Position numbers and translations under genes: made by a program. A stretch of DNA of 64,000 nucleotides from assembly GCA_024207135.1 (NCBI GenBank), contig CP042428.1, positions 4,030,001 through 4,094,000 on the forward strand, given 5' to 3'. Below, piece by piece: positions 1 through 64,000 of the stretch. Numbering within the stretch: position 1 is the stretch's first letter; the number at the start of each line of letters is the position of its first letter. This DNA is from Arthrobacter sp. C2 (GTDB lineage Bacteria; Actinomycetota; Actinomycetes; Actinomycetales; Micrococcaceae). The notes under the pieces were generated by a model, which saw only the letters and a program-made list of their open reading frames with translations, was not told where the DNA came from and did not search any database.

Positions 1-1089
1 GTCGGCGTGGTCTCCATGATCACCCCGTGGAACTACCCGCTGCTGCAGGCCGCCTGGAAGATCGCCCCGGCCCTGGCCGCCGGTTGCTCCTTCATCCTCA
101 AGCCCGCCGAGCTGACCCCCTCCACGGCCATCTTGATGATGGACGTCCTGCAGGAACTGGGCCTGCCCGACGGGGTGGCGAACCTGGTCACCGGCGCCGG
201 GTCCGCGGTCGGCCCGGCCCTGTCCGCGCACCGCGACGTGGACATGGTCTCCTTCACCGGGGGACTGGCCACCGGGCGGGTCATCGCCGCCGCGGCGGCC
301 GGCACCGTGAAAAAGGTCGCCCTGGAACTGGGCGGCAAGAACCCCAACGTGATCTTCGCCGACGCCGACTTCGACGCCGCGGTGGACAATGCCCTGAACG
401 GCGCCTTCGTGCACTCCGGGCAGGTCTGTTCCGCCGGTGCCCGGCTGGTGGTGGAGGAATCCATCGCCGAGGCCTTCGTCGACGAACTGGTCCGCCGCGC
501 CCGGCTGATCCGCCTGGGCGGACCGTTTGACCAGAACGCGGAGACCGGTCCGCTGATCTCCGCCGAGCACCTGGCCAAGGTCGACGCCTACGTGCAGGCC
601 GGCATCGCCGAGGGCGCACGCCTGCGCTGCGGCGGCCGGAAGGCCACCAACCAGGACGGCAAGGACCTGGAATCCGGGCACTTCTACCTGCCCACGATCC
701 TGGATCGGGTCGCCGGGAGCATGTCGGTGGCCCGGGAGGAGGCCTTCGGCCCGACGCTGACGGTGGAAACCTTCCGCACCGAGGCCCAGGCCGTGGCCAT
801 CGGCAACGACACCGACTACGGGCTGGCCGGGGCCGTATGGACCCGGGACGCCGGGCGCGCCCAGCGCGTGGCCGGGGCGCTGCGCCACGGCACCGTGTGG
901 ATCAACGACTTCCACCCCTACCTGCCGCAGGCCGAATGGGGCGGCTTCGGCCAATCCGGGGTGGGCCGCGAGCTGGGTCCTACGGGCCTGGCCGAGTACC
1001 AGGAAGCCAAGCACATCTACCAGAACCTCGACCCGCAGGTCACCGGCTGGTTCGAGGACCAGGCACAGGCACAGGACAAGGACAGCTAG
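1..1089 (+). CDS. betB: Betaine-aldehyde dehydrogenase-like NAD(P)-dependent aldehyde dehydrogenase, 5' end missing
   Basis: Aldehyde dehydrogenase family enzyme that oxidises an aldehyde, most likely betaine aldehyde, to the acid. The frame is open from base 1, so the N-terminal part (roughly 130 residues of a usual ~490) lies outside the window. Visible hallmarks are the N-terminal-half motif ITPWNYPL, the catalytic-base motif LELGGKNP (Glu codon at 325-327) and the nucleophile motif GQVCSAG (Cys codon at 427-429). The stop lies 2 nt before a choline oxidase start, so both are probably one transcript. Choline oxidase can make glycine betaine by itself, so this enzyme would remove aldehyde that escapes. 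The betaine-aldehyde substrate is inferred from the neighbour; another aldehyde is possible. Confidence 0.85.
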   Translation, partial: VGVVSMITPWNYPLLQAAWKIAPALAAGCSFILKPAELTPSTAILMMDVLQELGLPDGVANLVTGAGSAVGPALSAHRDVDMVSFTGGLATGRVIAAAAAGTVKKVALELGGKNPNVIFADADFDAAVDNALNGAFVHSGQVCSAGARLVVEESIAEAFVDELVRRARLIRLGGPFDQNAETGPLISAEHLAKVDAYVQAGIAEGARLRCGGRKATNQDGKDLESGHFYLPTILDRVAGSMSVAREEAFGPTLTVETFRTEAQAVAIGNDTDYGLAGAVWTRDAGRAQRVAGALRHGTVWINDFHPYLPQAEWGGFGQSGVGRELGPTGLAEYQEAKHIYQNLDPQVTGWFEDQAQAQDKDS

Positions 1090-1091
1090 GG

Positions 1092-2696
1092 ATGGAGAAC
1101 CTGAACGTGGGCACCGAGAACGCACCAACCCCCCAGACCGCATTCGACTACCTCGTCGTCGGCGGCGGCTCCGCCGGGGCCGCGGTCGCGGCCCGGCTCT
1201 CGGAGGACCCGTCCGTCACGGTCGCGCTGATCGAGGCCGGACCGGATGACCGGGGCATCGACGAGGTCTTGCAGCTGGACCGCTGGATGGAACTGCTCGA
1301 ATCCGGCTACGACTGGGACTACCCGATCGAGGAGCAGGAAAACGGCAACTCGTTCATGCGCCACTCGCGGGCCAAGGTCATGGGCGGGTGCTCGAGCCAC
1401 AATTCCTGCATCGCGTTCTGGGCCCCGGCCCAGGACCTGGACGCCTGGGAGAACGAGCACGGGGCTACCGGCTGGAACGCCGAGATGGGCTTCCGGCTCT
1501 ACAAGCAGCTGGAAACCAACGAGAACGCCGGCCCGGAGGCCCCGCACCACGGGGATGCCGGCCCGGTGAGGCTGATGAACGTGCCCCCGAACGACCCCTG
1601 CGGCGTCGCGGTGCTCGATGCCTGCGAACAGGCCGGGATCCCGCGGGCCACGTTCAACAACAATCAGACGGTGCTCAACGGGGCGAACTTCTTCCAGATC
1701 AACAGGTTGGAAGACGGAACCAGGTCCTCCTCCTCGGTCTCCTACATCCACCCGATCGCGCAGCGGAAGAACTTCACGCTGCTCACCGGGCTGCAGGCCA
1801 GCAAGCTGCGCTTCAACGAGGCCAAAGCTTGCATCGGCGTCGATGTGGTCGAGGGTGCCTTCGGGCGCACCACACAGCTGAGCGCCCGCCGCGAGGTCGT
1901 CGTCTCGGCCGGTGCGATCGACACGCCCAAGCTGCTGATGCTCTCGGGCATCGGTCCGGCGCAGCATCTGGCCGAGCACGGCATCGAGGTGCTGGCCGAC
2001 TCCCCGGGCGTGGGCTCGAACCTGCAGGACCACCCCGAGGGCGTGATCCAGTGGGAAGCCAAGAAGCCCATGGTCACCGAATCCACCCAGTGGTGGGAGA
2101 TTGGGATCTTCACCCACACCGTGGCGGGCCTGGACCGCCCCGATTTGATGATGCACTACGGCTCGGTGCCCTTCGACATGCACACCCTGCGCCAGGGCTA
2201 CCCGACCTCGGATAACGCCTTCTGCCTGACCCCCAACGTGACCCGGGCCAAGTCCCGCGGCACGGTGCGGCTGCGCAGCCGCGACTTCCGCGACAAGCCC
2301 AAGGTCGACCCGCGCTACTTCACTGATGCGCAGGGCCACGACATGAAGGTGATGGTCGCCGGGATCCGCAAGGCCCGCAAGATCATCGCCCAGCCGGCCA
2401 TGGCCGCATGGGCAGGCGTGGAGCTGTATCCGGGGGCTGAGGTGCAGTCCGACGAGCAGATCGCCGACTACATCACCCGCACCCACAACACCGTGTACCA
2501 CCCGGCCGGGTCGGTGCGCATGGGCGCGGAAACCGACCAGATGTCCCCGCTGGATCCGCAGCTGCGGGTCAAGGGCGTGAGTGGGCTGCGCGTGGCCGAT
2601 GCGTCGGTGATGCCGGCACTGGTGACGGTGAACCCGAACATCACGGTGATGATGATCGGCGAACGCTGCGCCGAACTGATCAAGGAAAACGCCTAG
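1092..2696 (+). CDS. codA: Choline oxidase (FAD-dependent GMC oxidoreductase)
   Basis: A 534-residue GMC flavoprotein that oxidises choline via betaine aldehyde to the osmoprotectant glycine betaine, reducing O2 to H2O2. The FAD-binding motif VVGGGSAGA is at residues ~22-30. The motif CSSHNSC has His at ~103, matching the histidine that carries covalent FAD in Arthrobacter globiformis choline oxidase. The active-site motifs LQDHPEG, MMHYGS, NTVYHPAG and VNPNITV, carrying the known Glu, His, His and Asn, are all present. Overall wording is very close to the Arthrobacter enzyme, so CodA is preferred over BetA dehydrogenase. The ATG at 1092 was chosen because the upstream frame overlaps the preceding gene; AAGGACAG provides an RBS. 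A strong terminator follows. Confidence 0.95.
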   Translation: MENLNVGTENAPTPQTAFDYLVVGGGSAGAAVAARLSEDPSVTVALIEAGPDDRGIDEVLQLDRWMELLESGYDWDYPIEEQENGNSFMRHSRAKVMGGCSSHNSCIAFWAPAQDLDAWENEHGATGWNAEMGFRLYKQLETNENAGPEAPHHGDAGPVRLMNVPPNDPCGVAVLDACEQAGIPRATFNNNQTVLNGANFFQINRLEDGTRSSSSVSYIHPIAQRKNFTLLTGLQASKLRFNEAKACIGVDVVEGAFGRTTQLSARREVVVSAGAIDTPKLLMLSGIGPAQHLAEHGIEVLADSPGVGSNLQDHPEGVIQWEAKKPMVTESTQWWEIGIFTHTVAGLDRPDLMMHYGSVPFDMHTLRQGYPTSDNAFCLTPNVTRAKSRGTVRLRSRDFRDKPKVDPRYFTDAQGHDMKVMVAGIRKARKIIAQPAMAAWAGVELYPGAEVQSDEQIADYITRTHNTVYHPAGSVRMGAETDQMSPLDPQLRVKGVSGLRVADASVMPALVTVNPNITVMMIGERCAELIKENA

Positions 2697-2712
2697 CCAG
2701 ATCCTTTGAGAT

Positions 2713-2765
2713 GGGGCCCGGTGCCGGCGGTGCGCATTGAAGGCGCGCCGCCGGCACCGGGCCCC
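2713..2765 (+). terminator. Intrinsic-type terminator after choline oxidase
   Basis: Perfect 18-bp inverted repeat (2713-2730 with 2748-2765) with a 17-nt loop that holds a further GCGC/GCGC pairing. It starts 16 nt after the codA stop. There is no long T tract. It separates the betaine genes from the downstream amidohydrolase unit. Confidence 0.75.
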
Positions 2766-2797
2766 TTGGCCTTTGTCAAGAAAGGAGGATCCCCAAG

Positions 2798-2878
2798 ATG
2801 TCCAAGGCAACAAATGGAAGCGGACTGCCCAAGGGCAGGTCCCAACGCGTATTGTCGGTCAGGTGCGCACGAGTATGA
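2798..2878 (+). CDS. 26-codon leader ORF translationally coupled to the M20 amidohydrolase
   Basis: Short ORF starting at ATG 2798, preceded by an excellent Shine-Dalgarno (AAAGGAGG, 2781-2788, 9-nt spacing). It encodes a basic 26-residue peptide beginning MSKATNGSG and ending VRCARV. Its TGA (2876-2878) overlaps the ATG of the amidohydrolase (2875-2877) in an ATGA arrangement, while the amidohydrolase ATG has no good RBS of its own. Translational coupling through this leader is the simplest reading. It could instead be the remnant N-terminus of a longer gene truncated at this point. No homologue is recognised. Confidence 0.5.
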   Translation: MSKATNGSGLPKGRSQRVLSVRCARV

Positions 2879-4080
2879 ATCAAGACCTGAAATTGCCCTC
2901 CGTCAAGCCATGGGTCAAGCCCCTGGTTGGCGAGCTGGTGGCATTCCGCCGCGAGGTCCATGCCAACCCGGAGCTCTCGTTCGTGGAATACCAGACCACC
3001 GAACGCATCCTGAACCGGCTGCGCGACGCCGGCCTGGAGCCGGTCGCCCTGGAAGAGACCGGCGCCTATGTCGATATCGGGCAGGGCCCGATCGCCCTGG
3101 GGCTGCGCGCCGACATCGACGCGCTGCCGATCCTGGAAGAGACCGGCCTGGACTACGCCTCGGTCGTGGACGGGGTCGCGCACTCCTGCGGACACGACAT
3201 CCACACCACCGTGATGCTCGGGGTCGCCAAGGTGCTCAAGGCCATCGACGACGAATCCCCGCTGGGCGCACGCATCCGGGTGATCTTCCAGCCCGCCGAG
3301 GAAAAAATGCCCGGGGGAGCCCTGGCCGTGATTGCCGCGGGCGTGCTGGACGAGGTCCCGCGCATCCTGGCCCTGCACTGCGAACCGCGCATCGACGCCG
3401 GGAAGATCGGCACCCGCATCGGGGCCATCACCAGCGCGAGCGACACCATCAAGATCGAGCTGGTCGGCCGCGGCGGGCACACCTCCCGCCCGCACCTGAC
3501 CGAGGACCTGGTCTTCGCGATGAGCCAGATCGCCACCAACGTCCCGGCCGTGCTGGGACGGCGCATCGACGTGCGCTCGGCGGTCTCGGTGGTCTGGGGC
3601 CAGATCCACGCCGGCAGCGCACCGAACGCGATCCCGGCCACCGGCTACCTGGCCGGCACCATGCGCTGCCTGGACGGCGAGGCCTGGAAGGGCGCCGGGG
3701 ACCTGCTCGACGAGGTCGTCCGCCAGGTCGCCAGCCCCTACGGGGTCGAGGTCAAGCTCGAGCACATCCGCGGAGTGCCCCCGGTGATCAACACCGAAGA
3801 GGAAACCGACCTCATCGAGGACTCGGCCCGCGCCGAAATCGGCTCGGGCGCGATCGTGCTGACCCCGCAATCCATGGGCGGGGAGGATTTCGCCTGGATG
3901 ACCAACAAGGTCCCCGGGGCCATGATGCGCCTGGGCACCCGCACCCCCGGCGGCGAGGACTACGACCTGCACCGCGGGGACTACATCCCCGACGAATCGG
4001 CCATCGAGGTCGGCGTGACGGTCATGGCCGCCGCTGCCATCCGGGCCATTGCCCAACTCAGGGCCGGCGAGGACGACTAG
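2875..4080 (+). CDS. M20-family amidohydrolase (hippurate / N-acyl-amino-acid hydrolase type)
   Basis: Cytoplasmic metal-dependent amidohydrolase of the M20D (HipO/AmhX-like) group, 401 residues, expected to cleave N-acyl or N-carbamoyl amino-acid type substrates. Metal-binding motifs are visible: HSCGHDIHTT (Cys ~105, His ~107), the acidic pair in QPAEE (~142-143), LALHCEP (His ~169) and GGEDF near the C-terminus. The dimerisation-domain motif GRGGHTSRP is also present. The frame is open further upstream, but the ATG at 2875 aligns with the family start and overlaps the stop of a well-initiated 26-codon ORF, suggesting coupling. The exact substrate cannot be read from the sequence; proximity to choline genes is not enough to infer one. 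Confidence 0.85.
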   Translation: MNQDLKLPSVKPWVKPLVGELVAFRREVHANPELSFVEYQTTERILNRLRDAGLEPVALEETGAYVDIGQGPIALGLRADIDALPILEETGLDYASVVDGVAHSCGHDIHTTVMLGVAKVLKAIDDESPLGARIRVIFQPAEEKMPGGALAVIAAGVLDEVPRILALHCEPRIDAGKIGTRIGAITSASDTIKIELVGRGGHTSRPHLTEDLVFAMSQIATNVPAVLGRRIDVRSAVSVVWGQIHAGSAPNAIPATGYLAGTMRCLDGEAWKGAGDLLDEVVRQVASPYGVEVKLEHIRGVPPVINTEEETDLIEDSARAEIGSGAIVLTPQSMGGEDFAWMTNKVPGAMMRLGTRTPGGEDYDLHRGDYIPDESAIEVGVTVMAAAAIRAIAQLRAGEDD

Positions 4081-4142
4081 CCGACACGCGCAGAGTTATC
4101 TGGTTGTAACATTTTCCTTCCCGCGTCAAGCGTTTTACAAGT

Positions 4143-4353
4143 TAGGCTATGTGGATGTGAAGCCGACACTTCCGAATCTCCGCGGCACCGCGCAAGCGAT
4201 GCCCAGCGGGTGCTTGGGTCCCCGGTTTCATGCTGGCACCACAGGTGGCTAGCGGCAGTGCACCCCTTAATCGCGGGCACGGAATCGACAGGACTTCCTG
4301 GGGGTTTCGAGGCCACGGTACTTGTAGCTCGTAACTCAATGGAGGAAACCCTC
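4143..4353 (+). promoter_or_regulatory. Candidate -10 element and long 5' leader of the nucleoside transporter operon
   Basis: A TAGGCT hexamer at 4143-4148 fits the actinobacterial TAnnnT -10 pattern; no convincing -35 was found at the usual distance. If used, the transcript has a leader of about 200 nt before the BMP lipoprotein ATG (4354). The leader contains several short GC-rich inverted segments but no riboswitch class could be recognised. GGAGGAAA at 4341-4348 is the RBS. Confidence 0.4.
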
Positions 4354-5448
4354 ATGCGCACCATCTCGCGCAAGACCGGCATGGCCGCAGCCATGCTCGG
4401 CATTTCTGCACTCGTTCTTTCCGGCTGCGGCGCGGCCCCCGAGGCCAGCCCGAGCGGCTCGGCCGGCGCCTCCGACTACCTGGCGTGCATCGTGTCCGAC
4501 TCCGGCGGATTCGATGACCAGTCCTTCAACGAATCCTCCTACCGCGGCCTGACCAACGCCGGCAAGGAACTTGGATTCACCCCCAAGAGCGCCGAGTCCA
4601 AGGCGAACTCCGACTTCGCCACCAACCTCAACGGCATGATGGCAGCGGACTGCAACCTGACCGTCACCGTGGGCTTCCTGCTCGGCGACGCCACCAAGGC
4701 CGCCGCCGCCGCCAACCCGGACAAGCACTTCGCGATCGTCGACTTCGCGTACGACAAGCCGATCGCCAACGTCAAGCCGATCATCTACGACACGGCCCAG
4801 GCAGCCTACCTGGCCGGCTACACCGCGGCAGCCCAGTCGAAGACCGGCACCGTCGCCACCTTCGGAGGCATCAAGATCCCGACCGTTACCATCTTCATGG
4901 ACGGCTTCGCCGACGGCGTGGACAAGTACAACACCGACAAGAACAAGGACGTCAAGCTGCTGGGCTGGGACAAGGCCAAGCAGGACGGCACCTTCACCGG
5001 CGACTTCGAGAAGCAGGACAAGGGCAAGCAGGTCACCAAGAACTTCCTGGACCAGGGCGCGGACGTCATCATGCCCGTGGCCGGACCGGTCGGCAAGGGT
5101 GCCGGCGCAGCCGTCAAGGCAGCCAACGCCGCAGGCAAGTCCGCCGCACTGGTGTGGGTCGACTCCGACGGCTTCCTCACCGCCCCGGACTACAAGGACA
5201 TCATGCTGACCTCGGTCATCAAGACCATGGACACCGCTGTCGACAAGGTTGTCACCGAGGACAAGGACGGCAAGTTCGACGCCACCGCCTACGTGGGAAC
5301 GCTGGAAAACACCGGTGTCGCCCTGGCACCGTTCCACGACTTCGACTCGAAGGTCTCCGCCGAGACCAAGGCCGAGCTCGAGGCCCTGAAGGCCGGGATC
5401 ATCGACGGCTCGATCAAGGTCGAATCCGACTCCAGCCCCAAGTCCTAG
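4354..5448 (+). CDS. BMP-family substrate-binding lipoprotein of a nucleoside ABC transporter
   Basis: A 364-residue extracytoplasmic binding protein of the basic-membrane-protein (BmpA/PnrA/NupA-like) family, which in characterised members binds purine or pyrimidine nucleosides. The N-terminus has a basic stretch, a hydrophobic core and the lipobox LVLSGC with the lipidated Cys at ~25. The motif VSDSGGFDDQSFNES is the BMP domain hallmark. ATG 4354 is chosen because it gives a complete signal peptide and follows GGAGGAAA by 5 nt. It heads an operon with ATPase, two permeases, cytidine deaminase and thymidine phosphorylase, which supports nucleoside uptake. A GC-rich hairpin after the stop may lower expression of the downstream genes relative to this protein. 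Confidence 0.92.
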   Translation: MRTISRKTGMAAAMLGISALVLSGCGAAPEASPSGSAGASDYLACIVSDSGGFDDQSFNESSYRGLTNAGKELGFTPKSAESKANSDFATNLNGMMAADCNLTVTVGFLLGDATKAAAAANPDKHFAIVDFAYDKPIANVKPIIYDTAQAAYLAGYTAAAQSKTGTVATFGGIKIPTVTIFMDGFADGVDKYNTDKNKDVKLLGWDKAKQDGTFTGDFEKQDKGKQVTKNFLDQGADVIMPVAGPVGKGAGAAVKAANAAGKSAALVWVDSDGFLTAPDYKDIMLTSVIKTMDTAVDKVVTEDKDGKFDATAYVGTLENTGVALAPFHDFDSKVSAETKAELEALKAGIIDGSIKVESDSSPKS

Positions 5449-5502
5449 CACCCGCTTCGGCGGGTCCGCGGACCAGGCACCAACCGGCGCGCTGCCGGCC
5501 CG

Positions 5503-5534
5503 GCGCCCCGACTCCTTCCAAGGGACCGGGGCGC
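5503..5534 (+). terminator. Intercistronic GC-rich hairpin between binding protein and ATPase
   Basis: GCGCCCCG (5503-5510) pairs with CGGGGCGC (5527-5534) around a 16-nt loop; no T tract follows. Such hairpins often partially terminate or protect the binding-protein mRNA, giving excess binding protein. A possible internal -10 (TAGTCT near 5561) lies downstream, so the ATPase may also have its own promoter. Confidence 0.45.
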
Positions 5535-5650
5535 GGGGCTGGCGGTGCGCCTTTGGCCTGCATAGTCTGGGAACCAGCCGGCTCGGGCACAACGGTTCAA
5601 CGCCCGCCAGGGCGGCGAACCGGTATCTGACAACCAAGAATGGTGGTGTC

Positions 5651-7207
5651 GTGAAACTCGAACTCCAAGGAATCTCAAAGGCGTTTGGATCGTTCTACGC
5701 CAATGAGGACATCGACCTCGTCGTCGAAGAAGGCCAGATCCACTGCCTGCTCGGCGAAAACGGAGCCGGCAAGTCAACGCTGATGAACGTGCTCTACGGC
5801 CTCTACGAACCCACGGCCGGACGCATCCTCGTCGACGGCAAGCCCGTGGTCTTCCGCGGTCCCGGCGACGCCATGGCCGCAGGCATCGGCATGGTGCACC
5901 AGCACTTCATGCTGGTCCCGGTCTTCACCGTGGCCGAAAACGTCGCCCTGGGCGCCGAAGCCACCAAGGCCGGCGGCATCCTCGACCTCGAGGTCACCCG
6001 GAAGAAGATCCGGGAAATTTCCGACAAGTACGGTTTCGACGTCGACCCCGACGCCATTGTCGAGGACCTTCCGGTGGGCGTGCAACAGCGCGTGGAAATC
6101 ATCAAGGCCCTGGTGCGCAACGCCGAGGTGCTGATCCTCGACGAGCCCACCGCCGTGCTCACCCCGCAGGAAACCGACGAACTGCTGGACATCATGCGCC
6201 AGCTCAAGTCCAACGGAACCTCCATCGTCTTCATCTCCCACAAGCTGCGCGAGGTCAAGGCCGTCTCCGACGTCATCACCGTGATCCGCCGCGGACGCGT
6301 CGTGGGGGACGCCCCGCCCGAGGCGGAGACCACCGAGCTGGCCTCCATGATGGTTGGCCGCGAGGTCAAGCTCACCATGGACAAGGAACCGGCGAACCCC
6401 GGCGAGGCGACCTTCAAGGTCAAGAACCTTTCTGTCATCTCCTCCACCGGCCAACGCGTGGTGGACGACTTGAGCTTCGAGATCCACCGCGGCGAGATCC
6501 TGGCCATCGCCGGGGTCCAGGGCAACGGGCAGACCGAGCTCACCGAGGCGATCCTGGGCATTCAGGACCGGGTCACCGGCTCGATCACCCTCGAGGGCAA
6601 GGAACTGCTGGGCCGCAGCGTCAAGCAGGTCCTCGGCTCCGGGATCGGGTTCGTGCCCGAGGACCGCACCGTCGACGGGCTCGTCCCGGAATTCACCATC
6701 GCCGAAAACCTCGTCCTTGACCTCTACGACAAGGCGCCGTTCGCCAAGGGCATCTCCATGCGCCCGGCCGAGGTCAGGAAGAACGCCGAGTCCCGGGTCG
6801 CGGAATTCGACGTGCGCACCCCTTCGGCCGAAAACCTCGCCTCCTCCCTTTCGGGCGGCAACCAGCAAAAGGTCGTGATGGCCCGCGAGCTTTCCCGCCC
6901 GCTGCGCCTGTTCATCGCCTCGCAGCCCACCCGCGGCGTGGACGTGGGCTCCATCGAGTTCCTGCACCGGCGCATCGTGGATGAACGCGACGGCGGCACC
7001 CCGGTGATGATCGTGTCCACCGAACTCGACGAGGTCATGCAGCTGGCGGACCGCATCGCGGTGCTCTACAAGGGCCGGCTGATCGGCATCGTGGGTGCCG
7101 ACACCCCGCGCGACGTGCTTGGCCTGATGATGGCCGGCGTCTCGCCGAGCGAGGCCGAAAGCTCCCACCAGGACAACCCCGACGACATGGAAGGAGACTT
7201 CGCGTGA
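5651..7207 (+). CDS. Nucleoside ABC transporter ATP-binding protein, two fused ABC domains
   Basis: A 518-residue cytoplasmic ATPase with two ABC modules, as in NupB/YufO-type nucleoside and sugar importers. Domain 1 (residues ~1-235) has Walker A GENGAGKS (~35-42), the Q-loop region MVHQHFM and Walker B LILDEPTAVLTP. Domain 2 (~255-500) has a degenerate Walker A (GVQGNGQTE), signature LSGGNQQK and a Walker B-like region ending in SQPTRGVD. The degenerate second nucleotide site is normal in this family. GTG 5651 is the start. The TGA overlaps the GTG start of the first permease (GTGA), indicating translational coupling. Confidence 0.93.
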   Translation: MKLELQGISKAFGSFYANEDIDLVVEEGQIHCLLGENGAGKSTLMNVLYGLYEPTAGRILVDGKPVVFRGPGDAMAAGIGMVHQHFMLVPVFTVAENVALGAEATKAGGILDLEVTRKKIREISDKYGFDVDPDAIVEDLPVGVQQRVEIIKALVRNAEVLILDEPTAVLTPQETDELLDIMRQLKSNGTSIVFISHKLREVKAVSDVITVIRRGRVVGDAPPEAETTELASMMVGREVKLTMDKEPANPGEATFKVKNLSVISSTGQRVVDDLSFEIHRGEILAIAGVQGNGQTELTEAILGIQDRVTGSITLEGKELLGRSVKQVLGSGIGFVPEDRTVDGLVPEFTIAENLVLDLYDKAPFAKGISMRPAEVRKNAESRVAEFDVRTPSAENLASSLSGGNQQKVVMARELSRPLRLFIASQPTRGVDVGSIEFLHRRIVDERDGGTPVMIVSTELDEVMQLADRIAVLYKGRLIGIVGADTPRDVLGLMMAGVSPSEAESSHQDNPDDMEGDFA

Positions 7208-8466
7208 GCCAGAGCGAACTTTCCCCCGGCGCACCGCCGCCGACCCACGCCAACACCATCAACGAGCAGCAGCACGGCATCTGGGTGAGGATCACCCAGG
7301 GCCCCGGTCTCGTCTCGGTGCTGGCCGTGTTCGTCGCCCTGGTGCTCGGCGGACTGCTGATCGCCGCCACCGACGCCAAGGTCGCCACGACCGCCGGCTA
7401 CCTCTTCTCCCGCCCCTCGGACTTCTTCTCCGCGCTGTGGGCGGCCGGGACCGACTCCTACGTCTCGCTCTTCCAAGGCTCGATCTACAACTCCCGGCAG
7501 GGCTTCGCACCCTTCCTGGAGACCCTGACGGTCTCCACCCCGCTGATCTGCGCCGGCCTGGGCGTCGCCCTGGCCTTCCGCGCCGGGCTGTTCAACATCG
7601 GTGCCCAGGGGCAGATCATCATCGGCTCCATCATGGCCGCCTACGCCGGATTCGCCTGGCACCTGCCCTTCGGCATCCACCTGCTGGTCGTCATCTTCAT
7701 GGGTGTGCTCGGCGGCGCCGTCTGGGGCGGCCTGGTCGGCCTGCTCAAGGCCCGCACCGGCGCCCACGAAGTGATCCTCACGATCATGTTCAACTACGTG
7801 GCCCTGTATTTCCTTGACTTCCTGCTGAACACCAAGGCGTTCCAGCGCCCGGGGGAGACCAACCCGATCTCCCCGATCCTGGATCCCAGTGCCGTCTTCC
7901 CGGCGTTGCCGGGCTCCCGCCTGCACCTGGGCTTCGTGATGGCGATCGGCTTGACCATCCTGGTGGCCTGGATCCTGAACCGCTCCACCATCGGCTTCGA
8001 GTTCCGCGCCGTGGGCGCCAACCCGGCAGCCGCACGCACCGCGGGGGTGAACGTGGCCCGCTCCACGATCCTGGTCATGGCCATCGCCGGTGCGCTGGCC
8101 GGGGCCGCGGGCGTTGCCCAGGTGGCGGGCACCGAACAGGTGCTCACCGCGGGCATCGCCGCCTCGCTGGGCTTCGACGCGATCACCGTGGCCCTGCTGG
8201 GCCGCTCCACCCCGTGGGGCACCTTCTTTGCCGGCCTGCTCTTTGGCGCCTTCCGCGCCGGCGCGGTGACCATGCAGATCTCCACCGGGACCCCCATCGA
8301 CATCGTGCTGGTCGTCCAGTCGCTGATCGTGCTGTTCATTGCCGCGCCTCCCTTGGTGCGCGCCATGTTCGGGCTGAACCGCAAGTCGAAGAACAAGCCC
8401 CCGAAGACGCCCAAGCACGCGGCACCCGCGCCCGCTGCACCTGCCAGCCAAGGAGGTGGCGCATGA
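7204..8466 (+). CDS. Nucleoside ABC transporter permease 1
   Basis: Integral membrane permease of the BPD_transp_2 family (420 residues) with about ten hydrophobic segments. The family motif ALAFRAGLFNIGAQGQ and the EAA-like region RAVGANPAAARTAGV are present. Residues ~1-35 form a polar cytoplasmic N-terminus, and the C-terminus is a Lys/Pro/Ala-rich tail after the last segment. The GTG start overlaps the ATPase stop and the TGA overlaps the next ATG, so the three genes are tightly coupled. Pairs with the following permease to form the translocation channel. Confidence 0.92.
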   Translation: MSQSELSPGAPPPTHANTINEQQHGIWVRITQGPGLVSVLAVFVALVLGGLLIAATDAKVATTAGYLFSRPSDFFSALWAAGTDSYVSLFQGSIYNSRQGFAPFLETLTVSTPLICAGLGVALAFRAGLFNIGAQGQIIIGSIMAAYAGFAWHLPFGIHLLVVIFMGVLGGAVWGGLVGLLKARTGAHEVILTIMFNYVALYFLDFLLNTKAFQRPGETNPISPILDPSAVFPALPGSRLHLGFVMAIGLTILVAWILNRSTIGFEFRAVGANPAAARTAGVNVARSTILVMAIAGALAGAAGVAQVAGTEQVLTAGIAASLGFDAITVALLGRSTPWGTFFAGLLFGAFRAGAVTMQISTGTPIDIVLVVQSLIVLFIAAPPLVRAMFGLNRKSKNKPPKTPKHAAPAPAAPASQGGGA

Positions 8467-9746
8467 GCGCGCCGGCCCCAACCCTGCCCGCCAAGCTCCG
8501 GCCGCTCGCCCCGGTGAGCTGGAAGACCCCGATCATGCTTTCGGTCATCGGCCTGCTTTCACTGGTGTTCTTCGGCTTCGCCGGATCCGAGCAGACCGCG
8601 ACCTTCGGCATCTCCACCGGCGGCGACGTCTTCACCCTGCCGGACCTGGTGGTCCCGGGCATCGCCACCGGAATCGTGCTGGGCCTGGGGATGTGCGTGC
8701 TGGCCGGGTACTCGATCTTCCTGGCCCGCGAGCACCGCCCGACCCCGGGATGGGTGCCCATGGTCTTTGCCGCGCTGTTCATCTTCGCGTTCCTGGTCTG
8801 GGTCGTCTCAGGGGCCCGCACCCCGCAGATCTCCCTGGCCGGCCTGATCGCCGGCTCGGTCACCCTGGCCGTCCCGCTGGTCTTCGGTTCCCTGTCCGGG
8901 GTGCTGTGCGAGCGCGCCGGCGTGGTCAACATCGCCATCGAGGGGCAGCTGCTCGGCGGCGCGTTCAGCGCCGCGATCATCGCCTCGGTCACCGGCAGCC
9001 CGATGCTGGGACTGCTGGCCGCCGCCGTGGCCGGTGCCCTGGTCTCGGTGGTGCTGGCGATCTTCTCCATCAAGTACCTGGTCAACCAGATCATCGTCGG
9101 CGTGGTGCTCAACGTGCTGGTCTCGGGCATCACCGGATTCCTCTTCACCACCGTGATGCAGGAAGACCCGGAGCTCTACAACTCCCCGGGCCGCCTGCCG
9201 GTCATCGACATCCCGGGGCTCTCGGCCATCCCGATCATCGGCCCGATCCTGTTCCGCCAGTCCATCGTGGGCTACCTGATGTATATCGCGGTTGCCGCGG
9301 TGTGGATCGGGCTGTTCAAGACCCGCTGGGGCCTGCGCGTGCGCGCCGTGGGCGAGCACCCCAAGGCCGCCGACACCCTGGGCATCAAGGTCAACACCAC
9401 CCGCTTCGTCAACGTGGTCCTCGGCGGGGCCATCGCCGGCATCGGCGGATCCTTCTTCACCCTGGTCGCCATCGACTCCTTCACCAAGGAAATCTCCGGC
9501 GGCCGCGGATTCATCGCCCTGGCCGCGGTGATCTTCGGACGCTGGAACCCGATCGGTGCCTTCTTCGCCGCACTGCTCTTCGGCTTCGCCGACAACCTGC
9601 AGTCGATCCTCACCATCATCGGCACCCCGGTGCCCAGCCAGTTCATGGCCATGCTGCCCTACGTCGTCACGGTCTTTGCCGTGGCCGGGTTGGTTGGCAA
9701 GTCCCGGGCGCCCGCCGCCGACGGCGAACCGTACGTCAAGGGCTAG
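8463..9746 (+). CDS. Nucleoside ABC transporter permease 2
   Basis: Second BPD_transp_2 permease, 427 residues from ATG 8463, which overlaps the TGA of permease 1 (ATGA). It has an N-terminal group of hydrophobic segments absent from the shortest family members. The core motifs are LCERAGVVNIAIEGQ, VGVVLNVL and RAVGEHPKAADTLGIKV. GAGGTGGC just upstream of the ATG can act as RBS. Together with the first permease it completes a BmpA/NupABC-like importer. Cytidine deaminase follows after 14 nt in the same direction. Confidence 0.92.
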   Translation: MSAPAPTLPAKLRPLAPVSWKTPIMLSVIGLLSLVFFGFAGSEQTATFGISTGGDVFTLPDLVVPGIATGIVLGLGMCVLAGYSIFLAREHRPTPGWVPMVFAALFIFAFLVWVVSGARTPQISLAGLIAGSVTLAVPLVFGSLSGVLCERAGVVNIAIEGQLLGGAFSAAIIASVTGSPMLGLLAAAVAGALVSVVLAIFSIKYLVNQIIVGVVLNVLVSGITGFLFTTVMQEDPELYNSPGRLPVIDIPGLSAIPIIGPILFRQSIVGYLMYIAVAAVWIGLFKTRWGLRVRAVGEHPKAADTLGIKVNTTRFVNVVLGGAIAGIGGSFFTLVAIDSFTKEISGGRGFIALAAVIFGRWNPIGAFFAALLFGFADNLQSILTIIGTPVPSQFMAMLPYVVTVFAVAGLVGKSRAPAADGEPYVKG

Positions 9747-9760
9747 GGAAGGAAACAGCC

Positions 9761-10177
9761 ATGAATGAATCCTCCGGCGCCCTGCCGGTGGTGGGAGAGC
9801 CCGAGTGGGAAACCCTGCGCATGGCCGCGGTCGCGGCCATGGAACGGGCCTACGCGCCGTACTCGAAGTTCAAGGTCGGCGCCGCGGCGCTGACCGAGGA
9901 CGGACGGATCGTCTCGGGCTGCAACGTGGAGAACGCCGCCTACGGGGTGACGTTGTGCGCCGAATGCAACATGGTCGGCGAGCTCTTTGCCACCGGCGGC
10001 GGGAAACTGCACGCCTTCTACTGCGTGGATTCCTCCGGGGCCGCGCTGATGCCCTGCGGGCGCTGCCGGCAGCTGCTCTCCGAGCACAGCGGCTCCGACA
10101 TGGTGCTGATGACGCCGCACGGGATCCAGACCATGGAACAGGTGCTGCCCGACGCGTTCGGGCCGCACAACCTCTAA
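9761..10177 (+). CDS. cdd: Cytidine deaminase
   Basis: Homotetrameric-type zinc enzyme of 138 residues that deaminates cytidine and deoxycytidine to uridine and deoxyuridine. Visible motifs are YAPYSKFKVGAA, the substrate-binding GCNVENAAYG, and the zinc/catalytic motifs CAEC (Cys-Ala-Glu) and PCGRCRQ. Length is typical for the short tetrameric class. ATG 9761 is preceded by GGGAAGGAAA. As part of the transporter operon it supplies the first step in using imported pyrimidine nucleosides. A strong hairpin follows before deoA. Confidence 0.95.
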   Translation: MNESSGALPVVGEPEWETLRMAAVAAMERAYAPYSKFKVGAAALTEDGRIVSGCNVENAAYGVTLCAECNMVGELFATGGGKLHAFYCVDSSGAALMPCGRCRQLLSEHSGSDMVLMTPHGIQTMEQVLPDAFGPHNL

Positions 10178-10181
10178 ACCA

Positions 10182-10224
10182 CTTGCCCCGCCCACCCCCC
10201 TGGAGGTGGGCGGGGCAAGGTTTT
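10182..10224 (+). terminator. Intrinsic terminator between cdd and deoA
   Basis: Perfect 15-bp stem (10182-10196 with 10205-10219), 8-nt loop, followed by GTTTT. It begins 4 nt after the cdd stop. Because deoA starts only 18 nt later in the same direction, it is likely a partial terminator or an mRNA processing/stability element rather than a full stop. Confidence 0.75.
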
Positions 10225-10241
10225 CCGACAAGGGAGCATTC

Positions 10242-11555
10242 ATGAGCACCGAGAACTTTGACGCCGTTGACATCATCCGCACCAAGCGCGACCGCGGCAC
10301 CCTGTCCGGCGAGCAGATCGACTGGACCATCGACGCCTACACCCGCGGGGTGATTGCCGAGGAGCAGATGGCGGCGCTGAACATGGCGATCCTGCTCAAC
10401 GGCATGGACCGTGCGGAGATCTCCCGCTGGACCACCGCCATGATCAACTCGGGGGAGCGCATGGACTTCTCCACGCTGCGCAACGCGGACGGCACGCCCA
10501 TGCGCACCACCGACAAGCACTCCACCGGCGGGGTGGGGGACAAGATCACCTTGCCGCTGGCCCCGCTGGTCGCCGTCTTCGGCGTGGCCGTCCCGCAGCT
10601 CTCGGGCCGCGGGCTGGGGCACACCGGGGGCACCCTGGACAAGCTCGAGGCCATCGCCGGCTGGCGCGCCGATCTGACCAATGCGCAGATGATGCGCCAG
10701 CTCTCCGAGGTCGGCGCGGTCATCTGCGCCGCCGGCGCCTCCCTGGCCCCGGCGGACAAGAAGCTCTATGCGCTGCGCGATGTCACCGGCACGGTTGAGG
10801 CCATCCCGCTGATCGCCTCCTCGATCATGAGCAAGAAGATCGCCGAGGGCACCGGCGCACTGGTCCTGGACGTGAAGGTCGGCTCCGGGGCGTTCATGAA
10901 GACCCTGGAGGACGCCCGCGAGCTCGCCCGCACCATGGTGAACCTGGGCACCGACGCGTCGGTGCACACCGTGGCGCTGCTGACCAACATGGACACCCCG
11001 CTGGGCTTCACCGCCGGCAACGCCATCGAGGTGGCCGAATCCATCGAGGTGCTTGCTGGCGGGGGACCTGCCGACGTCGTGGAGCTGACCATCGCGCTGG
11101 CCACCGAGATGCTCGCCGGCGCCGGGGTCAGGGACGTGGATGTTGCCGCCGCACTGAAGGACGGCCGGGCCATGGACAAGTGGCGGGCCATGATCGCCGC
11201 CCAGGGCGGGGACAACGACGCCCCGCTGCCGGTGGCCAAGGAATCGGAGACCATCTACGCGCAGGCCGACGGGGTGCTCACCTCCCTGGATGCCATGGAC
11301 GTGGGGGTTGCCGCCTGGCGCCTGGGTGCCGGACGCGCCCGCCGCCAGGACCCGGTCCAGGCCGGTGCCGGCGTGCGCCTGCACGCCAAGCCCGGGGACC
11401 TGGTGCGCCGCGGGGCCCCGCTGGCCACCATGCTCACCGACACCCCCGAACGCTTCGACCGGGCCCGGGAAATCCTCGAGCAGGCAGCCACCATCGCCCC
11501 GGCCGGAAGCCGCCCGGACATGGTGCTGATCCACGAGCGGATCACCGCTTCCTGA
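10242..11555 (+). CDS. deoA: Thymidine phosphorylase
   Basis: A 437-residue enzyme that phosphorolyses thymidine or deoxyuridine to the base and 2-deoxyribose 1-phosphate. The glycosyltransferase family 3 signature appears as SGRGLGHTGGTLDKLE, together with the phosphate/substrate motif KHSTGGVGDK and the C-terminal PYNP-type domain (RARRQDPVQAGAG). ATG 10242 lies behind AAGGGAG with correct spacing. It completes the pyrimidine nucleoside salvage route with the importer and cytidine deaminase. Pyrimidine-nucleoside phosphorylase (Pdp) is the alternative name for the same fold; sequence alone does not settle specificity. Confidence 0.92.
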   Translation: MSTENFDAVDIIRTKRDRGTLSGEQIDWTIDAYTRGVIAEEQMAALNMAILLNGMDRAEISRWTTAMINSGERMDFSTLRNADGTPMRTTDKHSTGGVGDKITLPLAPLVAVFGVAVPQLSGRGLGHTGGTLDKLEAIAGWRADLTNAQMMRQLSEVGAVICAAGASLAPADKKLYALRDVTGTVEAIPLIASSIMSKKIAEGTGALVLDVKVGSGAFMKTLEDARELARTMVNLGTDASVHTVALLTNMDTPLGFTAGNAIEVAESIEVLAGGGPADVVELTIALATEMLAGAGVRDVDVAAALKDGRAMDKWRAMIAAQGGDNDAPLPVAKESETIYAQADGVLTSLDAMDVGVAAWRLGAGRARRQDPVQAGAGVRLHAKPGDLVRRGAPLATMLTDTPERFDRAREILEQAATIAPAGSRPDMVLIHERITAS

Positions 11556-11600
11556 CCCCACGGCCTCTTCGGGACCCCGCCGCGGCACCATCCGTGGACC

Positions 11601-11643
11601 CGCGCTGCACCCGGTCCGAAAGGACCAGGTGCAACGCAGCGCG
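11601..11643 (+). terminator. Probable structured terminator after deoA
   Basis: Nested inverted repeat: CGCGCTGC (11601-11608) with GCAGCGCG (11636-11643), enclosing GGTCC and GGACC around a GAAA tetraloop. No T tract follows. It lies about 45 nt after the deoA stop and would close the nucleoside operon. Confidence 0.45.
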
Positions 11644-11779
11644 AATCAGCCCGCGGAATGATGCGCACGGCACGCAACATGCGGGAGAATGGGAACCACG
11701 CGGAGCTTGGAATCAAGACACGTATCACCTTGGGGTAATTGGGGTGGCCCGCACCAAATAATCGAAAGCCGGTTTCTTA

Positions 11780-12502
11780 GTGGATCTGATCAATGAAGCC
11801 ATCGTGCACGCGGCCAACGCGTGGTGGATTCTGCCGGTCGTTTGCCTCTTTTGCTTCATCGACGGTTTCCTGCCCATCCTTCCGTCCGAGACGCTGTTGG
11901 TGGCACTGGGCGTCGTGGCGGCCGGCACCGGGATACCCAACGTCTACCTGCTGATCCTGGCCGGCGCGGTCGGGGCGATCACCGGGGACCAGATGGCCTA
12001 CCTGCTCGGACGGCGCATCGGCACCGAACGCTTCGGCTGGATGCGCAGGCCGCGCACCCAGAAGCTCTTTGCCTTTGCCAGGCGCGAACTGAACGTGCGC
12101 GGGGCCATGCTGATCTTCACCGCCCGCTACGTCCCCATCGGCCGGGTCGTGGTGAACCTGAGCTCCGGCGCCACCGGCTTCTCGCACCGGCGCTTCACCC
12201 TGCTGGACGTTGCCGGCTGCCTGACCTGGGCCAGCTATTCGGTGGCCATCGGCGTGGTGGCCGGGGCCTGGTTCCACGACAACCAGCTGCTGGGCATCGG
12301 CCTTTCCGTGGCCCTGGCCATCGTCATGGGCTACCTGATCGACAAGCTTTCGCACGCGATCCTGGTCCGTCTGGGCCGCCGCGGCACACAACACGAAAAC
12401 CCGGACGCCGCCGGGGACCGCCGCGGCGTGGAAGCCCAGCGAACCGTGCGGGTGCCCGGGCAGGACCCCGAACCCGATGCGATGGCCCCCGACGGCAACT
12501 GA
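11780..12502 (+). CDS. DedA-family integral membrane protein
   Basis: A 240-residue membrane protein of the DedA / VTT-domain family, members of which are implicated in lipid scrambling and envelope homeostasis. The features are the early membrane segment WWILPVVCLFCFIDG, the FLPILPSE motif, GDQMAYLLGRRIG and FTARYVPIGR, where the Arg is typical of the family, then two C-terminal membrane segments and a polar tail of about 40 residues. The start is GTG 11780. No clear RBS or -10 was found. It sits between deoA and the left copy of the add-promoter repeat, so before the island inserted it would probably have been next to add. Confidence 0.88.
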   Translation: MDLINEAIVHAANAWWILPVVCLFCFIDGFLPILPSETLLVALGVVAAGTGIPNVYLLILAGAVGAITGDQMAYLLGRRIGTERFGWMRRPRTQKLFAFARRELNVRGAMLIFTARYVPIGRVVVNLSSGATGFSHRRFTLLDVAGCLTWASYSVAIGVVAGAWFHDNQLLGIGLSVALAIVMGYLIDKLSHAILVRLGRRGTQHENPDAAGDRRGVEAQRTVRVPGQDPEPDAMAPDGN

Positions 12503-12519
12503 ACACCCGGTGGGCGTTG

Positions 12520-12585
12520 GGTGAACATTCGGCCCAACACCACCCCGATCCACTGTTGGAAGCCGCCGGGCCCCGCTAGGCTGGG
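12520..12585 (+). repeat. 66-bp direct repeat, left copy (copy of the add promoter region)
   Basis: Matches 22318-22383 at 65 of 66 positions; the only difference is C at 12566 versus T at 22364. Here, downstream of dedA, the copy is followed by TTTTTCATAAG instead of the add gene, so its TAGGCT -10 element is separated from any start codon. Interpreted as the left boundary of an insertion that duplicated the target. Confidence 0.9.
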
Positions 12586-12812
12586 TTTTTCATAAGCTGC
12601 CGGAGGGCCATTGCTTCCGTGGTTTTCCCGGAATCGGAGGCTCTTGCGTCTTTCGGACACGATGAGATGGCCGTGTCGCCGGTCGGGGCGTCGGATTCTA
12701 TTTGGCCGAAAACGGCTTGTTCTTTCGTCTTGAAGGGGCTGCGCGGCAGGGGACCTATGCGTTGCGGCGTTCGTACCTGTCCCGCTCGTTAATTACCGGC
12801 AGGGCGTAGGAA

Positions 12813-13643
12813 TCAAGAGAACTGCTTGCCCTTGGCCTGCAGGTGGTTCAGGAATCGTCGGGAGGACCCTGCGCTGTAGGCACGGACCAGGGTCTTCTCC
12901 TCGACTAGGTTCCCGTCCACGTCTTGGAAGTCCCCTGACAGCTGCGCCAGTGCCGAGCCCAGGGCGCGGACGTGGTCGGCTGCGGAGTTCGGGGTCCGAT
13001 TACCGCCGCCCATCAGGGTGGCGAGGGTTTCCCGGTCCCGTCGCCCAGCCCGTAGTCGATGCTCACCGCCATGGGCGCGAGGCTGTATCCCCTTGAAAGT
13101 TCCGGCAGAAAGTTCCCTCTCGGAGTGCGTCGTCACGAGCGTGGCCTCGATGTCGATGATCAGCAGGTCCAGCGAGGTGGCCCGGGCTGCGGGGTTCCGT
13201 TTCCCGGCGGACTGCCAGATGCGTGACCGCATCTGGCACATGAGCGCGGTGAATCCGTCCTCGAAGGCCGTAGATTGCTCGGCGGCGCGCTCCACAAAAC
13301 GGGAGACCGTCGCGTTCGAGGGTGCCGGGTCGAACAGCTCCGGGCTGTTGCGCAGTACGTCCAGGTCCGAGACGCGTTCCCCACCGCCAGCGAGCATGGT
13401 GTTCAGGCATCCGAGGATCCATCCGGGGTGTTGGGCGGCCTGTTTGGGGACGAACCGGGAGAAGTGTTCGTCGGCCAGGCTACCGAATCCGGTCCCGTCG
13501 AGGAAGGAGGCCACGGTGTCCGGCCCGGTGGCGGAGATCTGCGACTGGCCGGTCGGGGCTGCGGGAACGGCGGGGAAACACGTGTATTTAGCCTCGAGAG
13601 GATGAGCCCTGATCTGGTGTGAAATGTTGTGTGGTAACTCCAT
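12813..13643 (-). pseudogene. Degenerate IS1380-family transposase fragment
   Basis: The 276-codon frame contains the IS1380-type DDE-like region DIEATLVTTHSE and the later motif NRTPNSAADHVRAL. Between them the reading frame is wrong: after GTFK the expected family wording (RGYS, then IDYGLGDGTG) is found in another frame, and the original frame resumes at ETLATLM. A pair of compensating frameshifts therefore separates the motifs. The protein also ends after KGKQFS, well short of the ~450 residues of active family members. No terminal inverted repeats were identified. It is read as a dead insertion-sequence remnant that marks the left part of the island. Confidence 0.75.
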
Positions 13644-13836
13644 TTTCCCAGCCCAGCTCAGCTTTTCCTCGTTGAATACGCTTATTGACGGGCTTTCTCA
13701 TGAAGATGCCGAGCTAGAGCTACAGAATCGAATGCGGGAATTCCGGAAATCCCCATTCAAACGGGCCATGCCTGAGATAAACGGACATGTACTAACGGGT
13801 TAACATAGTTTGCCATGCGGCTTGATAGTGATTACA

Positions 13837-13866
13837 GTCTCATGTGTCAGGGCAAGAATATGAGAC
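13837..13866 (+). promoter_or_regulatory. Candidate antiterminator hairpin in the island operon leader
   Basis: GTCTCAT (13837-13843) is perfectly complementary to ATGAGAC (13860-13866); a G-T and a T-A pair extend it inward. The right arm overlaps bases 13860-13866 of the left arm of the adjacent terminator stem, so the two structures cannot form together. This is the arrangement of a terminator/antiterminator switch. The operon encodes a GlpP-family protein, which is the obvious candidate to stabilise this alternative fold. Confidence 0.6.
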
Positions 13867-13898
13867 CTCCTGTTGGAGGTTTTATTCTGCCCTTTTTT
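13850..13898 (+). terminator. Leader (attenuator) terminator of the island operon
   Basis: Intrinsic terminator in the 5' leader, upstream of the MFS gene start at 13954. GGGCA (13850-13854) pairs with TGCCC (13888-13892), GAATA (13856-13860) with TATTC (13883-13887), and the eight bases 13863-13870 with 13875-13882 around a TGTT loop, giving 18 pairs with two small bulges. Six T residues follow directly (13893-13898). It lies in the same direction as the operon and there is no upstream plus-strand gene it could serve. Candidate -10 hexamers TAACAT (13801) and TAGTTT (13806) precede it, without a clear -35. Confidence 0.8.
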
Positions 13899-13953
13899 CG
13901 TGGAACTAAGTCTTCTCCAACGGCGACGTTTCACGAGAGAAAAGGTTAGGCCG

Positions 13954-15387
13954 TTGTCAAATATAGTTCTACGCGGTGTGCATGACGTTGTGTCCTACAT
14001 CGACGCGCGCCCCAGGATTGCAGGCCGTGCCGGCCTGATCTGGTGGCTCGCGCTTAGTGGTTTGTTCTTGGACGCCTTCTCCAACTCCGCCTTGAGCGCC
14101 GGGTTGGGTCCGATGACTAAGGACCTCGAGCTCAGCGCCATGCAGGTGGCGCTACTCACCTCACTGGCCTCTTGGGTCGCCATCGTATTCAACCCGATCG
14201 GTGGCTGGCTCGCCGATAAATACGGTCGAATCCCACCGTTGGTAATTGCCAAGCTCCTAGCGCTGATCGGTGCCGGCCTGGCCGCATTCGCACCGGGTTT
14301 CGAAATGGTCCTGATCGGCCGCTTCTTCGTTGGAGCCGCCTACGGCATCGACTTCGCCATTGCGATGGCATTGTTGGCCGAATTCACCCCGGCCCGGTTC
14401 AAGAGCCGCCTCAACACCTGGCAGGGTGTCTGGTACACCGCCGTTAGCTCCAACCTGATCCTGGCCATCATGTTCTACAACATGGATGTTGGACCCGCGA
14501 TCTGGCGCTATTCCGTCGGAACCGCGGGTATCGTCGCCTTGGCCCTGTTCGTCGTCCAGCTCCGCTACCTCGTTGAAAGCCCGACCTGGGCGGCACGCAA
14601 GGGGCAGCTGGAACGGGCAGCACTGTCCATGACGAAGATCTACAAGGAACCGTTTGTCGCAGCATCGACCGAGGACCGCGCACCGATCCTGAACCAGGCC
14701 ACCAAGGGTTTCGCCAATGTGGCCCTGATCTTCAGGGGAATCTACCTGCCCCGCACGATCCTGGCAGGTACTGTGCAAATGGCACAGTCGATCCAGTACT
14801 TTGCCGTGGGTTGGTACCTGCCTATCATCAGCCTGACCCTCTTTGGACAGGATTTTGTCGTCGCCACGATTGGTGCCCTGGTGTTCAACCTCTTCGGCGT
14901 CGTCGGCGGTTTCATGTCCCCGAAGATCGGCAAGTACTTTGGTCTGCGCAAGGCATCCGCCATCGGCTTCGGTGCCGTGTTCATCATGCTGGTCATCATG
15001 GGCCTGTCCTACGAGACCATGCCGATCGCGCTGGCGTTCCTGGTGCCGTCACTGTTCATCCTCTTCCACTCCGGCGGACCGGGAGCCAACGGCAAGAGCC
15101 TTTCAACGTTGTCCTTCCGCAGCGAATTGCGCGCAGGCGCCAACGGCATCATCGGTGCCATCGGCAGCACCGGTGCGGCACTGGGCCTGCTGGTCTTCCC
15201 CATCCTGAAGGAAGATCTGGGGCTGGGTCCGACCTTCCTGATCCTTTCCAGCGTTCCGCTGATCGCCTGCATTATTTGCCTGGTCATCAAATGGGACCCG
15301 ACTCGTGCTGCCTTGAGCCCGGATGAAGAGACCAACGCACCTCAGTTCAAGAGCGATCTGGCGCACCACAACGCGCTGGTCAAATAA
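13954..15387 (+). CDS. MFS transporter, first gene of the island operon
   Basis: A 477-residue major facilitator with about twelve hydrophobic segments, likely a proton symporter bringing in the substrate of the operon. The loop 2-3 motif is GGWLADKYGR and a second family region is VESPTWAARKG, as in sugar-porter and MHS-like carriers. The TTG at 13954 is chosen: AGAGAAAAGG lies 7-8 nt upstream, and the earlier in-frame ATG (13873) falls inside the leader terminator hairpin. GTG 13978 is an alternative start. FGGY kinase follows after 18 nt. The substrate is not evident; the kinase and GlpD-like dehydrogenase suggest a polyol or a glycerol derivative. Confidence 0.85.
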   Translation: MSNIVLRGVHDVVSYIDARPRIAGRAGLIWWLALSGLFLDAFSNSALSAGLGPMTKDLELSAMQVALLTSLASWVAIVFNPIGGWLADKYGRIPPLVIAKLLALIGAGLAAFAPGFEMVLIGRFFVGAAYGIDFAIAMALLAEFTPARFKSRLNTWQGVWYTAVSSNLILAIMFYNMDVGPAIWRYSVGTAGIVALALFVVQLRYLVESPTWAARKGQLERAALSMTKIYKEPFVAASTEDRAPILNQATKGFANVALIFRGIYLPRTILAGTVQMAQSIQYFAVGWYLPIISLTLFGQDFVVATIGALVFNLFGVVGGFMSPKIGKYFGLRKASAIGFGAVFIMLVIMGLSYETMPIALAFLVPSLFILFHSGGPGANGKSLSTLSFRSELRAGANGIIGAIGSTGAALGLLVFPILKEDLGLGPTFLILSSVPLIACIICLVIKWDPTRAALSPDEETNAPQFKSDLAHHNALVK

Positions 15388-15405
15388 GCGAAAAGGCCAA
15401 AACGC

Positions 15406-16911
15406 ATGAAGACTCCTGCCATCCTGGCTATTGATGAAGGAACCACCGGAACCCGCGCAGCATGGGTCGACGCCGCAGGTGCGGTGCACGCTATTGAATA
15501 CCGAGCGCTTGCGGTCGACAGTCCGCGCAGCGGTGTCGTTACGCAGGACGCCAACGATATCCTGCGCAAGACCGTCGAGGTCGTCCGCGCCGTCGTCGCC
15601 CGGGCTGAATCAGCCGGTGTTGAACTGGTGGCAATGGCCATCGCCACCCAAAGGGCCACCACGGTCCTCTGGGACACGGTGAGCGGCCAGGCACTCGTGC
15701 CGGCCATGGTGTGGCAGGACAACCGCTACGCGGATGAACTCGCGGAGCTGGGGCACGACTGGAATGACCGGTTGCTGGCCTCGGTGGGACGGCCCACGGG
15801 CGTACGCTCCCCGTACCTGTGGGCCGCCCACCAACTCCGCGAGTCACCCGAAGTGGCCGATGCCCACCGCGAGGGCCGGCTTGGATTCGGAACCATTGAA
15901 ACCTGGCTGCTCTGGAACCTCACCGCGGAACGGTCCTACGTGGCCACACCCACTAACGCCACCTCGGCCGGGGCTTATGTGTTCTCCAAACACGAATACG
16001 AGCTCGACTGGATTCGCGCGTTGGGTTTCCCCGAAGAACTGTTGCCCGAGCTGAAGCAGGATGCCGAACTGCTCGGTCACACCGATCCGGAATTGCTCGG
16101 GGTGCGGATTCCCGTGTTGGCTGCGCTTGGTGACCAGCATGCCAGCACCATCGGACTGGGATGCATCAGCTCGGGCCAGGCCATGTGCGGTCACGGCACC
16201 GGCAGCTTCGTTGACCTGCTGACCGGGCCCACCCCTCCACAAAACCCCGGCCTGTACGACGGCACGCTGACCATGACGGGCTGGCGCAGCAGCAACCAGA
16301 CTGTCTACGCGGTGGAAACCTTCACCCCGACCACGGGTTCGGCACTCGACTGGGTCTGCAACGCCCTGGGCTGGTTCGAAAACTCCAGGAAAATCAGTGA
16401 GTTGGCCGGTACTGTCCAGGGCTCCAACGGCGTGACGTTCGTTCCCAGCCTCACGGGCATCCGCACCCCCGTCGTTGAACCGGGGTTGCGTTCGTCACTG
16501 ACCGGACTGTCCATGGCCACCACCCGCGCGGAGGTTGCATACGCCGTGCTTGAGGGGATCGCCCAATCGGTGGCAACTAGCGTCGAGGCCAACGCCAGGG
16601 TCGCCGGCATCGGCGTCACCGAGATCGTCGTCGGCGGGGGCCTTTCGGGCAGCGATCCGCTGATCCAAATGCAGGCGGATCTCACCGGCATCCCGATGCT
16701 TCGGCTGCCGGGCACCGAATTCGCGACGCTGCGCGGGGCCGCCTTCCTGGCTGGTTCAAACGGCGTGCTCTGGGATTCCTTGCCGGAAGCCGTCGCAGCC
16801 CTCGGCGGCGGAAGAGTATTCCAACCCCAAATCAGCGATGACCAACGCAGGGACCTGCGCGAGAGCTGGAAGGCGCGCATTGGCGCCGAACTGGAACTGG
16901 TCGACGCCTGA
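15406..16911 (+). CDS. FGGY-family carbohydrate kinase, glycerol-kinase-like
   Basis: A 501-residue ATP-dependent kinase of the FGGY fold. The N-terminal phosphate-binding motif is DEGTTGTR (~10-17) and the second-domain motifs are GDQHAST (~242-248), GHGTGSF and GGGLSGSDPLIQ. Compared with E. coli glycerol kinase, the glycerol ligands Arg83, Trp103 and the catalytic Asp (~243) are kept, but the motif reads QRATT, not QRETT, so Glu84, which hydrogen-bonds glycerol, is Ala. That makes a substrate other than plain glycerol likely, for example another polyol or glycerol derivative. ATG 15406 follows an AAAAGG element. Its product would feed the GlpD-like dehydrogenase next door. Confidence 0.85.
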   Translation: MKTPAILAIDEGTTGTRAAWVDAAGAVHAIEYRALAVDSPRSGVVTQDANDILRKTVEVVRAVVARAESAGVELVAMAIATQRATTVLWDTVSGQALVPAMVWQDNRYADELAELGHDWNDRLLASVGRPTGVRSPYLWAAHQLRESPEVADAHREGRLGFGTIETWLLWNLTAERSYVATPTNATSAGAYVFSKHEYELDWIRALGFPEELLPELKQDAELLGHTDPELLGVRIPVLAALGDQHASTIGLGCISSGQAMCGHGTGSFVDLLTGPTPPQNPGLYDGTLTMTGWRSSNQTVYAVETFTPTTGSALDWVCNALGWFENSRKISELAGTVQGSNGVTFVPSLTGIRTPVVEPGLRSSLTGLSMATTRAEVAYAVLEGIAQSVATSVEANARVAGIGVTEIVVGGGLSGSDPLIQMQADLTGIPMLRLPGTEFATLRGAAFLAGSNGVLWDSLPEAVAALGGGRVFQPQISDDQRRDLRESWKARIGAELELVDA

Positions 16912-16964
16912 AGGCGTACCGACGGCACCCACCAAGATTTCTGATTGCTAAGAGAGACAACAAC

Positions 16965-18635
16965 ATGATTTCCATGCCATCCCGCAAACCCAAGGCCAAC
17001 CGGGCCAAGATGGTTTCCGACACACCACTATCCCTGGGACGCGATGAGCAGATCGAACGGCTGGGAAGCGAACGATTCGACATGATCGTCGTCGGCGGCG
17101 GCGTTACCGGCGCTTACACGGCTATGGATGCCGCATTGCGCGGCTACAAGGTAGCACTGCTGGAAAAGGACGATTTCGCCTCCGGGACCTCGTCAAAATC
17201 CTCCAAGATGATCCATGGCGGACTGCGCTACATCGAGCAGGGCAACCTGCCGCTCGTACGCCATTCCCTGCTTGAACGTCAGCGTTTGCGCAAAAACGCA
17301 CAACACTTGGTGCAGCGGCTGCCCTTCCTTTTCCCAGTTCTCTCCACCAACGGGGTCTTCGACCGCCGGCTGGCCGCCGGATTCGAATCGCTGTTGTGGA
17401 CCTACGATCTGGCCGGGGGCTGGCGCGAGGGCGTGCTGCACCAAAAATTGACCAAAAACGAGGTGCTTTCGCACTGTCCCACCTTCAAGGCCGAAAACCT
17501 CGACGGCGGTTTCATGTACTACGACGCCCGCGCCGACGACGCCCGACTGACGCTCACGCTGGCCCGCACCGCGGCCTTCCACGGCGCGGTGCTGCTCAAC
17601 GGAGCCAAGGTCACCGACGTGACCCGGCAGAACGGCAAGGTCAATGGGGTCGTCGCGGAGATCGACGGTCACGAGGTGCGTGCTTCGGCCCGGTCAGTCA
17701 TCATCTCCACCGGTGTTTGGCTGCGCGATTGGACCGGTGCGGGCAAGGACGTCGACGCCCCCTCGATCCGTCCGGCCAAGGGCGTGCACATAGCGGTCCC
17801 CTGGACCAAGATCCGCAACGACTGCACCGTCACCATCCCGGTCCCGGGACGCAACAGGCGCGCCACCATCACCCGATGGGGCGACACCTCCTACCTGGGA
17901 ACCACAGACGAGGACTATGAAGGCAACCTCGACGACGTCAATTGCACCCGCGAGGAAATGGACTTCCTGCTCGATGGTGCGCGCACGGCGTTGAACATCG
18001 ATATCGAACCCGAAGACGTCGTGGGCAGCATGGGAGGCTGCCGGCCCCTGGTCGCGCCGCCCGGCGGCAAGACCACTGAGGTCAAGCGCAACCATGAGAT
18101 CCGCACGGATCCCGACGGGCTGGTCACAGTGGTGGGCGGCAAGCTCACCACCTCGCGCCACATGGCCGAGCAGACCGTCGACGAGGCACAAAAAGTGCTC
18201 GGGGAACGACGCCGCTGCCACACGAAATCCGCATACCTGCTGGGGGCCGCGGGCTACGACGCCGAAGCCATCGTCGCCTCGGGTGGGCTTTCCTCGCACC
18301 TCGGCGAGCGCTACGGGACCGAGGCCAGATTCGTCACCGACATCCTTGCTGATGACCCGGGCCTCGGCAAGCCGATCGTCGAAGGGTTGCCCTACCTTGA
18401 AGCGGAGGTCGTGTATGCGGCCCGCCACGAGATGGCACGCAGTGTCGACGACATTCTGTCACGCCGGACCCGCGCCCGCATGATGGCACGCGATGCCTCG
18501 GCAGCCGCGGCCGAACGCGTCGGGGAACTCTTGATGAAAGAACTTGACCTTTCGGCCTTCGCAGTCGAAGAGCAAGTTGCAGCATACCGAAACCACACCG
18601 CGCACGAACGCGCCGTCCTGATGGGAGAAAAATAA
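16965..18635 (+). CDS. GlpD-like FAD-dependent glycerol-3-phosphate (polyol-phosphate) dehydrogenase
   Basis: A 556-residue flavoprotein of the aerobic GlpD family, which passes electrons to quinone at the membrane. It has the N-terminal FAD motif MIVVGGGVTGA (~40-50), the GlpD signature SSKSSKMIHGGLRYIEQG, a middle substrate domain and the C-terminal GlpD domain (~430-540). The N-terminal extension of ~35 residues is basic. ATG 16965 follows AAGAGAGAC. By family it oxidises glycerol 3-phosphate to dihydroxyacetone phosphate, but EryB-type homologues oxidise erythritol phosphate. The altered kinase pocket leaves the physiological substrate open. The next gene starts 2 nt after the stop. Confidence 0.88.
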   Translation: MISMPSRKPKANRAKMVSDTPLSLGRDEQIERLGSERFDMIVVGGGVTGAYTAMDAALRGYKVALLEKDDFASGTSSKSSKMIHGGLRYIEQGNLPLVRHSLLERQRLRKNAQHLVQRLPFLFPVLSTNGVFDRRLAAGFESLLWTYDLAGGWREGVLHQKLTKNEVLSHCPTFKAENLDGGFMYYDARADDARLTLTLARTAAFHGAVLLNGAKVTDVTRQNGKVNGVVAEIDGHEVRASARSVIISTGVWLRDWTGAGKDVDAPSIRPAKGVHIAVPWTKIRNDCTVTIPVPGRNRRATITRWGDTSYLGTTDEDYEGNLDDVNCTREEMDFLLDGARTALNIDIEPEDVVGSMGGCRPLVAPPGGKTTEVKRNHEIRTDPDGLVTVVGGKLTTSRHMAEQTVDEAQKVLGERRRCHTKSAYLLGAAGYDAEAIVASGGLSSHLGERYGTEARFVTDILADDPGLGKPIVEGLPYLEAEVVYAARHEMARSVDDILSRRTRARMMARDASAAAAERVGELLMKELDLSAFAVEEQVAAYRNHTAHERAVLMGEK

Positions 18636-18637
18636 TT

Positions 18638-20161
18638 ATGATCAGCAAAGAGGCAGTAAAACGCGGATACAACCGAGGCAACTACACCGTGGGTGCACCA
18701 AGCCAGCCTGGCTGGGCCGCCAACGCGGGAGAAATCTCGGGGGACTCGTTCTTCGGCACCGAGGCCGTGGCTGTCCCACAGGCGGTGCTGGATCTGCTGG
18801 CTGCCGCCGCGGACTCTGTCACCACCGATGCCGCCGCGGTCCGCGAAGGCACCCGTGATTGGTGGGCGGCATCGATGATCGCCGAAACCAGCGGACGCCC
18901 CGTTGCCCCTGAATCCGTAATAGTCTCGGTTTCCAGCACCGAACAAGTGCAGGCCGTCATGCGCATCTCCGATGCCCACAACATCCCCGTCACGGTCTCC
19001 GCCGGACGCAGCAACGTCACCGGCGCGGCACTGCCCCTGGCCGGTGGAATCGTGCTCGATATCTGCGGCATGGACAAGTTCCTCGGGTTCGATGAGCAAA
19101 GCCAGATAATCGAGGTCGAGGCCGGTGTTTTCGGCGACATCTTCGAGGAAAAGATCCAGGCCGAATACGGCATGACCTTGGGCCACTGGCCCTCCTCCTA
19201 CGCCATCAGCACCGTTGGCGGCTGGGTTGCCTGCCGTGGCGCCGGGCAGCTCTCCACCCGCTACGGCAAGATCGAAGACATGGTCTTCGGCATGGACGTG
19301 GTTCTGGCCAACGGGGATCTGGTGACCCTTGGCAACAGCTCCCGTGCAGCGGTGGGCCCGGACCTGCTTCAGATGTTCATCGGTTCGGAAGGAACCCTGG
19401 GTGTTGTCACCACCATCCGCCTGCAGCTGCATCGGCTGCCGGACCACGGTCGAGCCATCGCCTATGGGTTCGAGACCTTTGCCGACGGGCTCGAGGCGTG
19501 CCGACAGATCATGCAGCAGGGGGCAACCCCGGCGGCCCTGCGCCTGTACGACAACCTGGAAAGCGGCGTCCAGTTCAACCTGCCCGACACCAACGTACTG
19601 TTGGTTGCCGACGAGGGAGCAAAGGAATCCGTCGAAGCGGGACTGGAAATCAGTGAGCGTGTTTGCGCCGAGACCGGCATCAAGCTTGACGACGAGGCGA
19701 TCTTCGAGCGTTGGCTCGACACCCGGTACCTGACCGGCAAGAGCGCCGAAGGCTTCAAGAGCAGCCCCGGCCTGGTAGCGGACACCCTGGAAATGGTCGG
19801 CCGCTGGAAGGACCTGCCGGCCATCTACGATGAGGTCGTCGCCGCGGTGAACGCGATCCCGGGAACACTGGCCGGATCGGCACACCAGTCGCACGCCTAC
19901 GTCGATGGCGCCTGCCTCTACTTCTCGATCCGAGGAGACATCGCGGTCGAGGAACGCGCTACCTGGTACCGTTCCGCTTGGGACGCGGCGAACGAGGTCA
20001 TCATCAGGCACGGCGCTACGCTGAGCCACCACCACGGGGTCGGGCTGCTGCGAGCCCCGTACATGGAGGAGTCGCTCGGCGGCGGGTTCCAGGTATTGCG
20101 GGCGGTCAAGACCGCGTTGGATCCTAAGAATCTGCTGAACCCCGGCAAACTGGGACTCTAA
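18638..20161 (+). CDS. FAD-linked oxidase of the alkyl-dihydroxyacetone-phosphate synthase type
   Basis: A 507-residue vanillyl-alcohol-oxidase-family flavoprotein. The FAD domain contains the segment SAGRSNVTGAALP and GSEGTLGVVT; the C-terminal part has SHHHGVG (~463-468), the His-rich motif characteristic of alkylglycerone-phosphate synthases, and ends DPKNLLNPGK. In eukaryotes that enzyme swaps the acyl of acyl-DHAP for an alkyl group; bacterial relatives in catabolic operons are mostly uncharacterised. Its position directly after a GlpD-like gene fits a role acting on a ketose phosphate or a glyceryl ether-like compound, but this is inference. ATG 18638 is preceded by GGGAGAA. Confidence 0.82.
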   Translation: MISKEAVKRGYNRGNYTVGAPSQPGWAANAGEISGDSFFGTEAVAVPQAVLDLLAAAADSVTTDAAAVREGTRDWWAASMIAETSGRPVAPESVIVSVSSTEQVQAVMRISDAHNIPVTVSAGRSNVTGAALPLAGGIVLDICGMDKFLGFDEQSQIIEVEAGVFGDIFEEKIQAEYGMTLGHWPSSYAISTVGGWVACRGAGQLSTRYGKIEDMVFGMDVVLANGDLVTLGNSSRAAVGPDLLQMFIGSEGTLGVVTTIRLQLHRLPDHGRAIAYGFETFADGLEACRQIMQQGATPAALRLYDNLESGVQFNLPDTNVLLVADEGAKESVEAGLEISERVCAETGIKLDDEAIFERWLDTRYLTGKSAEGFKSSPGLVADTLEMVGRWKDLPAIYDEVVAAVNAIPGTLAGSAHQSHAYVDGACLYFSIRGDIAVEERATWYRSAWDAANEVIIRHGATLSHHHGVGLLRAPYMEESLGGGFQVLRAVKTALDPKNLLNPGKLGL

Positions 20162-20221
20162 CCCAGGCTCCCCGCACGAGACCCCACACGAGACCCCGCT
20201 AAAAGCCAGAGGAATACCCAG

Positions 20222-20806
20222 ATGAGCACCTTGCCCCAACATCTCAGCGAAGCGCTGACCCGCAACCCGGTGATCGCTTCCGTGTTCGGACCCCAAGCCG
20301 TGGGGCACTTCCTAGGATCCGGGTGCAAGGTGTGCATTCTAGCAAATGTGGGGTTGCACGAATTGCATGGGCTGCTCGCCGCCCTGTCCGGAGCAGGCAA
20401 GTTCACTTTCGTGAACGTCGATGCCTGCTCCGGACTCGGTCAGGACCGCGGAGCCGTCGAATACCTCAAGAGTATCGGGGTACAAGGTGTGGTGAGCACC
20501 AAGACGGCATTGATCCAGCGGGCCAACTCCACAGGCATGGCGACAATCCACAAGGTCTTTGTCACTGACCGTTCGAACCTTCCACGCAGCGCTTCGGCCG
20601 TAGATCAAAGCAAACCAGACCTTGTCCAAATCATGCCTTCGCCCGTGATCTCCCACCTGGAGCCCGGAGAGCTTCGTAGTCTTTCACCGTTCATTGCCTC
20701 GGGCTTCATCAAGTCCGCGCCGGATGTCGCGTCCCTATTGAGTGCGGGCGCCATCGGCGTTTCTTCTAGCAGCCCGGAATTGTGGGACCTGGCCGGGCGC
20801 ACCTAA
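20222..20806 (+). CDS. glpP: GlpP-family glycerol-3-phosphate-responsive antiterminator
   Basis: A 194-residue protein matching the G3P-antiterminator (GlpP) family in length and wording: FVNVDACSGLGQD, a GVVSTKTALIQRA segment, the PDLVQIMPSPV strand, IASGFIKSAPDVASLL and GAIGVSSSSPELW. Bacillus subtilis GlpP is 192 residues with the same order of motifs in a TIM-barrel-like fold. In Bacillus it binds the leader mRNA of glp genes when glycerol 3-phosphate is present and prevents termination. The leader of this operon has exactly such a terminator with a competing hairpin (13837-13898). ATG 20222 follows AGAGGA. A direct metabolic role of the barrel is a less likely alternative. Confidence 0.85.
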   Translation: MSTLPQHLSEALTRNPVIASVFGPQAVGHFLGSGCKVCILANVGLHELHGLLAALSGAGKFTFVNVDACSGLGQDRGAVEYLKSIGVQGVVSTKTALIQRANSTGMATIHKVFVTDRSNLPRSASAVDQSKPDLVQIMPSPVISHLEPGELRSLSPFIASGFIKSAPDVASLLSAGAIGVSSSSPELWDLAGRT

Positions 20807-20842
20807 CCAACCGACCGACACGAGGAATTGAGAATCCACGCC

Positions 20843-21148
20843 ATGTCACAAAGCTATTTCCAAGTCATCGCACATTACTTCCCTAAGCCGGAGGAAGTCC
20901 AGAACGTGCTGGAGTTACTCGGCCAGTTGGCCATCGAGAGCCGAAAAGAAGAGGCAAACATGTCCTATGGCTTCTTCCGAGGTGCCGAGGACCCGGCGCA
21001 CATCGTGATCCTTGAGCGGTACCGCGATGCGGCAGGGTTTGCCGCGCACCGCGAGTACGAACACTTCCAGCGCATCGGTCTGGGACAGATCATTCCCAAA
21101 CTTTCCGATCGCCGCATCGAGTCGTACGAAGGCAGCACCGATGCCTAA
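20843..21148 (+). CDS. Small ABM-domain (antibiotic biosynthesis monooxygenase-like) protein
   Basis: A 101-residue protein with the dimeric alpha/beta-barrel pattern: an N-terminal strand YFQVIAHYF, a helix with repeated Leu (NVLELLGQLAIESRKE), the strand SYGFFRGAED, then IVILERYRDAAGFAAHREYEHF, which is the LsrG/YgiN-like core. Family members act on quinones, autoinducer-2 phosphate or small carbonyl compounds without cofactors. Its presence in a polyol-type operon suggests it handles a reactive keto-sugar phosphate, which is speculation. ATG 20843 is preferred over the upstream TTG (20828), which is too close to GAGG. The last bases overlap the ATG of the alcohol dehydrogenase. Confidence 0.7.
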   Translation: MSQSYFQVIAHYFPKPEEVQNVLELLGQLAIESRKEEANMSYGFFRGAEDPAHIVILERYRDAAGFAAHREYEHFQRIGLGQIIPKLSDRRIESYEGSTDA

Positions 21149-22295
21149 CAACCCGGCGGAAACCGCAACCCACATGCATAGCGCCGTGCTGCACGCCAGC
21201 GGCGCCGCACGGCCCTACGCGACGAGCAGGCCGCTGACTCTGGAACACTTGGAAATACCGGCCCCGCGCGCCGGGGAAGTCCTGGTGAAGATCGAACGCG
21301 CCAGCCTCTGCCACTCCGATCTGTCGGTCATCAACGGCTCCAGGCCGCGACCGCTGCCGATGGTGCTGGGCCACGAGGCAAGCGGCACCATTGCCGGTGT
21401 TGGCCCCGGAATGACCGACGTGCCGATGGGGTCTAAAGTCGTGCTGGTTTTCGTGCCCAGTTGCGGAGACTGCCGCGCCTGCGCCGCGGGGCGCCCTGCC
21501 CTATGTCACCGTGCGGCCGAATCCAACGGAACCGGCGACCTGCTCCACGGCCCGGCGGCGCTCAGCGGCGCCGACGGCACCCGCATCAACCACCATCTAG
21601 GCGTCTCCGCATTTTCACAGTACGCGGTGGTGGCGCGCGAGTCGGTGGTGGTGATCGAGGACGACGTGCCCTTCGACGTTGCGGCGATGTTCGGCTGCGC
21701 AGCATTGACCGGCATCGGTGCCGTACTCAACACCGCCAAAGTACTGCCGAGGCAATCGGTGATCGTCTTTGGCTTGGGCGCCGTGGGATTGATGTCGGTG
21801 ATGGCGGCCGCGCAAATCCCGGGTACCACGGTCATCGCCATCGACCCGTTGGCGGAGAAGCAGGCGCTGGCGCTCAAGTGCGGGGCCCACGTGGCAGGAT
21901 CCCCGGCGGAGGCAGCCGCGCTGGTGGCCGCCCATGCCGGAGACGGTGTCGATGTTGCGGTGGAAGCCGTGGGCAGCGCCCGCGTCATCGAAAACTGTTT
22001 GGGGTTGCTGACCCGCGGCGGCGCCCTTGTCTCGGTGGGCTTGCCGCACCCGGACCAAAGGCTCGATGTCCAGGCACTGCAATTCGCCGGAATGGGCAAA
22101 CGCCTGCTGGGCTCCTACATGGGCGATGCCAACCCCGCCATTGACATCCCCGCCTATGTCGCCATGTGGCGGGCAGGAAGGCTTCCCGTGGAGTTGCTGC
22201 ACACGGACACCAAGCCGGCGGACGAGCTCAACGAGGGTTTGGACGCCTTGGCCGACGGATTGGTGGTGCGCAGGCTCTTTGACTTCGGAAGCTAG
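21141..22295 (+). CDS. Zinc-dependent alcohol dehydrogenase, class III-like
   Basis: A 384-residue medium-chain dehydrogenase. The catalytic-zinc motifs are ASLCHSDLS (~Cys 56) and GHEASG; the structural-zinc cysteines appear in SCGDCRACAAGRPALCH; the NAD-binding motif is GLGAVGL followed by an acidic residue in AIDPLAEK, favouring NAD(H). ATG 21141 overlaps the stop of the ABM gene by 8 nt, so translation is probably coupled. It is the last gene of the island operon, ending 22 nt before the right 66-bp repeat. It may oxidise an alcohol precursor or reduce an aldehyde released by the upstream enzymes. Confidence 0.88.
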   Translation: MPNNPAETATHMHSAVLHASGAARPYATSRPLTLEHLEIPAPRAGEVLVKIERASLCHSDLSVINGSRPRPLPMVLGHEASGTIAGVGPGMTDVPMGSKVVLVFVPSCGDCRACAAGRPALCHRAAESNGTGDLLHGPAALSGADGTRINHHLGVSAFSQYAVVARESVVVIEDDVPFDVAAMFGCAALTGIGAVLNTAKVLPRQSVIVFGLGAVGLMSVMAAAQIPGTTVIAIDPLAEKQALALKCGAHVAGSPAEAAALVAAHAGDGVDVAVEAVGSARVIENCLGLLTRGGALVSVGLPHPDQRLDVQALQFAGMGKRLLGSYMGDANPAIDIPAYVAMWRAGRLPVELLHTDTKPADELNEGLDALADGLVVRRLFDFGS

Positions 22296-22317
22296 CAGAA
22301 CGCGGATTGGAACGGCA

Positions 22318-22383
22318 GGTGAACATTCGGCCCAACACCACCCCGATCCACTGTTGGAAGCCGTCGGGCCCCGCTAGGCTGGG
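22318..22383 (+). repeat. 66-bp direct repeat, right copy (contains the add promoter)
   Basis: Identical to 12520-12585 except for one base (T at 22364). This copy ends 3 nt before the add GTG and contains its -10 hexamer, so it is probably the original, functional copy, and the left one the duplicated target or site left by insertion. Confidence 0.9.
22375..22380 (+). promoter_or_regulatory. -10 element of add, leaderless transcript
   Basis: TAGGCT, 6 nt upstream of the GTG start at 22387, so the first transcribed base would be at or next to the start codon. A weak -35-like TGTTGG lies 17 nt upstream (22352-22357). There is no Shine-Dalgarno, consistent with a leaderless mRNA. The same hexamer at 12577-12582 in the left repeat now faces the island. 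Confidence 0.6.
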
Positions 22384-22386
22384 CGG

Positions 22387-23592
22387 GTGACTGACGAGAT
22401 GATCCACATTGCCTATGACCCTTCCTTCGACTTCAAGGCCCTTCCCAAGGTCTCGCTGCACGACCACCTCGACGGGGGATTGCGCCCGCAAACCATCATC
22501 GAGCTGGCCGCCGCCGCGGGCCACGAGCTTCCTTCCACCAACGCCGAGGAACTCGGCGCCTGGTTCCGGGCCTCGGCCGACTCCGGTTCGCTGGAGCGCT
22601 ACCTCGAAACCTTTGAACACACCATCGCGGTGATGCAGACCAAGGACGCGCTCAAGCGGGTCGCGGCCGAATTCGTCGAGGACCTGGTCGCCGACGGCGT
22701 GGTCTACGCCGAGGTGCGCTGGGCACCCGAGCAGCACCAGCGGGACGGCCTGTCCTTGGACGACGCCGTCGAGGCCGTGCAGGCGGGACTCGAGGAGGCC
22801 AGCGAGCGGCTGACCGAGGCCGGCACCCCGATCCAGGTCGGCCAGCTGGTCACCGCCATGCGCCACGCCGACCGCGGCGTTGAGATCGCCGAGCTGGCCC
22901 TGCGCCACCGCTCGCGCGGTGTGGTGGGCTTTGACATCGCCGGCGCCGAGGACGGGTTCCCGCCCTCGCGCATGAAGGAGGCCTTCGACCTGCTGGCGGA
23001 GAACTTCTTCCCCACCACAGTGCACGCCGGGGAGGCCGCGGGCCTTGACTCTATCCGCGACGCGCTGATCACCGGACGGGCCCAGCGCCTGGGCCACGGC
23101 GTGCGCATCGCCGAGGACATCGAGATCCAGTTCGGCGGGCTCGACGACGACGGCGAGGAGGTCGGCGACGACACCGGCCTGGTCAATCTGGGCCCGGTCG
23201 CCAATTGGGTCCGCGACCGCGGCATCGCCCTGGAGATCTGCCCGTCCTCCAACCTGCAGACCGGAGCCACCGCCGCCTTCGGCGACGGCATCGAATCTCA
23301 CCCGGTGGACCTTTTGGTGCAGACCGGGTTCAACGTCACCATCTCCCCGGACAACCGGCTGATGAGCGGCACCACGATCTCGGACGAGTTCGAGCTGCTC
23401 GTCGAGGCCTTCGACTACGACCTCGAGGACCTGCTGGACCTCACGCTGAACGCCGCCGAGGCGGCCTTCCTCCCGCTGGAGGAACGCGAGGCCCTGGTGG
23501 ACTTCATCAACGAGGCCTACGAGCAGATGTCCGACGAGCAGAACGGCGACGACGACGAGTTCGAGGACTTCGACGACGAGGACGACGACTAA
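22387..23592 (+). CDS. add: Adenosine deaminase with acidic C-terminal tail
   Basis: A 401-residue zinc enzyme that deaminates adenosine and deoxyadenosine to inosine forms. Metal and active-site motifs are SLHDHLDGG (His 25 and His 27), TTVHAGEAAG, a GHGVRIAED region and SPDN (the usual TDDP/SPDD-type metal-site Asp). The last ~25 residues are almost entirely Asp and Glu, an unusual low-complexity tail beyond the catalytic domain. GTG 22387 is chosen because a TAGGCT -10 ends 6 nt before it. Functionally it belongs with the nucleoside import and salvage genes at 4354-11555, from which the island now separates it. Confidence 0.93.
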   Translation: MTDEMIHIAYDPSFDFKALPKVSLHDHLDGGLRPQTIIELAAAAGHELPSTNAEELGAWFRASADSGSLERYLETFEHTIAVMQTKDALKRVAAEFVEDLVADGVVYAEVRWAPEQHQRDGLSLDDAVEAVQAGLEEASERLTEAGTPIQVGQLVTAMRHADRGVEIAELALRHRSRGVVGFDIAGAEDGFPPSRMKEAFDLLAENFFPTTVHAGEAAGLDSIRDALITGRAQRLGHGVRIAEDIEIQFGGLDDDGEEVGDDTGLVNLGPVANWVRDRGIALEICPSSNLQTGATAAFGDGIESHPVDLLVQTGFNVTISPDNRLMSGTTISDEFELLVEAFDYDLEDLLDLTLNAAEAAFLPLEEREALVDFINEAYEQMSDEQNGDDDEFEDFDDEDDD

Positions 23593-23977
23593 CAGCCGTC
23601 CGCCTTACGGGGGAGCGGATCTTCCGCTTCCCCGGCACCGGCCGCCGGTGCATCAGTGCCCGTCTTGGGGCGCCGGTGCACCGGCGTCGGTGCTTAATAC
23701 CCAGGGCCGGTCCGGGGAACCACCGAACCGACCCGGCCGCCGAAGGCCGCTGCGCGCGACCCAAACCGAATGATTGGGATTCCACATCGAGGGGGTAAAA
23801 GATTAAGCATCCGATGCAAGATGTGACTCACACTGGATCGGGCCCGCGGGGCCGACACGAACGGTGTCCGATAGTGTTGGACGCGGGCAACGACGCCCAC
23901 GGGTTTTGCAACCGGCCTGCGGCTTTCGGCAACGGCACGTGCACGGCCCCTTCGCACCAACGGGGAGAGAACCACCA
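23593..23977. other. Intergenic region between add and mazG
   Basis: About 385 bp without a supported gene. It holds several overlapping GC-rich inverted repeats built on GCACCGG/CCGGTGC (about 23635-23695), which could end add transcription, and a possible mazG promoter (TAGTGT near 23871). The frame open here upstream of mazG lacks coding character before the GTG at 23978. Confidence 0.4.
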
Positions 23978-24691
23978 GTGAGTGAGCAGGTCGACCGCCT
24001 CGTCGAGATCATTTCCCAGCTGCGCGAACATTGCGCCTGGACCGCCGCGCTGACCCACGAATCCCTGGTCCGGTACCTGCTCGAGGAATCCTACGAGCTC
24101 ACCGAGGCCATCGAGTCCCACGCCCCGGATGCCGAGCTGGAAGCCGAACTTGGCGACATCCTGCTGCAGGTGCTCCTGCACGCCTCAATCGGCGCCGAGC
24201 GCCGGTCCTTCGACTTCGATTCCATCGCCGCCTTCCTGGCCGCGAAGATGGTGCGCCGCAACACCCACATCTTCCACCCCGACGGCAGCCTCAAGGACAG
24301 CTTCCCGGACTCGATCGCCGAGATCATCGAGTCCTGGGACCGCGCCAAGCGCGCCGAAAAACCGCTGAACGAGTCGCCGACCGCGGGCATGCCCAAGAAC
24401 CTGCCGGCGCTGCTCTATGCCCAAACCTTTCTCTCCCGCACCGAGAGGCACGCGGCGATCACCGATGCCGGTGCCGCGCCCGGCGTGGATACGGGGACGA
24501 ACCAGGATTCCATCGTTCCGCCGGATGCGCCGCACCTTGGCGCTCCGGAAAACGAACAGGAACTGGGCGAGCAGCTGCTCGCCCTGTGCGACGCGGCCCG
24601 TTCCCGGGGCCTCGACGCCGAACGAGCCCTGCGCACTGTCGTGCAGCAACGCATTGCATTGGCGCAGGGCGAAACGCAGGAAACAACTTAG
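23978..24691 (+). CDS. mazG: MazG-type nucleoside triphosphate pyrophosphohydrolase
   Basis: A 237-residue NTP pyrophosphohydrolase that hydrolyses (d)NTPs to NMP and PPi and may limit aberrant nucleotides. The MazG metal-binding pattern EExxE ... ExxD is seen in EESYELTEAIE followed by ELGDILLQV. The region AAFLAAKMVRRNTHIF is typical of the MazG domain. Only one clear MazG domain is present; the C-terminal ~90 residues are variable. GTG 23978 follows GGGGAGAGA with correct spacing. Located just before enolase, as commonly seen in actinobacteria. Confidence 0.88.
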   Translation: MSEQVDRLVEIISQLREHCAWTAALTHESLVRYLLEESYELTEAIESHAPDAELEAELGDILLQVLLHASIGAERRSFDFDSIAAFLAAKMVRRNTHIFHPDGSLKDSFPDSIAEIIESWDRAKRAEKPLNESPTAGMPKNLPALLYAQTFLSRTERHAAITDAGAAPGVDTGTNQDSIVPPDAPHLGAPENEQELGEQLLALCDAARSRGLDAERALRTVVQQRIALAQGETQETT

Positions 24692-24712
24692 TGAACTGCC
24701 TCTCGCCCAAGC

Positions 24713-24718
24713 TAGGCT
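24713..24718 (+). promoter_or_regulatory. Candidate -10 element of enolase
   Basis: TAGGCT (TAnnnT) about 75 nt before the eno ATG. A partial -35 (TTAGTG, 24688-24693) is 19 nt upstream, overlapping the mazG stop. GAAGGAG provides the eno RBS. Confidence 0.4.
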
Positions 24719-24720
24719 AG

Positions 24721-26073
<1,353 letters not shown>

Positions 26074-26094
26074 CCAGCCGTAATTACACGTAGG

Positions 26095-26133
26095 CTCGTG
26101 GGGGAACTATTCTTGGTTCCCCCACGAGTTTTT
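26095..26133 (+). terminator. Intrinsic terminator after eno
   Basis: Perfect 13-bp stem (26095-26107 with 26116-26128), 8-nt loop, followed by TTTTT. Begins 21 nt after the eno stop. Confidence 0.92.
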
Positions 26134-26217
26134 GTGTTAACCCCCGAAAGCTTGAGACGACGAAGAACCCCGGGGCCATGTGAAAAGGGCTCCGGACCGA
26201 GAGGGCAAAGGAGCACG

Positions 26218-27069
26218 ATGGCCACGCGACGTCCTCCCATGCCGCGCTCCGGGACCTCGGCCAAGGGCCCGGCACGCGGGGACGACACCGATCCGCAGCG
26301 AGCCGCTGCCTCCGAGGCACCGCCCAAGCGCCCGCGGCAACACCGCGAAGAACCCCGCCAGGCACAGTCGGCTCCCAGGCCCGCGGCCGCTCCTGCGCGT
26401 CCCAAGGTCGTTCCGCTGGGCCGGGTGACCGCCTCGGGCAAGCCCGCTCCGGCGTCCCCGAAGCCTGCCGCGGCGAAGCCCGCCGCGACCAAGGCGGCCC
26501 CGAAGCCGCGGACCGGACCCAAGCCCGCTTCCAAGCCGGCCGCAAAACCCAAGGCCAAGGCCAAGACCAGCGCCTCGCAGCGGCGCATCGAGGACCGGAA
26601 CCTGCTCTCCGGTGCCGTGCGCAAGGACGCCCAGGCTGCCCCGCCCGAATCCCGCAAGGGACCCGCGGGCCCCAAGAAGCCCATTCCGGCGCGCAGCTTT
26701 TCCGGCCGCCTGCTGGCGTTGAGCATCGCGTTGTCGGTCTTTGCGGTGCTGCTGGTGCCCAGCATCGGCACCTATGCGCGCCAGCGCGACGAGATTGCCG
26801 CGCTGCGCACCTCGATTGCCGCCAAGCAGGCCGAGCAGGAAGCGCTCAAGGACCAGATCGCCCGCTGGGACGATCCGCTGTACATCAAGCAGCAGGCCCG
26901 CGACCGGATAAACTTGGTCATGCCGGGCGAGCGGAACTACATGGTCGTCGGCACCCGCCCCGAGGAAACAGCGCCAGGCGAGCCCAACCAAAGCCCCAAG
27001 GAAGTCCGCACCGACCTGCCCTGGGTCGATGCGCTCTTCGACTCGGCGCAGCGCGCCGCCACCGACTGA
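26218..27069 (+). CDS. FtsB/DivIC-family septum formation initiator
   Basis: A 283-residue bitopic division protein. Residues ~1-160 are a disordered-looking cytoplasmic extension rich in Ala, Pro and Lys with repeated PKPAA/KPAA-like units. One membrane segment follows (LLALSIALSVFAVLLVPSI, ~170-190), then an extracytoplasmic coiled coil (RDEIAALRTSIAAKQAEQEALKD region) and the DivIC motif WDDPLYIKQQARDR. Family members form the FtsQ-FtsL-FtsB divisome subcomplex. ATG 26218 follows AAAGGAG. The eno-divIC-DUF501-ppx order is conserved in many actinobacteria. Confidence 0.88.
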   Translation: MATRRPPMPRSGTSAKGPARGDDTDPQRAAASEAPPKRPRQHREEPRQAQSAPRPAAAPARPKVVPLGRVTASGKPAPASPKPAAAKPAATKAAPKPRTGPKPASKPAAKPKAKAKTSASQRRIEDRNLLSGAVRKDAQAAPPESRKGPAGPKKPIPARSFSGRLLALSIALSVFAVLLVPSIGTYARQRDEIAALRTSIAAKQAEQEALKDQIARWDDPLYIKQQARDRINLVMPGERNYMVVGTRPEETAPGEPNQSPKEVRTDLPWVDALFDSAQRAATD

Positions 27070-27130
27070 GCCGCACGGCCGCACACACACCTTTTTCATG
27101 ACACACCAACGCGAGGAGATGCTCCCAACC

Positions 27131-27850
27131 GTGGACGCCGCGAACCAAAACCACGAAGCACTCGATGCTGCAGCCCGGGTGCCCAGCGCCGCGGACCTGG
27201 AAACCCTGTCCCGCCAACTGAACCGCCCGGTGCGCGACGTGGTGGAGATCGGTGCCCGCTGCGTCTGCGGGAACCCGCTGGTGGCCACCACGGCACCGCG
27301 GCTCTCCTCCGGGATCCCGTTCCCGACCACCTACTACCTGACGCACCCGGTGATCACCGCAGCGGTCTCGCGCCTCGAGGCCGCGGGGGTCATGAACGAG
27401 ATGAACGCCGAGCTGGGCCAGGATGCCGAGCTGGCCGCCGCCTACGCGCGCGCGCACGACGAGTACCTGGCCGTGCGCGATGCCATTGGCGAGCGCTCCG
27501 GCACTGGGGCCGTCCCGGAAATCGCGGGGGTTTCCGCCGGTGGCATGCCCACCCGCGTGAAGTGCCTGCACGTGCTGGCGGGCCACTCGCTGGCCGCTGG
27601 CCCGGGCGTGAACCCGCTGGGCGACCGCGCCCTGGAGGCCATCGCCGAGTGGTGGACCAAGGACAAGTGCTATTGCGCCGGGGCCTGGGACACCGAGGGC
27701 CAGGCCCCCAGCCAGGACCGCTCGCGCCACGTGAAGACCCAGTCCGTGGACCCGGCCATCAAACAGGCCCAGCGGGCAGCTGCCCGCGCCGCCCGCGAGG
27801 CCGCGGCCAACGACCCGGCCTCCGGTTCCACCGAAGCGCCTGGCGCGTGA
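27131..27850 (+). CDS. DUF501 domain protein
   Basis: A conserved actinobacterial protein of 239 residues from GTG 27131. DUF501 features are the cysteine pair in GARCVCGNPLV, the PTTYYLTHP motif, GGMPTRVKCLHVLAGHSL and a C-terminal cysteine in KDKCYCAG. The conserved Cys and His residues suggest metal binding, but no function is established. GAGGAG (27113-27118) lies 12 nt before the GTG; ATG 27098 and ATG 27119 are in-frame alternatives with worse spacing. The stop overlaps the ppx start (GTGA). Confidence 0.85.
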   Translation: MDAANQNHEALDAAARVPSAADLETLSRQLNRPVRDVVEIGARCVCGNPLVATTAPRLSSGIPFPTTYYLTHPVITAAVSRLEAAGVMNEMNAELGQDAELAAAYARAHDEYLAVRDAIGERSGTGAVPEIAGVSAGGMPTRVKCLHVLAGHSLAAGPGVNPLGDRALEAIAEWWTKDKCYCAGAWDTEGQAPSQDRSRHVKTQSVDPAIKQAQRAAARAAREAAANDPASGSTEAPGA

Positions 27851-28803
27851 GCCGGGTCGCCGCGATCGACTGCGGCACCAACTCCATCCGCTTGCTCATC
27901 GCCGACACCCGCCAGACCCCGACGGGCCCGGCGCTGGAGGACGTGCTGCGCCAGATGCGCGTGGTGCGCCTGGGCCAGGATGTGGATGCCACCGGCGAAT
28001 TCGCCCCCGAGGCACTGGAACGCACCTTCGCCGCGATTGACGAGTATGCCGAGATGATCCGCGAGCACGGGGCCACCCGCATCCGATTCGTGGCCACCTC
28101 GGCCACCCGCGATGCGGCCAACCGCGACGAGTTTGTCGCCGAGGTCCGCGCGCGCCTGGGAGTGGACCCGGAGGTTGTGCCCGGGGACACCGAGGCGGCG
28201 CTGTCCTTCGCCGGGGCCGCCTCCGTGGCGCCGGCCGCGCCGGGAACCCGCATCCTGGTGGTCGACCTGGGCGGGGGATCGACCGAGTTCGTGCTGGGGG
28301 ATGAGAACGGGCCGGTGGCTTCCCGGTCCATGGACATGGGCTGCGTCAGGCTCACCGAGCGCTTCTGGCGCCACGACATGCCAACCCCCGAGACCATTGC
28401 TGCCGCCCGTGCGCAGGTCAACGCGGTGCTCGACGAGGTCCAGGAAACCGTCGACTTTTCCACGGTGGACCGGATCGTGGGCGTGGCCGGGACGATCACC
28501 ACGCTCACCGCCGCCGCGCTGGGACTGGCGAACTATGACTCGAACCTCATCCACGGTGCCGAGCTGGGCATCGACAAGCTTGAAACCGCCATTGCGTTCA
28601 TACTCGAATCCGACCGGGAAACCCGTGCCTCACTTGGCTATATGCACCCCGGCCGGGTGGATGTGATTGCCGCCGGCGCGCTGATCTACGGATGCATCCT
28701 GGAACGGGTCGCCGGCGCGGGTGCGGGCAGGATCGGCACCGCCACCGCCTCGGAGCACGATATTCTGGACGGAATTGCCCTGGGACTTGGCCCGGGGAAC
28801 TAA
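27847..28803 (+). CDS. ppx: Ppx/GppA-family exopolyphosphatase
   Basis: A 318-residue ASKHA-fold phosphatase that removes terminal phosphates from polyphosphate or hydrolyses pppGpp. Motifs are IDCGTNSIRLLI at the N-terminus, FVATSATRDA, the phosphate-loop LVVDLGGGSTEF and VGVAGTITTLTA. It is the short actinobacterial form without the C-terminal HD domain, and in Mycobacterium such short forms act on short polyphosphate. The GTG 27847 overlaps the stop of the DUF501 gene, and the two are often adjacent in this phylum. Confidence 0.9.
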   Translation: MSRVAAIDCGTNSIRLLIADTRQTPTGPALEDVLRQMRVVRLGQDVDATGEFAPEALERTFAAIDEYAEMIREHGATRIRFVATSATRDAANRDEFVAEVRARLGVDPEVVPGDTEAALSFAGAASVAPAAPGTRILVVDLGGGSTEFVLGDENGPVASRSMDMGCVRLTERFWRHDMPTPETIAAARAQVNAVLDEVQETVDFSTVDRIVGVAGTITTLTAAALGLANYDSNLIHGAELGIDKLETAIAFILESDRETRASLGYMHPGRVDVIAAGALIYGCILERVAGAGAGRIGTATASEHDILDGIALGLGPGN

Positions 28804-28857
28804 GCACCGCAGCCCGAAACCCCCATGCGTCCCCCACGCCCCACGCTAGGAGAACAC

Positions 28858-30351
28858 TTGAGCCAACGACTGCGCCGCATCGCCGCCACGGCATTGACCC
28901 TGGTGCTTGGCCTCACGGCCGCACTGGCCGTGGCCCCTGCTGCACATGCCGACGCGGCCCGCGACGGGGAATGGTGGCTCAAATCCTCCGGCATCACCAA
29001 GGCCTGGGAGGTCTCCAAGGGCGCCGGGGTCACCGTGGCGGTCATTGACACGGGCATCGACACCTCCCACCCCGACCTGCTCGGTGCGGTCACCGGGGGC
29101 AAGGACATCTCCGGCGCTGGCATCCCGGACGGCTCCAAGCCGTTGGGCACGCTGCCTGAGCACGGGACGCTGGTGGCCACGCTGCTGGCCGGGCGCGGCA
29201 ACAACAGCGCGGCGATCGCCGAGGCCAAGGCCGATGCCGAGGCGCAGAAGAACGCCTACGAGCGGGCCGTCGCCTCCGCCAAGGAAGCCGACGAGGATCC
29301 GCCCCCGGCACCCGAGCCGATCGAGATCCCGAAGCCCGCCGCCGGGCCCGACGGCATGCTGGGCGTGGCCCCGGAGGCCAACCTGCTTTCGCTCTCGCTG
29401 TGGATGGGCACGGAGAACCCCGCCGGGATTTCCGTCGAGGAGCAGGTGCCAGCGGCCGTGAAGTGGGCCGTGGATAACGGGGCGAAGGTCATCAACATCT
29501 CGCTGGGTTCCACCCAGCCGGACTGGCCTACCAGCTGGGACACGGCGTTCAAGTACGCCGAGGACAAGGACGTGGTCATTGTCGCCGCGGCCGGGAACCG
29601 TGCCGGCGGCATGAAGCAGGTCGGGGCCCCGGCCACGATCCCCGGGGTGCTCACCGTGGCCGGCATCGACCGCCAGGGCAAGGCCAGCGTCGATTCCTCC
29701 ACCGAGGGCATCAGCATCGGCGTGGCGGCCCCGGCCGACCCGCTGGTCGGCGGGCTGCCCGGCGGCGGCTACGCGGATTGGTCGGGTACCTCCGGCGCCG
29801 CGCCCCTGGTGGCCGGGGTCGCGGCGATGATCCGCTCCAAGTACCCGGAGATGAAGGCCCCGCAGGTCATCAACCGGATACTGGCCACCGCGCGAGATGC
29901 AGGGAAGCCGGGCATCGACAACCTCTACGGCCACGGCATCCTCGATGCCCATGCGGCGCTCACCGCCGACGTGCCGCAGGTGGAGGCGAACCCGATGAAC
30001 ACCATCACCGAATGGATCCGGGTGCACCGCCGCGGCGCACAGGTCAACGCCGGGCCCACCGAGGCCCCGGGCATCTCCACGGAGAAGTCCGACATCAAGC
30101 CCATCGCGGCCCCCGCGCCGTTGCCGCCGAGCGACGGCTCCGGATTCCTGCCGCCGCTGCTGGTGCTGGGCTTCGGCGGGTTGCTGCTGTTGACCATGCT
30201 GGGCGGGACCCTGCACTACACGCGTGCCAGGCGCCGGGTGGCCATCGCCGAATCGACCAAGAGCGCGCCGGTTTCGGCGCTGAAACTGGGCGATCGCACC
30301 GGTCGCAAGGACATCTTCGACGAGCTTCCGGAGTCCGGCGAAAACTCCTGA
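28858..30351 (+). CDS. Membrane-anchored S8 subtilisin-like serine protease (mycosin-like)
   Basis: A 497-residue secreted, membrane-tethered subtilase. A signal peptide (RRIAATALTLVLGLTAAL, cleavage near AHA-DA) is followed by the catalytic triad motifs VAVIDTGIDTSHPDL (Asp), PEHGTLVATLLAG (His) and SGTSGAAPLVAG (Ser). A Glu/Ala/Pro-rich insertion of ~55 residues sits after the His region. Near the C-terminus is one transmembrane helix (FLPPLLVLGFGGLLLLTML) and a short basic cytoplasmic tail. This layout matches mycosins of type VII secretion, yet no ESX genes are in the window. TTG 28858 is chosen for its AGGAG RBS and proper signal peptide; ATG 28825 is the alternative. Confidence 0.85.
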   Translation: MSQRLRRIAATALTLVLGLTAALAVAPAAHADAARDGEWWLKSSGITKAWEVSKGAGVTVAVIDTGIDTSHPDLLGAVTGGKDISGAGIPDGSKPLGTLPEHGTLVATLLAGRGNNSAAIAEAKADAEAQKNAYERAVASAKEADEDPPPAPEPIEIPKPAAGPDGMLGVAPEANLLSLSLWMGTENPAGISVEEQVPAAVKWAVDNGAKVINISLGSTQPDWPTSWDTAFKYAEDKDVVIVAAAGNRAGGMKQVGAPATIPGVLTVAGIDRQGKASVDSSTEGISIGVAAPADPLVGGLPGGGYADWSGTSGAAPLVAGVAAMIRSKYPEMKAPQVINRILATARDAGKPGIDNLYGHGILDAHAALTADVPQVEANPMNTITEWIRVHRRGAQVNAGPTEAPGISTEKSDIKPIAAPAPLPPSDGSGFLPPLLVLGFGGLLLLTMLGGTLHYTRARRRVAIAESTKSAPVSALKLGDRTGRKDIFDELPESGENS

Positions 30352-30393
30352 GGATGCGGGCCGAAAAGTGGTCTGCGCCACCCCTCGGTGTGT

Positions 30394-30411
30394 TAGTGAA
30401 GACTTTCACAA
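30394..30411 (+). promoter_or_regulatory. Rex-like operator upstream of ndh
   Basis: The site TAGTGAAGACTTTCACAA matches the Rex operator TTGTGAA-N4-TTCACAA at 13 of its 14 specified positions. It overlaps the -35 of the ndh promoter, the position expected for repression. Rex is the NADH/NAD+ sensing repressor that controls ndh in Streptomyces; its gene is not in this window, so the assignment rests on the motif and the target. Confidence 0.7.
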
Positions 30412-30433
30412 AGGGTGTTTTTGGGGATATGAT
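30405..30433 (+). promoter_or_regulatory. Promoter of ndh, leaderless
   Basis: TTCACA (30405-30410) and TATGAT (30428-30433) with a 17-bp spacer, each one mismatch from consensus. The -10 ends 6 nt before the ndh ATG (30440), so the transcript should begin at or next to the start codon. Confidence 0.75.
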
Positions 30434-30439
30434 GGGTAC

Positions 30440-31813
30440 ATGCCTATCACTCAACAATTTTCCGACCGCCCGCGCATTCTTGTAGTTGGCGGCGGCTACG
30501 TTGGACTTTACGTCGCAATGAAGCTGCAGAAGAAGGTCAAGGACCACGGCGGAATCGTCACCGTCGTGGACCCGCTGCCGTACATGACCTACCAGCCGTT
30601 CCTCCCCGAGGTGGCAGGTGGCCAGATCGAGCCGCGCCACGTCGTGGTGTCGCACCGCCAGCACCTCAAGCATGCCGAACTGATCAATGGCCGCGTCTCG
30701 GCCATCGACCACAAGAACAACAAGGCCGTCGTCGTGCCGGTTGTCGGCGAGCCGTTCGAGCTCGAGTACCGCGACGTGGTCCTGGCCGCCGGCGCGGTCA
30801 CCCGCACCTTCCCGATCCCGGGCCTCGCGGATGAGGGCATCGGCCTGAAGTCCATCGAGGAAGCCGTTGCCCTGCGCAACAAGATCCTCGAGCGCATCGA
30901 GTCGGCCTCGCTGATGACCGACGCCTCCGAGCGCAAGCGCGCCCTGAGCTTCGTCGTGGTCGGCGGCGGCTTCGCCGGCATCGAGACCATCGCCGAGATC
31001 GAGGACATGGCCCGCCACGCCGCAGCCCTGAACGGCCGCATCGGCAAGGACGAGCTGCGCTTCGTGCTGGTCGAGGCCATGGGCCGCATCATGCCAGAAG
31101 TCACCGAGGACCAGGCGCTGTGGGTTGTCGACCACCTGCGCAGCCGCGGCATCGAGGTCCTGCTGAACACCTCGCTGGCCGACGCCACCGAGGGCAAGCT
31201 GGCCCTGATCAACATGCCGGACAAGTCCGCTGCCGAGACCTTCGAGTCCGACACGCTGATCTGGACCGCCGGCGTCATGGCCAACCCGATGGTTCGCTCC
31301 ACCGACTTCCCGATCGAGCCCCGCGGCCGCGTCATGACCGGCACCGACCTGCGCATCACCGGCGAAGACGGCGTCGCCATCGAGGGCGCCTGGGCCGCAG
31401 GCGACGTGTCGGCAGTGCCCGACGTGACCGGCGGCCTGCCGGACGGCACCTGCGTGCCCAACGCACAGCACGCAGTGCGCCAGGCCAAGTTGCTGGCACA
31501 CAACCTGTACTCCACCCGCTACGGCGTGGGCCAGGTCAAGAACTACAAGCACAAGAACCTCGGCGCAGTTGCCGGTTTCGGTGCGAACAAGGGCGTCGCC
31601 AAGGTCATGGGCGTCAAGCTCAAGGGCTGGCCAGCCTGGATGGCACACCGTGGCTACCACGGCATGGCCATGCCGACCTTCGAGCGCAAGTTCCGCGTTC
31701 TGGGCGACTGGATGGTGGCGCTCTTCTTCACCCGCGACTCGCTGCAGCTGAACAACCTCGAAAACCCGCGCTCCACCTTTGTGGAGGCAGCAACCCCGAA
31801 GCCGCGCGCCTAG
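30440..31813 (+). CDS. ndh: Type II NADH dehydrogenase (NADH:quinone oxidoreductase)
   Basis: A 457-residue non-proton-pumping flavoprotein at the inner face of the membrane that passes electrons from NADH to menaquinone. The FAD-binding motif RILVVGGGYVGLY is at ~11-23, the NADH-binding motif FVVVGGGFAGIE is mid-protein, and AAGDVSAVPD near the C-terminus contacts FAD. A C-terminal amphipathic region (KLKGWPAWMAHRGYHG...) fits membrane attachment. ATG 30440 is supported by a consensus promoter implying a leaderless mRNA. A Rex-like operator over the -35 suggests induction when NADH/NAD+ rises. Confidence 0.94.
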   Translation: MPITQQFSDRPRILVVGGGYVGLYVAMKLQKKVKDHGGIVTVVDPLPYMTYQPFLPEVAGGQIEPRHVVVSHRQHLKHAELINGRVSAIDHKNNKAVVVPVVGEPFELEYRDVVLAAGAVTRTFPIPGLADEGIGLKSIEEAVALRNKILERIESASLMTDASERKRALSFVVVGGGFAGIETIAEIEDMARHAAALNGRIGKDELRFVLVEAMGRIMPEVTEDQALWVVDHLRSRGIEVLLNTSLADATEGKLALINMPDKSAAETFESDTLIWTAGVMANPMVRSTDFPIEPRGRVMTGTDLRITGEDGVAIEGAWAAGDVSAVPDVTGGLPDGTCVPNAQHAVRQAKLLAHNLYSTRYGVGQVKNYKHKNLGAVAGFGANKGVAKVMGVKLKGWPAWMAHRGYHGMAMPTFERKFRVLGDWMVALFFTRDSLQLNNLENPRSTFVEAATPKPRA

Positions 31814-31976
31814 CAGTTACGAGCGGAGGCGGTGGCACCGTGCCACGGATCCCGGGCCCAACGTGATAGGCCCACGGCCCGGGATCCGCGAACGACGGTG
31901 GCGCCGCCCCTTCCCATGCCAGGTACATGCTACGTTTCCCCAGAGTGGGAACGTTCTTGTACGCTTGGTCGGGTAG

Positions 31977-32058
31977 GCCCCCATGGTGGAACTGGTATAC
32001 ACGGCTGACTTAAAATCAGCTGCCGAAAGGATTGTGGGTTCGAGTCCCACTGGGGGTA
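31977..32058 (+). tRNA. tRNA-Leu (anticodon UAA)
   Basis: Cloverleaf readable by eye: acceptor arm GCCCCCA (31977-31983) with TGGGGGT (32051-32057) including one G-U pair, discriminator A at 32058. The anticodon stem GCTGA/TCAGC encloses loop CTTAAAA with anticodon TAA. A long class II variable arm is followed by T-arm GTGGGTTCGAGTCCCAC. The 3' CCA is not encoded (ACCGA follows). A terminator lies directly downstream. Confidence 0.95.
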
Positions 32059-32068
32059 CCGAGTGAAT

Positions 32069-32107
32069 GGCCCCTGCTTCCCTGTTTTTTACAAGGAAGC
32101 AGGGGCC
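32069..32107 (+). terminator. Terminator after tRNA-Leu
   Basis: Perfect 13-bp stem (32069-32081 with 32095-32107), with a T run inside the 13-nt loop and a short T-containing tail (TTCGCTTT). Confidence 0.85.
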
Positions 32108-32657
32108 TTCGCTTTGCCCAAAACTACTGTTTAGCCCACATTTTGCCCACGGTTGGAAATGAATCGCCACGATTCTCGGTTGCCACGCGGCTCCCCACGT
32201 GGTTTCTGCGGACTATGAAGTAGCAACGAGCGGTGCCCTCCAGAACATCCCGACGCGGATACATGCAATGTCACGACCTGAACGATGGCCGGGTGCTGCA
32301 ATGACGTTCGCGAACAGATTGAATGCCTGTTGCTCGAGGTGGGCAAGGGCGAAATCAGCGCAGAATGCGACAGCGCTGGCAGGAGGTGTTTGCATGGTTC
32401 GTTCCACCAGAACCCTTGATCCGCGGAAGCCGTTTTGAAAGGTTTGAGTCACGGTTGAAGCCGGGGGATCTCCATGCCTTCCGGGTCCGCCGTTGATCGA
32501 TCGATCTTTCGTTGAAAACTGAGACTCGCCGTTATCTGCCTGTAATCAATTACTCCTTATATTCTAGGGTTTTTTGGGTTACGTTCCTAAGTAGCCGAGG
32601 TGCCTTGGCCGCCCATCGGGCCACAGCCTAGAGGGCATACTTTTGAGGGGAATCAAC
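32108..32657. other. Gene-poor, AT-richer stretch downstream of tRNA-Leu
   Basis: About 550 bp with no confidently coding frame, less GC-rich than its surroundings, especially 32490-32600. A 57-codon plus-strand frame (32323-32496) reads coherently (containing WFVPPEPLIRG), but no family is recognised. There is a GATC-rich tract near 32495 (GATCGATCGATC). Being just behind a tRNA gene, this could be scar DNA from a lost integrated element; no duplicate of the tRNA 3' end was seen in the window. The promoter of the following binding protein should lie at the right end (TATATT/TATTCT near 32557-32565). Confidence 0.4.
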
Positions 32658-33932
32658 ATGATCGCTCCACCACGATCGCGTTTTACTCGAGGGGGCCGTT
32701 TCCTGGCCGTCGGGGCCGCACTTGCCCTGACCGCCACGGCATGCGCCGGAGGAGGCGGCAACGAACCCAGCGCCTCACCAACGGCAACGGGCTCTGCACC
32801 GGCGGCCGAAGGCCCGCTTAAGCTTGGAACGCTGCTTCCGAGCACCGGCAACCTTTCCTTCTTCGGCCCACCCATGACCGCCGGAGTGGACCTGGCAATC
32901 AAGGAAATCAACGAAGCAGGTGGCGTGCACGGCGAGGACGTCACGGTCATGCACCGCGACTCGGGCGACACCACGACGAATATCGCCACGCAATCGAGCA
33001 CCGAAATGCTCGGACAGAATGTCTCAGCCATCATTGGCGCAGCTTCTTCCGGCGTCACCAAGACCGTGATCAACCAGATCACCGGTGCCGGCACACTGAT
33101 GATGTCCCCGGCCAATACGGCTCCGGAATTCAGCACCTGGGACGACAAGGGCCTGTACTGGCGCACCGCTCCATCCGATGTCATGCAGGGCCGGATCCTC
33201 GGCAACGTCATGGTCGGCCAGGGTGCAGCGACGGTGGGCATGATCGTGCTCAACGATGCCTACGGCACCGGACTGGCCAAGAACATCCGGATGGCGGTCG
33301 AAGCGGCAAACGGCGAAATCGTCGTCGAATCGATGTTCAACGAAGGGGACTCGCAATTTTCGTCCCAGGTCGACGAGGTCGTCGCGGCAAAGCCCGATGC
33401 CATTGCGATCCTGAGCTTCGACCAAGCCCGTTCCATCATCCCGCTGCTGATCCAGAAGGGTGTCGACCCCACCACCATGTACTTCGTGGATGGCAACATC
33501 CTTGACTACTCGAAGGACTTCGACAAGGGGACCCTGGAAGGGGCCATGGGCACCCAGCCGGGATCCTTCGCGAAGACCGATTTCAAGACGCGGTTGGAAG
33601 CTGTCAACGACTCGCTCAAGGACTGGAACTACGCGGCCGAATCCTACGATGCCACCACGCTGATCGCGCTGGCCTCCACCGTTGCCAAGTCCAACGACGG
33701 CGCGGCCATTGCGGCCCAGCTGCAGGCGGTCTCGCGCGACGGCGAGAAGTGCGGGGACTTCGCCTCGTGCAAGAAGTTGCTCGACGAAGGCAAGGACATC
33801 GACTACGACGGCGTTGCCGGGCCGGTGACCTTCGACGAGAAGGGCGACATCACCGAGGGCATCATGGGCGTCTACCAGTACGACGGCAACAATGTGCCAA
33901 AGCCACTGCGTGAGGAGGCCGGGGCCGTCTAG
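32658..33932 (+). CDS. Branched-chain amino acid-type ABC transporter substrate-binding lipoprotein
   Basis: A 424-residue binding protein of the LivJ/LivK (type I periplasmic-binding, ANF-receptor-like) group. The signal peptide ends in a lipobox (LTATACAGG, lipidated Cys ~29) followed by a Ser/Pro/Ala linker. The domain begins KLGTLLPSTGNLSFFG and contains INEAGGVHG, typical of the family. ATG 32658 follows GAGGGG; the TTG at 32643 is inside the RBS region. It is convergent to livF-livG-livM-livH, with which it presumably works, an arrangement in which the binding protein is not in the permease operon. The ligand could be branched-chain amino acids, urea or short amides. Confidence 0.88.
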   Translation: MIAPPRSRFTRGGRFLAVGAALALTATACAGGGGNEPSASPTATGSAPAAEGPLKLGTLLPSTGNLSFFGPPMTAGVDLAIKEINEAGGVHGEDVTVMHRDSGDTTTNIATQSSTEMLGQNVSAIIGAASSGVTKTVINQITGAGTLMMSPANTAPEFSTWDDKGLYWRTAPSDVMQGRILGNVMVGQGAATVGMIVLNDAYGTGLAKNIRMAVEAANGEIVVESMFNEGDSQFSSQVDEVVAAKPDAIAILSFDQARSIIPLLIQKGVDPTTMYFVDGNILDYSKDFDKGTLEGAMGTQPGSFAKTDFKTRLEAVNDSLKDWNYAAESYDATTLIALASTVAKSNDGAAIAAQLQAVSRDGEKCGDFASCKKLLDEGKDIDYDGVAGPVTFDEKGDITEGIMGVYQYDGNNVPKPLREEAGAV

Positions 33933-33950
33933 ACGGCCCCAAGCACCCCG

Positions 33951-34013
33951 GCAGGCACGCAAGGAGAGGCCGAACCGACTTGATGTCGGTTCGGCCTCTC
34001 CTTGCGTGCCTGC
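33951..34013. terminator. Very long perfect hairpin between convergent genes
   Basis: A 29-bp perfect inverted repeat (33951-33979 with 33985-34013) with a 5-nt loop (TTGAT), lying between the ends of the binding-protein gene and livF. It likely works as a bidirectional terminator. An additional 16-bp palindrome (33924-33939, centre CTAG) overlaps the stop codon of the binding-protein gene. Confidence 0.85.
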
Positions 34014-34036
34014 GCCCGGCGCGGGCAGTGGCGTTG

Positions 34037-34822
34037 CTATTGCGGTGCGGGCGGCGGCGTGCCGCCTTCGGACTCCTCGCGTTCCACGGTCTCGGCCAGG
34101 TTGCCCAGGTAGAGCTGGATGACCTTGGGGTCGTTGAGCAGCTCGCGCCCGGTGCCGGTGTGCGCATCGCGGCCCTGGTCAAGGACGTAGGCGCGGTCGC
34201 AGATCTGCAGGCATCGCCTGGCATTCTGCTCGACCATGATGACGCACACGCCGGCCCGGTTGATCTCGTGGACCCGCAGGAAGGTTTCGTCCTGCCGGAC
34301 GGGGGAGAGACCCGCCGAAGGCTCGTCGAGCAGCAGGACCGCGGGTTCCATCATCAGCGCCCTGCCCATGGCCACCATTTGCCGCTCGCCGCCGGAGAGC
34401 GAGCCGGCACGCTGGTTCCGGCGCTTGCCCAACTCCGGAAAGAGCGAGGTGACGAACTCGAAGCGCTCGGCAAAGTCCTTGGGACGCTGGAAAATGCCCA
34501 TCTCCATGTTTTCCTGGATGCTCAGCGCCGGAAACACGTTGTTGGTCTGCGGCACGAATCCCAGCCCGCGGGAAACCAGCTTGTTGGCCTTGAGTCCGGT
34601 CAGGTCGGCCCCGTGGACGACCACGTGCCCCGAATGGACCTTCACCAGCCCGAACATCGCCTTGAGCAGCGTCGACTTGCCGGCCCCGTTGGGACCGATG
34701 ATGCCGATCAGTTCACCCTGGCGCGCCTCGAGGTTGCAGCCGTTGAGGATGTTGACCCCGGGCAGGTAGCCGGCGACCAGGTCGGTCACGCTGACGACGG
34801 CGGCTTCCGCTTCGGTGCTCAT
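34037..34822 (-). CDS. livF: Branched-chain amino acid-type ABC transporter ATP-binding protein LivF
   Basis: A 261-residue ABC ATPase of the LivF type. Walker A is GPNGAGKST (~42-50), the Q-loop is GFVPQTNNVF, the signature LSGGERQM and Walker B VLLLDEPSAGLSP; the LivF C-terminal region ends near LYLGNL, typical for this subfamily. The last ~20 residues are Glu/Pro-rich. Its ATG overlaps the TGA of livG by 4 nt. Last gene of the four-gene transporter operon. Confidence 0.92.
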   Translation of the reverse strand: MSTEAEAAVVSVTDLVAGYLPGVNILNGCNLEARQGELIGIIGPNGAGKSTLLKAMFGLVKVHSGHVVVHGADLTGLKANKLVSRGLGFVPQTNNVFPALSIQENMEMGIFQRPKDFAERFEFVTSLFPELGKRRNQRAGSLSGGERQMVAMGRALMMEPAVLLLDEPSAGLSPVRQDETFLRVHEINRAGVCVIMVEQNARRCLQICDRAYVLDQGRDAHTGTGRELLNDPKVIQLYLGNLAETVEREESEGGTPPPAPQ

Positions 34823-35847
34823 GGCTGCCTCCCATGGGGGTCCTGGGTGTCCGGCTCGTCATGCACGGCCAGGAGTTCTCCCGCGTCTTCGGTGCCGACA
34901 ACGGATTCGGCATCCTCGCTCAAGACGTCTTCCAAGCGTGCGACGCCCTCCGGGGCACCCAGGTCGACATCGTGGTGGGCACCCAGGTAGGCGTCGATGA
35001 CCGCCTGGTCCTGCATCACTTCCTTGGGCGGGCCCTCCGCCACCACGCGGCCCTCGGCCATCACAATGACCCAGTCGGCGATGTGGCGGACCACGTGCAT
35101 GTCGTGTTCCACGAAAAGCACCGTGGTCCCGGTGGCCTTGAGGTTCTTGATGTGGTCGAGCAGGGATTGGGTCAGGGCCGGGTTGACCCCGGCCATGGGC
35201 TCGTCGAGCATGACGAGCCTTGGTTCGGCCATCAGTGCCCTGGCCATTTCCAGCAGCTTGCGTTGGCCCCCGGAAAGCGATGCGGCATAGTCTTCGCGTT
35301 TCTCGGCCAGCTTGAACATGGCCAGCAGGGAATCGGCTGTGCGGGTGAGCTCGGCCTCGCGCTCCCGCCACAGCCAGGGAAACATGGCCCTCCACAGGGC
35401 TTCGCCGGGCTGGTCGGCACCGCCGAGGCGCATGTTTTCGATGACGGTGAGCTTGCCCATGACCTTGGTGAGCTGGAAGGTGCGGACCATGCCAAGGCGC
35501 GCCACCCGGTGGGGGCGGATCCCGGCAAGGTTTTTTCCGTCGAAGGTCCACGACCCCGAATCGGGGGTGTCGAAGCCGGTGAGCAGGTTGAAGAACGTCG
35601 TCTTGCCCGCGCCGTTGGGGCCGATGAGCGCGGTGATCTTGTGCCGCGGGATTTCAACATGGTCCACGTCCACCGCCTTGAGGGCACCGAACGAGCGGCG
35701 CACGCCATCGGCGATGATTATCGGGTCGCGCTTCTTGCAGCCGGGTGCGGCCGGCCCCACGGCAATGGGACCGGTGTCATTGAACGGGGAGGTGTCCGGG
35801 TCCTGGCCGGTGGCGGGCCCCGGCGGAATTCGTTGCGGGTCACTCAT
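34819..35847 (-). CDS. livG: Branched-chain amino acid-type ABC transporter ATP-binding protein LivG
   Basis: A 342-residue ABC ATPase of the LivG type. Walker A is GPNGAGKTTFFN, the Q-loop region is MVRTFQLTKVMGKLTV, the signature LSGGQRKLLEMARALM and Walker B LVMLDEPMAGVNP; the family end motif EVMQDQAVIDAYLG is present. It is longer than usual (~255-290): an N-terminal Pro/Asp-rich stretch of ~45 residues and a C-terminal acidic tail of ~50 residues are added. Start ATG at 35847, overlapping the livM stop (ATGA). Confidence 0.92.
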   Translation of the reverse strand: MSDPQRIPPGPATGQDPDTSPFNDTGPIAVGPAAPGCKKRDPIIIADGVRRSFGALKAVDVDHVEIPRHKITALIGPNGAGKTTFFNLLTGFDTPDSGSWTFDGKNLAGIRPHRVARLGMVRTFQLTKVMGKLTVIENMRLGGADQPGEALWRAMFPWLWREREAELTRTADSLLAMFKLAEKREDYAASLSGGQRKLLEMARALMAEPRLVMLDEPMAGVNPALTQSLLDHIKNLKATGTTVLFVEHDMHVVRHIADWVIVMAEGRVVAEGPPKEVMQDQAVIDAYLGAHHDVDLGAPEGVARLEDVLSEDAESVVGTEDAGELLAVHDEPDTQDPHGRQP

Positions 35848-36824
35848 GAGAAAGCGAGCTCCTTCTTGTTGCCCAGGATTCCTTGCGGGCGGAAAATCAT
35901 CAGCAGCATCAGGGCCACACCCACCAGGATGTAGCGCAGCTGGCCGGCCTGGGCGCTGGAGAGGAAGGTGATGTACCCGGCCTCGATGAGCCCCAGCAGG
36001 ATGCCCTGGGTCAGGGAGAGCACCACCCAGAAGATCATGGCTCCGAGCACCGACCCGAAGACCGTGGCCATGCCGCCGAGCAGCAGCGCCGTCCACAGGA
36101 AGAAGGTCAGCTCCGAGCCGTAGTTGGCCGGTTGCACCGCCCCGGTGGGCAAGGTGAACAAGATCCCGGCCAGCGAGCCGAACAGGCCGCCGATGACCAG
36201 CGCCTCCATCTTGTAGACGAAGACGTTCTTGCCCAGCGAGAGCACGGCGTTCTCGTCCTCGCGGATTCCCTTCAGCACCCTGCCCCACGGGCTGCGCATC
36301 AGCGCCCACACGATCGCGGCGCAGAGCAGCACGATGCCCCAGGCGACAAGGGTCACCCAGAGGCTGCGGTCATTGAAATTCAGCGGACCCACTGGGTAGT
36401 CGCCGGGAGGGAAAGGGCTCAAAGCGTAGAAGCCGCGCTCGAAGGTGGCCAGGCCGTTGGCCGACCCGGTGACGTTGGTCAGGGAATTGGTGGTGACGAT
36501 GTAGCGGACGATCTCGGCCGCGGCGATCGTGACGATGGCCAGGTAGTCCGCGCGCAGGCGCAGCGTGGGAATGCCCAGGATCAACGCGAACAGGACCGAG
36601 GCCACGAGTGCCACCAGCAACGCCACGGGCAGCGGCGCGCCAAAGGTGAGCGTTGAGATGGAGAAGCCGTAGGCGCCCACGGCCATGAAGCCGGCCTGTC
36701 CGAAGTTCAGCAGGCCCGCGTAGCCGAAGTGCACTGCCAGTCCCAGCGCGGCGAGCGCATAGGACGCGGTGATCGGGCTGACGATTTCCGTCAAGGCATT
36801 GGTGAAGATCGCTGCGAAGTCCAT
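35844..36824 (-). CDS. livM: Branched-chain amino acid-type ABC transporter permease LivM
   Basis: A 326-residue permease with about eight to ten membrane segments. The LivM hallmarks are the early motif GYAGLLNFGQAGFMAVGAY and the EAA-like region SPWGRVLKGIREDENAVLSLGKN, then LFGSLAGILF and the C-terminal FRPQGILG. It starts 16 nt after the livH stop and overlaps livG. Pairs with LivH to form the channel. Confidence 0.92.
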   Translation of the reverse strand: MDFAAIFTNALTEIVSPITASYALAALGLAVHFGYAGLLNFGQAGFMAVGAYGFSISTLTFGAPLPVALLVALVASVLFALILGIPTLRLRADYLAIVTIAAAEIVRYIVTTNSLTNVTGSANGLATFERGFYALSPFPPGDYPVGPLNFNDRSLWVTLVAWGIVLLCAAIVWALMRSPWGRVLKGIREDENAVLSLGKNVFVYKMEALVIGGLFGSLAGILFTLPTGAVQPANYGSELTFFLWTALLLGGMATVFGSVLGAMIFWVVLSLTQGILLGLIEAGYITFLSSAQAGQLRYILVGVALMLLMIFRPQGILGNKKELAFS

Positions 36825-36840
36825 GATGGGTTCCTTTCCC

Positions 36841-38178
36841 CTAGCCCACGCGCTCGCGGCGGCCCAGCAGGCCCTGCGGCTTGAACAGCAGCACGAGGAT
36901 CATGACCGCCAGTGCACCGACGTATTTCAAATCGGCCTCCAGCCAGATCGTCGAAATCTCCACCATGAGACCGACCAGCACAGAACCGATGAGCGCCCCG
37001 AACACCGTGCCGAGTCCGCCCAGGGTCACCCCGGCGAAGATCATCAGCAGGATCTGCTGGCCCATGTTGAAGGCGACACCGGGCCGGTAGTACGCCCAGA
37101 GGATTCCGCCGAGTGCGGCAAGCATGCTGCCGACCACCCACACCATGCGGATCACGCGGTCCACATCGATTCCCGAAGCCGCGGCAAGCGCCGGGTTGTC
37201 GGCCACGGCGCGTGTCGCCTTGCCGAACCGGGTCTTGAGCAGCAGCAATGCCACCGCGATGATCACCACCAGCGAGACCACCAGGGAAACCAGCGTGTTT
37301 CGCGAGATCGAAACCCCCAGCACCACTAGGATCGGGCTTTGCGCCGAGGGCAGTTGTTCGGTGGTTCCGCCGAAGAAGAACAGGATGATGTAGCGCATGG
37401 CCAGGGCAAGCCCGATGGAGACGATCATCATGGGCACCAAGGCCGAGCCACGGCGCCGCAGGGGCTTCCACAATCCCCAATCCTGCAGCCAGCCCAAGGC
37501 CCCGCCCAGCAGGACGGCAACGACCAGGGCCGCCCAGAGCGGGAATCCCCAGGCCGAGAGCGCGAAGGTGGACACGGCGCCGAAGGTCACCATTTCCCCG
37601 TGGGCAAAGTTGGTCAGGCCCGTTGTTCCGAAGACCAGCGACAGCCCGACCGCGGTCAAGGCCAGGAGCAACCCAAAACTCAAGCCGGCCACCGTCCGCT
37701 CGGCCAGGATCGAACCGAAGCTCCTGGTGGCAGCGGCCGCGTTCTCGCCGACCTTGAATATGACACCCATGTTGGACGAGGTGCCGAATTCCACGATGCG
37801 CGGGTTCGCCTCCCCCTCGCTCAGGGGCTTGTCCGCGGGCAGCGTGGCGACGTCCAACAGGACCTCGTAGGTTCCCTTTGCGGGAACGACGATGACCCAC
37901 CGGCCATCCTTGTCGGTTGTCGCCTCCGCACTGAAACCGGTGGTTGAGCTCGCCGTGATCCGTACGCCCTCGATCGGAACGGATCCATCGCGGAGGGTTC
38001 CACGGATCGTCAGTTCCTGCTTCTGCAGCGGCGCCTGGAGCTGTCCGGCCGCCGATGCCGATGCCGAGGGCATCGCCAATGCCGGCACTGCCGAAGCGAG
38101 GGCCAACCCCGCGAACAAGGCGATAAGCCCCACGACCCCCACCCAGCGGATCACTGCTGCGTTTGCTTGACGAAACAC
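36841..38178 (-). CDS. livH: LivH-type ABC permease with N-terminal secreted beta-sandwich domain
   Basis: A 445-residue protein, about 150 residues longer than ordinary LivH. Residues ~1-45 form a signal-like hydrophobic segment ending in AMPSASAS. Residues ~55-130 look like a carboxypeptidase-regulatory-like beta-sandwich (LTIRGTLRDGSVPIEGVRITASSTTG, with TTDKDGRWVIVVP), predicted outside the cell. The C-terminal ~290 residues are a normal LivH permease (GLTNFAHGEMVTFGA, KATRAVADNPALAAASGIDVDRV, LLFKPQGLLG). GTG 38178 is chosen for its GAGAGGG RBS; ATG 38223 is a weaker alternative. The extra domain might dock the binding protein. First gene of the operon. Confidence 0.88.
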   Translation of the reverse strand: MFRQANAAVIRWVGVVGLIALFAGLALASAVPALAMPSASASAAGQLQAPLQKQELTIRGTLRDGSVPIEGVRITASSTTGFSAEATTDKDGRWVIVVPAKGTYEVLLDVATLPADKPLSEGEANPRIVEFGTSSNMGVIFKVGENAAAATRSFGSILAERTVAGLSFGLLLALTAVGLSLVFGTTGLTNFAHGEMVTFGAVSTFALSAWGFPLWAALVVAVLLGGALGWLQDWGLWKPLRRRGSALVPMMIVSIGLALAMRYIILFFFGGTTEQLPSAQSPILVVLGVSISRNTLVSLVVSLVVIIAVALLLLKTRFGKATRAVADNPALAAASGIDVDRVIRMVWVVGSMLAALGGILWAYYRPGVAFNMGQQILLMIFAGVTLGGLGTVFGALIGSVLVGLMVEISTIWLEADLKYVGALAVMILVLLFKPQGLLGRRERVG

Positions 38179-38232
38179 GGTGCGAGCCCTCTCGTCGTAG
38201 CGTGGCCCGGCAACCACAAGCACCGGACACGG

Positions 38233-38250
38233 GAGTGACTTATGTCACTC
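38233..38250 (-). promoter_or_regulatory. Perfect palindromic operator candidate upstream of livH
   Basis: GAGTGACttatGTCACTC: two 7-bp arms with a 4-bp spacer, 55 nt before the livH start. The position suits a repressor or activator of the transporter operon. The regulator is not identifiable from the site. Confidence 0.5.
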
Positions 38251-38756
38251 ACGTGTGCCCATCGTAGTGCCGCGGAGGTGTGTAGCAATACGGTTCGGCG
38301 GCGATTGCTTGGGGGAAACGGTAACGGTCTGGTTAAGGCCGGAATTCCGGAGGCTGCGCGGCCGGGGCGATATCCGGATCCGGAGCCAGGTGCGCGGAGG
38401 GGTCCGGGTCGGTCCGTTGCCCCGAGGGGTGGCACGCACCGGCGCCCGATCCCGAGCAAGGGCGAGTGGGCCCGTCTCGCCATTTTCCACGCGCAACCGG
38501 GGGAGCGGCTCGAGTCTGTGGATGCCGGTCCGCCGGTTGAAGCGGGGTCACGGGTCTCCGGGCGAAGTCGCTCGGTTGTGGGCTCTGGCCCGATCGCTGC
38601 ACGGGAAACCGCGAATATCGGCAAGGTTGCGGCACCTGAAAACCATGAACCGCAAACTTAAACCCAAAAAGGTCCTGATTTGGGGATTTATTGGTCTGCA
38701 CCGAACGTTGAACCAACGTAGGCTATTTACTAACAACCCTACCGAGGAGAAACACC
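38251..38756. other. Intergenic region between divergent livH and the BI-1 gene
   Basis: About 500 bp with no supported gene; frames here lack an RBS and family resemblance. The right end becomes AT-rich and holds TAGGCT (38719-38724), a -10 candidate about 33 nt before the next ATG, and the RBS GAGGAG. The middle is GC-rich, with no structure that could be assigned. Confidence 0.45.
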
Positions 38757-39569
38757 ATGGCCCTGGGCGGAAACCCGGTCTTTAAGTCCAAGAACTACCG
38801 CGAGCAGACCCGTGCGGCCGGCGCCACGGGTGCCGCGTCCACCACCTATGCTCAGCCGATGAGCGCACAGGCCCTGCAGGACCTGTACTCGCAGCCTTCC
38901 GCGTCACCGCAGGAAACCGGCCGCATGACCTACGCCGACGTCATCAACAAGACGATGCTGAGCCTCGGCGTGGTCCTCATTGGCGCGGCCATCGGCTGGC
39001 AGCTGCCGGCCCTGATGCTCGTCGGCGCACTCGTCGGCCTGGGCCTGGGCCTGGTCAATTCCTTCAAGCGCCAGCCCTCGCCGGCGCTGATCCTGCTCTA
39101 CGCCGGCTTCGAGGGCCTGTTCCTCGGCGGCCTCTCGGGCGTCTTCGAGAACATGTACCCGGGCATCGCCGTCCAGGCCGTGCTCGCGACATTCTCGGTC
39201 TTCGCCGTGACCCTGGTGCTCTACCGCTCGGGCAAGTACCGCGCGACCCCGAAGATGACCCGCATGTTCATGATCGCGATGATCGGCTACGGCGTGTTCT
39301 CGCTGCTGAACTTCGGCCTGATGATGTTCGGCGCCGTCGATGGCATGTTCGGCATGCGCAGCGGCATGCTGGGCGTCGGCATCGGCGTGCTCGCCGTGCT
39401 GCTGGCCACCTACGCACTCGTGCTGGACTTCACCAACATCTCCGAGGGCGTGCGCCAGGGCGCACCGGCCAAGGCCGCCTGGACCGCCGCATTCGGCCTG
39501 ACCGTGACGCTGGTCTGGCTGTACGTTGAGATTCTGCGCATTCTGGCTATCCTGCGTGGCGATGATTAG
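38757..39569 (+). CDS. Bax inhibitor-1 / YccA-like integral membrane protein
   Basis: A 270-residue membrane protein of the BI-1/YccA family, probably at the cytoplasmic membrane. The N-terminal ~60 residues are polar and Ala/Ser/Gln-rich, followed by seven hydrophobic segments. The region LYAGFEGLFLGGLSGVFE and later ALVLDFTNISEGVRQG contain the conserved acidic residues of the family. ATG 38757 follows GAGGAG. Bacterial members have been linked to calcium leak and membrane-protein quality control, but no specific role can be given here. A strong terminator follows. Confidence 0.87.
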   Translation: MALGGNPVFKSKNYREQTRAAGATGAASTTYAQPMSAQALQDLYSQPSASPQETGRMTYADVINKTMLSLGVVLIGAAIGWQLPALMLVGALVGLGLGLVNSFKRQPSPALILLYAGFEGLFLGGLSGVFENMYPGIAVQAVLATFSVFAVTLVLYRSGKYRATPKMTRMFMIAMIGYGVFSLLNFGLMMFGAVDGMFGMRSGMLGVGIGVLAVLLATYALVLDFTNISEGVRQGAPAKAAWTAAFGLTVTLVWLYVEILRILAILRGDD

Positions 39570-39584
39570 TCATTCTGCTGTGTG

Positions 39585-39629
39585 ACCGCGGGGCAGTACC
39601 CATGATTTGGGTACTGCCCCGCGGTTTTT
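39585..39629 (+). terminator. Intrinsic terminator after the BI-1 gene
   Basis: Perfect 17-bp stem (39585-39601 with 39609-39625), 7-nt loop, ending in TTTTT. Confidence 0.93.
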
Positions 39630-39773
39630 CTGCAATATGTGCGTCATCTATGCCGCACCGGCAACTTTCAAGGGATAACGTATGTTCATGGCATTGACAG
39701 GCAGCAAGGGATCGACCGGGAAGACGGCGCGCAGGCTCGCGACCCCCGGGCCCCTTCCCCGAGGAGTCAAGGC

Positions 39774-41090
39774 ATGAAGCTGCCCCGCCCCCTGCGGCGC
39801 CTGGCCGCGGCCACCGAAGCGGTGCAGCAAAGCGCCGCGGCCACCAAGCAACGGATGGCCGCCTCGCCCGAGGCCGAGGAGAACCCGGCGATCATCTACG
39901 CCGCCCATGCCGAGGCCGAGGACCTGCCCTACGGCGTGCGGATCGCCGCGTCCTGGTCCTGGCGGTTGATCGTCATCGTGCTGGCCGTGGGCATCGCCGT
40001 CTGGTTGCTGTCCCACGTGTCCCTGCTGGTGATCCCGCTGATGATCGCGGCCCTGCTGGCCGGGCTGCTCAGCCCCGTGGTGAAGTTCCTGACCCGCACC
40101 CTGCGTTTCCCCAAGGGGCTTTCGGTCGGGGTGACCATGGTTGGTTTCCTGGCGGTGATCGTCGGAGGCCTCTCCATCGTTGGGCAGCGGCTGGCCAACG
40201 GCTTCGCTTCCCTGTGGGCCCAGGCACTGACCGGCATCGCGCAGATCCAGCACTGGCTCTCCACCGGCCCGCTGGGGTTGAGCAACCAGGACCTCGACAC
40301 GCTTTTCCAAGACGCCCTGAACACGCTCAAGAACAACTCCTCGTCCATCCTCTCCGGTGCGCTGTCCTGGGGCACCACCCTCGGGCACCTGGTGACGGGC
40401 ATGCTGCTTGTGCTCTTCTCGCTGATCTTCCTGCTGCTGGATGGACCGCGCATCGGGCGCTTCTTCATCAACCTGCTGCCGCGCCGTGCCCGGGCCGCCG
40501 CCCACGGTGCCGGCCACCTCGGCTGGGGCTCTATGGTCAGCTACGTCCGCGTCCAGCTCTTTGTAGCCTTCATCGACGCCGTGGGCATCGGCGTGGGCGC
40601 CCTGATCCTCGGGGTGCCGCTGGCCCTTCCGCTGGGCGTGCTCGTTTTCATTGGCTCGTTCATCCCGGTCATCGGTGCACTGGTCACCGGGGCCGTGGCC
40701 GTGCTGCTGGCCCTGGTGGCCAACGGCTGGGTCAACGCGCTGATCATGTTGCTGGTGGTGCTCTTCATCCAGCAGGCCGAATCCCACATCCTGCAGCCAT
40801 TGGTCATGGGCAAGGCCGTGAGCCTGCACCCGCTGGCCGTCGTCATGGCCGTGGCCGGCGGCTCCATCGTCGCCGGCATCGCCGGCGCCCTGTTTGCAGT
40901 CCCGGTGCTGGCCGTGGCCAACACCGTGGTGAAGTACATTTCTGACCGGGGCTGGGAGCACGATCCGCTCTTTGGCCCAGAGACCGCGGCCGTGGCGGCC
41001 GTGAACGGTTCACGAATTACCAAGCCGGTCCGCTCCGCGGAACCGGCTCCCGCCGACCTTGACGGAGAAGAACCAGACCCCGGTTCCTGA
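39774..41090 (+). CDS. AI-2E family transporter-like membrane protein
   Basis: A 438-residue membrane protein of the AI-2E (TqsA/PerM/UPF0118) family. It has about eight hydrophobic segments in the family pattern, a central amphipathic region, the motif FLLLDGPRIGRFF, the conserved PLALPLGVLVFIGSFIPVIGAL stretch and the C-terminal QQAESHILQPLVMGKAV. Functions proposed in the family include autoinducer-2 export and ion antiport; which applies here is unknown. ATG 39774 follows GAGGAG by 7 nt. The C-terminal tail is polar and acidic. Confidence 0.87.
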   Translation: MKLPRPLRRLAAATEAVQQSAAATKQRMAASPEAEENPAIIYAAHAEAEDLPYGVRIAASWSWRLIVIVLAVGIAVWLLSHVSLLVIPLMIAALLAGLLSPVVKFLTRTLRFPKGLSVGVTMVGFLAVIVGGLSIVGQRLANGFASLWAQALTGIAQIQHWLSTGPLGLSNQDLDTLFQDALNTLKNNSSSILSGALSWGTTLGHLVTGMLLVLFSLIFLLLDGPRIGRFFINLLPRRARAAAHGAGHLGWGSMVSYVRVQLFVAFIDAVGIGVGALILGVPLALPLGVLVFIGSFIPVIGALVTGAVAVLLALVANGWVNALIMLLVVLFIQQAESHILQPLVMGKAVSLHPLAVVMAVAGGSIVAGIAGALFAVPVLAVANTVVKYISDRGWEHDPLFGPETAAVAAVNGSRITKPVRSAEPAPADLDGEEPDPGS

Positions 41091-41192
41091 TCCGCACCTG
41101 CACCGCCCACCCCCGGTCCAAGGTCATGGCCCCGAAAGACTTCCATTCCTGATTGCACCGCGTGTGAACACGCCCAGAAGAAAGCCGCTCCC

Positions 41193-42443
41193 ATGATCCA
41201 GAAGACCCAACTCCCGGTGAGCCTGTCCGACATCGAAGAGGCCCGCGACCTGCTTGAGGGTGTGGCCGTCCGCACGCCGATGGAGCACTCGCGCGCGCTG
41301 TCCCTGGACATCGGCTCCGAGGTCTACCTGAAATGCGAGAACCTGCAGCGTGCCGGTTCCTTCAAGGTCCGCGGCGCCTACGTGCGCATGGCCAAGCTCA
41401 CCGCCGAGGAGCGCGCCCGAGGCGTCGTGGCGGCCTCGGCAGGCAACCACGCCCAGGGCGTGGCCCAGGCCGCCCGCCGACTGGGGATCAAAGCCCGGAT
41501 CTACATGCCGCTGGGCGTGGCACTGCCCAAGCTCACCGCCACCCGCGACCACGGGGCCGAGGTCATCCTGCACGGGCACAACGTGGACGAGGCGCTGGCC
41601 GAGGCCGAGCGCTACGCGACCGCGACCGGTGCGGTGTTCGTGCACCCCTTCGACAACCCCGACATCATCGCCGGGCAGGGAACCATCGGCCTGGAAATCC
41701 TCGAGCAGCTCCCGGACGTCGACACCGTGCTGATGGGCGTGGGCGGCGGCGGCCTGCTCGCCGGGGTCGCGGTGGCGATCAAGACACGTGCCAAGGAACT
41801 GGGCCGGGACATCAAGATCATCGGGGTGCAGGCCGAGAACGCCGCCGCCTACCCTCCCTCGCTGGCCGCCGACGCGCTGGTCCCGCTGGACACCGTGCGG
41901 ACCATCGCGGACGGCATCGCCGTGGGCCGCCCGGGCCAGCTGCCCTTCCAGATCATCCGCGAACTGGTCGACGAGGTGGTCACGGTCTCCGAAGACGGCC
42001 TGGCCCGCGCCCTGGTCTTCCTCATGGAACGCTCGAAGCTGGTGGTCGAGCCGGCCGGCGCCGTGGGCGTGGCCGCGCTGCTCGAGGGCAAGCTGGCGGA
42101 ACTCGGGATCACCCCCGCCAAGACCGCGGTGGTGCTTTCCGGCGGCAACATCGACCCGCTGCTGATGCTCAAGGTCATCCAGCGCGGCCTCTCCGCGGCC
42201 GGGCGCTACCTGACCGTGCGCATGATGCTTGATGACCGTCCCGGCGAGCTGGCAACCATTTCCCGGGTCATCGCCGAGTCCGATGCCAACGTGACGCGCC
42301 TGGACCACACCCGCGTGGGCGGATCGCTGTCCATGGGCGACGTGGCGATCACCATCGACATGGAGACCAAGGGGCATGTGCACTCGGAACTGGTGCTCAA
42401 CAACCTGCGCGCCGAGGGCTTCCAGCCCATGATCATGGGCTGA
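41193..42443 (+). CDS. ilvA: Threonine dehydratase with C-terminal ACT-like domain
   Basis: A 416-residue PLP enzyme that deaminates threonine (and serine) to 2-oxobutyrate. The PLP-lysine motif is AGSFKVRGA (~50-58), the phosphate-binding glycine loop is GVGGGGLLAG, and ASAGNHAQGVA is conserved. The last ~80 residues form a single ACT-like regulatory domain (RMMLDDRPGELATISRVIAE). The length and single ACT-like domain resemble the catabolic or short biosynthetic forms rather than E. coli IlvA with its two regulatory subdomains. Its gene is followed by greA, the standard actinobacterial neighbourhood. Confidence 0.92.
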   Translation: MIQKTQLPVSLSDIEEARDLLEGVAVRTPMEHSRALSLDIGSEVYLKCENLQRAGSFKVRGAYVRMAKLTAEERARGVVAASAGNHAQGVAQAARRLGIKARIYMPLGVALPKLTATRDHGAEVILHGHNVDEALAEAERYATATGAVFVHPFDNPDIIAGQGTIGLEILEQLPDVDTVLMGVGGGGLLAGVAVAIKTRAKELGRDIKIIGVQAENAAAYPPSLAADALVPLDTVRTIADGIAVGRPGQLPFQIIRELVDEVVTVSEDGLARALVFLMERSKLVVEPAGAVGVAALLEGKLAELGITPAKTAVVLSGGNIDPLLMLKVIQRGLSAAGRYLTVRMMLDDRPGELATISRVIAESDANVTRLDHTRVGGSLSMGDVAITIDMETKGHVHSELVLNNLRAEGFQPMIMG

Positions 42444-42461
42444 ATCCCGACCGCAAACGAC

Positions 42462-42511
42462 AACGCCCTCCAGGTTCCTGCTTAGGCGCAGGAACCTGGA
42501 GGGCGTTTTTT
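42462..42511 (+). terminator. Strong intrinsic terminator after ilvA
   Basis: Perfect 20-bp stem (42462-42481 with 42488-42507), 6-nt loop, running into TTTTTT (42506-42511). Confidence 0.95.
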
Positions 42512-42628
42512 GGCGGGCCGGAGCAGGCGTTAACGACCGATGGCCGCCGATACGTCCACCCCCCGCTCTTCGCCCCGATGGGGCAAGGGCGGAATCCGGG
42601 TGAAGGATCAACGGCCACCAAGCCGAGT

Positions 42629-42646
42629 CCCGCGCCATGGCGCGGG
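42629..42646 (-). terminator. GC palindrome downstream of greA, possible terminator
   Basis: An 18-bp perfect palindrome centred on CATG (CCCGCGC arms), 9 nt after the greA stop on the minus strand. No T tract follows, so termination is only possible, not certain. Confidence 0.4.
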
Positions 42647-42654
42647 GAAGTGCA

Positions 42655-43149
42655 TTAAACGCTGTAAGGCTTGCAGGAAACGATCTCGACGGTGATTTCC
42701 TTGCCGTTCGGTGCGGTGTAGCTGAGCGTGTCACCGGACTTCGCGCCGTGGACCGCGGCGCCAATCGGGGAGCGCTCCGAGTAGACCTCCAGGTCGGTGT
42801 CCCCGGCTACCTCGCGGCTGCCAAAGAGGAAGGTGGTCTTGTCGCCGGCGATGATTGCCTCGACCAGCATGCCCGGCTCGACGATTCCGTCATCGGCGGG
42901 AGCTTCGCCCACGTGGGCGCGACGCAGCAGGTCCTTGAGGTACGTGATGCGGGCCTCGGCCTTGCCCTGCTCTTCCTTGGCCGCGTGGTAGCCACCGTTT
43001 TCCTTGAGATCGCCCTCGGAACGTGCCTGCTCAATGCGGTCAACGATCTCTGCACGGCCCGGGCCCGAGAGGTGCTCGAGCTCGGCGGCAAGGCGGTCAT
43101 AGGCCTCTTGGGTCAGCCAAACAACTGGTTCGTGATTGGTCGTGGTCAC
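42655..43149 (-). CDS. greA: Transcription elongation factor GreA
   Basis: A 164-residue GreA/GreB-type factor that enters the RNA polymerase secondary channel and stimulates cleavage of backtracked transcripts. The N-terminal coiled coil (~10-80) carries the tip motif EGDLKENGGYHAAKEEQ with the two catalytic acidic residues; the C-terminal FKBP-like domain has SPIGAAVHGAKSGDTLSYTAPNG. GTG 43149 follows AGGAG. The upstream 270 bp to the next gene hold no ORF and include its promoter. Order ilvA-greA-DUF4307-mca is typical for the phylum. Confidence 0.95.
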   Translation of the reverse strand: MTTTNHEPVVWLTQEAYDRLAAELEHLSGPGRAEIVDRIEQARSEGDLKENGGYHAAKEEQGKAEARITYLKDLLRRAHVGEAPADDGIVEPGMLVEAIIAGDKTTFLFGSREVAGDTDLEVYSERSPIGAAVHGAKSGDTLSYTAPNGKEITVEIVSCKPYSV

Positions 43150-43422
43150 GTGATACTCCTTGTGTAATCAGGGCCGCTATTCCCTGGGGAACAACATGCC
43201 GAGACGGTCCCGCCCGATGATGCGACGAACATCTTGCAAGCAAAGACCCCGCACAGCAGGTGAAGAACTTTGTCCGTCACGGTCTGTAGCGGGGCATTAA
43301 CGTATTAGAAAGATATTAGCCGCAATTCGGCTATTTACCCAAGAGTTTGAGCTTTTGGCGTAGCGGCGCGTCGTGCAGTCGAAACATTCAGCGACGCCCC
43401 GGATGCGGTGGTCCCGCGGTGG

Positions 43423-43824
43423 TCAGGAGGCCTTGAGCAACCGGCATTCCTCGACGCCTGCGGTGGTGGCCAGGGACTCGGTGCGGAGCTTCACATCGAA
43501 CCTGGTGGTCGTCATGCCCTTGCCCTCGGTGGGGCCCACGACCAGCGTCTTCCAGCCAACAATCGCGTAGGACTCGTTCAGCGCCCGGATCTCGCACTGG
43601 ACCGTGTCGCCGGCATCCTTGGAGATGTCCACGATCGCGGTGGCGCTGGTGGGGGAGTGGACCATGAAGGAGTTGTCCTTGAATTCCACCTTCGAAGTGG
43701 TGGCGGTGGCCAGGTAGAACGCAGCCACGATGCCAACGGCCAGGCCGAGGACGATCAGCGTCTTGCGGGTTCTTTTGGCCAGGCCGCGCTTGGGCGAACC
43801 GTACCTATTCGTTAAGCTGGACAA
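43423..43824 (-). CDS. DUF4307 membrane protein
   Basis: A 133-residue conserved actinobacterial protein of unknown function. A short basic cytoplasmic N-terminus is followed by one membrane helix (TLIVLGLAVGIVAAFYLAT, ~22-40) and an extracytoplasmic beta-rich domain with two cysteines (CEIRALN and a C-terminal CRLL) that may form a disulfide. TTG 43824 is the start, with AAAGAGG 7 nt upstream. Divergent from mca, with about 110 bp between them. Confidence 0.82.
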   Translation of the reverse strand: MSSLTNRYGSPKRGLAKRTRKTLIVLGLAVGIVAAFYLATATTSKVEFKDNSFMVHSPTSATAIVDISKDAGDTVQCEIRALNESYAIVGWKTLVVGPTEGKGMTTTRFDVKLRTESLATTAGVEECRLLKAS

Positions 43825-43933
43825 TGGCGCCTCTTTCGATTCATGGGCGTCGCGGCCGGGAAATCATCCCTACCAGTCTAAGCCTTGGCAAGGGGAACCC
43901 TTCACCGAGCATGAGGAAGTTGGAGTCACCTAG

Positions 43934-44851
43934 GTGGAAGTACGAAACGTGGAGCATATCGCTGATTCATCGGGCCTGCGATTGTTGGCGGTCCATGCGC
44001 ACCCCGACGACGAGGCGTCCAAGGGCTCGGCCACCATGGCGGCATATGTTGCCGCCGGGGCAAGGGTGATGGTGGCAACCTGCACCGGCGGGGAACGCGG
44101 GGACATCCTCAACGCGGCCGTCGGGGAACTCGCCCACGCGCACCGCGACCTGACCGGAGTGCGGCGCACCGAGATGGCAGAGGCCGCTGCGGTGCTGGGC
44201 ATCGAACACCGCTGGCTCGGATTCACCGACTCGGGGCTGCCCGAGGGCGATCCGCTGCCGGAACTCGACTTCGGCTCCTTCGCGCTGCAGCCGCTGGACC
44301 GCGCATCCGCCCCGCTGATCAAGCTGATCCGCGAGTTCAAGCCGCACGTGATCATTGCGTACGACGAAAACGGGGGATACCCCCACCCCGACCACATCCA
44401 GGCGCACAAGGTCGCCGTGCATGCCTTCGCGGAAGCCGCCAAGGCCGACAGCTCCCCGGAACTGGGCGAGCCCTGGGAAACCTCGAAGCTTTACTACGAC
44501 CGCGCCTTTGCCCCCGAACGTTTCCGGACCCTGCACTACGCGATGGTCGATGCGGGCATCGAATCGCCTTATGCCGAGCGCGTTGCCGCCTGGGAGGAAC
44601 ACCCGGAAGAGCAGTTCTTCGGGTGGGTCTCGCCGCACAAGACCACCACCCAGGTGCACTGCGCCGACTTCTTCAAGCAGCGGGACCGGGCGCTCCTGGC
44701 GCACCGGACCCAGATCGATCCGACCGGATTCTTCTTTGCCGTGCCCGAGGCAATCTACGCCCAGGCATGGCCGTGGGAGGATTTCACCTTGATCAAATCC
44801 GCGGTTCCCACCACACTCCCAGAGACCGACCTGTTTGCCGGTCTAAGATAG
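43934..44851 (+). CDS. mca: Mycothiol S-conjugate amidase
   Basis: A 305-residue zinc amidase of the PIG-L/LmbE-like fold. It cleaves mycothiol S-conjugates to a mercapturic acid and glucosaminyl-inositol, a detoxification route restricted to mycothiol-making actinobacteria. The zinc motif is AHPDDEASKG (~22-31) and the second metal-ligand region is YPHPDH; TCTGGERGD is the conserved loop. Relative to MshB, the C-terminal region FFGWVSPHKTTTQVH and its length favour Mca. GTG 43934 has GGAG 8 nt upstream. A small membrane protein follows after 51 nt. Confidence 0.92.
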   Translation: MEVRNVEHIADSSGLRLLAVHAHPDDEASKGSATMAAYVAAGARVMVATCTGGERGDILNAAVGELAHAHRDLTGVRRTEMAEAAAVLGIEHRWLGFTDSGLPEGDPLPELDFGSFALQPLDRASAPLIKLIREFKPHVIIAYDENGGYPHPDHIQAHKVAVHAFAEAAKADSSPELGEPWETSKLYYDRAFAPERFRTLHYAMVDAGIESPYAERVAAWEEHPEEQFFGWVSPHKTTTQVHCADFFKQRDRALLAHRTQIDPTGFFFAVPEAIYAQAWPWEDFTLIKSAVPTTLPETDLFAGLR

Positions 44852-44902
44852 GTAGCGTGCCGGTGAATCCGGCCGCCAACTTTTTCAGAAAGAGCCCCAC
44901 GC

Positions 44903-45175
44903 GTGTATTCGTTCCTGCTGTATGCAGCCTCCGTTAGTCCGTCCCCGGTACCCGGCGCGCCCGTGGGGGACGCCGCCCAGAACATCGGCCCGGGCTTCGT
45001 TGGCTTTGTTGCCACCGCAGCGGTCGTCATCGTCACCATCTTCCTGATCCGTGACATGACCCGCCGCATCCGCCGCGTCCGCTACCAGGGCGAGGCCGAA
45101 GCCCGCCAGCAGGAGCTGGTCGAAAAGGGCAAGGACATCCAGCCCGACGAACCGGGCGACACCCCCGCGCGCTAA
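44903..45175 (+). CDS. Small single-pass membrane protein downstream of mca
   Basis: A 90-residue protein with an N-terminal hydrophobic segment, a Pro/Ala/Gly linker, one clear transmembrane helix (GFVGFVATAAVVIVTIFLI, ~30-48) and a basic-then-acidic cytoplasmic tail (RRIRRVRYQGEAEARQQE...). GTG 44903 follows AAAGAG. No family was recognised, but small proteins with this layout commonly follow mca in related genera. The function is unknown. Confidence 0.7.
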   Translation: MYSFLLYAASVSPSPVPGAPVGDAAQNIGPGFVGFVATAAVVIVTIFLIRDMTRRIRRVRYQGEAEARQQELVEKGKDIQPDEPGDTPAR

Positions 45176-45196
45176 GCGCGCTTGGCCATCCAAGGC

Positions 45197-45230
45197 ACGG
45201 CCCCGGCGGACATTCCTCCGCCGGGGCCGT
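45197..45230 (+). terminator. GC-rich terminator of the mca unit
   Basis: Perfect 14-bp stem (45197-45210 with 45217-45230), 6-nt loop, no T tract. Confidence 0.7.
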
Positions 45231-45425
45231 TCGCCGCGACCGCTGACCGCCCAACGAGCTCGAGCTCATGTGCGTGCGGTGCCGTAGGTCGAAGACCGGC
45301 AATCCGGAGTCCAGGCACCTGGCCCCGGAATCGTCCCAGGCGATATCGGAGGGCAACAGGTCATCCGCATACGCAGGATTTCGCGGGCCACGACGCGAAG
45401 GGCGTTCGTGGTGGAGACTTGATGC

Positions 45426-47651
45426 ATGGGACAACGAATCGCCTCCAGCGCCTCCGCCTACCTGCGCCAGCATGCCCACCAGCCGGTGGACTGGTGGCCC
45501 TACGGGGACGAGGCGTTTGCCGAGGCCGCGGCGCGCGACATCCCGGTGTTCCTGTCCATCGGCTACGCGGCCTGCCACTGGTGCCACGTGATGGCCGCCG
45601 AATCCTTTGACGATCCCCGGGTCGCCGCATACCTGAACGAACATTTCGTGCCGATCAAGGTCGACCGCGAGGAACACCCCGCCGTCGACGAGGCCTACAT
45701 GGCCGCCACGCAGACCCTCACCGGGGCCGGAGGCTGGCCGATGAGCGTGTTCACGCTCCCGGACGGCCGTGCCATCCACGCCGGAACCTACTTCCCGCCC
45801 GTCCCGCGCCCCGGCATGCCCTCCTTCGGGCAGGTGCTCGAGGCGGTCACCGACGCCTGGGTGAACCGGCGCGATGCACTCGAACTGCAGGCGACGACGC
45901 TTGCCGACCATCTGGGCTCGGTGGCCGGGGGACAGGCCAAGATGTTTACCCGTGCCCTGCCGCTGCCCACCGGCAGCAACGGCTCCGCGCTGGCCCCGGT
46001 CGTTTCAGCGGCCGTGAACAAGCTGGCCACCTTGCAGGACCCCACCGGCGGGTTTGCGCCGGCACCCAAGTTCCCGCCCAGCCCCGTGCTGGATTTCCTC
46101 TTGCGCGCGGGGCTGGGCCTGGGATCGGCGGCCGGCCAGGCCACCGCGCTGGCCTCGGACACCCTGGAAACCATGGCCCGCAGCGCCCTGGCCGACCACG
46201 TCGGCGGCGGCTTTGCCCGCTACTGCGTGGACCCAGGGTGGAAGATCCCGCACTTCGAGAAGATGCTGTACGACAATGCCCAGCTGCTGGGCCTCTACGC
46301 CCGCGCATCCGTGCAGCTGCCCGATCCCGAGGTCGCCAAGCTGTGCCGGGTCGCGGCCGTGGGCATATCCCGGTGGCTGGAGACCCGGATGCTGCTTCCC
46401 GGCGGCGGATTCGCTTCCTCGCTCGACGCCGACACCGTGATGCCCGATGGAACCCACCACGAGGGCGCCACCTACGTCTTCACCCGGGCCGAGGTCGCCC
46501 GGATCCTGGGCGAACCAAGCGGCAACCCCGCCGGGCCGCGTCCCGATGCGCTTCCGGGCACGGGCAGCGTCTTCTGGCAGCTGTGGGAGGGGGCCAGGCT
46601 TCCCGCCGAGGATGCCCGGACGGCAAGCCTCCCTCCGCAGGATGCACCCATGACCATTGCGCTGTCGAGAACCCCCAGCCTGCTCGAATGGCCGGAACTG
46701 GACAGGGCCTTCAAGGCCTTGGAAGCCGAGAGAACCAAGCGCGTCCAGCCGGGCCGCGACGACAAGGTCGTTGCCGGGTGGAACGGCCTGACCATCGCCT
46801 CGCTGGCCGAAGCGTCGGTGCTGCTGCGCGAATCGCGCTTGCTGGAGCTCGCCACCGGGGCGGCCGCCTACCTCCATGCGGTGCACTGGGTTCCCGCGAC
46901 CGCGGGCGCCGGGGGAGTGCTCCACCGCATCAGCCACCAGGGCCGGGCAAACACGGCCATCGACGCCGTGCTGGAGGACTACGCGGGGGTAGCCCTGGGA
47001 TTCCAGTCGCTGGGGGTTGCCACGGGGGAGCCGGAGTGGTTCGCGCGGGCAGACGAGGTGCTGGCATCCGCGCAAGAAATCTTCCTGCAGGATGGACGGC
47101 CGCGCGACAGCGCAGCCAACGACCCGCGGGTGCGTGCCGTGCGCGGCGGGGCGAGCAGCGCCGAGGCACTGGACGATGCGGTGCCGGCGGCCACCTCGCT
47201 GCTGGCCGCGGCACTGCTGGACAGGGCCGGCCGCCTGCAACTTGGCTCCGGGGAAACGGATGCCGGGTTCGAGCGCAGTGAGGCCGACCTGGGTGTGGTT
47301 CGCATGCTGCTGGGGTTCGTCCCGGCCTTGGCCGAACGGGCGCCGCAGGCGGTCGGCAGTGCATTGGGCGTGGTCGCCCGGTTCCTCCACGGCTCGAGCA
47401 CCGAGCTGGCCGTGGCCGGCGGAACCGAGGACGAGCGGCTCTCCGCCGTGCGCCTGGGGGTGCTGGCGGGGCTGTCCCAGCGCGGCGCGGTCAGCACCGG
47501 AGCGGATGCGGCCGGATATCCCGCCGGACCCAAGGGCCAGCTGCGGCTTTATGTGTGCCGCGGAGGCATCTGCCATGCACCGGTCAGCGACATCCCCTCG
47601 CTGGCCGCGCTGATCGTGCCCGGTCTTGCCCGCGGCGGGCAGGGCGCTTAG
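45426..47651 (+). CDS. DUF255 thioredoxin-domain protein (YyaL / spermatogenesis-associated 20 type)
   Basis: A 741-residue cytosolic protein. Residues ~1-165 form the DUF255 thioredoxin-like domain with the signature YLRQHAHQPVDWWPYG, the CHWC active-site-like motif (ACHWCHVMAAESF, ~50-62) and KVDREEHP. The rest is an (alpha/alpha)6 barrel related to N-acylglucosamine 2-epimerases (motifs HFEKMLYDNAQL and KVVAGWNGL). It is widespread, with no firmly assigned reaction. ATG 45426 has GGAG 9 nt upstream. Its stop overlaps the convergent hemolysin III stop by 4 nt, leaving no terminator between them. Confidence 0.88.
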   Translation: MGQRIASSASAYLRQHAHQPVDWWPYGDEAFAEAAARDIPVFLSIGYAACHWCHVMAAESFDDPRVAAYLNEHFVPIKVDREEHPAVDEAYMAATQTLTGAGGWPMSVFTLPDGRAIHAGTYFPPVPRPGMPSFGQVLEAVTDAWVNRRDALELQATTLADHLGSVAGGQAKMFTRALPLPTGSNGSALAPVVSAAVNKLATLQDPTGGFAPAPKFPPSPVLDFLLRAGLGLGSAAGQATALASDTLETMARSALADHVGGGFARYCVDPGWKIPHFEKMLYDNAQLLGLYARASVQLPDPEVAKLCRVAAVGISRWLETRMLLPGGGFASSLDADTVMPDGTHHEGATYVFTRAEVARILGEPSGNPAGPRPDALPGTGSVFWQLWEGARLPAEDARTASLPPQDAPMTIALSRTPSLLEWPELDRAFKALEAERTKRVQPGRDDKVVAGWNGLTIASLAEASVLLRESRLLELATGAAAYLHAVHWVPATAGAGGVLHRISHQGRANTAIDAVLEDYAGVALGFQSLGVATGEPEWFARADEVLASAQEIFLQDGRPRDSAANDPRVRAVRGGASSAEALDDAVPAATSLLAAALLDRAGRLQLGSGETDAGFERSEADLGVVRMLLGFVPALAERAPQAVGSALGVVARFLHGSSTELAVAGGTEDERLSAVRLGVLAGLSQRGAVSTGADAAGYPAGPKGQLRLYVCRGGICHAPVSDIPSLAALIVPGLARGGQGA

Positions 47652-48328
47652 GCGGTGCCCAGCACCGCCATGCTGATCGCGGTGAAATGGCAGGCAAAAC
47701 CAACGAGCGTGCACGCATGGAAAAGTTCATGGAACCCCAAGACGCCCGGAATCGGGTTCGGGGCCTTGAGCGCGTAAAACACCGCCCCGACGATGTAGAA
47801 GACTCCGCCGTTGCATATCAGGATTGCCGCGGCCGGGTTCGCGGCAAAGAAATCCCCGATGAACAGCAGGGAGGCCAGACCCAGCAACACATACACCGGG
47901 GTGTAGAGCCAACGCGGGGCATCGGTGTAGAAGACCCGGAAGCCCACCCCGGCCAGTGCGCCGATCCAGATCGAAACCAGCAGGATCGTGGCGGACCTGG
48001 GTGGAAGCAATGCCCAGGCAAGCGGCGTGTAGGAGCCGGCGATCAGCAGCATGATGTTGGTGTGGTCGATCCGCTTGAGCAAACGCGTGGTTTGCGGCGA
48101 CCAGTTCCCACGGTGGTAAAACGCCGAGACCCCGAAGAGCAGCACCCCGGTGAACGCGAAGACGGCACTGGTGATCTTGCCCGCCCCGGCCGGGGCCAGG
48201 ACCACCAGCACGATGCCCGCTGCCAGGGCCAGCGGGGCGGTGACGGCATGGATCCAACCGCGCAGCAAGGGCTTGTCCGGCTGGGACGGAACCGGTGGCT
48301 GGGGGTGGATTCCGGAGGGTTGGATCAT
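47648..48328 (-). CDS. Hemolysin III / PAQR-family (TrhA) membrane protein
   Basis: A 226-residue seven-helix protein of the progestin/adipoQ receptor-hemolysin III family. Conserved metal-site positions appear in SAFYHRG near the N-terminus (Ser, His) and in HELFHACTLVGFACHF at the C-terminus (His residues). Family members influence membrane lipid homeostasis. The start at ATG 48328 is chosen because a TAGGCT -10 ends exactly 6 nt upstream, implying a leaderless mRNA; ATG 48334 would fall in the gap between the -10 and +1. Convergent with the DUF255 gene. Confidence 0.88.
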   Translation of the reverse strand: MIQPSGIHPQPPVPSQPDKPLLRGWIHAVTAPLALAAGIVLVVLAPAGAGKITSAVFAFTGVLLFGVSAFYHRGNWSPQTTRLLKRIDHTNIMLLIAGSYTPLAWALLPPRSATILLVSIWIGALAGVGFRVFYTDAPRWLYTPVYVLLGLASLLFIGDFFAANPAAAILICNGGVFYIVGAVFYALKAPNPIPGVLGFHELFHACTLVGFACHFTAISMAVLGTA

Positions 48329-48334
48329 GCCCAT

Positions 48335-48340
48335 AGCCTA
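48335..48340 (-). promoter_or_regulatory. -10 element of the hemolysin III gene
   Basis: TAGGCT on the minus strand, 6 nt before ATG 48328, with a weak -35-like TCAACC about 16 nt upstream. Leaderless arrangement. Confidence 0.6.
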
Positions 48341-48545
48341 ACTTGCCAAGTGGTAGGTTGACTGACTTCCTGCCGCAAGGCTCCCCGGGTTCCCCGCTCC
48401 CCGCCGGACACGGTGTGGGCTATTGCCCGGGACAATGCCCGAGTCATGACACCTCGCCGGCAGTGGAACCCGGTAGCGTTAACCAACGGATGCGGTCCGT
48501 GGGGACCGCCCGCATGCACCCCCTATCCAAAGCAGGAGTATCGCC

Positions 48546-49307
48546 GTGGAACTACCGGGATTCGTCTACCGGCTCTATGAGCGGCAGCTGCGGGGTCTCT
48601 TGGCCCCGGAAAAGCTGCCGGCGCATATTGGCGTGCTCGTGGACGGGAACCGCCGCTGGGCCAAGCTTTCGGGCCAGACCACCGCCAGCGGGCACCAGGC
48701 GGGTGCGGACAAGATCCTGGAATTCCTGGGCTGGTGCCAGGAGCTGGATATCAACCTGGTCACGCTCTACATGCTCTCCACGGACAACATGAACCGCTCC
48801 AGCCAGGAACTCGATGACCTGATGGGCATCATCGCCAACACCCTTGACCGGCTGGGCGAAACCAAGACCGTGCGCGTCAAGCCCGTCGGGAACCTCGAAT
48901 TGCTCCCGGACTACCTGGCCAGCAAGCTGCGCGAGTTGGAGGCTTCCACCGCGGCAGTCGCCGGCATCCACGTCAACGTTGCCGTCGGCTACGGCGGCCG
49001 GCAGGAAATCGTCGATGCGGTCAAGGCACTGCTGCTCCAGGGCCACGCCAACGGGCAGAACGCGGCACAGATCGCCCAGGGCCTGGATCCGGACCAGCTG
49101 GCCACCCACCTGTACACCAAGGGACAGCCGGACCCGGACCTGGTCATCCGCACCTCGGGCGAACAGCGCCTCTCCGGATTCCTGACCTGGCAGAGTGCCT
49201 ATTCCGAGTTCTACTTCTGCGAGGCGCTGTGGCCGGACTTCCGGCGCGTGGACTTCCTGCGCGCGCTGCGCGACTTCGCCGACCGGCAACGCCGCTTCGG
49301 TTCCTGA
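48546..49307 (+). CDS. uppS: Cis-prenyltransferase (isoprenyl diphosphate synthase, UppS family)
   Basis: A 253-residue cis-prenyl chain synthase that elongates an allylic diphosphate with isopentenyl diphosphate to polyprenyl carriers or a short Z-product. Catalytic motif HIGVLVDGNRRWAK with the essential Asp (~34), and the C-terminal substrate motifs DLVIRTSGEQRLSGFLTWQ and AYSEFYFCEALWPDF. Actinobacteria often have two homologues (short Z-farnesyl and long decaprenyl); which this one is cannot be told from sequence. GTG 48546 follows AGGAG. The PIN-PhoH gene follows after ~190 bp. Confidence 0.92.
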   Translation: MELPGFVYRLYERQLRGLLAPEKLPAHIGVLVDGNRRWAKLSGQTTASGHQAGADKILEFLGWCQELDINLVTLYMLSTDNMNRSSQELDDLMGIIANTLDRLGETKTVRVKPVGNLELLPDYLASKLRELEASTAAVAGIHVNVAVGYGGRQEIVDAVKALLLQGHANGQNAAQIAQGLDPDQLATHLYTKGQPDPDLVIRTSGEQRLSGFLTWQSAYSEFYFCEALWPDFRRVDFLRALRDFADRQRRFGS

Positions 49308-49494
49308 GGTTGCAGCGCCCGTCGCGGCAACCTTCCGGACACCCCGGAGTCCCGGAACCTTAATCTCGTCTTCATCACGACTCGCTCCGCACCCTAGGAA
49401 TGCCCGTTGATGTGCGCGTATGTTGGGGATTAACGGGTGATGAGGCCGTCATCGCCCGCCGATTCGGGGAGCATCTCCCCGCGAGGAGCGAGAC

Positions 49495-50862
49495 TTGGCA
49501 GCGAACCAGGAATACCCAACCAGCTCACCCGCCGGATCCGTTGCGGGCGCCACCGAACCGGCCCCGCAGGAGGGTGCCCGCACCTTCGTGCTGGACACCT
49601 CGGTGCTGATCGCGGACCCGCACGCCATGCTGCGCTTTGCCGAGCACCACGTGGTCCTGCCATTGACGGTGATCAGCGAGCTCGAGCACAAGCGCAACGA
49701 CCCGACCCTGGGGTTCTTCGCCCGCGAGGCGCTGCGGACCCTGGAGGACCTGGGGTCCAGGCACGGCGGGCTGGCCAAGGACATGGTGGTGGGGACGCAG
49801 GGCGGGACCCTGCGCATCGAGCTGAACAACATTGCCCCCGACGTGTTGCCGGTGGGCTTCCGCAACTCGGCCAACGACACCAGGATCCTGGCCGTGGCCA
49901 AGTCGCTGCTGGACGAGGGGCTGGATGTCACCCTGGTCTCCAAGGACATGCCGATGCGCATCAAGGCCTCGGCCATGGGTCTGATCGCAGAGGAATACCG
50001 CAACGAGCTCATCGCGGATTCCGGCTGGACCGGCGTCCATGAAATGAACGTGTCCGAGGAAAACATGTCGGCGCTCTACGCCGAGGAATCCCTGGAACTC
50101 GAGGAGGCCGCGGAGCAGCCGGTGAACACCGGGCTGATCCTGCACTCCCCGCGCGGCTCGGCACTGGGACGGGTGGACCGCAACCACCTGGTGCGCCTGG
50201 TGCGCGGGGACCGCGAGGCCTTTGGGCTGCGCGGGCGCTCCGCCGAGCAGCGCCTGGCCCTGGACCTGCTGATGGACAAGGAAATCGGCATCGTTTCGCT
50301 CGGCGGCCGGGCCGGGACCGGCAAGTCGGCGCTCGCGCTGTGCGCCGGGCTCGAAGCGGTCATGGAACGCCGCGAACATCGCAAGATCATGGTCTTCCGA
50401 CCGCTCTACCCGGTCGGCGGCCAGGAACTGGGGTACCTGCCCGGTGCCGAGGCGGACAAGATGAACCCGTGGGCCCAGGCGGTGTTCGACACCCTGGGCT
50501 CGGTGGTGTCCAAGAATGCGATCGACGAGGTCTTGAGCCGGGGCATGCTCGAGGTGCTGCCGCTGACCCACATCCGCGGCCGGTCCCTGCACGACGCCTA
50601 CGTGATCGTGGACGAAGCCCAGTCGCTGGAGCGCAACGTGCTGCTCACGGTGCTTTCGCGGATCGGCCAGAACTCCAAGGTCATCCTGACCCATGACGTG
50701 GCCCAGCGCGACAACCTGCGGGTGGGTCGGCACGACGGCGTCGCGGCGGTGGTCGAACAGCTCAAGGGCCACCACATCTTCGGGCACGTGACCCTGACCC
50801 GCTCCGAGCGCTCCGAGATCGCCGCATTGGTCACCGAGCTGCTCGAGGACCGGATCCACTAG
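49495..50862 (+). CDS. PIN-PhoH family protein (PhoH2-type RNA helicase/ribonuclease)
   Basis: A 455-residue protein with an N-terminal PIN nuclease domain (residues ~30-160; [12 protein letters not shown] with the first catalytic Asp, and later NDTRILAVA and VSKD acidic positions) fused to a PhoH ATPase domain (~230-450; Walker [12 protein letters not shown], Walker B-like VIVDEAQSL, and TRSERSEIA). Mycobacterial PhoH2 proteins of this layout unwind and cleave RNA. No antitoxin-like gene is directly upstream. TTG 49495 is supported by GAGGAG 6 nt upstream. A 7-bp hairpin (49465-49481) stands immediately before the RBS and may affect translation. Confidence 0.9.
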
Positions 50863-50893
50863 GAACGGGAATCCCCGGGTGCGGGCGCGCGGT

Positions 50894-51769
50894 TCAGGCC
50901 GCGGGCCCGCCCCGGTGCCGTGCGTGCTCGGGCGCTTCGGGCCCGGGATAGTCGGCCAACCCGGGGATCGGCCACAGCGGGGCCCGGCGCACGTCGGACA
51001 GCGAGGACAGCGGCTGGGTGAACAGCCCGTCGATCATGTATTCGTCCACGGCGGTGATCGCGATCCGGTGCTCGACCCCGGCCTCGGGACCGTCCAGCAC
51101 CTGGCGCAGCACGCAGATTCCGGTGGCCCGATCCAGCCGGATCCGGGTCATTCCCTCGCCCAGCAGGGGAGCCTCGGGCATGAGCGGTGCGTAGGAGTGG
51201 CCGCGGGACAGCACCGCCTCGAGGCACTCGCGTCCCGAATCGTCCACGATGGACCGCAGGGAATGGATGGTGCTGGGATGCGGGAAGGCCATGTCGGCCG
51301 GCCCGGGGGCAAAGCCTGCGACCTCCACCGGGTCCAGGAACGCGCTCCACAGCCCCACCGGCATCAACTCGTTGACGTAGTCGGCCTCCGGGCGCCGGGA
51401 AACCAGCCCATCGTCCCCGTAGACCGGGGCCAGCAGCTGCGGGGGAAGCAACCAGCTCTTGCGGGTGGCAGCCACGAAGCTGGCGTCGCGGGAGTCGTTG
51501 ATGTGTTCGGTGCGGAAGAGCACCGCGCCGGACTCATCCTCCACTCGGATGGCATCGGGGCGCCTGATCAGCACCGTGAGTTGCTTGGGCAGGTTCGGGG
51601 CGGCAAACGCGATCGCATGTTGCTCGGCGTCGGTGACGGAGATGGTGACCTGGAGCGTGTTCCACAGCCACGGGGAGGAACGGGCCAGACGGCGGAAACG
51701 CCCCATGAGTTCCTTGCTGGGTGCCCGGTCCGGATCCGGGAAGACGGCCTCACCATTGGACTGTTCCAT
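50894..51769 (-). CDS. Conserved hypothetical protein
   Basis: A 291-residue soluble protein with no recognised domain, no signal peptide and no membrane segment. The N-terminal third is polar and contains RFRRLARSSPWLWNTL; the middle mixes short strands and acidic loops and has two cysteines. It has normal codon use and an own promoter (TAGACT, 51776-51781) ending 6 nt before ATG 51769, implying a leaderless mRNA. It is divergent from the prepilin peptidase gene, whose promoter is also leaderless, with about 100 bp between starts. A regulatory link is possible but not shown. Confidence 0.75.
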   Translation of the reverse strand: MEQSNGEAVFPDPDRAPSKELMGRFRRLARSSPWLWNTLQVTISVTDAEQHAIAFAAPNLPKQLTVLIRRPDAIRVEDESGAVLFRTEHINDSRDASFVAATRKSWLLPPQLLAPVYGDDGLVSRRPEADYVNELMPVGLWSAFLDPVEVAGFAPGPADMAFPHPSTIHSLRSIVDDSGRECLEAVLSRGHSYAPLMPEAPLLGEGMTRIRLDRATGICVLRQVLDGPEAGVEHRIAITAVDEYMIDGLFTQPLSSLSDVRRAPLWPIPGLADYPGPEAPEHARHRGGPAA

Positions 51770-51775
51770 GATTTC

Positions 51776-51781
51776 AGTCTA
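51776..51781 (-). promoter_or_regulatory. -10 element of the hypothetical gene at 50894-51769
   Basis: TAGACT on the minus strand, 6 nt before the ATG at 51769; leaderless arrangement. Confidence 0.5.
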
Positions 51782-51852
51782 GCGAGGTCCCCGCCGCACG
51801 GCTTTGCCCGTTGGACAGCGTGCCGCCGCTGACACCGGGGCACCCCACCGCG

Positions 51853-51858
51853 TAAGGT
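51853..51858 (+). promoter_or_regulatory. -10 element of the A24 peptidase gene
   Basis: TAAGGT, 7 nt before the ATG at 51866; leaderless arrangement. Confidence 0.5.
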
Positions 51859-51865
51859 TTGGCCC

Positions 51866-52384
51866 ATGCCGCAACTCATTTTGCACTGGTTTGCCTCCCC
51901 GCAGGCGCTGGCCACGGTGGCCGGAATCCTGGCCGCCCTGGCCCTGGCGCTCTACCTGTACAACGCCGTGCGCCTGACCGTCATCGACTTCCGCTCGCAC
52001 CTGTTGCCCAACCGGATCCTGGGCCCGTGGTTCATCGCCGCCCTGGTGCTGCTGGGTGCGGCCGCGCTGCTGGCCGGGGAGCCGATGACCCTGCTGCGGA
52101 TGGCGCTGGGCGCGGTGATCCTCTTTGCCGGCTACCTGGTGCTGCACCTGATCGCACCGGCGGGCATGGGCCTGGGGGACGTGAAGCTCGCCGCGGTGCT
52201 GGGGCTCTACCTCGGCTTCCTGTCCTACACCCACCTGTTGTGGGCCACGGCGTTCGCCTTCATCGTCGGGGCCCTGTGGTCGATCGCGCTGCTGCTGGCC
52301 CGCAAGGTCACGCTGCGTTCCTCGGTGGCCTTTGGCCCGTTCATGCTGGTGGGCGCCGCTGTCGCCCTGGCCGTGGCCGGATAG
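51866..52384 (+). CDS. A24-type prepilin leader peptidase
   Basis: A 172-residue membrane aspartic protease of the A24 family, about six hydrophobic segments, without the N-terminal methylase domain of PilD. The two catalytic Asp motifs are visible: IDFRSHLLPNR (~33-43) and GLGDVKLAA (~100). Such short forms process prepilins of Tad/Flp or other type IV-like pili; no pilus genes are in the window. ATG 51866 is supported by TAAGGT 7 nt upstream. A Nudix gene follows after 42 nt. Confidence 0.85.
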   Translation: MPQLILHWFASPQALATVAGILAALALALYLYNAVRLTVIDFRSHLLPNRILGPWFIAALVLLGAAALLAGEPMTLLRMALGAVILFAGYLVLHLIAPAGMGLGDVKLAAVLGLYLGFLSYTHLLWATAFAFIVGALWSIALLLARKVTLRSSVAFGPFMLVGAAVALAVAG

Positions 52385-52426
52385 CCAAGAAGCAAGCCAA
52401 ACCACGAAAGGTGCCCGAGGCCTTCC

Positions 52427-52912
52427 ATGCCCACACCCGAATTCATTGTGAAGATGCGAGAAAAGATCGGCAACGACCCGCTGTGGCTGCCCGGGGTCAA
52501 GGCCGTGGTGATCCACGAGGACCGGGTGCTGCTGGTCCGCCGGGCCGACAACGGGAAATGGACGCTTCCCGCCGGCATCCTGGAGCCCGGCGAGGAGCCG
52601 GCCGTCGCGGCGGTGCGCGAGGTGTTCGAGGAAACCGCGGTGCACTGCGCCATCACCCGCCTGGTCGGTGTGGCCACCACCGACGAGGCGCTCTATCCCA
52701 ACGGGGACCGCGCCCAATACCTGGATATCATCCTGGCCGGCGAGTACCTGGGCGGCCAGGCAATGGTCAACGACGACGAGAACCTCGAGGTCGGGTGGTT
52801 CGGTCTCGACGCGATGCCCAAGGTGCCGCCCAAACACCAACGCGCCATTGACTGGACCCTGGAGCCCACCGAATCCGGGCACTTCATCACCGGCAACGCG
52901 GACCGGGCCTGA
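52427..52912 (+). CDS. Nudix hydrolase
   Basis: A 161-residue Nudix protein. The Nudix box is seen as GILEPGEEPAVAAVREVFEETAV (GX5EX7REUXEEXGU, with Ala for the late Gly). LVRRADNGKWTLPAG precedes it, as in ADP-ribose or NADH pyrophosphatase-like and 8-oxo-dGTP-type members. The substrate cannot be assigned. ATG 52427 follows GAGG. The convergent exporter gene is separated by a two-tier hairpin. Confidence 0.9.
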   Translation: MPTPEFIVKMREKIGNDPLWLPGVKAVVIHEDRVLLVRRADNGKWTLPAGILEPGEEPAVAAVREVFEETAVHCAITRLVGVATTDEALYPNGDRAQYLDIILAGEYLGGQAMVNDDENLEVGWFGLDAMPKVPPKHQRAIDWTLEPTESGHFITGNADRA

Positions 52913-52939
52913 CCCGACGCGGACTTGCAGAACGCAAAA

Positions 52940-53002
52940 GTGCCCCGCAAGACCTGCCCTTCCATTCCCGGTGCGGGAATGGAACACGGTCTTGCGGGGC
53001 AC
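52940..53002. terminator. Two-tier hairpin terminator between the Nudix gene and the DHA2 exporter
   Basis: Outer stem of 15 bp (52940-52954 with 52988-53002) and inner stem of 11 bp (52960-52970 with 52974-52984), both perfect. It lies between convergent gene ends and is likely bidirectional. Confidence 0.85.
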
Positions 53003-53024
53003 CGATGCCTGGTGGGGAAAACCC

Positions 53025-55425
<2,401 letters not shown>

Positions 55426-55441
<16 letters not shown>

Positions 55442-55477
55442 AGAGTGCAGTTTTGCACTATTGGTTGTTGAGTGCAA
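55426..55477. promoter_or_regulatory. Cluster of AGTGCA/TGCACT half-sites, probable TetR operator
   Basis: Four half-sites occur: TTGCACT (55426-55432), AGTGCA (55444-55449), TTGCACT (55453-55459) and AGTGCAA (55471-55477). They form a 16-bp palindrome AGTGCAGTTTTGCACT (55444-55459) and a spaced inverted pair (55453-55477). TTTGCACTATT occurs twice, 27 bp apart. The cluster overlaps the presumed start and promoter of the TetR gene. Confidence 0.65.
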
Positions 55478-55542
55478 CTTAAGTGGCATTGCTCACCGGG
55501 CCGCCTTCCCGGACCCCTCGGCCCAGGTGCCGGTACATGCAA

Positions 55543-55593
55543 GCGGCGGCCCGCCGGGGAAGGGAAATGGAACCTTCCTGGACGGGCCGCCGC
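55543..55593 (-). terminator. Two-tier hairpin after fumC
   Basis: An 11-bp outer stem (55543-55553 with 55583-55593) and an inner GGAAGG/CCTTCC stem (55558-55563 with 55573-55578), 24 nt downstream of the fumC stop on the minus strand. Confidence 0.7.
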
Positions 55594-55616
55594 GGACCGG
55601 GGATGCTGCGTGGGCG

Positions 55617-57029
55617 TCAGTGCTTGCCGGTCATGGTGGTGACATCGAGCAGCTCGTCGAGCTGTGCCTCGGTCACCTCGCCGCGCTCCACGAAGCCCAG
55701 GGCCACGGTCGCCTCGCGCACGGTGAGACCGTCGGCGACGGCCTTCTTGGCGATCTTCGCGGCGTTCTCGTAGCCGATGAGCTTGTTCAGCGGGGTGACG
55801 ATGGAGGGGGAGGCCTCGGCCAGGAAGCGGGCGCGCTCCACGTTCGCGGTGATCCCGTCGACCATCTTCTCGGCCATGACCCGGCTGGTGTTGCCCAGCA
55901 GGCGGATGGACTCGAGCAGGTTCGAGGCCATCACCGGGATGCCCACGTTCAGCTCGAACGCCCCGTTGGTCCCGGACCAGGCAATCGCGGTGTCGTTGCC
56001 GATCACCTGCGCCGCGACCATGATCGCGGCCTCGGAGATCACCGGGTTGACCTTGCCCGGCATGATCGAGGAGCCCGGCTGCAGGTCGGGGATGGCGATC
56101 TCGCCCAGCCCGGTGTTCGGTCCCGAGCCCATCCAACGCAAATCGTTGTTGATCTTCATCAGCGAGATCGCGATGTTGCGCAGCTGGGCGGAGGCCTCGA
56201 TGAGCCCGTCGCGGTTGGCCTGGGCCTCGAAGTGGTTCCGGGCCTCGGTCAGCGGCAGCCCGGTGTCCTCGGCAAGCAGCTCGATGACGCGCTCCGGGAA
56301 CCCGTCAGGGGTGTTGATGCCGGTGCCCACCGCGGTGCCGCCCAGCGGCACCTCGGCCACCCGCGGCAGCGAGGCCATGATGCGCTCGACGCCGTAGCGC
56401 ATCTGCGCGGCGTAGCCGCCGAATTCCTGGCCCAGGGTCACCGGGGTCGCGTCCATCAGGTGGGTGCGCCCGGACTTCACCACGTCCTTGAACTGAACCG
56501 CCTTGGCCTCCAGCGAGGCCGCCAGGACCTCGAGGCCCGGGATCACGTCGCCCAGCAGTCCGGCGGTTGCCGCGACGTGCACCGAGGTGGGGAAGACGTC
56601 GTTGGAGGACTGGGACGCATTGACGTGGTCGTTGGGATGCACGATGGTCTCGGATCCGGCCGCGGCGAGCGCGCGGGTCGCCAGCTCGGCGAGGACCTCG
56701 TTCATGTTCATGTTGCTCGAGGTGCCCGAGCCGGTCTGGAACACGTCGATGGGGAAATGCTCGTCGTACTTGTTGTCCGCGACCTCGTCCGCGGCCTCGA
56801 CGATCGCCAGTGCACGCTCGGCATCAAGCACCCGGAGCTCCAGGTTGGCCAGCGCCGCGGCCTTCTTCACCTGGGCCAGCGCCCGGATGTGCGCGGGCTC
56901 CAGCTTCTTGCCGGAAATCGGGAAGTTCTCCACGGCCCTTTGGGTCTGCGCCCGGTAGAGGGCGGCGGCCGGTACCCGGACCTCGCCCATGGTGTCGTGT
57001 TCAATGCGGAAGTCAACAGAAGTGTCCAT
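55617..57029 (-). CDS. fumC: Class II fumarate hydratase
   Basis: A 470-residue homotetrameric enzyme interconverting fumarate and malate in the TCA cycle, without an iron-sulfur cluster. The superfamily signature is [11 protein letters not shown], with [14 protein letters not shown] and the catalytic His region [17 protein letters not shown] 57029 is chosen: it begins [17 protein letters not shown], as usual for the family, whereas the longer upstream frame is Arg/Cys-rich and non-coding in character. The upstream region contains the terminator of the carbonic anhydrase gene, so fumC has its own promoter. Confidence 0.96.
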
Positions 57030-57138
57030 GTCACCCACGGTACGCCCGAAGCCCCCGCTTCGGCAGTGGCCGGGCGCACAGTTCCTGCGAACGGCGAACA
57101 CGGGAATAAAAGCCAGCTTGGTGCACCTCGCGCGCATG

Positions 57139-57172
57139 AAAAAACCGGCCGGCTCCCGGGGGCCGGCCGGTT
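57139..57172 (-). terminator. Intrinsic terminator after the carbonic anhydrase gene
   Basis: An 11-bp stem (57162-57172 with 57143-57153) read on the minus strand, ending in TTTTTT. Confidence 0.88.
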
Positions 57173-57187
57173 CCAGGACGGTGGTGC

Positions 57188-57832
57188 CTAGAGCACGCCG
57201 AAACCGGAAACCATTTCCGCCTTGCCCTCGGCCAGGCGGTAGGTCACCCCGATGACCGCGGTGCGGCCCTCGTCGATGGCGGAGGAAATGATCCGGGACT
57301 GTTCGACCAGGCGGTGGGTGGTCTGCTGCACGTGCTCCACCACGGTGGTGTTCACGTCGCGGATGCCGTTGCGGCGGGCGGTGATCACCGACGGGGTGAT
57401 GTGCTCAACCAGGTCGCGGATGAAGCCCGGCGGCATGGTTCCGCTTTCCACCGAATCGATGGTGGCCGTCACCGCGCCGCAGGAGTCGTGGCCCAGGACC
57501 ACGATCAGCGGGACGTTGAGCATGGCCACCGAGTACTCAAGCGAGCCCAGCGCCGCCGAGTCGATCACGTGCCCGGCGGTGCGCACCACGAAGACATCGC
57601 CCAGGCCGAGGTCGAAGATGATTTCCGCCGCGAGGCGCGAGTCCGAGCAGCCGAAGATCACGGCGAAGGGGTGCTGCTTGTCGACCAGGAACTGGCGGCG
57701 CAACGCATCCTGGTTCGGGTGGTCGGTGTGCCCGGCAACGAAACGGGAATTTCCTTCACGCAATCTCCGCCAGGCCTGGGCGGGGGTCAACTGTACGTGG
57801 TCGGCGAATGCCTCGGCTTCGGGTGGGTTCAT
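57188..57832 (-). CDS. Beta-class carbonic anhydrase
   Basis: A 214-residue zinc enzyme hydrating CO2 to bicarbonate. The zinc ligands lie in GCSDSR (Cys, Asp-Arg dyad) and GHDSCGAV (His, Cys). Flanking motifs [17 protein letters not shown] fit the family. ATG 57832 is preferred because a TATGCT -10 ends 7 nt upstream, implying a leaderless mRNA; ATG 57844 would overlap that -10. A terminator follows, so it is monocistronic. Confidence 0.93.
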
Positions 57833-57839
57833 GTTTTTT

Positions 57840-57845
57840 AGCATA
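57840..57845 (-). promoter_or_regulatory. -10 element of the carbonic anhydrase gene
   Basis: TATGCT on the minus strand, 7 nt before ATG 57832, no RBS. Confidence 0.55.
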
Positions 57846-58003
57846 GACGCAACACCGGTGCCGGGTTGAAACCCATGTGTTTCGTGAAGCCCCGTGGAAA
57901 CGCTATCCCGCGGCGCGCCGGGGACGTCGGATGTGGGGAAAGTCTCATGCTTGCCGTGGTGTCCGCCGAACGCCGCGTCCGGAATGCAGCGGGCAATGGA
58001 CCG

Positions 58004-58690
58004 CTAGTTGGCCGGGATCTCGCGCTGGGCCAGGCCGGCGAGCTTCTCCAGGGGTTCGGTGCCGCTGTCGCTGGAGAGCACGATGGTGGATTGGCCGCGC
58101 GTGGCGATCAACACCTGGGTTTTCTCCTTCTTCCGCAGCTCCCACTCGGTCCCGTCCACGGTGTGGGTGCCCGCGGGGGTAGCGCCCTGGGTCACGGCGG
58201 CCAGCCACGACGGGTTGGTCTTGGCGGTCTGGCGGACCCACACGAACTTGTCGTCCTTGGTGACGACGCCGAACTCCCAGTACTTGATCCCGTCGACGTT
58301 CTTGGTGATCCAGCGTGCAAAGTTCACGTAGTCGCCCTCGGGCAGGTTCGGGGCCCACGGGGTGAAATCGGCGTCGGGGGCGGCCTGCGAGGCGACAGCG
58401 GCGATGTCAACGGGCGCGCGGTAGGTGTCGGCCTTGTTTGGCGGGTTGATCAGGATCACGGGAACCGCCACGGCCACGGTGAGCACCACCGAGATGATCA
58501 TGCCCTTGAGTGTCTGGTTGGCCCGCTTGGCCTGTGAGGGGGTCAGCAGCGGCTTCGGGGCCGGTTCCTGGCCGGTGTCAGGCACCTGGCCGGCGGCGTT
58601 CGACGGCACGGCGGTGTCCACCGTGGCCGGGGTCTCGGTCGGCTCTGGGGTGTTTGCGGGCACGGCGGGGCTTTCGGGGTGTTCACTCAC
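58004..58690 (-). CDS. DUF4245 membrane protein
   Basis: A 228-residue conserved actinobacterial protein. A Pro/Glu/Thr/Ala-rich cytoplasmic N-terminus (~60 residues) is followed by one membrane helix ([19 protein letters not shown]) and an extracytoplasmic DUF4245 domain ([15 protein letters not shown] ... [15 protein letters not shown]). Its function is unknown, but it is almost always next to glpX in this group, as here, where it is divergent. GTG 58690 is chosen; the ATG at 58708 is an alternative, and the longer frame before it is not coding in character. Confidence 0.82.
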
Positions 58691-58863
58691 CCCTCCATTC
58701 TCGCCCATGGCACCCGCAGAATCTAAACAGGCCCGGCGCCGGCCGCCGCCCCGGGATGGCACGAAACGCAAGTCGGTGCCGAAAGGGCGTAATTGACCTC
58801 GGGAGATATGATGGACGGTGTTGGCCCCCGGCAAACGAACAGATCTCAACGACGAGGAAGACC

Positions 58864-59886
58864 GTGACTGAAGCCACGAATTTTGCCCACCTGTCCCCAC
58901 GACTTTCAGTTGGCGACGCCGAACCGGACCGCAACCTTGCCCTTGAGCTGGTGCGCGCGACCGAGGCCGCTGCCATTGCCTCGAGCCCCTGGGTTGGGTT
59001 CGGCGACAAGAATGCCGCCGACGGCGCGGCCGTCGACGCCATGCGCTCGCTGCTGTCCACCGTCTCCTTCAATGGCGTCGTCGTCATCGGCGAGGGCGAG
59101 AAGGATGAAGCCCCCATGCTGTTCAACGGCGAACGCGTGGGCGACGGAACCGGCGCCGAGTGCGACGTTGCCGTTGACCCGATCGACGGCACCCGACTGG
59201 CCGCCCTGGGCATCAACAACGCCCTCTCGGTGCTGGCCGTGGCCGACCGCGGTTCGATGTTCGACCCCTCCGCGGTCTTCTACATGGAAAAGCTGGTCAC
59301 CGGCCCCGAGGCCGCCGAGCTGGTCGACCTGCGCCTGCCGGTCAAGCAGAACCTGCACCTGATCGCCAAGGCCAAGGGCAAGAAGGTTTCCCAGATCACC
59401 GTGTGCATCCTGGATCGCCCGCGCCACGCGGGGCTGGTCGATGAGATCCGTGCCGCCGGCGCACGCACCAAGTTCATCATGGACGGCGACGTCGCCGGCG
59501 CCATTGCCGCGACCCGCGAGGGCACCGGCGTGGACGCGCTGATGGGCATCGGCGGAACCCCCGAGGGCATCGTCACCGCGTGCGCCATCAAGTCGCTGGG
59601 CGGGATCATCCAGGGCCGCCTGTGGCCCACGGACGACGACGAGAAGCAGAAGGCCATCGACGCCGGCCACGACCTGGACCGCGTGCTGACCACCAACGAC
59701 CTGGTGACCAGCGACAACTGCTACTTCGCCGCCACCGGCATCACCGACGGCGACCTGCTGCGCGGGGTGCGCTACAAGAACGGCCGCATCCACACCCAGT
59801 CGATCGTGATGCGCTCGAAGTCGGGCACCATCCGCTTCGTCGAGGGCGAGCACCAGTCCGACAAGTGGGAAGCCTACACCCGCTAA
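58864..59886 (+). CDS. glpX: Class II fructose-1,6-bisphosphatase
   Basis: A 340-residue gluconeogenic phosphatase converting fructose 1,6-bisphosphate to fructose 6-phosphate, the main FBPase of actinobacteria. The metal/phosphate motifs are [12 protein letters not shown] and [12 protein letters not shown], with [14 protein letters not shown] and the C-terminal [16 protein letters not shown] 58864 follows GAGGAAG. TATGAT (58807-58812) is the likely -10. A strong terminator separates it from the convergent manA. Confidence 0.95.
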
Positions 59887-59909
59887 AACCCATGGCGGCC
59901 CTGCCGCTT

Positions 59910-59964
59910 AACGCCGCGGGGCCCGACAGGAAGTTCATTCCTGTCGGGCCCCGCGGCGTTTTTT
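59910..59964. terminator. Long perfect terminator between glpX and manA
   Basis: A 23-bp perfect stem (59910-59932 with 59938-59960), 5-nt loop, then TTTTTT on the plus strand, serving glpX. It lies 12 nt from the end of convergent manA and may also act there. Confidence 0.95.
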
Positions 59965-59975
59965 GCCTTGGGCGC

Positions 59976-61223
59976 CTATGGCACCGGCTGCGGAGTCACG
60001 GCAAACGCGCGGCCCGCGGAGTTCGCGCTGCGCCGGGCCATGGCGGGGGCCTCGTTGGCGCCGATGAACAGCGAGTCGCCTCGGCGCAGCAGCTCGTCCC
60101 CGCGCGGGGTGTCGATGAGCACCTCGCCGGCGACGCACAGCACGATCACCGGGCCGTTGGCGGCCACCGGCACGTCCCCGCCGCCCATGTCGGTGGCGTC
60201 GGCGACGGCGTCAAGCTCGATGTGCTGGAGCTGGAACTCGGCAAAGGGCGGGGTGAAGACCTGCTGGCCGTACATGGTCGTCTCGGGCTCGAGCAGCGGG
60301 ACGCCCAGGGCCTCGAAACGCGTGATGCGCAGCAGCTCGGGCACGTCGATGTGCTTGGGCGTCAGCCCGCCGCGCAGCACGTTGTCGGAGTTGGCCATGA
60401 CCTCCACGCCGAGCCCGCGCAGGTACGCGTGCATGTTCCCGGCATCCAGGTAGATGGCCTGCCCCGGGGCCAGCACCACCAGGTTCAGCAACAGCGAGAC
60501 CAGCACCCCGATGTCGTTCGGATAGTGCTCGTTGATCCGCGGCAGCTCCGCCAGCGAGACATGTTCGGCCAATGCCGGGTGGGCCTTCACCGCGGCGACG
60601 GCGGCCGCCACCAGGTTTCCCGGTTCCGGGGTCCCGCCCAGCAGGTACTCGCAGGTCGAGCTCAGTGCTTCGGCCTCGACGGGGTTGGAGAGCAGCTCCA
60701 CGATCCGGGCGCAGGTTGCCGCGTTTGGCCCATCCAGCACGGCACCCAGGGAACGGAAGAGTTCGGCGGTCGCGGCGGGGGAGCGGAAGCCGCTCAGGGC
60801 CGCGAAATCGGAGAGGGCATAGATCATTTCCGGCTTGTGCGAGCCGTCCCGGTAGTTCCGGTGCGGCGCGTCGGCGGGCAGGCCCGCGGCGTTCTCGGCC
60901 TCGAAGCCGGCGGCCGCCTGCTGCGCGGAGGGGTGCACCTGGATGGACAGCGGCTTGCCGGCGGCCAGCAGCTTCATCAGGAACGGCAGCTGGCCGTAGG
61001 CCTGTGCGACCTCCGGGCCAAGCAGTCCTTGGGGGTCGGCGGCAATCAACCGGTCCAGGCCGGTGGCCTCGCCGCCGTCCGGCGTCAGGGAAGGGGCCGA
61101 GGGGTGGGCTCCGAGCCACATCTCGGCCTCGGGCCTGCCGCTGGGAGCGGTTCCCAAAAGACCGGCAATGGCGCCGGTGGATCCCCAGGCATAATCACGG
61201 ATGGTGTTTGTCAGGCGATACAT
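59976..61223 (-). CDS. manA: Mannose-6-phosphate isomerase (type I)
   Basis: A 415-residue cupin-type zinc enzyme interconverting mannose 6-phosphate and fructose 6-phosphate, supplying GDP-mannose and mannosylated envelope compounds. Visible motifs are KPLSIQVHPS (zinc His), HKPEMIYAL (zinc Glu) and YLDAGNMHAYLRGLGVEVMANSDN, the type I signature. The N-terminus reads YRLTNTIRDYAWGS. Two adjacent ATGs occur; 61223 has better spacing from AAAGGA. It starts 31 nt after the LCP gene stop in the same direction. Confidence 0.94.
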   Translation of the reverse strand: MYRLTNTIRDYAWGSTGAIAGLLGTAPSGRPEAEMWLGAHPSAPSLTPDGGEATGLDRLIAADPQGLLGPEVAQAYGQLPFLMKLLAAGKPLSIQVHPSAQQAAAGFEAENAAGLPADAPHRNYRDGSHKPEMIYALSDFAALSGFRSPAATAELFRSLGAVLDGPNAATCARIVELLSNPVEAEALSSTCEYLLGGTPEPGNLVAAAVAAVKAHPALAEHVSLAELPRINEHYPNDIGVLVSLLLNLVVLAPGQAIYLDAGNMHAYLRGLGVEVMANSDNVLRGGLTPKHIDVPELLRITRFEALGVPLLEPETTMYGQQVFTPPFAEFQLQHIELDAVADATDMGGGDVPVAANGPVIVLCVAGEVLIDTPRGDELLRRGDSLFIGANEAPAMARRSANSAGRAFAVTPQPVP

Positions 61224-61254
61224 CATGGTCCTTTGGCATGGGAAGGGGCCCAGG

Positions 61255-62883
61255 TCAGGGCACGGAACACTCGTTGTTGTTGGCGGCAATCTTTTCCAGC
61301 AAGTCCGTGCGGCCGATCTGTTCCAGGGTCACCAGGTACCTCTCGGTCAGCTCCGAGCCATCGGCCTGTGCGGTGGGCGCGTCGGAGGGCACCACGGAGA
61401 TCTTCCCGGGCTCGGAGTTGCGCTTGCTGCCCGGATCCGAGCCCGAGGAGGCCGAGGATTCGGCGGAATCGGACTTCTTGGTCGCCTCGGCGCTCTTCTT
61501 GGCCGGGGCCTTGGAGGCCGCTGCGCCCGATTGCGCGGCGATCAAGTCCTGGATGCGGGTGTGGATCGCGTCGAAGTCCGGGTACGTGGAGAACTTGTCC
61601 GCGGCCGACCCGAAGTCCGGCGCGCCCAGGGTCAGGCGCTTGAACGGGGTGGCGCGGGCCTTGTCGGCCAGGTTCAGGAAGGAGCCGAGCTGCTGCTGCG
61701 GGATGTCGGTTTCCACCAGCTGCTCGCCGGCATCCATGAGCGAGGTGAAACGCGTGAGGATGGTCTTGGGGCTGAACTGGGAAATCATGGCCTGCTGCAG
61801 GCACTGCTGGCGGGCGATGCGGTGGTAGTCGGTGGTGAAGTCGCGGGAGCGGGCAAACCACAGGGCCTGCTTGCCGGTGAAGTGGTGCTCGCCGGGGGCG
61901 AACCAATGGGTGTTCACCGAGGAATTGGGCCAGGCCTTGCCGTTGTAGGGGACCCAGCCGCCCGAATCCACGGTGACCCCGCCCATGGCGTTGATGAAGC
62001 CGGCGAACCCGGCCATGTCGATCATCACGTAGGACTGGACCTTCAGGCCCGTGGTGCCCTCGATGGCCTCCATGGTTGCCTGCGCCCCGGGGTTTGCGAC
62101 GCCGGGATAGAGGTCGGCGTGGTTGTCGGTGGCATCGCGGTAGATCGCGTTGAACAGGCACTCGTCGCCGCAGTTGTACCCGGTGGGGTACACCTCGCGC
62201 ATGGGGGAGTCCTTGGAGAACTGGGCGTTCTGGAAGTTGCGCGGGATCGAGATCAGCAGCGACTTGCCGGTCTTGGCATCGACACTAAGCAGCGACATCG
62301 AGTCGGTGCGCACGCCCTCGCGGTTCCCGGCCGAGTCGGCGCCGAACACCGCGATGTTGTAGCGCCCGTCCACGGGCTTGAACGCCGGTCCGGCGGAGAA
62401 GACGTTGGAAATGGTTTCGCGGCCCTTGTTCAGCACGAACGCGCCGTAGCCCAGCGACCCGGTGATGGCCAGGGCCAGCACCAACAGCGTGGCGGTGAGC
62501 CCGATGCGGGCCCCGGGGGCCAGGTACTTGGGCCGGATGATTGCCAGGGTGTTCAGGAACATCAACAACCAGCCGGCGGCCAGCACCACCAGCAGCACCG
62601 AGGCCCCCAGCTGGACCCAGGCCTGGGCGAAGAAGCCCAGCAGCCAGTCGCGCTTGAACAGCGCGACGCCCAGAACCAGCAGCAGCAGCGCCCAGCAGGC
62701 CAGGGTGATGCGCATGACGAACCCGCCCAGGGCGCGCTTGCCCGAGACCCATTGGGCGCTGCCTGGGAAGAAGACTGTCAGCAGCAGCAGGAACAGTGCG
62801 CGCTTGGAACGCACCGGCGCGGGAGCCGAGACGGCGTCCGGGAGCAGGTCCGGGTTGCGGGAGTGGTGGCGGCTCGATGTCAT
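61255..62883 (-). CDS. LytR-CpsA-Psr (LCP) family cell-wall ligase
   Basis: A 542-residue membrane-bound phosphotransferase expected to attach wall polymers to peptidoglycan. The N-terminal ~200 residues contain about four hydrophobic helices (unlike the single helix of classic LCPs). The catalytic LCP domain (~205-430) follows: NIAVFGADSAGNREGVRTDSM, SLLISIPRN, FINAMGGVTVDSGG and ARSRDFTTDYHRIARQQ contain the conserved Arg and Asp residues. The tail is Ser/Lys/Ala-rich. ATG 62883 follows AAGGA. It lies between purE and manA, in the same direction as both. Confidence 0.9.
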   Translation of the reverse strand: MTSSRHHSRNPDLLPDAVSAPAPVRSKRALFLLLLTVFFPGSAQWVSGKRALGGFVMRITLACWALLLLVLGVALFKRDWLLGFFAQAWVQLGASVLLVVLAAGWLLMFLNTLAIIRPKYLAPGARIGLTATLLVLALAITGSLGYGAFVLNKGRETISNVFSAGPAFKPVDGRYNIAVFGADSAGNREGVRTDSMSLLSVDAKTGKSLLISIPRNFQNAQFSKDSPMREVYPTGYNCGDECLFNAIYRDATDNHADLYPGVANPGAQATMEAIEGTTGLKVQSYVMIDMAGFAGFINAMGGVTVDSGGWVPYNGKAWPNSSVNTHWFAPGEHHFTGKQALWFARSRDFTTDYHRIARQQCLQQAMISQFSPKTILTRFTSLMDAGEQLVETDIPQQQLGSFLNLADKARATPFKRLTLGAPDFGSAADKFSTYPDFDAIHTRIQDLIAAQSGAAASKAPAKKSAEATKKSDSAESSASSGSDPGSKRNSEPGKISVVPSDAPTAQADGSELTERYLVTLEQIGRTDLLEKIAANNNECSVP

Positions 62884-62890
62884 GGGGTCC

Positions 62891-63424
62891 TTAGGTGCCG
62901 GGGGTTTCGGCGGCGACGGCGGCCCGCAGCGCGGCGCCCTTGTCGGCGGCGACCTGCCGCAGGGTCCCTGCGAAGTCGATGAGCTGTTCCTGGAGCCGGG
63001 CGGCGAACTCGTCGGTGCCGGCGGCGAGCATGCGTACGGCCAGCAGGCCGGCATTGCGCGCCCCCCCGATGGACACGGTGGCCACGGGGACGCCCGCGGG
63101 CATCTGCACGATGGACAGCAGCGAATCCATGCCGTCCAGGGTCTTCAGCGGCACCGGGACGCCGATAACCGGCAGCGGGGTGACCGAGGCGAGCATGCCC
63201 GGCAGGTGGGCGGCGCCGCCGGCTCCGGCGATGATCACGCGGATGCCGCGGCTGTGGGCTGCCTTGCCGTAGGCGATCATGTCCTCGGGCATGCGGTGCG
63301 CGGAGACCACGTCGGCCTCGAAGGGGATGGAAAATTCGCGCAGGGCCTCGGCTGCCAGCTTCATCACGGGCCAGTCCGAGTCCGAGCCCATGACCAGGCC
63401 TACAAGCGGTGCGGGAGTGCTCAA
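62891..63424 (-). CDS. purE: N5-carboxyaminoimidazole ribonucleotide mutase
   Basis: A 177-residue class I PurE that converts N5-CAIR to CAIR in purine synthesis. The substrate motifs are [20 protein letters not shown] and [15 protein letters not shown], followed by [15 protein letters not shown]. The start is TTG 63424, which overlaps the purK stop (TTGA), so the two are coupled. AAGGA stands upstream. Works with PurK, encoded by the preceding gene. Confidence 0.95.
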
Positions 63425-64000
63425 GAGGTGTGTCCTTCGACGGAGGTGGCGGTGGCGGGTGCCGCTGAGGGCACGCCGTCACGGATCAGGGAGGCCACGG
63501 CGTTGGCCCGGTCGCGCAGCGAATCGACCGATTCGCCGGGCTCGGAAACCACATTGACGTGGCCGATCTTGCGTCCCGGGCGCACGGACTTGCCGTAGGC
63601 GTGGACCTTTACGCGCGGTTCGGCGGCCAGTGCGGCGTTGAACGCGGTGAACAGGTCCTGGTTGGCCCCGCCGAGGTAGTTCTTCATCACGGTGGTTTCG
63701 GCCAGCGCGTCGGTAGCGCCCAGCGGCAGGTCAAGGACCGCGCGCAGGTGCTGCTCGAACTGGCTGGTGATCGAACCGTTCATGGTCCAGTGCCCGGTGT
63801 TGTGCGGGCGCATGGCCAGTTCGTTGATCACGAACCCGGCACCGATGCCGGGGGTCTCAAAGAGTTCCGCCGCCATCACTCCGGTGACGCCGAAGGCGTC
63901 GGCGATCTTCAGGGCCGCGTCCTTCGCGGCCCGGGCGACGTCCTCGGGCAGGTCCTTGGCCGGGGCGATGACCTCGTCGCAGACGCCGTCGACCTGGATG
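63421..64000 (-). CDS. purK: N5-carboxyaminoimidazole ribonucleotide synthase, C-terminal part only
   Basis: The 3' end of an ATP-grasp enzyme that carboxylates AIR to N5-CAIR with ATP and bicarbonate. The frame is open to the window edge, with the N-terminal part outside. Visible ATP-grasp motifs are VMAAELFET and [14 protein letters not shown], the latter typical of PurK, followed by the C-terminal domain with MKNYLGG and the [17 protein letters not shown] region. About 193 of a usual ~380 residues are in the window. The stop overlaps the purE start. Confidence 0.93.

Follow-up and report, generated by a model that had tools for sequence, protein, structure and literature searches.

When an operon carries the gene for a GlpP-family protein, does its leader act as a switch worked by that protein, and by what means? 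The question is raised by the window (the whole stretch of DNA analysed, 64,000 nucleotides), in which an intrinsic terminator stands in front of genes for an MFS transporter, an FGGY kinase, a GlpD-like dehydrogenase, a GlcD-like FAD oxidase, GlpP and a zinc alcohol dehydrogenase, in that order:

13954 to 15387, plus strand: MFS transporter (domain match), with its start proposed at TTG 13954
15406 to 16911, plus strand: FGGY carbohydrate kinase, glycerol-kinase-like and under the GlpK cut-off (domain/family match)
16965 to 18635, plus strand: GlpD-like FAD-dependent dehydrogenase (domain/family match)
18638 to 20161, plus strand: FAD-linked oxidase, GlcD-like (domain/family match)
20222 to 20806, plus strand: GlpP-family protein, PF04309 (E 6.8e-45; solved relatives 3kts and 1vkf)
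21012 to 22295, plus strand: zinc alcohol dehydrogenase, which in many related loci comes next after GlpP; its start is uncertain

The preliminary description had placed a GlpP-family gene in the same operon, and the PF04309 match agrees. Aligned over its full length with Bacillota members, the protein shares 21–29% identity with them, its changes including HxD to NxD and GG to SG. For the MFS gene, TTG 13954 is a more probable start than GTG 13990, which lies further in, because relatives share the N-terminus that the earlier codon gives. The explanation put forward here, to which a probability of about 0.7 is given as a whole, is that the leader is a conditional terminator controlled by GlpP; we infer the binding of GlpP, its ligand and the outcome, and the rest is drawn from sequence.

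Leader terminator and predicted promoter

The terminator consists of a bulged hairpin, P1, and a run of T:

13850 to 13892, plus strand: P1, hairpin GGGCA...TGCCC, stem of the proposed conditional terminator (fold, conservation, and 66.4 bits with model R1)
13862 to 13867, plus strand: GAGACC box on the 5' side of the P1 stem, putative GlpP contact (all 36 leaders have AGA[CT] immediately 5' of the tip)
13870 to 13873, plus strand: CTGT at the apex, better conserved among the leaders than any other part of P1
13893 to 13898, plus strand: T6 tract TTTTTT ending the intrinsic terminator (sequence)

The terminator at 13850–13898 is real. The minimum-energy fold of 13800–13960, a calculation that the preliminary description had proposed, contains P1 with 5 + 2 + 11 = 18 pairs, and none of 200 shuffles was as stable (z −5.24, to which a second hairpin in the stretch contributes), confirming the 18 pairs plus six T described earlier. 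A simple terminator scan of 13600–14100 listed no terminator, a miss that we think is due to the bulges. At gathering score, Rfam gave only a tRNA in the window and nothing for the leader, whose best weak match was SorX at 19.3 bits against a cut-off of 46.6.

The structure alignment of P1 (A2) and the model built on it (R1) hold 17 distinct rows, all actinobacterial. Within A2, 89.4% of the cells at P1 pairs are paired, and covariation reaches 0.264 compared with 0.190 for shuffled and at most 0.136 for slid alignments, with 0 of 500 shuffles as high. Both sides change in only 2 of the 13 P1 pairs, no more than in shuffles of these 17 rows. Better conservation of the 5' arm over the 3' arm was considered and set aside, the difference over 17 rows (0.76 vs 0.73) being negligible; in the alignment of eight close leaders, invariant columns are far more numerous in the 5' arm. 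By eye, the 5' arm often carries two AGA[CT] boxes about 7–10 nt apart (in L027, L115, L065 and others), as would suit a multimer on the growing RNA.

What may be transcribed ahead of P1 depends on the promoter:

13810 to 13838, plus strand: predicted promoter TTGCCA-17-TACAGT (promoter scan), with the −10 box at 13833–13838
13837 to 13843, plus strand: GTCTCAT, the earlier 'antiterminator arm', overlapping the −10 box and probably untranscribed

According to the preliminary description, GTCTCAT forms half of an RNA switch. This would be a classic RNA antiterminator, in which 13837–13843 pairs with 13860–13866 and the helix is stabilised by GlpP. The two stretches are exactly complementary over seven bases (GTCTCAT with ATGAGAC), the complementarity of promoter-proximal DNA to the P1 5' arm exceeds that of shuffles in the window (p 0.006), and GTCTCA is kept in four of eight close leaders (the window, L013, L014 and L024). 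A passage in a review likewise has GlpP binding 'the antiterminator' (PMC7430163). The arm, however, overlaps a −10 box whose pattern T-A-n-n-n-T is invariant in all eight aligned leaders. Because this box is predicted at 13833–13838 and is invariant in those leaders, transcription is expected to start near 13845, and because of that expected start 13837–13843 is probably promoter DNA that lies outside the RNA. GTCTCA is also changed in L015, L017 and L025, with ATCTCA in L016. Elsewhere the complementarity gives p 0.059 in L118, 0.069 in L013 and 0.082 in L120, at other places in L118 and L120. The Fisher p for 12 lineages, the window included, is 0.06 and comes mainly from the window.

The main point in favour of the earlier arm is a second promoter match, TTAACA-18-GATAGT at 13800–13829, which scores 9 of 12 matches, equal to the 9 of 12 of TTGCCA-17-TACAGT, and would start transcription near 13836. 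On visual comparison, L013 does not retain this match. A transcription start 3' of 13837 had been named as evidence against the arm, and the predicted start near 13845 probably amounts to just that. In the leaders compared, and given the predicted start, no conserved antiterminator helix was found that overlaps the terminator and is transcribed before it. The arm was rejected as an antiterminator on three grounds, namely its overlap with the conserved −10 box, its position before the predicted start and the loss of the match in distant relatives, and the antiterminator explanation is considered highly improbable.

Control by GlpP at the terminator itself would proceed differently. With a transcription start near 13845, P1 would be the first element made. 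Without inducer, P1 would fold and RNA polymerase would stop at 13893–13898. GlpP made from the operon, together with a phosphorylated substrate, would bind the 5' arm near the GAGACC box as it emerges and block its pairing, so that the operon would be read; an RNA antiterminator helix would be unnecessary.

Occurrence of the leader and its gene set

Thirty-six leaders were collected from actinobacteria and proteobacteria. All 36 have, before the MFS gene, a hairpin with AGA[CT] in its 5' arm and CTG[TC] at its tip; the first apex pattern missed four of them and was then widened by one base. MFS, FGGY kinase, GlpD, FAD oxidase and GlpP follow in order after 34 of the 36, the exceptions being L121 and the Ensifer leader L123. 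The claim of a conditional-looking terminator leading an operon that encodes its own GlpP is upheld by P1 staying with the same genes in these 34. Other carriers of the gene set are Nocardia, Cupriavidus, Burkholderia and further actinobacteria with large genomes. The preliminary description had spoken of an apparent, self-contained GlpP island in Micrococcaceae; the family named is too narrow, as other actinobacteria and proteobacteria have the set as well.

Several loci depart from the common arrangement. In L121 (9130–10659, actinobacterial) the leader is kept and the start of MFS is joined to the last part of the FAD oxidase, which looks like the result of an internal loss. A plasmid of Ensifer canadensis (L123 8467–10001, L122 1–3049) retains the leader, MFS, the kinase and a shortened GlpD match, with no GlpP match listed for it among the 40 plasmid records found. 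In Burkholderia arboris (L019, 4485–7185), one of the 34, the MFS match is split into residues 1–49 and 36–465, about 1.1 kb apart, and the leader and GlpP are kept. The record L013, titled Sporosarcina beigongshangi, has an Arthrobacter-type operon, and its label looks wrong. Two loci were dropped: L100, whose contig ends inside the kinase and hence lacks the leader, and L070, a second C. metallidurans record with the same hairpin as L020. A Rhodococcus plasmid MFS, considered as a further member, belongs to a different gene cluster, and the E. coli locus L124 gave no R1 match at E up to 1.

The occurrence is patchy. GlpP matches were found in 12 of 395 genomes of the family sample (five close, at 65–100% identity and including the window's own, and seven distant, at 26–34%), in none of the 14 congeners listed, in 4 of 394 genomes of the class sample, own included, and in 29 of 396 of the phylum sample, which are the own genome and 28 distant ones. 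One genus of large-genome actinobacteria, taken to be Streptomyces, had matches in 21 of 343 genomes (16 close, 5 distant only) and one further family in 9 of 150, 8 of them close. The search for held-out lineages added none: apart from the genome of the window, an order-level sample had no such locus (0 of 286 at E 1e-30), and viral contigs had none either. This distribution fits transfer, a reading based on the 14 listed congeners without a GlpP match, the lower G+C of the operon (0.60–0.64 vs 0.65–0.72 in the flanks) and an IS1380-type transposase fragment upstream of the promoter (12813–13643, minus strand), which covers only positions 4–234 of the 419 in its model.

Within its own genome, the switch looks private to the operon. 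The genome has one GlpP, and a scan with R1, in which 150 of 2407 first-look candidates were scored, gave one strong match at 66.4 bits and a next best of 19.4; among the scored candidates no strong P1 match besides the operon's own was found. A canonical GlpK (743 bits, over the cut-off) lies at 714 kb, and GlpD-like genes lie at 712 kb and 1,016 kb. The operon kinase reaches 318.8 bits against the GlpK cut-off of 590, so the genes behind the leader do not qualify as the canonical glycerol genes. Because its kinase is under the cut-off and a canonical GlpK is found elsewhere, the operon is unlikely to be the main route for glycerol. We think that the inducer would be glycerol 3-phosphate or, more likely, the phosphorylated product of the operon's own kinase; the operon may be of a sugar-alcohol type, its signal being a sugar-alcohol phosphate other than glycerol 3-phosphate. 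A literature search on the substrate of the operon returned nothing usable.

The Ensifer plasmid, with its leader and no GlpP found in the record, is what might suggest that P1 has no connection with GlpP and either attenuates constitutively or terminates a unit further upstream. Such a role is very unlikely, since P1 lies about 5 nt after the predicted start and before a GlpP-encoding set, with invariant bases, in two phyla.

Pairing of the hairpin tip with element D

Conditional termination under GlpP would leave a second set of elements to the read-through RNA:

13913 to 13930, plus strand: element D; it is complementary to the P1 apex, and it overlaps the strand that pairs with the ribosome-binding/start region (duplex energies, permutations)
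13940 to 13945, plus strand: Shine-Dalgarno-like AAAAGG (sequence)

There, the freed tip of P1 would pair with D just upstream of the ribosome-binding site, with which D would otherwise pair, and the pairing of apex and D would open that site. As D is transcribed after the P1 terminator (it starts 14 nt past the T tract in the window and 6 nt past it in L016), it cannot steer termination.

The pairing of the apex with D is established by sequence. In 12 of 12 lineages the best partner of the 17 nt around CTGT is D, which starts 44–33 nt before the start codon and, across 21 leaders, lies within 45–20 nt of it. Duplex energies were taken from 22 of the 36 leaders, and folding and fraction calculations from 21; the permutation sets of 12 and 9 lineages were chosen by the authors with one or few leaders per lineage, and the lineages are related. 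Over 12 lineages the duplexes of each apex with its own D sum to −249.0 kcal/mol against −187.2 kcal/mol for permuted tips, with 1 permutation of 100,000 as good; over 9 lineages, 5 of 100,000 were as good. Against shuffled D the Fisher values are 1.7e-15 (12 lineages) and 5e-13 (9 lineages). Control segments, with 50,000 permutations each, gave 6934 for the reversed apex, 45107 for the lower 5' arm, 34057 for the lower 3' arm and 14530 for an upstream segment over 12 lineages, and 2978, 45720, 33810 and 9247, respectively, over 9. Because the reversed apex gives 2978 of 50,000 with 9 lineages, composition may account for a little of the effect.

Examples are the Cupriavidus tip TCTGTAAGA with D TCTTACAGA and the Ensifer tip ATCTGCAAGA with D TCTTGCAGAT. 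Three proteobacterial leaders give p 0.001 (L018), 0.0015 (L123) and 0.002 (L019). The pairing in the window is weak, with p 0.062 against shuffled D and 0.016 against shuffled apex, ranking 6 and 8 of 22.

The other partner of D is found by the same kind of comparison. Pairing of the D neighbourhood with the ribosome-binding/start region, own versus swapped, was equalled in 2 of 100,000 permutations (Fisher 6e-7), with p below 0.05 in only 5 of the 12 lineages and 0.30 in the window. When the RNA ends at D, the mean fraction with apex and D paired over 21 leaders is 0.12 with the 5' arm free and 0.96 with it blocked, to imitate a bound protein; in the Ensifer leader L123 this pairing dominates even with the arm free (0.99). 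Blocking the 5' arm did not raise access to the start region in full-length equilibrium folding of the 21 leaders (0.353 to 0.352), so that opening of the ribosome site by such a block at equilibrium was rejected. Forcing the pairing of apex and D raises access from 0.35 to 0.44, in 17 of the 21 leaders. A translational role of D is thus a guess; it would perhaps be kinetic, which is conceivable because D is made before the ribosome site. In Cupriavidus campinensis (L018) the ribosome-binding sequence, GGAGACC, about 35 nt downstream of the start of D, resembles the putative GlpP box.

The leaders of the two phyla differ in their T tracts. One follows P1 in 29 of the 36 leaders, which are 29 of the 32 actinobacterial and 0 of the 4 proteobacterial ones, yet the latter keep P1, the pairing of apex and D, and a paired ribosome site. 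These leaders, with P1 and D and without the T tract, fit a translational role best. They also speak for an explanation in which GlpP acts on P1 to affect the stability or translation of the mRNA, with termination only a side effect. The report that GlpP stabilises glpD mRNA too, in a passage of the review (PMC7430163) and in a 1996 title cited in the reference lists of other sources, points the same way. Against it stand the T tracts of the window and of nearly all actinobacterial leaders, and the Ensifer case, in which the operon is shortened and lacks a GlpP match in the plasmid records found; it is regarded as unlikely. A three-way RNA switch can be proposed tentatively, as a possibility that we regard with some doubt: apex, D and ribosome site would compete, GlpP would control translation as well as termination, and in proteobacteria translation alone, with a signal that is perhaps another sugar-alcohol phosphate.

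Relation to known systems of leader control

To our knowledge, GlpP has been studied mainly in Bacillus. Accounts of its action differ. A passage on B. subtilis states that GlpP with glycerol 3-phosphate disrupts a terminator that directly follows the promoter (PMC9604022), and one in the review states that GlpP binds the antiterminator and stabilises glpD mRNA (PMC7430163). A paper whose title describes GlpP binding the glpD leader mRNA is cited in the reference list of a further source (PMC3997798). No title on GlpP leaders in actinobacteria was among the matches listed in a literature search outside whose coverage most subscription journals lie, and where passages of a Streptomyces glycerol paper mention GlpP, they do so only for B. 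subtilis (PMC9732521).

GlpP antitermination in B. subtilis (glpD, glpFK, glpTQ) shares with the present locus a PF04309 protein, a terminator directly 3' of the promoter (predicted here) and glycerol-kinase-like and GlpD-like genes. Here, in contrast, GlpP lies inside the operon it would control, there is one strong leader match, the kinase is under the GlpK cut-off, and the CTGT tip and the ribosome site share D as a pairing partner. By eye, D was not seen in the Bacillota leaders read. GAGAC occurs in five of five Bacillota leaders at glpP loci (Cytobacillus twice, Planococcus, Paenibacillus and Peptoclostridium; B. subtilis itself was absent), a motif chosen post hoc with a shuffle chance of 0.14–0.30 in each, and on visual inspection it is placed 5' of, or inside, a hairpin resembling a terminator. 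R1, searched at E up to 1, found none of these boxes, nor the Cupriavidus, Burkholderia and Ensifer leaders; its sole weak match, in L069 (16.6 bits, 8723–8764), does not cover the GAGAC at 8663.

SacY is grouped with LicT among antiterminator RNA systems, and TRAP serves as a comparison for RNA binding by recognition of repeats. Unlike in LicT and SacY systems, no conserved upstream antiterminator helix was found here, and with the promoter as predicted there is no space for such a helix. With HutP and TRAP a possible likeness lies in the AGA[CT] boxes that recur along the 5' arm in several leaders; the protein family is different and the binding putative. Shared with LicT-type antiterminators (for LicT, a passage in PMC7430163) are a catabolic operon and protein-dependent read-through of a leader terminator, which is proposed here. 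HutP binds clusters of NAG repeats, according to another passage there (PMC7430163).

The idea with which the analysis began is partly supported: the mechanism has been replaced and the broad idea stands. About a dozen lineages that have one hairpin in common, together with a co-encoded regulator and a covarying partner, make a compact natural alignment for finding RNA contacts. The same leaders allow testing whether GlpP has two points of action, termination and the access of ribosomes. The known kind to which the leader would belong is GlpP-type conditional termination, and what appears new is that the regulator is encoded in the gene set itself, which two phyla share, and that a covarying element D, undescribed in the literature searched, is joined to it.
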